A DNA stretch of 15,840 bases. Origin: an uncultured Clostridia bacterium. GTDB lineage: Bacteria; Bacillota; Clostridia; Christensenellales; CALWSW01. The DNA lies in NCBI GenBank assembly GCA_937874755.1, contig CALNBC010000246.1, positions 1 to 15,840 on the forward strand. The letters run 5' to 3'. The position numbers were made by a program, and so were the translations under genes. A model generated the notes under the pieces. It did not search any database. It was not told the origin of the DNA and worked only from the letters and a program-made list of their open reading frames with translations. Positions 1-15,840 of this stretch are shown here, in pieces (position 1 is the first letter of the stretch; the number at the start of each line of letters is the position of its first letter).

Positions 1-94
1 GGTTTGAATCTGCTGGGCTTTTTTCTTGTCCTTGCTCTCCAGGAGCGTCGCCGAGGAGCGCAAGGACAAGATCAAAGCCCAGCAGATTCAAACC
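1..94. repeat. Fold-back inverted repeat at window start
   Basis: Bases 1-40 are the reverse complement of bases 55-94 at 37 of 40 positions, with mismatches at 22, 23 and 36, leaving a 14-base centre. The left arm cannot be native infB: the infB frame meets a TGA at 5-7. Read on the minus strand, the left arm encodes a near copy of the same peptide ([11 protein letters not shown] against [11 protein letters not shown] in the right arm). This looks like a chimeric fold-back at a contig end, possibly from a related strain because the arms differ, rather than a biological hairpin. Confidence 0.85.
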
Positions 95-754
95 AGCGCC
101 CGCGTCTCTCTGGACGATTTGTTCAACCAGATTGCCCAGGGTGCAATCAAGAACTTGAACATCATCGTCAAGGCGGACGTTCAGGGTTCTGTCGAGGCTG
201 TGACCCAGTCCCTCGAGAAGCTTTCAAACGACGAAGTACGCGTTCGCTGCATACACGGCGGCGTAGGCGCCATCACCGAAACAGACGTCATGCTGGCGGC
301 GGCAAGCAATGCCATCATAGTCGGCTTCAACGTACGACCAGACGTCAATGCGAGGGAATACGCCGAGCGGGATAAGGTCGACATACGCCTTTACCGCGTG
401 ATTTACAACGCCATAGAAGACGTTGAGAAGGCCATGAAGGGTATGCTTGCCCCGCGATACAAAGAAGTCGTGCTGGGTCGCTGCGAGGTCAGAACCGTAT
501 TCAAGGTCAGCGGAGTGGGCGCCATTGCGGGTTGCTACGTCCAGGAAGGCAAAGTCACGCGCTCTGCCCAGGTACGCGTCGTGCGCGACGGCATCGTCAT
601 CGCCGAGGACAAGATTTCCTCCCTGCGCCGCTTCAAGGACGACGTAAAGGAAGTCGCCACAGGTTATGAGTGCGGCATAGGACTTGTAAATTTCAACGAT
701 ATAAAGGAGGGCGACCAGTTCGAAGCCTTTATCATGGAGGAAATCGAACGATAA
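41..754 (+). CDS. infB: Translation initiation factor IF-2, C-terminal part (5' truncated)
   Basis: C-terminal roughly 238 residues of IF-2, the GTPase that delivers fMet-tRNA to the 30S subunit. The visible part starts at the linker ([13 protein letters not shown]). It then contains domain III ([17 protein letters not shown], followed by [10 protein letters not shown] and GFNVRPD) and the beta-barrel C-terminal domain that binds fMet-tRNA ([35 protein letters not shown]), ending normally with a TAA stop. The G domain is absent because the window or contig begins here. The frame is open from base 8, but bases 1-40 belong to the fold-back repeat, so I count native sequence only from about base 41. 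A TTG at 26 would be a spurious start. rbfA follows after 20 bases, the usual neighbour. Confidence 0.95.
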
Positions 755-774
755 ATAGCCCTGAAAGGTAAACG

Positions 775-1155
775 ATGTCCATACACACCGAAAGACTCAA
801 TGCGGAATTCAAGCGCGCCCTAAGCGATGCTATCAGGTACACCATAAAGGACCCCAGAATGAGTACTCTCTGCTCCGTTGCAAAAGTAGAGATAACCAAG
901 GACCAGAAGTACGCGAAGGTTTACGTCTCCTTGTTTGACGAAGACGAAACCAAAAGAGCCGCTTCCGTGGATGTGCTTAACTCCGCCGCTGGTGCCCTGG
1001 CAAGGGAGCTTAACGGTCGCATTCGCATGCGCAGGATACCCAATCTGAGCTTCGTGATGGACGATTCCATCGAATACAGCGTCCATATTTCAAAAGTGCT
1101 GGCGGATTTGGGGGTAAGCAGGGATGGCGGCGAAGACGGCGACGACCATGAATGA
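775..1155 (+). CDS. rbfA: Ribosome-binding factor A
   Basis: A 126-residue protein of RbfA size (usually 115-130). RbfA is a single KH-like domain protein that binds the 30S subunit and assists 16S rRNA 5'-end maturation and cold adaptation. Visible family features are the N-terminal segment (RLNAEFKRALSDAIR, then IKDPRM), the central strand KVEITKDQKYAKVYVS and the C-terminal IRMRRIPNLSFVMDDSIEY. The tail is acidic (GGEDGDDHE). The ATG is preceded by a modest AAAGG site. It lies 20 bases after infB, and the downstream phosphoesterase start overlaps its end, so the genes are almost certainly co-transcribed. Confidence 0.95.
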   Translation: MSIHTERLNAEFKRALSDAIRYTIKDPRMSTLCSVAKVEITKDQKYAKVYVSLFDEDETKRAASVDVLNSAAGALARELNGRIRMRRIPNLSFVMDDSIEYSVHISKVLADLGVSRDGGEDGDDHE

Positions 1156-2119
1156 CAGCATACAGAGCATCGCAAACGCGCTCACAGAGAGCGGCAGTAT
1201 AGTCGTCATATCCCATATTTCCCCCGATGGGGACACGCTCGGTTCCGCATCCGCGCTGGCGATGGCGCTGGAGAAGCTAGGCAAAAAAGTGCGCATTACC
1301 TGTGAAGGCAAGGTGCCCTATATGCTCCGCATGTTGCCCTTAAAGGAGCGCTTCGAGTCGGAACCTTCGGTGGACGAGCCCTATACTGCCGTCTCGGTGG
1401 ACTGCGGGGACGTTATGCGAATGGGCAAGCTATATCCTCTGTTTATTGCCGGCAAAAAAAGGATTAACATAGATCACCACACTACCAATTCCGGCTTTGG
1501 TGACCTGAACTGCGTCGACCCCACCGCGCCGGCGACCATTTGCCTTGTTTGGGAGCTGATTCGCGCCCTTGGCGTGCAAGCGGATAAAAACATGGGGCTG
1601 GCCGCATACATTGCACTCTCCACTGACACTGGCAATTTTAACTACAGCAATACGACTCCTCAGGCGTTCCGCCTTGCCGCCGAACTGCTGGAAACGGGGT
1701 TCGACCTTAGCGAGGTTGCACATAGCCTTTTTCGGGAACGCACTGCGGCGCGGGCAAAAGTCATCGGTCTATGCGCCAAGCGAATGCAGCTCTTCGGAAA
1801 TGACACCATCGCGGTTTCGGGCGTCGAATTGAGCGATATGCAGCGTATAGGGGCGAGCGACGCGGACTGCGAAGGCGCGGCAGATTTCCTCAGGGATATA
1901 GACACCGTCGAGGCTTCCGCCTTTTTGCGGGAAGTGGAGCCGGGGGTTTTCAAGGTGAGCTTGCGCTCCCAGAAGTATTTGGACGTTTCAAAAGTCGCGC
2001 AGAGGTTCGCAGGCGGCGGGCATAAGCATGCTGCGGGTGCAAAGGTAAATGGAACGCTCAATGAGGCAATTGCTGCGATTAAGGACGCTCTATTGCAGGA
2101 AGCGTCAGAGGATAACTAG
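1148..2119 (+). CDS. nrnA: DHH-family phosphoesterase, NrnA-like (nanoRNase/pAp phosphatase)
   Basis: A 323-residue DHH/DHHA1 phosphoesterase. NrnA-type enzymes degrade 2-5-mer RNA and dephosphorylate 3'-phosphoadenosine 5'-phosphate in the cytoplasm. Metal-binding motifs are visible in order: HISPDGDTLGS (motif I), SVDCGD (motif II), NIDHHTTN (the DHH motif) and ALSTDTGNF. The C-terminal DHHA1 domain carries the substrate loop GGGHKHAAG. Start choice is uncertain: ATG 1148 gives an 8-base overlap with rbfA and a normal N-terminus but has no clear ribosome site; ATG 1124, in frame, has a GGGGGT stretch about 10 bases upstream and would add eight residues. Position between rbfA and truB is the conserved Bacillota arrangement. 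Specificity within the family is inferred. Confidence 0.9.
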   Translation: MNDSIQSIANALTESGSIVVISHISPDGDTLGSASALAMALEKLGKKVRITCEGKVPYMLRMLPLKERFESEPSVDEPYTAVSVDCGDVMRMGKLYPLFIAGKKRINIDHHTTNSGFGDLNCVDPTAPATICLVWELIRALGVQADKNMGLAAYIALSTDTGNFNYSNTTPQAFRLAAELLETGFDLSEVAHSLFRERTAARAKVIGLCAKRMQLFGNDTIAVSGVELSDMQRIGASDADCEGAADFLRDIDTVEASAFLREVEPGVFKVSLRSQKYLDVSKVAQRFAGGGHKHAAGAKVNGTLNEAIAAIKDALLQEASEDN

Positions 2120-3013
2120 TTGGACGGAGTGTTGAACCTGCTTAAGCCGCCGGGTATGACGAGCAGCAATGCGGTAGTCGATGTCAGGCGGCTGCTTCAT
2201 GAAAAAAGAGTGGGGCATGCGGGCACGCTTGATCCGGGGGCGGCGGGCGTGCTGCCTATATGCGTAGGAAAAGCGACGAGGCTGTTCGATTATCTCACCG
2301 AAAAGGAAAAGGAGTATCGGGCAGAAATCACCTTTGGCATTTCGACGGACACTCTGGATGCTTACGGCAAAATAATGCGCGTGTCCCCAACGAACATCAC
2401 CAAAGAGGAACTAAAAGGCGTATTGCCTCAATTTCGCGGCAAGCAGATGCAACTTCCCCCGATGTATTCCGCAATCAAGCAAGACGGGAAAAAGCTTTAC
2501 GAGCTCGCTCGAAAGGGCGTAGCAGCAGACTTGTCCGGCAAGGAGAGGGAGGTCGCCATCAGCTCTTTGGAACTGGTCGACCAAACAGGGCCGCAGAGCT
2601 TTCTTATCGATATAGGCTGTTCCAGAGGGACGTATATCCGCACCCTGTGCGAGGATATCGGGAAAGCCCTCAAGGTTCCGGCATACATGTCATTTCTGCT
2701 CAGGACTCGCTCGGGCAGCTTCGGGATAGAAAAGGCGGTCACCCTACAAGAATTGACCGAGTGTTCCGAATCAGAAGAGGCACAAATGCTGCTCACTTCC
2801 ATGGATGAAGCCGTGGGTTTTCTTCCAGAGGCACAAATAGCGGATGCATGGTTCGACAAGCTGAAAAACGGCAATCCCGCGCCCTGCAGCATGGTGCAAA
2901 ACAAACCGCAAACGGGCGTTTCCCTTCGCGTTTACTGCGCCGGAAGGTTTTTTGGAATAGGGGAATACGACGAAAGTACGCTGCGCATTAGAACAATGCT
3001 TTACAAAGATTGA
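2120..3013 (+). CDS. truB: tRNA pseudouridine(55) synthase
   Basis: A 297-residue TruB, which converts U55 to pseudouridine in the T arm of tRNAs. The catalytic motif is GHAGTLDPGAAGVLP with the nucleophile at Asp38. Other family landmarks are the N-terminal LLKPPGMTSSNAV, the segment GKQMQLPPMYSAIKQDGKKLYE, and CSRGTYIRTLCEDIG. The start is a TTG immediately after the previous stop codon, supported by AGAGGA seven bases upstream and by the conserved N-terminus beginning there. The last codons overlap the ribosome binding region of ribF. Confidence 0.95.
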   Translation: MDGVLNLLKPPGMTSSNAVVDVRRLLHEKRVGHAGTLDPGAAGVLPICVGKATRLFDYLTEKEKEYRAEITFGISTDTLDAYGKIMRVSPTNITKEELKGVLPQFRGKQMQLPPMYSAIKQDGKKLYELARKGVAADLSGKEREVAISSLELVDQTGPQSFLIDIGCSRGTYIRTLCEDIGKALKVPAYMSFLLRTRSGSFGIEKAVTLQELTECSESEEAQMLLTSMDEAVGFLPEAQIADAWFDKLKNGNPAPCSMVQNKPQTGVSLRVYCAGRFFGIGEYDESTLRIRTMLYKD

Positions 3014-3030
3014 CGGAGGAATGCGAGCAG

Positions 3031-3933
3031 ATGCGAAAGACAAGCGCTGTAGTGGCACTGGGGATGTTCGACGGAGTTCACATGGGTCACAGAAAGCTGC
3101 TTTTTGAAGCAAAGAGGATGGCAGAAGAGTTAGGCGCCATTCCGGTGGCACAAACATTTTCCAACAACCCTCAAACCGTTTTCAAGAAATCACCTCCGGT
3201 TTTGACTTTGCCGGAGGAAAAAAAAGAATTGATTGAATCCCTCGGGCTCACAGTGGACATGGAGCCTTTCACCATAGAAATCGCCCATACTTCGCCCGAA
3301 AATTACCTCGAGCTACTGACCGAAAAATACGATTTGCTGGGCATTGTGGCGGGCTTCAACTACCGATTTGGCAAGGACAGAGCGGGCAACGCTGAATTTC
3401 TAATCAAAGAAGGCGAGCGCAGGGGTTTTCGAGTCAGCATACTCGAACCGGTAATATTCCGCGGGAAACCGGTTTCCAGCACTAGGATAAGGCAGTCCAT
3501 ACTCCGCGGGGATATATCCTGCGCGAACGAGATGCTCACTGCACCGTTTTTTTACACAGGCATCGTCCAGCCGAGGAAACACATAGGGCATACGCTTGGG
3601 TATCCGACGGCCAACATAATTCCCGCAGGAAAAATACTGCCGCCCTTTGGAGTATACTCCGCTGTAACCGAATACGACGGAATCACTAGGGACGCCGTCA
3701 TAAACATTGGCGTTCGCCCTACGGTGGACGAAAGCGAAACCCCGGTGATAACGATCGAATCCCACCTCATCGACCATTCAGGGGAAGAACTGTACGGGAA
3801 AAAGCTTACTGTCAAGCTCATCGACTTTATACGCGCAGAGCGTCGTTTCCAAAGCAAAGAGGCGCTTGCGGAGCAAATTGGCAAAGACCTGACTTTTGCC
3901 AAAAAAACCCTCGCGGCATACAGTGCAAAATAG
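3031..3933 (+). CDS. ribF: Bifunctional riboflavin kinase / FAD synthetase
   Basis: A 300-residue bifunctional enzyme making FMN from riboflavin and then FAD. The N-terminal nucleotidyltransferase domain shows GMFDGVHMGH (residues 11-20) and SSTRIRQ near residue 150. The C-terminal flavokinase domain shows HIGHTLGYPTANI, GVYSAV and NIGVRPTV. I take ATG 3031 as the start because GGAGG at 3015-3019 lies 11 bases upstream. A TTG at 3010 would overlap truB and has no site of its own. It ends before a promoter driving rpsO. No FMN riboswitch precedes it; it is read through from truB. Confidence 0.95.
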   Translation: MRKTSAVVALGMFDGVHMGHRKLLFEAKRMAEELGAIPVAQTFSNNPQTVFKKSPPVLTLPEEKKELIESLGLTVDMEPFTIEIAHTSPENYLELLTEKYDLLGIVAGFNYRFGKDRAGNAEFLIKEGERRGFRVSILEPVIFRGKPVSSTRIRQSILRGDISCANEMLTAPFFYTGIVQPRKHIGHTLGYPTANIIPAGKILPPFGVYSAVTEYDGITRDAVINIGVRPTVDESETPVITIESHLIDHSGEELYGKKLTVKLIDFIRAERRFQSKEALAEQIGKDLTFAKKTLAAYSAK

Positions 3934-3944
3934 GTTGTCTACCG

Positions 3945-3973
3945 TTTACATCCCGTTTTTCATGTGATATGAT
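3945..3973 (+). promoter_or_regulatory. Promoter for rpsO
   Basis: A -35 box TTTACA (3945-3950) and a -10 box TATGAT (3968-3973) are separated by exactly 17 bases. A TG dinucleotide one base before the -10 gives an extended -10. This is a strong housekeeping sigma-A pattern starting transcription near 3980, about 100 bases before rpsO. Confidence 0.75.
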
Positions 3974-3979
3974 AACCCT

Positions 3980-4081
3980 AGTCGGCAAGTAGCCGACGCT
4001 ACTATCCCATCGCTTCGTTTGGCGACGCTCCGACGCCGTACGCAGCATGCGGAGATACATTCATCAAGGAGGAATTTTGTC
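3980..4081 (+). promoter_or_regulatory. Structured rpsO 5' leader, candidate S15 autoregulatory site
   Basis: The roughly 100-base leader between the predicted start site and rpsO has a perfect six-pair hairpin, GTCGGC (3981-3986) with GCCGAC (3992-3997), over a five-base loop. Further short helices follow, such as GGCG (4021-4024) with CGCC (4034-4037) and CGCA (4041-4044) with TGCG (4048-4051). In many bacteria S15 represses its own synthesis by binding leader folds that mimic its 16S rRNA junction. That function here is inferred from position and structure only; the fold does not clearly match a known S15 leader class by eye. Confidence 0.4.
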
Positions 4082-4336
4082 ATGGAAAAATCCGAAATCA
4101 TCGCCAAGTACGCAACCCACGAAGGTGACACAGGCTCTCCCGAAGTGCAGATTGCCCTTCTAACCTACCGCATCAATCACCTCAACGAGCACCTTAAAGA
4201 ACACAAAAAGGATCACCACTCCCGCCGCGGCCTTCTCAAGATGGTCGGCCAACGCCGCGGACTTCAGAGCTACCTCAAGGATAAAGACATCGAGCGTTAT
4301 CGCGCCCTCATGGCGGAGCTGGGACTGCGTAAGTAA
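4082..4336 (+). CDS. rpsO: Small ribosomal subunit protein uS15
   Basis: An 84-residue S15 protein, a primary binder of the central domain of 16S rRNA. It covers the whole family: [17 protein letters not shown], then [16 protein letters not shown] with the conserved HHSRRGL rRNA-contact stretch, and [10 protein letters not shown]. It is four or five residues shorter than the usual 88-89. ATG 4082 is chosen because an ideal AAGGAGG (4066-4072) sits nine bases upstream and the family N-terminus begins there. The frame is open further upstream, but that extension is leader RNA. The gene has its own promoter and an intrinsic terminator. Confidence 0.97.
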
Positions 4337-4355
4337 CCCTCGTTTCAGATTAAGC

Positions 4356-4384
4356 AAAAAACGGGCAGCATCGCCCGTTTTTTT
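4356..4384 (+). terminator. Intrinsic terminator after rpsO
   Basis: The stem ACGGGC (4361-4366) pairs with GCCCGT (4373-4378), followed by a run of T, and is extended by A-tract/T-tract pairing. It lies 20 bases after the rpsO stop. Confidence 0.9.
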
Positions 4385-4424
4385 GTACAGTTATTATTTG
4401 AGCAAAGGCTATTCTGCGATTACC

Positions 4425-4457
4425 TAAAAAAGCCCTGCGGTTCGTCCGCAGGGCTTA
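4425..4457 (-). terminator. Intrinsic terminator of the aminotransferase unit
   Basis: A perfect ten-pair stem (4431-4440 with 4446-4455) has a five-base loop. On the minus strand it is followed by a run of T (the A-tract at 4425-4430). It lies about 30 bases past the aminotransferase stop. Confidence 0.9.
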
Positions 4458-4485
4458 ATGTTATGCATTATACCCGAGAAACAAA

Positions 4486-5661
4486 TCAAACGACGGAATC
4501 GACAAATTCCTTTATGCGTTTGCAGGCCTCGATAAGGTTGTCCATCGATGTGGCGTACGTCGCGCGGACAAAGCCCTCTCCCGATGCGCCAAAAGCGGTG
4601 CCGGGAACCACTGCCACCTTCTTTTCCATGAGCAATCGGGTGCAGAATGTTTCGGAGTCCAAACCGGTCTTTGAGATTCTGGGGAAGGCGTAAAACGCGC
4701 CTAATGGGTCGAAGCATTCTAATCCCATCTCGTTGAACTGGTGAACTACAAAGTTCCTGCGGCGATTGTACTCCCTGCGCATGGCGCGCACGTCTGAAAA
4801 ATCGGAGTCGAATCCGTGCTTCAGCGCTTCGATAGCAGCCATTTGACTGGTTATAGGGGCGCAGAGCATGGTGAATTGATGAATCTTGAGCATCTGCTGC
4901 AGTAGCGGCTCTGGAGCCAAAACGTATCCCAAGCGCCAGCCGGTCATAGCAAATGCCTTAGAAAAACCGTTAATGGTAATAGTGCGCTCGTACATATCCG
5001 GAATAGAAGCGAAGGCGCAGTGTACTCCCTTGTATGTCAGCTCCGCGTAAATCTCGTCCGAAACGACGATTATATCCGTCCCCTCGAGTGCCTTGGACAT
5101 TTCGACAAGTTCTTCCCTCGTCATTATGCCGCCTGTGGGGTTGTTGGGGAAGGGGAGAATCAGCGCCTTTGTGCGCTCAGTTATGGCGGCTTTGACTACT
5201 TCCGCCGTCAGCTTGAAGCTGTTGTCCGCGGTGGCGCGCAGAGGCACTGCTACGCCGCCGGAAAGCCGCACGCAGGGCATATAGGAAACGTAAGAAGGCT
5301 CGGGTATCAGAACCTCGTCGCCCGGTGTCACTATAGCGCGCATGGCTAGGTCGATGCCCTCGCTGGCGCCCACTGTCATGACGGATTGGCTGGGAGTGTA
5401 ATAGACGCCGAAGCGTTCGCTGTAATACCTGCACACAAGCTCTCGCAGTTCAAGCAACCCCGAGTTGGAGGAGTAGCAGGTGATGCCGTCCTTAAGGGAT
5501 TTTATGCCCGACTCGCGGATATTCCAGGGCGTCACGAAATCAGGCTCGCCCACGCCTAGGCTTATGCAGTCCTTCATCTCGGCAGCAATGTCGAAGAAAC
5601 GGCGGATTCCCGATGGCGGAATGCCGACTACAGTCGGATTTAAAATGCGGTCGTAATTCAC
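4486..5661 (-). CDS. PLP-dependent class I/II aminotransferase
   Basis: A 391-residue fold-type I aminotransferase of the aspartate/aromatic aminotransferase superfamily. It moves an amino group between an amino acid and a 2-oxoacid in the cytoplasm. Visible landmarks are SLGVGEPDF near the N-terminus, the PLP-contact motif FPNNPTGG (Asn174), SDEIYAEL (Asp202, Tyr205) and the Schiff-base lysine in NGFSKAFAMTGWRLGY (Lys235). GEGFVRATYA near the end carries the carboxylate-binding Arg. The start is a GTG sharing four bases (GTGA) with the stop of the Lrp-type gene; AGGTGG lies seven bases upstream. The pairing resembles yugG-yugH of Bacillus subtilis, so the two probably act together. The substrate cannot be read from sequence; aromatic, aspartate or diaminopimelate-type roles are all possible. 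Confidence 0.9.
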   Translation of the reverse strand: MNYDRILNPTVVGIPPSGIRRFFDIAAEMKDCISLGVGEPDFVTPWNIRESGIKSLKDGITCYSSNSGLLELRELVCRYYSERFGVYYTPSQSVMTVGASEGIDLAMRAIVTPGDEVLIPEPSYVSYMPCVRLSGGVAVPLRATADNSFKLTAEVVKAAITERTKALILPFPNNPTGGIMTREELVEMSKALEGTDIIVVSDEIYAELTYKGVHCAFASIPDMYERTITINGFSKAFAMTGWRLGYVLAPEPLLQQMLKIHQFTMLCAPITSQMAAIEALKHGFDSDFSDVRAMRREYNRRRNFVVHQFNEMGLECFDPLGAFYAFPRISKTGLDSETFCTRLLMEKKVAVVPGTAFGASGEGFVRATYATSMDNLIEACKRIKEFVDSVV

Positions 5662-6155
5662 GGTGTGACCACCTGCCTGTGATCGTCCCTGCTGCTGGGC
5701 ATGACGACATGATTATCTTTGTATTTGCGCAGAACAAAGTGGGTGCCTGTGCTGATTACACCATTAAGGACGGATAATTTTTCGGTTACAAACTGCGATA
5801 CCCTGCGAAGGTTGGGGCCGTCTACAAGTACCATGAAGTCATAGCTGCCGCTCATGAGGTAGCACGCCCGAACTTCTGGGTAGCGGGAAATCTGTTCCGC
5901 TATAGCTTCGTATCCCTGGCGGTATTGGGGCGTGACCTTAACTTCTATAAGTGCGTGGATGGTGGATTCAGACTCGGTTTTTTCTTCATCGATAACAGTG
6001 CTGTAACGCAGGAGTATTTTCTCATCTTCCATGCGCTTGATTTCTGCTTTGACGGTCTCCTCGCTCGAATTGAGCATCTGTGCTATTATTGCCGCAGGCG
6101 TACGGGCATCCTGAGCCAAAATGTCGAGGATTTCCATTGAGAAGCTGCGTTCCAT
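5658..6155 (-). CDS. Lrp/AsnC-family transcriptional regulator
   Basis: A 165-residue Lrp/AsnC (feast/famine) regulator. An N-terminal winged helix-turn-helix spans roughly residues 5-50 (ILDILAQDARTPAAIIAQML, then VKAEIKRMEDEKILLRYS). A RAM ligand-binding domain follows (ALIEVKVTPQYR, VRACYLMSGSYDFMVLV, ISTGTHFVL). These proteins form octamers or dimers that sense amino acids. I use ATG 6155 because an ideal AAGGAGG (6163-6169) lies seven bases upstream. An in-frame upstream ATG at 6185 would place that site inside the gene. It is translationally coupled to the aminotransferase, whose substrate or product may be its effector (inference). Confidence 0.92.
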   Translation of the reverse strand: MERSFSMEILDILAQDARTPAAIIAQMLNSSEETVKAEIKRMEDEKILLRYSTVIDEEKTESESTIHALIEVKVTPQYRQGYEAIAEQISRYPEVRACYLMSGSYDFMVLVDGPNLRRVSQFVTEKLSVLNGVISTGTHFVLRKYKDNHVVMPSSRDDHRQVVTP

Positions 6156-6203
6156 AAGAAGACCTCCTTGTTTTTTTATTCGCATCAGTTGCGCGATTTG
6201 TCA

Positions 6204-6233
6204 ATTGTAGCATTTTGAAAGCGTCAAAGTCAA
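6204..6233 (-). promoter_or_regulatory. Promoter of the Lrp-aminotransferase unit
   Basis: On the minus strand, TTGACT (6228-6233) and TACAAT (6204-6209) are separated by 18 bases. The expected start site is near 6197, about 40 bases before the ATG. Lrp-type proteins often regulate their own promoter; no operator is evident by eye. Confidence 0.65.
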
Positions 6234-6252
6234 CGTATTGATATAACTAAGT

Positions 6253-6278
6253 ATAACCGCGGACTTTCTCGCGGTTAT
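6253..6278 (-). terminator. Hairpin downstream of sigG, possible weak terminator
   Basis: A perfect nine-pair stem (ATAACCGCG 6253-6261 with 6270-6278) has an eight-base loop, about 35-60 bases beyond the sigG stop. Neither side has a strong T-run, so termination is uncertain. It separates sigG from the Lrp-unit promoter. Confidence 0.35.
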
Positions 6279-6311
6279 TGCTTGAGATTATTAGGTATAA
6301 TTATAAGGAGC

Positions 6312-7112
6312 TTAAAGCACGGCGTGAAGCACCGCCGAACACTTCAAATTTGCGCCGCTCCTGCCTCGGGGGAATGTGAGTTGCATTTCGCTGTGCGAAA
6401 TACCTATTTCGTTAGCTACCTCCATTTGGGTGCGTCCATCCAAAAAACGCATTCGCAATATGCGCTGCTCCCTCTCGGTAAGCTTGTTCAGCCCTTCGGA
6501 AATCGCTATGCCCGAAAGCCACTTTTCTTCCGATTCGGTAGTGTCCTTGACCTGATCCATGACGTACACCGCGTCGCTGCCATCGTGGAATATAGGCTCA
6601 AACAGCGATATGGGATCCTGTATCGCGTCCAGAGCATAGGAAACGTCGTCCTCCTCCATGCCAAGCTCTTTGGCTATCTCGGCCATGGTAGGCTCCTTCA
6701 TTTGGGTGTTCATGAGTTTTGTTCTCGCCTGAAGGGCTTTATATGCCGTATCCCTAAGGGAACGGCTTACCCTAACGGAGTTGTTGTCCCTCAAAAACCT
6801 GCGGATTTCCCCCATAATCATCGGAACCGCATAAGTCGAAAAACGAACGTTGTAATTTTCAGGGTCAAAATTGTCGACTGCTTTGAGTAGACCGATGCAG
6901 CCGACTTGGAATATATCGTCCAGTTGCTCGCCGCGGTTTTGAAATCTCTGTATTACCGATAGCACAAGCCGCAAATTTCCGAAAACAAATTCCTCCCGAG
7001 CCTCCTTGTCCCCTGCTTTGACGCGCGTCATCAATGCTTCCATCTGCTCTCGTTTCAATAGTGGAAGGGTGGAAGTATCCACGCCACAGATCTCAACCTT
7101 GTTTGGCTGCAT
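6312..7112 (-). CDS. sigG: Sporulation sigma factor G with aberrant C-terminus
   Basis: RNA polymerase sigma-G, which directs late forespore transcription. The sigma-G hallmark NKVEICGVDTSTLPLL is at residues 4-19. Region 2 (GNLRLVLSVIQRF, DDIFQVGCIGLLKAVDNFD, FSTYAVPMIMGEIRRFLRDN) and region 3 follow. Region 4 begins normally (LTEREQRILRMRFLDGRTQMEVANEIGIS, ending at residue 239). From residue 240 the protein departs from the family: the recognition helix, normally close to QAQVSRLEK, is replaced by HSEMQLTFPRGRSG and a further unrelated tail to residue 266. No single reading-frame change recovers the usual ending by eye. Total length (266 against about 257-260) is near normal. ATG 7112 has GGAGGT six bases upstream. 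It stands alone rather than after spoIIGA-sigE. Confidence 0.9.
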   Translation of the reverse strand: MQPNKVEICGVDTSTLPLLKREQMEALMTRVKAGDKEAREEFVFGNLRLVLSVIQRFQNRGEQLDDIFQVGCIGLLKAVDNFDPENYNVRFSTYAVPMIMGEIRRFLRDNNSVRVSRSLRDTAYKALQARTKLMNTQMKEPTMAEIAKELGMEEDDVSYALDAIQDPISLFEPIFHDGSDAVYVMDQVKDTTESEEKWLSGIAISEGLNKLTEREQRILRMRFLDGRTQMEVANEIGISHSEMQLTFPRGRSGANLKCSAVLHAVL

Positions 7113-7140
7113 ATTGCACCTCCGAAAACGTCAATGCAAT

Positions 7141-7170
7141 TAGCCTTGCCACGCTAGGTCAATTTTATGC
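7141..7170 (-). promoter_or_regulatory. Sigma-F-type promoter before sigG
   Basis: On the minus strand, GCATA (7166-7170) is followed after exactly 15 bases by GGCAAGGCTA (7141-7150). It fits the sigma-F consensus (GYWTA, 15 bases, GGnnAnAHTR) at all but one defined position. The expected start is about 20-25 bases before the sigG ATG. Sigma-F control of sigG is the known arrangement in endospore formers. Confidence 0.65.
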
Positions 7171-7205
7171 TCTAAAATGTTCCAGACCGAGCAGAAAACG
7201 AAGAT

Positions 7206-7257
7206 AAAAAAGCCGTCCTCATCCCTGTCAAAATGTTGATTTCAGGGTGGGGACGGC
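7206..7257 (-). terminator. Terminator of the CDF transporter transcript
   Basis: The stem GCCGTCC (7212-7218) with GGACGGC (7251-7257) is prolonged inward by CCCTG/CAGGG pairing with one bulge. On the minus strand it is followed by six T (7206-7211). It ends the CDF transcript before the sigG promoter. Confidence 0.8.
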
Positions 7258-7261
7258 GGCA

Positions 7262-7332
7262 ATAAAAGGCAAAATCTGTTTATGACAGGATGCGCACTTG
7301 CGCGGGTTTTGCCTGGTAGATAAAAGGCAAAC
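7262..7332 (-). other. Structured 3' UTR element with alternative pairings
   Basis: An eight-pair helix joins AGGCAAAA (7267-7274) and TTTTGCCT (7307-7314). It encloses two small perfect hairpins, CTGT/ACAG (7276-7279 with 7285-7288) and GCGC/GCGC (7292-7295 with 7300-7303), giving a three-way junction. A second copy of AGGCAAA (7325-7331) could compete for the 7307-7314 arm. It lies between the CDF stop and its terminator, so it is transcribed as 3' UTR. It could be a processed small RNA or a stability element; the function is unknown. Confidence 0.4.
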
Positions 7333-7358
7333 GCGCATATTCGGTGATGGCGGGAAGG

Positions 7359-8534
7359 TTACCTCGGGGTTGCCGCGACGGAGTGGTCTATCGTTGCAAT
7401 CATGCCGGTTGGATGGTCCATCGTTTTTGCCAATTCATCGAGATGCTGGCGCAACTTCTTTTCGGTCATATCACACTCGGGCGGCACCAGTACATCGAAC
7501 ACATAATTGGTATAGTTTGGACTGCTCTCGACGCGAAGGTCGTGGATGCTCAGGCGGTCATCGATGGTTTTTACCTGCTGCTCCATCCAGTTGCGTGCAT
7601 CGTCCATCTGTTCGCCCGTCAAGATAGGGTCGTAGTGGATGATCAGATGAACATTGTCCTCGTCAAGAAAGTCCCTCTCGATGCGGTCAATTATGTCGTG
7701 CGCGACTACAGGGTCAAGCTCGCTGGACATTTCCACGTGAGCGCTCACAAAACGGTGACCTGGACCATAGTCGTGCACAATAAGGTCGTGCGTGCCCAGT
7801 ATCCCTTCATTACCTTCGATTTTTTCAACGGCGTACTGCACGAACTCGGGGTCGGGCGCTTCGCCTAGCAAGGGATTCAAGGTTTCTTTGATGAGATTTA
7901 TACCGCTATAAAATATAAATACAGCCACGCCAAGCCCAATCCATCCATCGAGGTTAACACCCGAAAAATGTGTTATAAGCGCACCAAGCAACACTGCCGC
8001 CGTCGTTATGACGTCGTTCCGGCTGTCGACGCTGGCGGCCCTCAGCGAAGATGAATTTATCCGCTGACCGACGTTGCGGTTGAATGCCGCCATCCACGCC
8101 TTAACCAGTATAGACGCGAACAATATAAGCAAGCTCACCCATCCGAAAGAAACGGGGGTAGGGTTGATGATTTTATCTATGCTGCTCTTGCCCAACTCGA
8201 TGCCCATTACCAGAACGAGCACCGCCACAGTGAGTCCCGCCAGATATTCGATGCGTGCATGCCCAAAGGGGTGCTCTTTGTCTGCTTCCTTCGAAGCAAA
8301 CTTAAAACCGATTAGGGTGATAATGGAGCTTGCGGCATCAGATAGGTTATTTAAGCCGTCTGCCATAATGGCGACGCTGCCCGTAAGAAATCCTGCGAAC
8401 AGCTTTCCAACGACCAACAAGAGGTTGCAAAAGATGCCCACTCGCCCCGCGAGCCCTCCTGCAGCAGTGCGCACTTTTGCGTCCTGCGTGTTTTTATAAT
8501 CTTTTACGAAATGACTAAGCAACCATTCGGTCAT
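7359..8534 (-). CDS. Cation diffusion facilitator (CDF) metal efflux transporter
   Basis: A 391-residue inner-membrane CDF exporter, a proton antiporter for divalent metals. Transmembrane segments occupy about the first 210 residues, followed by a cytoplasmic region longer than in the smallest members. The metal site motifs are ADGLNNLSD in TM2 (Asn and Asp four apart) and VDSRNDV in TM5 (Asp and Asp four apart). KEHPFGHARIEYLAG is the conserved family loop. The N-D-D-D site replaces the usual zinc-type His/Asp set and resembles manganese exporters such as MntE or MneP, so Mn(II) efflux is the best guess. ATG 8534 is chosen because AAGGGG lies nine bases upstream; an in-frame GTG at 8564 is less likely. 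It is a single-gene transcript with a consensus promoter and its own terminator. Confidence 0.9.
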   Translation of the reverse strand: MTEWLLSHFVKDYKNTQDAKVRTAAGGLAGRVGIFCNLLLVVGKLFAGFLTGSVAIMADGLNNLSDAASSIITLIGFKFASKEADKEHPFGHARIEYLAGLTVAVLVLVMGIELGKSSIDKIINPTPVSFGWVSLLILFASILVKAWMAAFNRNVGQRINSSSLRAASVDSRNDVITTAAVLLGALITHFSGVNLDGWIGLGVAVFIFYSGINLIKETLNPLLGEAPDPEFVQYAVEKIEGNEGILGTHDLIVHDYGPGHRFVSAHVEMSSELDPVVAHDIIDRIERDFLDEDNVHLIIHYDPILTGEQMDDARNWMEQQVKTIDDRLSIHDLRVESSPNYTNYVFDVLVPPECDMTEKKLRQHLDELAKTMDHPTGMIATIDHSVAATPR

Positions 8535-8590
8535 TAAACTCAACCCCTTGCATGTACAACGCACTACTTTTATCCAAGTTATATTTTTTA

Positions 8591-8619
8591 ATTATACTTT
8601 AGTGATACTCTCTTGTCAA
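8591..8619 (-). promoter_or_regulatory. Consensus sigma-A promoter of the CDF gene
   Basis: On the minus strand, TTGACA (8614-8619) and TATAAT (8591-8596) are exactly 17 bases apart, a perfect match to consensus. The leader is only about 50 bases, too short for a yybP-ykoY manganese riboswitch. Confidence 0.85.
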
Positions 8620-8797
8620 GGCAACGCAATATAATCATTCGAACAGTTTCAAAAGGAATTAATTAACCAAATCATGCGGTTGTCCTTTAATTTGTGCGAT
8701 AGACATTGTAAGATACTCTTAGAGAGCGTTGAGAGCATTTTATTTTGTTATTATTTATTATACTATAGTACATTGCGTGAGAAAAGAGGGAAAAATC

Positions 8798-8995
8798 ATG
8801 TATGCTATCAACTCGGGCGGAGGATTCGACCCCAAATCTTCGGCACAGGAAAATGTAAACAAGTATTACGCCTATAAACGGACGAGCGGTGGAAGCAACG
8901 GCGGCGGAAATAAAAGCGGAGGCGGAAAAGGGTGGATTGTCGTGCTAATCATCGGAATAGCGCTGATGATAATCAAAGCATTCGTTTCCCGATAA
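8798..8995 (+). CDS. Small Gly-rich single-span membrane protein, unknown function
   Basis: I do not recognise this 65-residue protein. Residues 1-28 are polar with a YYAYKR patch. Residues 29-45 are a flexible Gly/Ser/Asn/Lys stretch (GGSNGGGNKSGGGKG). Residues 46-59 or slightly beyond form one hydrophobic helix (WIVVLIIGIALMII), followed by a short basic tail, so it is probably a tail-anchored or single-pass membrane protein. ATG 8798 follows AGAGGG by seven bases. The frame is open further upstream but that part is AT-rich spacer. A weak promoter-like TTGAGA-17-TATTTA (8729-8757) lies upstream. It stands alone between divergent neighbours. Confidence 0.6.
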   Translation: MYAINSGGGFDPKSSAQENVNKYYAYKRTSGGSNGGGNKSGGGKGWIVVLIIGIALMIIKAFVSR

Positions 8996-9138
8996 TACGC
9001 AGGGAATAATATATACACAAACTTGGGCGGGCATCCGGCAAACGCGCCGAAGAAGCAAAACTCGCACAGCCGCAGGATAGATAAATGGATTTAACAACTT
9101 CAAGACAATATAATGCAGGATTCTCGCTCCCGGCAAAA

Positions 9139-9164
9139 ATATTGCGCATACATATTGCGCACAC
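9139..9164 (+). repeat. 13-base tandem repeat, two copies
   Basis: ATATTGCGCATAC (9139-9151) is followed directly by ATATTGCGCACAC (9152-9164), differing at one base. The copies lie just upstream of, and overlap the -35 of, a possible promoter, so they could be an operator; there is no direct evidence. Confidence 0.6.
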
Positions 9165-9184
9165 ATATATAGTGAAAGTATAAT
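9155..9184 (+). promoter_or_regulatory. Possible promoter for the lipoprotein gene
   Basis: TTGCGC (9155-9160) and a perfect TATAAT (9179-9184) are 18 bases apart. The -35 matches at four of six positions. The start would lie about 185 bases before the lipoprotein ATG, giving a long leader. Confidence 0.35.
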
Positions 9185-9377
9185 AACATCAAATATAACA
9201 GCAACTTATATCAAGCAACAACTTAACAACTCAAATCATGAAATCGCGAGTCTCAAGGAAATAGGGATAAGAATAACCAATAACCGACGAATCGAAGCCC
9301 AAAGGCCGATTGCCGAATCATTTCGCTATTCACCTTACAACCTGTTCCAAATAAGCGTTTCAAAGGAGCTGTTAGTT

Positions 9378-10277
9378 ATGAAAAATACTCTTGTTATCGC
9401 TGTGCTGATTGCGCTGTCGCTGTTGCTCTTCGCGTGCAACAATGGCAATTCTGTTGCTGCTGCCCCGTCGCCTTCGCAGTCACAACCACCCGAATCGCCG
9501 GTTATTCTCCCCGGGGGCAGCGACCAGAGTGGGGAGGCGGGCGGCGAGCAGAAACCGCCGGAACAACCGACTGAAGAATCAGATAGAACTTCCCCCTACG
9601 ACCCGAGCATTTACGTCATCGAAGCATCAGGCACCTGGCAGCAGGAGCTTGCGCCCGGTTACTACGTCAATTACGAGTGCGAGATGTACCTCGACAAAGT
9701 CGACTCGAACGACAACCGCACAGCGTCGGGTATGTATACCGGCTCATTCTGGATGAACGCTACGATTGACGCTTCAGAGTTCATAACCGATATGATCGGC
9801 GATGCCCCCATATCCCTGCAGTTTGACGCGGGTGGCGAAGCCATAAGCGACAATTTGACCATGAACCTGCTGGACGGCTTCGAGCGCGACCCGTTCAAGG
9901 ACTACAATATTCCCGGCGGGTCGGGAGAATCTGTTTCGCCTGTGCAGGCAGCTCTCGCAGATGAAGGCAGCTTTGTCGCCTTGGGCAAATCGGTTTACCT
10001 CGAAGCTCATGCCCGGGGTGCGCAGGGCGAAAAGGTCGATTATTCGGGTCCCGGAACATCGGCTTCAAACGCCGAGCTCAACTATGTCATACATGTCGAC
10101 CCCGACCCGACTATGACTGCGACGCAGCTGAGAGTGACCATCCACCTGTACAATGCGGAAGGCATGAACGCGGTTATCGAAGGCGTGTGGAAGCGACTTC
10201 CGGGATATCCCGATGATGTACTGGATTACGCCAATTCAGGGAAGCAGAACGAAATGCTCAACAGACACATGGACTAG
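9378..10277 (+). CDS. Putative lipoprotein, unknown function
   Basis: A 299-residue secreted lipoprotein. The signal peptide has a Lys near the start, a hydrophobic core (residues 4-17) and a lipobox LFAC with the lipidated Cys20. A Pro/Ser/Glu-rich linker follows (about residues 28-72), then a globular region of about 225 residues starting at ASGTWQQELAPGYYVNYECEMYL. That region has alternating hydrophobic residues suggesting beta structure and ends in a charged tail. ATG 9378 has AAGGAG nine bases upstream. I recognise no domain. It is likely monocistronic and anchored to the outer face of the cell membrane. Confidence 0.75.
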   Translation: MKNTLVIAVLIALSLLLFACNNGNSVAAAPSPSQSQPPESPVILPGGSDQSGEAGGEQKPPEQPTEESDRTSPYDPSIYVIEASGTWQQELAPGYYVNYECEMYLDKVDSNDNRTASGMYTGSFWMNATIDASEFITDMIGDAPISLQFDAGGEAISDNLTMNLLDGFERDPFKDYNIPGGSGESVSPVQAALADEGSFVALGKSVYLEAHARGAQGEKVDYSGPGTSASNAELNYVIHVDPDPTMTATQLRVTIHLYNAEGMNAVIEGVWKRLPGYPDDVLDYANSGKQNEMLNRHMD

Positions 10278-10302
10278 GAAATGAAGCCGAATGTATATTT
10301 GA

Positions 10303-10437
10303 ATGAAAGAGAGCTTTAACCCGGCATTCGATATAGTGCATAGTATAGTGCATGGTGAAACGGTCATGGTCGCAGGAGATACGGCTTTTGACATTGCTTT
10401 GGAGTACGGTCCCGGGGAAGATATCTTGGGAGGTTAA
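10303..10437 (+). CDS. Doubtful 44-residue ORF
   Basis: An ATG-to-TAA frame beginning MKESFNPAFDIVHSIVHGET and containing VMVAGDTAFDIALEYG. The residue mix looks protein-like, and a nine-base direct repeat ATAGTGCAT accounts for the repeated IVH. No ribosome binding site is visible upstream. It may be a real small protein, a remnant of a larger gene, or chance. Confidence 0.3.
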   Translation: MKESFNPAFDIVHSIVHGETVMVAGDTAFDIALEYGPGEDILGG

Positions 10438-10449
10438 ACCGCCGGTTTT
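10432..10449 (+). terminator. Weak hairpin after the lipoprotein region
   Basis: AAACC (10436-10440) pairs with GGTTT (10444-10448) over a three-base loop and ends in four T. It is short, and a terminator function is only possible. Confidence 0.25.
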
Positions 10450-10552
10450 GTGCGTTCACCGCCCTTAACAATGCGATATTAACAGTGCGATTAAGATAAC
10501 ACTTTGTCGAAACGGTGCTTCACACAAATGTACTAAAGCATCAAATTGGCAC
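10438..10552. other. Spacer upstream of the aro leader
   Basis: With the preceding stretch from 10278, this is over 300 bases without a confident gene. I see no T-box motif (no AGGGTGGTACCGCG core), no riboswitch I recognise and no strong operator. Confidence 0.5.
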
Positions 10553-10581
10553 TTGCTTTTTATAGCGTCCCGTGTTATGGT
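10553..10581 (+). promoter_or_regulatory. Probable promoter of the aro operon leader
   Basis: TTGCTT (10553-10558) and TATGGT (10576-10581) are 17 bases apart. A TG one base before the -10 makes it an extended -10 element. Transcription would start near 10588, about 25 bases before the leader peptide ATG. Confidence 0.5.
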
Positions 10582-10612
10582 CTTTGCATCACAGAATCAG
10601 AAGGAGCCTTTT

Positions 10613-10720
10613 ATGGCAAGCTTCAAACGCGCATCCGATTACCGTTACTTTAGCTTTACCTACTTTTATTTTGGTAAGGCTATTTTCGGTTTGGCTAACA
10701 GCGCGTGTATAAGAATCTGA
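10613..10720 (+). CDS. Aromatic operon leader peptide (Phe/Tyr-rich)
   Basis: A 35-residue ORF beginning MASFKRASDYRYFSFTYFYF. AAGGAG lies six bases before the ATG, a strong site for so short a frame. Ten residues are aromatic (six Phe, four Tyr, no Trp), and residues 10-20 hold eight of them, with all four Phe codons of the cluster TTT. The stop TGA lies 20 bases before the terminator hairpin. The next gene is DAHP synthase, the committed step to Phe and Tyr. The peptide itself probably has no function beyond measuring charged Phe- and Tyr-tRNA. Confidence 0.8.
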   Translation: MASFKRASDYRYFSFTYFYFGKAIFGLANSACIRI

Positions 10721-10739
10721 TTAGGCAATTTTGCATCAG

Positions 10740-10769
10740 AACCGCGGCCAAACCGGCTGCGGTTTTTTT
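10740..10769 (+). terminator. Intrinsic terminator of the aro attenuator
   Basis: AACCGCGGCC (10740-10749) pairs with GGCTGCGGTT (10755-10764), ten pairs with one G-U, over a five-base loop, followed by T to 10769. It lies before the first structural gene, so it must be bypassed for operon expression. Confidence 0.85.
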
Positions 10770-10792
10770 GTACTAAACGGAGGGCATAAATC

Positions 10793-11806
10793 ATGATAGT
10801 CATTCTTAAGCAAAATCCCAACAGGGCTCAGCTTGAAAACCTAATAGACTGGCTACAGAGCAAGGGAATACAGATTCACACCAGCGTCGGTCTGACTCAC
10901 ACGATACTCGGTCTTGTGGGGGACACATCCCAGCTGGACATCGACCTGATTTCTGCTTTGGACATCGTAGAGGGCGTCAGGCGCATTCAGGAACCGTACA
11001 AAAACGCCAACCGCAAATTCCACCCGAACGACACCGTAATCGAAGTCGGCAACACCCGTATAGGTGGCGGAGAGCTCACTGTCATGGCGGGACCTTGCTC
11101 CGTCGAAACGGAAGAGCAGGTCGTCACGGTGGCGAAGGCGGTCAAGGCGAGCGGCGCGACTTTGCTGCGCGGCGGTGCATTCAAGCCTAGGACTTCGCCC
11201 TACTCCTTCCAAGGACTTGGGGCAGATGGTTTAAAGCTGCTTTCCCTCGCTAAGAAGGAGACGGGGCTGCCCATAGTCTCCGAGGTGATGGATGTTTCTC
11301 AGCTGCCGCTTTTCGACGATGTGGACGTCATCCAGGTTGGGGCACGAAACATGCAGAATTTCAACCTGCTCAAGGAACTTGGCAGCCAGAAAAAACCGGT
11401 CATGATAAAGAGGGGGCTTTCCTCAACTTATGAAGAACTGCTGATGAGTGCAGAATACGTTATGTCCGAGGGGAACGAAAACGTGATACTCTGCGAGCGC
11501 GGCATCCGCACCTTCGAAACGTACACAAGGAATATACTCGACCTCGCCTCCGTTCCGATTCTTCACCAGCTTTCGCATCTGCCGGTAATCGTCGACCCGA
11601 GCCACGCGACGGGCAAATCTGGGCTTGTGCCGCCCATGGCTTTGGCGGCAATCGCCGCCGGTGCAGATGGTCTGCTCATCGAGGTGCACAACGACCCTGC
11701 CTGCGCCCTTTGCGACGGTCCCCAGTCCCTAAAGCCCGAAGCTTTCGATAAGCTTGCAAAAAAAATGTTTGCTCTACATGATTTCCTTAAGGACGCGGAG
11801 GACTGA
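10793..11806 (+). CDS. aroF: DAHP synthase, type I-beta with regulatory domain
   Basis: A 337-residue 3-deoxy-D-arabino-heptulosonate-7-phosphate synthase, condensing phosphoenolpyruvate and erythrose 4-phosphate, the first shikimate pathway step. Residues 1 to about 70 form the ferredoxin-like domain that in Thermotoga maritima mediates Tyr/Phe feedback inhibition. The barrel follows with [27 protein letters not shown] and [10 protein letters not shown]. Metal ligands are Cys102, His271, Glu297 and Asp308, almost the same numbers as in the Thermotoga enzyme, and the length matches. ATG 10793 has GGAGGG eight bases upstream and lies directly after the attenuator terminator. First gene of the aro operon, two bases before tyrA. 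Confidence 0.95.
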
Positions 11807-11808
11807 AT

Positions 11809-12645
11809 ATGAACGTCGGAATTGTCGGCCTTGGGCTTATCGGCGGCTCCATGGCGAAGAGCGTCAAAAACCGCACGCTGCACACCGTCTTCGGCATAGA
11901 CACAGACGCCGAAACCATGACCTTTGCCAGAATGAGCGGCGCGATAGACGCCCCGCTTACGGATGAATCCATAGGCGGGTGCGACATAATCCTCCTCGCG
12001 ATAAGACCAAACGCCGCCGTAAATTGGGTGGAAGAAAACGCATCGGCAATATCCAAAAAAGCGATAGTCATCGACCTTTGCGGAGTCAAACGCGCGGTGT
12101 GTGACAGAATTGCGCCCATCGCCGACGAGTATGGCTTTTCGTACATAGGCGGCCACCCGATGGCCGGGAAGGAGCGCAGCGGCTTCGTCAACTCGACGGA
12201 CGACCTCTTTGTGGGAGCGTACATGATACTCACCCCAAACGAGTGCACAGACATTTCGATGCTCGAAACCATCAAGCACTTCTTTTTGGATATAGGCTTC
12301 GCGGGACTCACTTTTTCCACCCCGAGCGAGCACGACAGGATAATCGCTTTCACCTCCCAGTTGGCACACATTGCTTCCAGCGCGTACATCAAATCGCCGG
12401 AAGCGAAGCAACGGCGCGGGTATTCCGCGGGGAGTTATAGGGATATGACCAGGGTCGCGAGACTAGACGAAAATATGTGGACCGAACTCTTTATGGACAA
12501 TTCGGATAACCTCATCGAGCAGCTCGAGCTATTTATCGGTAATCTGAACGAGTACCTTATCGCGCTGAAAGAAGGGGACGAGTCAAAGATTCGCGCGCTC
12601 TTGCGCGAGGGTCGTGAGAAAAAAGCAGAGGCGGGGGGAAACTGA
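11809..12645 (+). CDS. tyrA: Prephenate dehydrogenase
   Basis: A 278-residue NAD(P)-dependent prephenate dehydrogenase, oxidatively decarboxylating prephenate to 4-hydroxyphenylpyruvate for tyrosine. The dinucleotide-binding motif GLGLIGGS is at residues 7-14. The active-site segment is GGHPMAGKERSGF with His116, and the helical C-terminal domain includes TSQLAHIASSAY. The protein ends after that domain with no ACT domain, unlike many longer Bacillota TyrA proteins, so feedback control by tyrosine on this enzyme may be absent. The gene starts two bases after aroF, with GGAGG inside the end of aroF. Confidence 0.93.
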   Translation: MNVGIVGLGLIGGSMAKSVKNRTLHTVFGIDTDAETMTFARMSGAIDAPLTDESIGGCDIILLAIRPNAAVNWVEENASAISKKAIVIDLCGVKRAVCDRIAPIADEYGFSYIGGHPMAGKERSGFVNSTDDLFVGAYMILTPNECTDISMLETIKHFFLDIGFAGLTFSTPSEHDRIIAFTSQLAHIASSAYIKSPEAKQRRGYSAGSYRDMTRVARLDENMWTELFMDNSDNLIEQLELFIGNLNEYLIALKEGDESKIRALLREGREKKAEAGGN

Positions 12646-12646
12646 T

Positions 12647-13711
12647 TTGGATGTGCGAACCGTTCGAATAAACGCCAGCAAGAGCTACGACGTTACCATA
12701 GGCAAGGGTCTGCTTTCCGAATGCGGCGGTATACTGCACTCTGCACTTGGAGTTTGCCACGCGGCAGTAGTGACGGACAGCACAGTGGAAAAACTCTACC
12801 TAGCCGAGGTGCAAAAGAGCCTTGCGGGGGCGGGTTTTGCCGTCAGTTCATTTGCTTTTCCCGCGGGCGAGCGGTCAAAGAACATGGCTGTTCTTTCAGA
12901 CCTGCTCGAATTTCTGGCAGAAAACCAGCTGACGAGGACGGACTGCGTCGTCGCCCTGGGCGGCGGAGTCGTGGGCGATTTGGCGGGATTCGCCGCAGGT
13001 TGTTATTTGAGGGGAATAAAATATGCCCAAATCCCGACGACGCTGCTTGCCGCCGTCGATTCGTCGGTCGGCGGTAAAACCGCAATAGACCTTCGCGCCG
13101 GGAAAAACCTCGCGGGGCTGTTCCTGCAGCCTTCTGCGGTAATTTGCGACACGAACTGCATGAACACCTTGCCCGAAGGGGGGTTCGCCTGCGGCGTTGC
13201 CGAGGCGATCAAGACCGGAATACTAGAAGGCGAGGAACTCTTTACACTACTTGAAAACGGCAGAGCGCGGGAAAACATTGCCGAGATAATCGCCCGTTGC
13301 GTCACCTTCAAAGGCAAGGTGGTGGAGCAGGACGAGTTCGAAAACGGCGCTAGAAAGACGCTCAACTTGGGGCATACAGTAGGACATGCGGTAGAAAAAT
13401 GCAGCGGCTATTCCATTCCCCACGGGCAAGCCGTGGCGATTGGAACGGCCGTAATAGCGCGCTCCGCCGCATCGTATGGCTGTTGTGATGCCGAGAGCGC
13501 AAGGCGAATTATAAAAGTGCTGGAAGTAAACGGGCTGCCTACCCACACGGATTTTTCCGCAATAGCGCTTGCGGATGCCGCGCTGCACGACAAAAAGCGC
13601 GCAGGCAACTCCATTACCCTCGTTATGCCGAGGCGAATAGGTGAGTGTACGTTAGAAACCGTACCGATTGAAGAACTACTACCCATAATCGAAGCTGGAT
13701 TGGAGGGTTAA
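12647..13711 (+). CDS. aroB: 3-dehydroquinate synthase
   Basis: A 354-residue zinc- and NAD-dependent 3-dehydroquinate synthase, converting DAHP to 3-dehydroquinate. Motifs (residues from the chosen start): LGGGVVGDLAGFAAG (NAD binding, about 104-118), QIPTTLLAAVDSSVGGKTA, and zinc ligands Glu186 (GVAEAIKTG), His243 (LNLGHTVGHA) and His259 (IPHGQAVAIG). I choose TTG 12647, because a GGGGGGAA stretch lies six bases upstream and it begins one base after the tyrA stop. An ATG at 12614 would overlap tyrA by 32 bases and add an unusual basic tail; GTG 12653 is also possible. Two bases separate it from aroA. Confidence 0.94.
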   Translation: MDVRTVRINASKSYDVTIGKGLLSECGGILHSALGVCHAAVVTDSTVEKLYLAEVQKSLAGAGFAVSSFAFPAGERSKNMAVLSDLLEFLAENQLTRTDCVVALGGGVVGDLAGFAAGCYLRGIKYAQIPTTLLAAVDSSVGGKTAIDLRAGKNLAGLFLQPSAVICDTNCMNTLPEGGFACGVAEAIKTGILEGEELFTLLENGRARENIAEIIARCVTFKGKVVEQDEFENGARKTLNLGHTVGHAVEKCSGYSIPHGQAVAIGTAVIARSAASYGCCDAESARRIIKVLEVNGLPTHTDFSAIALADAALHDKKRAGNSITLVMPRRIGECTLETVPIEELLPIIEAGLEG

Positions 13712-13713
13712 GA

Positions 13714-14967
13714 ATGAACGTCAAAGTCACGCCTTCGCCCCTTCGCGGAAAGATAACCGCGATACCCTCCAAATCGGACGCCCATAGGCTGCTGATTTGC
13801 TCCGCGCTGGCGGATGCACAAACCGAGCTTTCCCTGCCCCGTACCTCCGAGGATATCGACGCCACCATCGGGTGCTTGCGCTCCCTCGGCGCGAAAATTG
13901 AAAGAGACGGCGAAATCTTACACATCACCCCGATAACGAATCCTGCTGATTCCCCGCTATTGGACTGCGCGGAAAGCGGCTCTACGCTAAGGTTCCTGTT
14001 GCCCGTAGCAGCAGCGCTGTGCGAAAGCGCGGGTTTCATCGGTAGCGGCAGACTCCCCGAAAGACCCCTTGGGCAACTCATTGGCGCGATGGAGGAACAT
14101 GAAGTGACTTTTTCGCAGGAAAAGCTGCCGTTTGCAACAAGCGGTAAGCTGTTGAGCGGGAAATATGTTCTGCCCGGGAATATCAGCTCGCAATACATCA
14201 CGGGTCTGCTGCTCGCATTGCCGCTATTAGCTAAGGACAGCGAAATATCGCTGACAACCAGGCTGGAATCCTCCGCCTATGTGGATATTACTCTCAATTC
14301 ATTGGGGTGCTTTGGGGTAAATATAGAGCGAACAAAGAACGGCTTCTTTATAAAAGGCAATCAGCGTTATCGCTCTCCTATTAGGGTGGATGTCGACGGT
14401 GACTGGTCCAATGCAGCGTTCTTCCTTTGCGCAGGCGCGATAGGCGGCAACATAACACTTACCGGTCTTAACGCGGATTCACCCCAGGGTGACAGGCGCA
14501 TATTAGAGTTCCTTCGTAAATTCGGCGCGGATATAACCGAATCTAAAGGTGCAATAGCCGTTAAGAGCTTGCGCCTCGTCGGGTGCGAGATAGACATAGC
14601 CGAAACCCCCGACCTTTTGCCCGCGCTCGCCGTGGTCGCTGCCTTTTCGGAAGGGGAGACCCGGTTTATCAACGCATCGCGCCTTCGACTAAAGGAAAGC
14701 GACCGCCTGAATTCCACCGCTGCCATGCTAAACGCTCTGGGAGGAAATGCAACAGAACTCCCCGACGCGCTTATAGTCCGCGGAACAGCGCTGGCAGGGG
14801 GTGCAGTGGACAGCTTCCACGACCACCGAACAGCCATGGCGGCGGCAATCGCGGGAACTTACTGCAAAGCGCCCGTAATCATAACCGATGCGGGAGCGGC
14901 GGCGAAGTCGTACCCGAGCTTCTATGAGGATTTCGCAAAGCTGGGAGGGAAAGTAGATGTCGTCTGA
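13714..14967 (+). CDS. aroA: 3-phosphoshikimate 1-carboxyvinyltransferase (EPSP synthase)
   Basis: A 417-residue EPSP synthase, transferring enolpyruvate from PEP to shikimate 3-phosphate. Visible are PSKSDAHRLLI (Lys20, Ser21, Arg25, substrate binding), ESGSTLRFLLP (residues 87-97, the PEP and glyphosate-contact loop), GDWSNAAFFL, the catalytic-Asp region ETPDLLPALAV, LRLKESDRL and DHRTAMAAAIAG. The loop reads ESGST where Escherichia coli has GNAGT, a common clostridial form. ATG 13714 has GGAGGG about seven bases upstream. Its last 11 bases overlap the aroC start, so the two are translationally coupled. Confidence 0.95.
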   Translation: MNVKVTPSPLRGKITAIPSKSDAHRLLICSALADAQTELSLPRTSEDIDATIGCLRSLGAKIERDGEILHITPITNPADSPLLDCAESGSTLRFLLPVAAALCESAGFIGSGRLPERPLGQLIGAMEEHEVTFSQEKLPFATSGKLLSGKYVLPGNISSQYITGLLLALPLLAKDSEISLTTRLESSAYVDITLNSLGCFGVNIERTKNGFFIKGNQRYRSPIRVDVDGDWSNAAFFLCAGAIGGNITLTGLNADSPQGDRRILEFLRKFGADITESKGAIAVKSLRLVGCEIDIAETPDLLPALAVVAAFSEGETRFINASRLRLKESDRLNSTAAMLNALGGNATELPDALIVRGTALAGGAVDSFHDHRTAMAAAIAGTYCKAPVIITDAGAAAKSYPSFYEDFAKLGGKVDVV

Positions 14968-15840
14968 ATTCGGCAAAAACATAAGGGTAAGCGTGTTCGG
15001 TCAGTCCCACGGCAAGGCAATAGGTGTAGTTATAGATAACCTGCCTGCGGGCGAAGAAATAGACGAAGCCGAGCTGCTCGCGTTCATGAACCGCAGAAAA
15101 CCTGGTGGCGTACTCGCCACCAAGCGCAAGGAGGACGACGTTCCGGTGTTCCTTGCTGGTCTTGTGGACGGGAAGACCAGCGGCAGTCCCCTTTGCGCAA
15201 TCATCGAAAATGCAGATGCCCGCCCAAAGGATTATGAAGCCCTCTCCACAGTCCCACGGCCTTCCCACGCGGATTACACGGCTTTCGTCAAGTGGGGGGG
15301 CGGCGCGGATATGCGCGGCGGCGGGCATTTTTCCGGCAGGCTGACCGCGCCTCTTTGCATCGCCGGAGGAATAGCCAAGCAGCTGCTCGCCCGAAGGGGT
15401 ATATTTGTCGGGGCGCACTTGCTCGAGGTCGGCGGAGTAAAGGACGCGCCCTTTCCCCTTTACCCGGGCGGCGAACTATTTGCACAAATTGCGAACAAGG
15501 AATTCCCCGCGATAGACGACGAACGCGCAACAGCGATGCAGGCGGCGATTGCCGAGGCGGCAAAGGACGCGGATTCAATCGGCGGGGTAGTCGAATGCGC
15601 CGCCATCGGGCTGCCCGCCGGGATAGGCTCGCCCATGTTCGAGGGCGTGGAAAACAGGCTCGCAGGGGCGATATTCGGCATACCTGCGGTTAAGGGGATA
15701 GAGTTCGGCGCGGGTTTTGAAAGCGCAAGAAAGCGCGGCAGCGATAACAACGACCCCTTTTGCATAGACGATAAAGGAGAAATAAAGACCACCAAGAACG
15801 ACTCCGGCGGCATACTCGGCGGCATCACAAACGGTATGCC
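14957..15840 (+). CDS. aroC: Chorismate synthase, 3' end beyond the window
   Basis: The first roughly 294 residues of chorismate synthase, the reduced-FMN enzyme that forms chorismate from EPSP. The protein begins MSSEFGKNIRVSVFGQSHGK. The first signature, GQSHG (usually GESHG), is at residues 15-19. RRKPGGVLATKRKEDD, RPSHADYTAFVKWGGGADMRGGGHFSGR and DSGGILGGITNGMP follow in family order. The frame has no stop before base 15840; the full family length is about 350-390 residues, so perhaps 60-90 are missing. ATG 14957 has GGGAGGG seven bases upstream and overlaps the aroA stop. Last visible gene of the aro operon. Confidence 0.95.
   Translation, partial: MSSEFGKNIRVSVFGQSHGKAIGVVIDNLPAGEEIDEAELLAFMNRRKPGGVLATKRKEDDVPVFLAGLVDGKTSGSPLCAIIENADARPKDYEALSTVPRPSHADYTAFVKWGGGADMRGGGHFSGRLTAPLCIAGGIAKQLLARRGIFVGAHLLEVGGVKDAPFPLYPGGELFAQIANKEFPAIDDERATAMQAAIAEAAKDADSIGGVVECAAIGLPAGIGSPMFEGVENRLAGAIFGIPAVKGIEFGAGFESARKRGSDNNDPFCIDDKGEIKTTKNDSGGILGGITNGM

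Follow-up and report, generated by a model that had tools for sequence, protein, structure and literature searches.

A putative phenylalanine/tyrosine leader-peptide attenuator upstream of the aroF operon in Clostridia

The 15,840-nt stretch of DNA analysed here (the window), from an uncultured Clostridia bacterium, carries upstream of its aroF operon a short Phe/Tyr-rich ORF that, judging from its sequence and variation among relatives, is very probably the leader of a ribosome-mediated transcription attenuator sensing charged tRNA-Phe and tRNA-Tyr. Sequence comparison establishes the ORF, its Phe/Tyr codon cluster, the terminator, an antiterminator strand that pairs with the terminator arm, and a hairpin, P2; a further pairing, P1, is predicted by folding to hide the antiterminator strand. 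With Phe and Tyr in ample supply, the ribosome would reach the stop codon and P1 and P2 would re-form behind it, letting the terminator fold and turning the operon off. When either amino acid is short, the ribosome would stall within 10640-10672 and cover the P1 and P2 strands; the antiterminator strand, set free, would capture the emerging terminator arm, and RNA polymerase would read on into aroF-tyrA-aroB-aroA-aroC.

The leader, its signals and the operon

The features are as follows, all on the forward strand.

10553..10581 (+): candidate promoter by eye, TTGCTT-17 nt-TATGGT with an upstream TG (extended -10)
10601..10606 (+): Shine-Dalgarno site AAGGAG of the leader ORF, read from the sequence, 6 nt 5' of the ATG
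10613..10720 (+): leader peptide ORF, 35 codons plus TGA, with counterparts in relatives
10635..10644 (+): P1 5' strand, predicted by folding to pair with 10687-10694 and hide the antiterminator strand
10640..10672 (+): Phe/Tyr codon cluster, 8 of 11 codons, putative stalling site
10652..10660 (+): 5' strand of hairpin P2, AGCUUUACC
10673..10681 (+): 3' strand of hairpin P2, GGUAAGGCU
10687..10696 (+): antiterminator strand, CGGUUUGGCU, within the ORF, forming 10 pairs with 10746-10755
10738..10769 (+): intrinsic terminator (12-bp stem, 5-nt loop, U-tract), from a terminator scan and the terminators at relatives' leader loci
10746..10755 (+): antiterminator partner, GGCCAAACCG, made up of terminator 5' arm, loop and first 3'-arm base
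10793..11806 (+): aroF-type DAHP synthase, first gene of the operon (NCBIfam NF006421, 485 bits, cut-off 335)
11809..12645 (+): tyrA, prephenate dehydrogenase (Pfam PF02153 and PF20463 over cut-off; best NCBIfam model under its cut-off)
12614..13711 (+): aroB, 3-dehydroquinate synthase, start uncertain (TIGR01357, 342 bits, cut-off 305)
13714..14967 (+): aroA, EPSP synthase (TIGR01356, 369 bits, cut-off 287)
14957..15840 (+): aroC, chorismate synthase, truncated by the window end (TIGR00033, 290 bits, cut-off 212)

Translation of 10613-10720 gives MASFKRASDYRYFSFTYFYFGKAIFGLANSACIRI, 35 residues followed by a stop; residues 10-20 read YRYFSFTYFYF, with Phe or Tyr at 8 of the 11 positions, and the leader has codons for both amino acids and none for Trp. 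Sequence and profile matches thus confirm the initial annotation's description of a 35-codon ORF with an AAGGAG site, an 8-of-11 aromatic cluster and a terminator ahead of five aromatic genes, and its estimate of 20 bases from stop to terminator was about right: the stem starts 17 nt downstream of the stop codon (10718-10720). In the assembly that contains the window, the site's F/Y codon pattern is unique to the leader at zero mismatches; once a single mismatch is tolerated, it is no rarer than the reversed control (4 against 5). Compared with Pfam, the leader peptide has no match at E 0.001.

The terminator stem (10738-10766) continues into the T-tract. A simple terminator scan found 2 overlapping terminator-like sites where shuffles gave a mean of 0.8, in itself weak evidence; the folding energy of the 196-nt leader lies 5.7 sd under that of its own shuffles. 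The candidate promoter is absent from the output of a consensus promoter scan, for which its -35 is too weak; a TGnTATnnT-like element occurs at a comparable position in many of 24 aligned relatives.

The assembly that contains the window comprises 1.87 Mb in 432 contigs and is 72% complete, with a pheA-type gene on a separate contig (C243). In several relatives (e.g., G003, G009, G013 and G025), pheA shares contig and strand with aroF and lies, by eye, some 4-6 kb beyond it, which makes it likely that the complete operon supplies Phe as well as Tyr. The best named matches of the window's AroF, among those listed, are from Oscillibacter and other Clostridia, at no more than 79% identity. Elsewhere in the window, the reverse strand has a sigma-factor-like ORF by eye at 6312-7112, the C-terminus of which looks out of frame, and adjoining ORFs at 4486-6185 resembling, also by eye, an aminotransferase and an Lrp/AsnC-type regulator, possibly tied to amino acid metabolism.

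Pairing, coding and stepwise folding of the leader RNA

Covariation was counted in a close group of 25 loci (alignment A1), with partners picked by best complementarity, so that these counts lean towards pairing. P2 is paired in 219 of 225 cells, of which 13, at 5 of its 9 positions, are changed on both sides; the antiterminator duplex has standard pairs in 231 of 250 cells, with 23 changed on both sides, at 8 of 10 positions. Stronger than these counts is a swap test, in which partners were exchanged between 83 representatives with dissimilar peptides over 5000 permutations: the native antiterminator duplexes total -1371 kcal/mol, against a permuted mean of -929 (sd 25; best permutation -1041; z -17.4), and a control stretch 5' of the cluster gives z -1.5. 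Against shuffles of their own sequences, the same 83 antiterminators reach z -21. Taken locus by locus, the native partner is in the best 5% for 38 of the 83 and in the best 20% for 67; taken singly, 54 of 111 antiterminator duplexes beat 95% of composition shuffles and 57 do not. Among 24 close loci the majority of native duplexes look no better than swapped ones, the sequences being so alike that the test is uninformative for most members.

The same close group separates constraint on the peptide from constraint on the RNA. In all 25 loci a whole number of codons separates the ATG from the in-frame AAG-GCT codons, and the stretch between AAG-GCT and the U-tract is spread over the three frames (10, 8 and 7 loci). 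Three cluster positions alternate between Phe and Tyr (13 F/12 Y, 12 Y/7 F and 15 F/8 Y), and the cluster codons also vary synonymously (TAC/TAT, TTT/TTC); the base-paired tail codons are nearly fixed (AAG in 24, GCT in 22, GGT in 20 and TTG in 22 of the 25 loci). Taken together, the frame, the interchange and the fixed tail suggest that selection maintains aromatic residues in the cluster and base pairing in the ORF's tail. The initial annotation had proposed looking in relatives for a conserved cluster in an otherwise drifting peptide, and their leaders do keep the ATG, the ribosome site and the aromatic cluster while the N-terminus and C-terminal end drift; its central suggestion, a translated Phe/Tyr attenuator, is strongly supported by this comparative evidence.

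Stepwise folding followed the order of events under an assumed ribosome footprint, with the RNA free beginning 16 nt past the first A-site base. With no ribosome, P1 and P2 are already formed when the polymerase is at 10715-10745 (0.94 and 1.00); at 10760 the predicted probabilities are P1 0.94, P2 1.00, antiterminator 0.00 and terminator 0.50, the terminator climbing to 0.90 at 10766. With the ribosome A site at Y10, F15 or F20 and the polymerase at 10760, the antiterminator reaches 0.95 and the terminator 0.00, with P1 at 0.00 and P2 at 0.00-0.33. At 10763 the antiterminator of the stalled complex is mixed (0.08 to 0.70), and at 10766-10770, once the 3' arm of the terminator is out, equilibrium prefers the terminator (0.56-0.80) to the antiterminator (0.14-0.30) in this stalled state too, which counts against the model and means that the antiterminator would have to persist kinetically. 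Also against the model, ribosome-free RNA at exactly 10757 briefly favours the antiterminator (0.79).

The leader thus has the parts of a ribosome-mediated transcription attenuator: a short ORF with a ribosome-binding site 5' of the operon and in conserved frame, a cluster of codons for the operon's product amino acids, an intrinsic terminator between leader and first gene, a coevolving antiterminator that excludes the terminator, and an alternative hairpin that, by folding, hides the antiterminator strand unless a ribosome stalls, with P2 covarying.

Spread of the leader, T-boxes and rival explanations

Leaders were sought by a strict rule: an ORF of 10-60 codons with a Shine-Dalgarno match and at least 6 F/Y/W within 11 residues, in the 350 nt upstream of aroF. 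A near-relative set of 110 loci, selected by AroF similarity, combined 30 loci kept from 61 genomes, the window's own included (AroF in 42 of them), with the top 80 loci from a named genome collection. Of the 110, 71 have a leader ORF (69 distinct peptides), whereas the reverse complement yields 0 of 110 and dinucleotide shuffling 0.6% of 3300 sequences. An evenly drawn sample of the class, with AroF in 147 of 196 genomes, gave 128 loci, mostly one per genome plus nine second copies, of which 68 pass (reverse complement, 2 of 128). L232, among these 68, proved to be a T-box mistaken for an ORF and was rejected, leaving 67; some further passes look weak (e.g., L132, L135 and L163), and at L215, L222 and L223, where the AroF match begins inside the protein, the upstream positions are uncertain. 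A phylum-wide sample added 8 of its 28 best new loci (reverse complement, 0 of 28). The 79 leader-bearing genomes fall into 39 numbered families. A looser scan (600 nt upstream of aroF, Shine-Dalgarno optional) scores at least 6 at 18 of the 39 near-relative loci that are leaderless by the strict rule, some of these unconvincing. The initial annotation had called such a leader uncommon; at 71 of 110 and 68 of 128 loci (one of the latter the T-box), it is on the contrary common upstream of aroF in the Clostridia sampled.

Among 136 leader loci with distinct peptides (a set that still contains L232), 111 have a terminator 3' of the cluster, against 1.3% of shuffled sequences; the scan found none at the other 25. 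A group of ten divergent leaders (L156, L169, L170, L171, L185, L188, L191, L200, L203 and L207) has, by eye, a second aromatic patch and a GYFxCKK-like tail, and seven of the ten contain Trp. AroF of the same type also occurs at six loci (L094, L104, L108, L110, L056 and L089) in records titled Planctomycetia, Bacteroidaceae, Treponemataceae/Treponema or Lentisphaerae, two of which (L094 and L110) have an F/Y leader by the strict rule; either these are mislabelled bins, or aroF was transferred together with its attenuator.

A scan of the same kind, with a terminator search, covered about 1.5 kb beside each match at 55 pheA, trpE and ilvC loci in the order and found no F/Y/W cluster, nor any Trp cluster at the 8 trpE loci in the order; a Leu-rich hit at one locus (L291) was taken as chance. 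Limited to this distance and to these operons, it says little about the rest of the genome.

Could something other than tRNA shortage act through the same leader? One possibility is that the nascent aromatic-rich peptide arrests the ribosome in response to a metabolite, in the manner of TnaC or ErmCL, and that this arrest drives antitermination. Leader translation and the antiterminator would fit equally well, and the divergent group does retain its distal GYFxCKK-like end. Arrest motifs, however, have fixed residues, unlike the class-level conservation seen here: the aromatic class is kept and the residues are not, with Phe, Tyr and sometimes Trp interchanging and position and spacing shifting, and the cluster residues are the amino acids of the operon's own pathway. 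Arrest by the peptide is accordingly considered improbable, though the best placed of the rivals.

Still less probable is that the ORF encodes a small functional protein to which the terminator belongs: its start and frame are indeed conserved, but leader peptides run from 17 residues to 60 (the upper limit of the scan) with free ends, the tail is conserved at the level of RNA, its AAG, GCT and TTG codons tracking base pairing, and the peptide lacks a Pfam match at the threshold given above.

T-boxes, which sense tRNA charging as the leader is proposed to do, are present 5' of aroF at other loci in Clostridia. Rfam scans covered 132 loci, part of the 110, 128 and 28 sets. At the gathering score a T-box lies upstream of aroF, in its direction, at 13 of 85 loci leaderless by the strict rule (by batch 0 of 20, 0 of 6, 2 of 20, 8 of 20, L232, and 2 of 18) and at 0 of 47 leader-bearing loci (batches of 6, 19, 20 and 2). 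The window's own genome has T-boxes elsewhere (9 matches, 3 over cut-off), one of them 5' of an ileS-like gene by eye. Two over the Rfam cut-off, at L111 1501-1739 (C59) and L113 1501-1746 (C296), precede, by eye, genes for AMP-binding acyl-CoA synthetases, to our knowledge an unusual T-box target. As improbable as the small-protein reading is that a ligand- or tRNA-binding RNA (riboswitch or T-box) controls the window's operon beside a fortuitous ORF: despite the T-boxes at other aroF loci and in the same genome, no Rfam family, the T-box RF00230 included, reaches its gathering score anywhere in the window, the 47 scanned leader-bearing loci have no T-box, the reading frame is conserved, and Phe and Tyr interchange.

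Known systems, codon choice and meaning

In Proteobacteria, leader-peptide attenuators (pheA, pheST, trp, his, ilv) combine codons for the end product, mutually exclusive antiterminator and terminator, and a protector hairpin; in Bacillota, amino-acid genes are usually seen as T-box (or TRAP) territory. The window's leader resembles the proteobacterial systems in all three respects, a likeness of architecture alone, and differs in mixing Phe and Tyr in one cluster and in its clostridial host.

Closer counterparts are in print. uORFC-13-1, a uORF upstream of aroF in Acholeplasma with Phe codon(s), a ribosome-binding site and a terminator, for which attenuation was proposed, matches the window's leader in those features; its description, by which alone the two were compared, gives 24 representatives from Acholeplasma and unnamed environmental sequences only, with "at least one" Phe residue, and mentions neither Tyr codons nor Clostridia (PMC8632094). 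Two uORFs reported in a survey of five genomes, Clostridium novyi among them, likewise encode Phe and Tyr at shikimate genes (PMC6429828, as far as its accessible text goes), and if they are from C. novyi they may belong to the same family as the window's leader. In bacilli, histidine leader peptides before hisS*/hisZ replace a T-box, the same substitution of a regular leader peptide within Firmicutes, for a different amino acid, genes and class; aroF is absent from the main text of that paper (PMC2965389). Nor does aroF occur in the accessible text of PMC11109978, and PMC1262725, by the portion available, covers Actinobacteria. With hisS/hisZ leaders in Firmicutes and Phe/Tyr uORFs at shikimate genes both published, the kind is already known, and the idea of an aroF leader is itself in print for another lineage. 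Among the open-access papers listed, judged by titles and the openings of abstracts, nothing dealt with the spread of the leader in Clostridia. The initial annotation's "possibly undescribed" is therefore too broad for the kind, given the hisS*/hisZ, Acholeplasma aroF and shikimate examples in the portions of those papers available, and stands for the clostridial spread within the literature searched. Added here are how widely the leader occurs in Clostridia, its mixture of Phe and Tyr in one cluster, the covariation of the switch and the pattern of T-boxes at leaderless loci.

The codons used may also carry information. Neither a trpE-type nor a trpA-type gene was found in the window's 72%-complete assembly, which matches a leader without Trp; chorismate-binding (trpE-type) genes occur in 8 of 41 genomes of the order. 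trpA was sought in 79 genomes, those of 65 of the 67 leader-bearing class loci (minus G191 and G201) and all 14 of the order, and was over cut-off in 35. It is present in 15 of 22 genomes with Trp anywhere in the leader against 20 of 57 without (p 0.011, kinship ignored), and in 15 of 21 with Trp near the cluster against 20 of 58 without (p 0.005, kinship likewise ignored); with Trp labels assigned by eye, the counts by genome are 15 of 20 against 20 of 59, and those by family 12 of 14 against 9 of 25. The genomes being related, this association is a trend only, and a hint that the codon set of the leader follows what the cell makes.

Whether leader-peptide attenuation is old and standard at the aromatic operon across Clostridia, exchanged with T-boxes and with codons tuned lineage by lineage (Phe and Tyr alone where Trp is not synthesised, Trp added where it is), is a proposition for which the chances seem evenly balanced. 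A common leader-peptide attenuator at this operon, if true, would change how such genomes are annotated. Loci with a leader and loci with a T-box would form a natural set for asking how one locus switches between two tRNA-sensing devices, and the model makes a testable prediction, that the composition of the leader tracks biosynthetic capacity.
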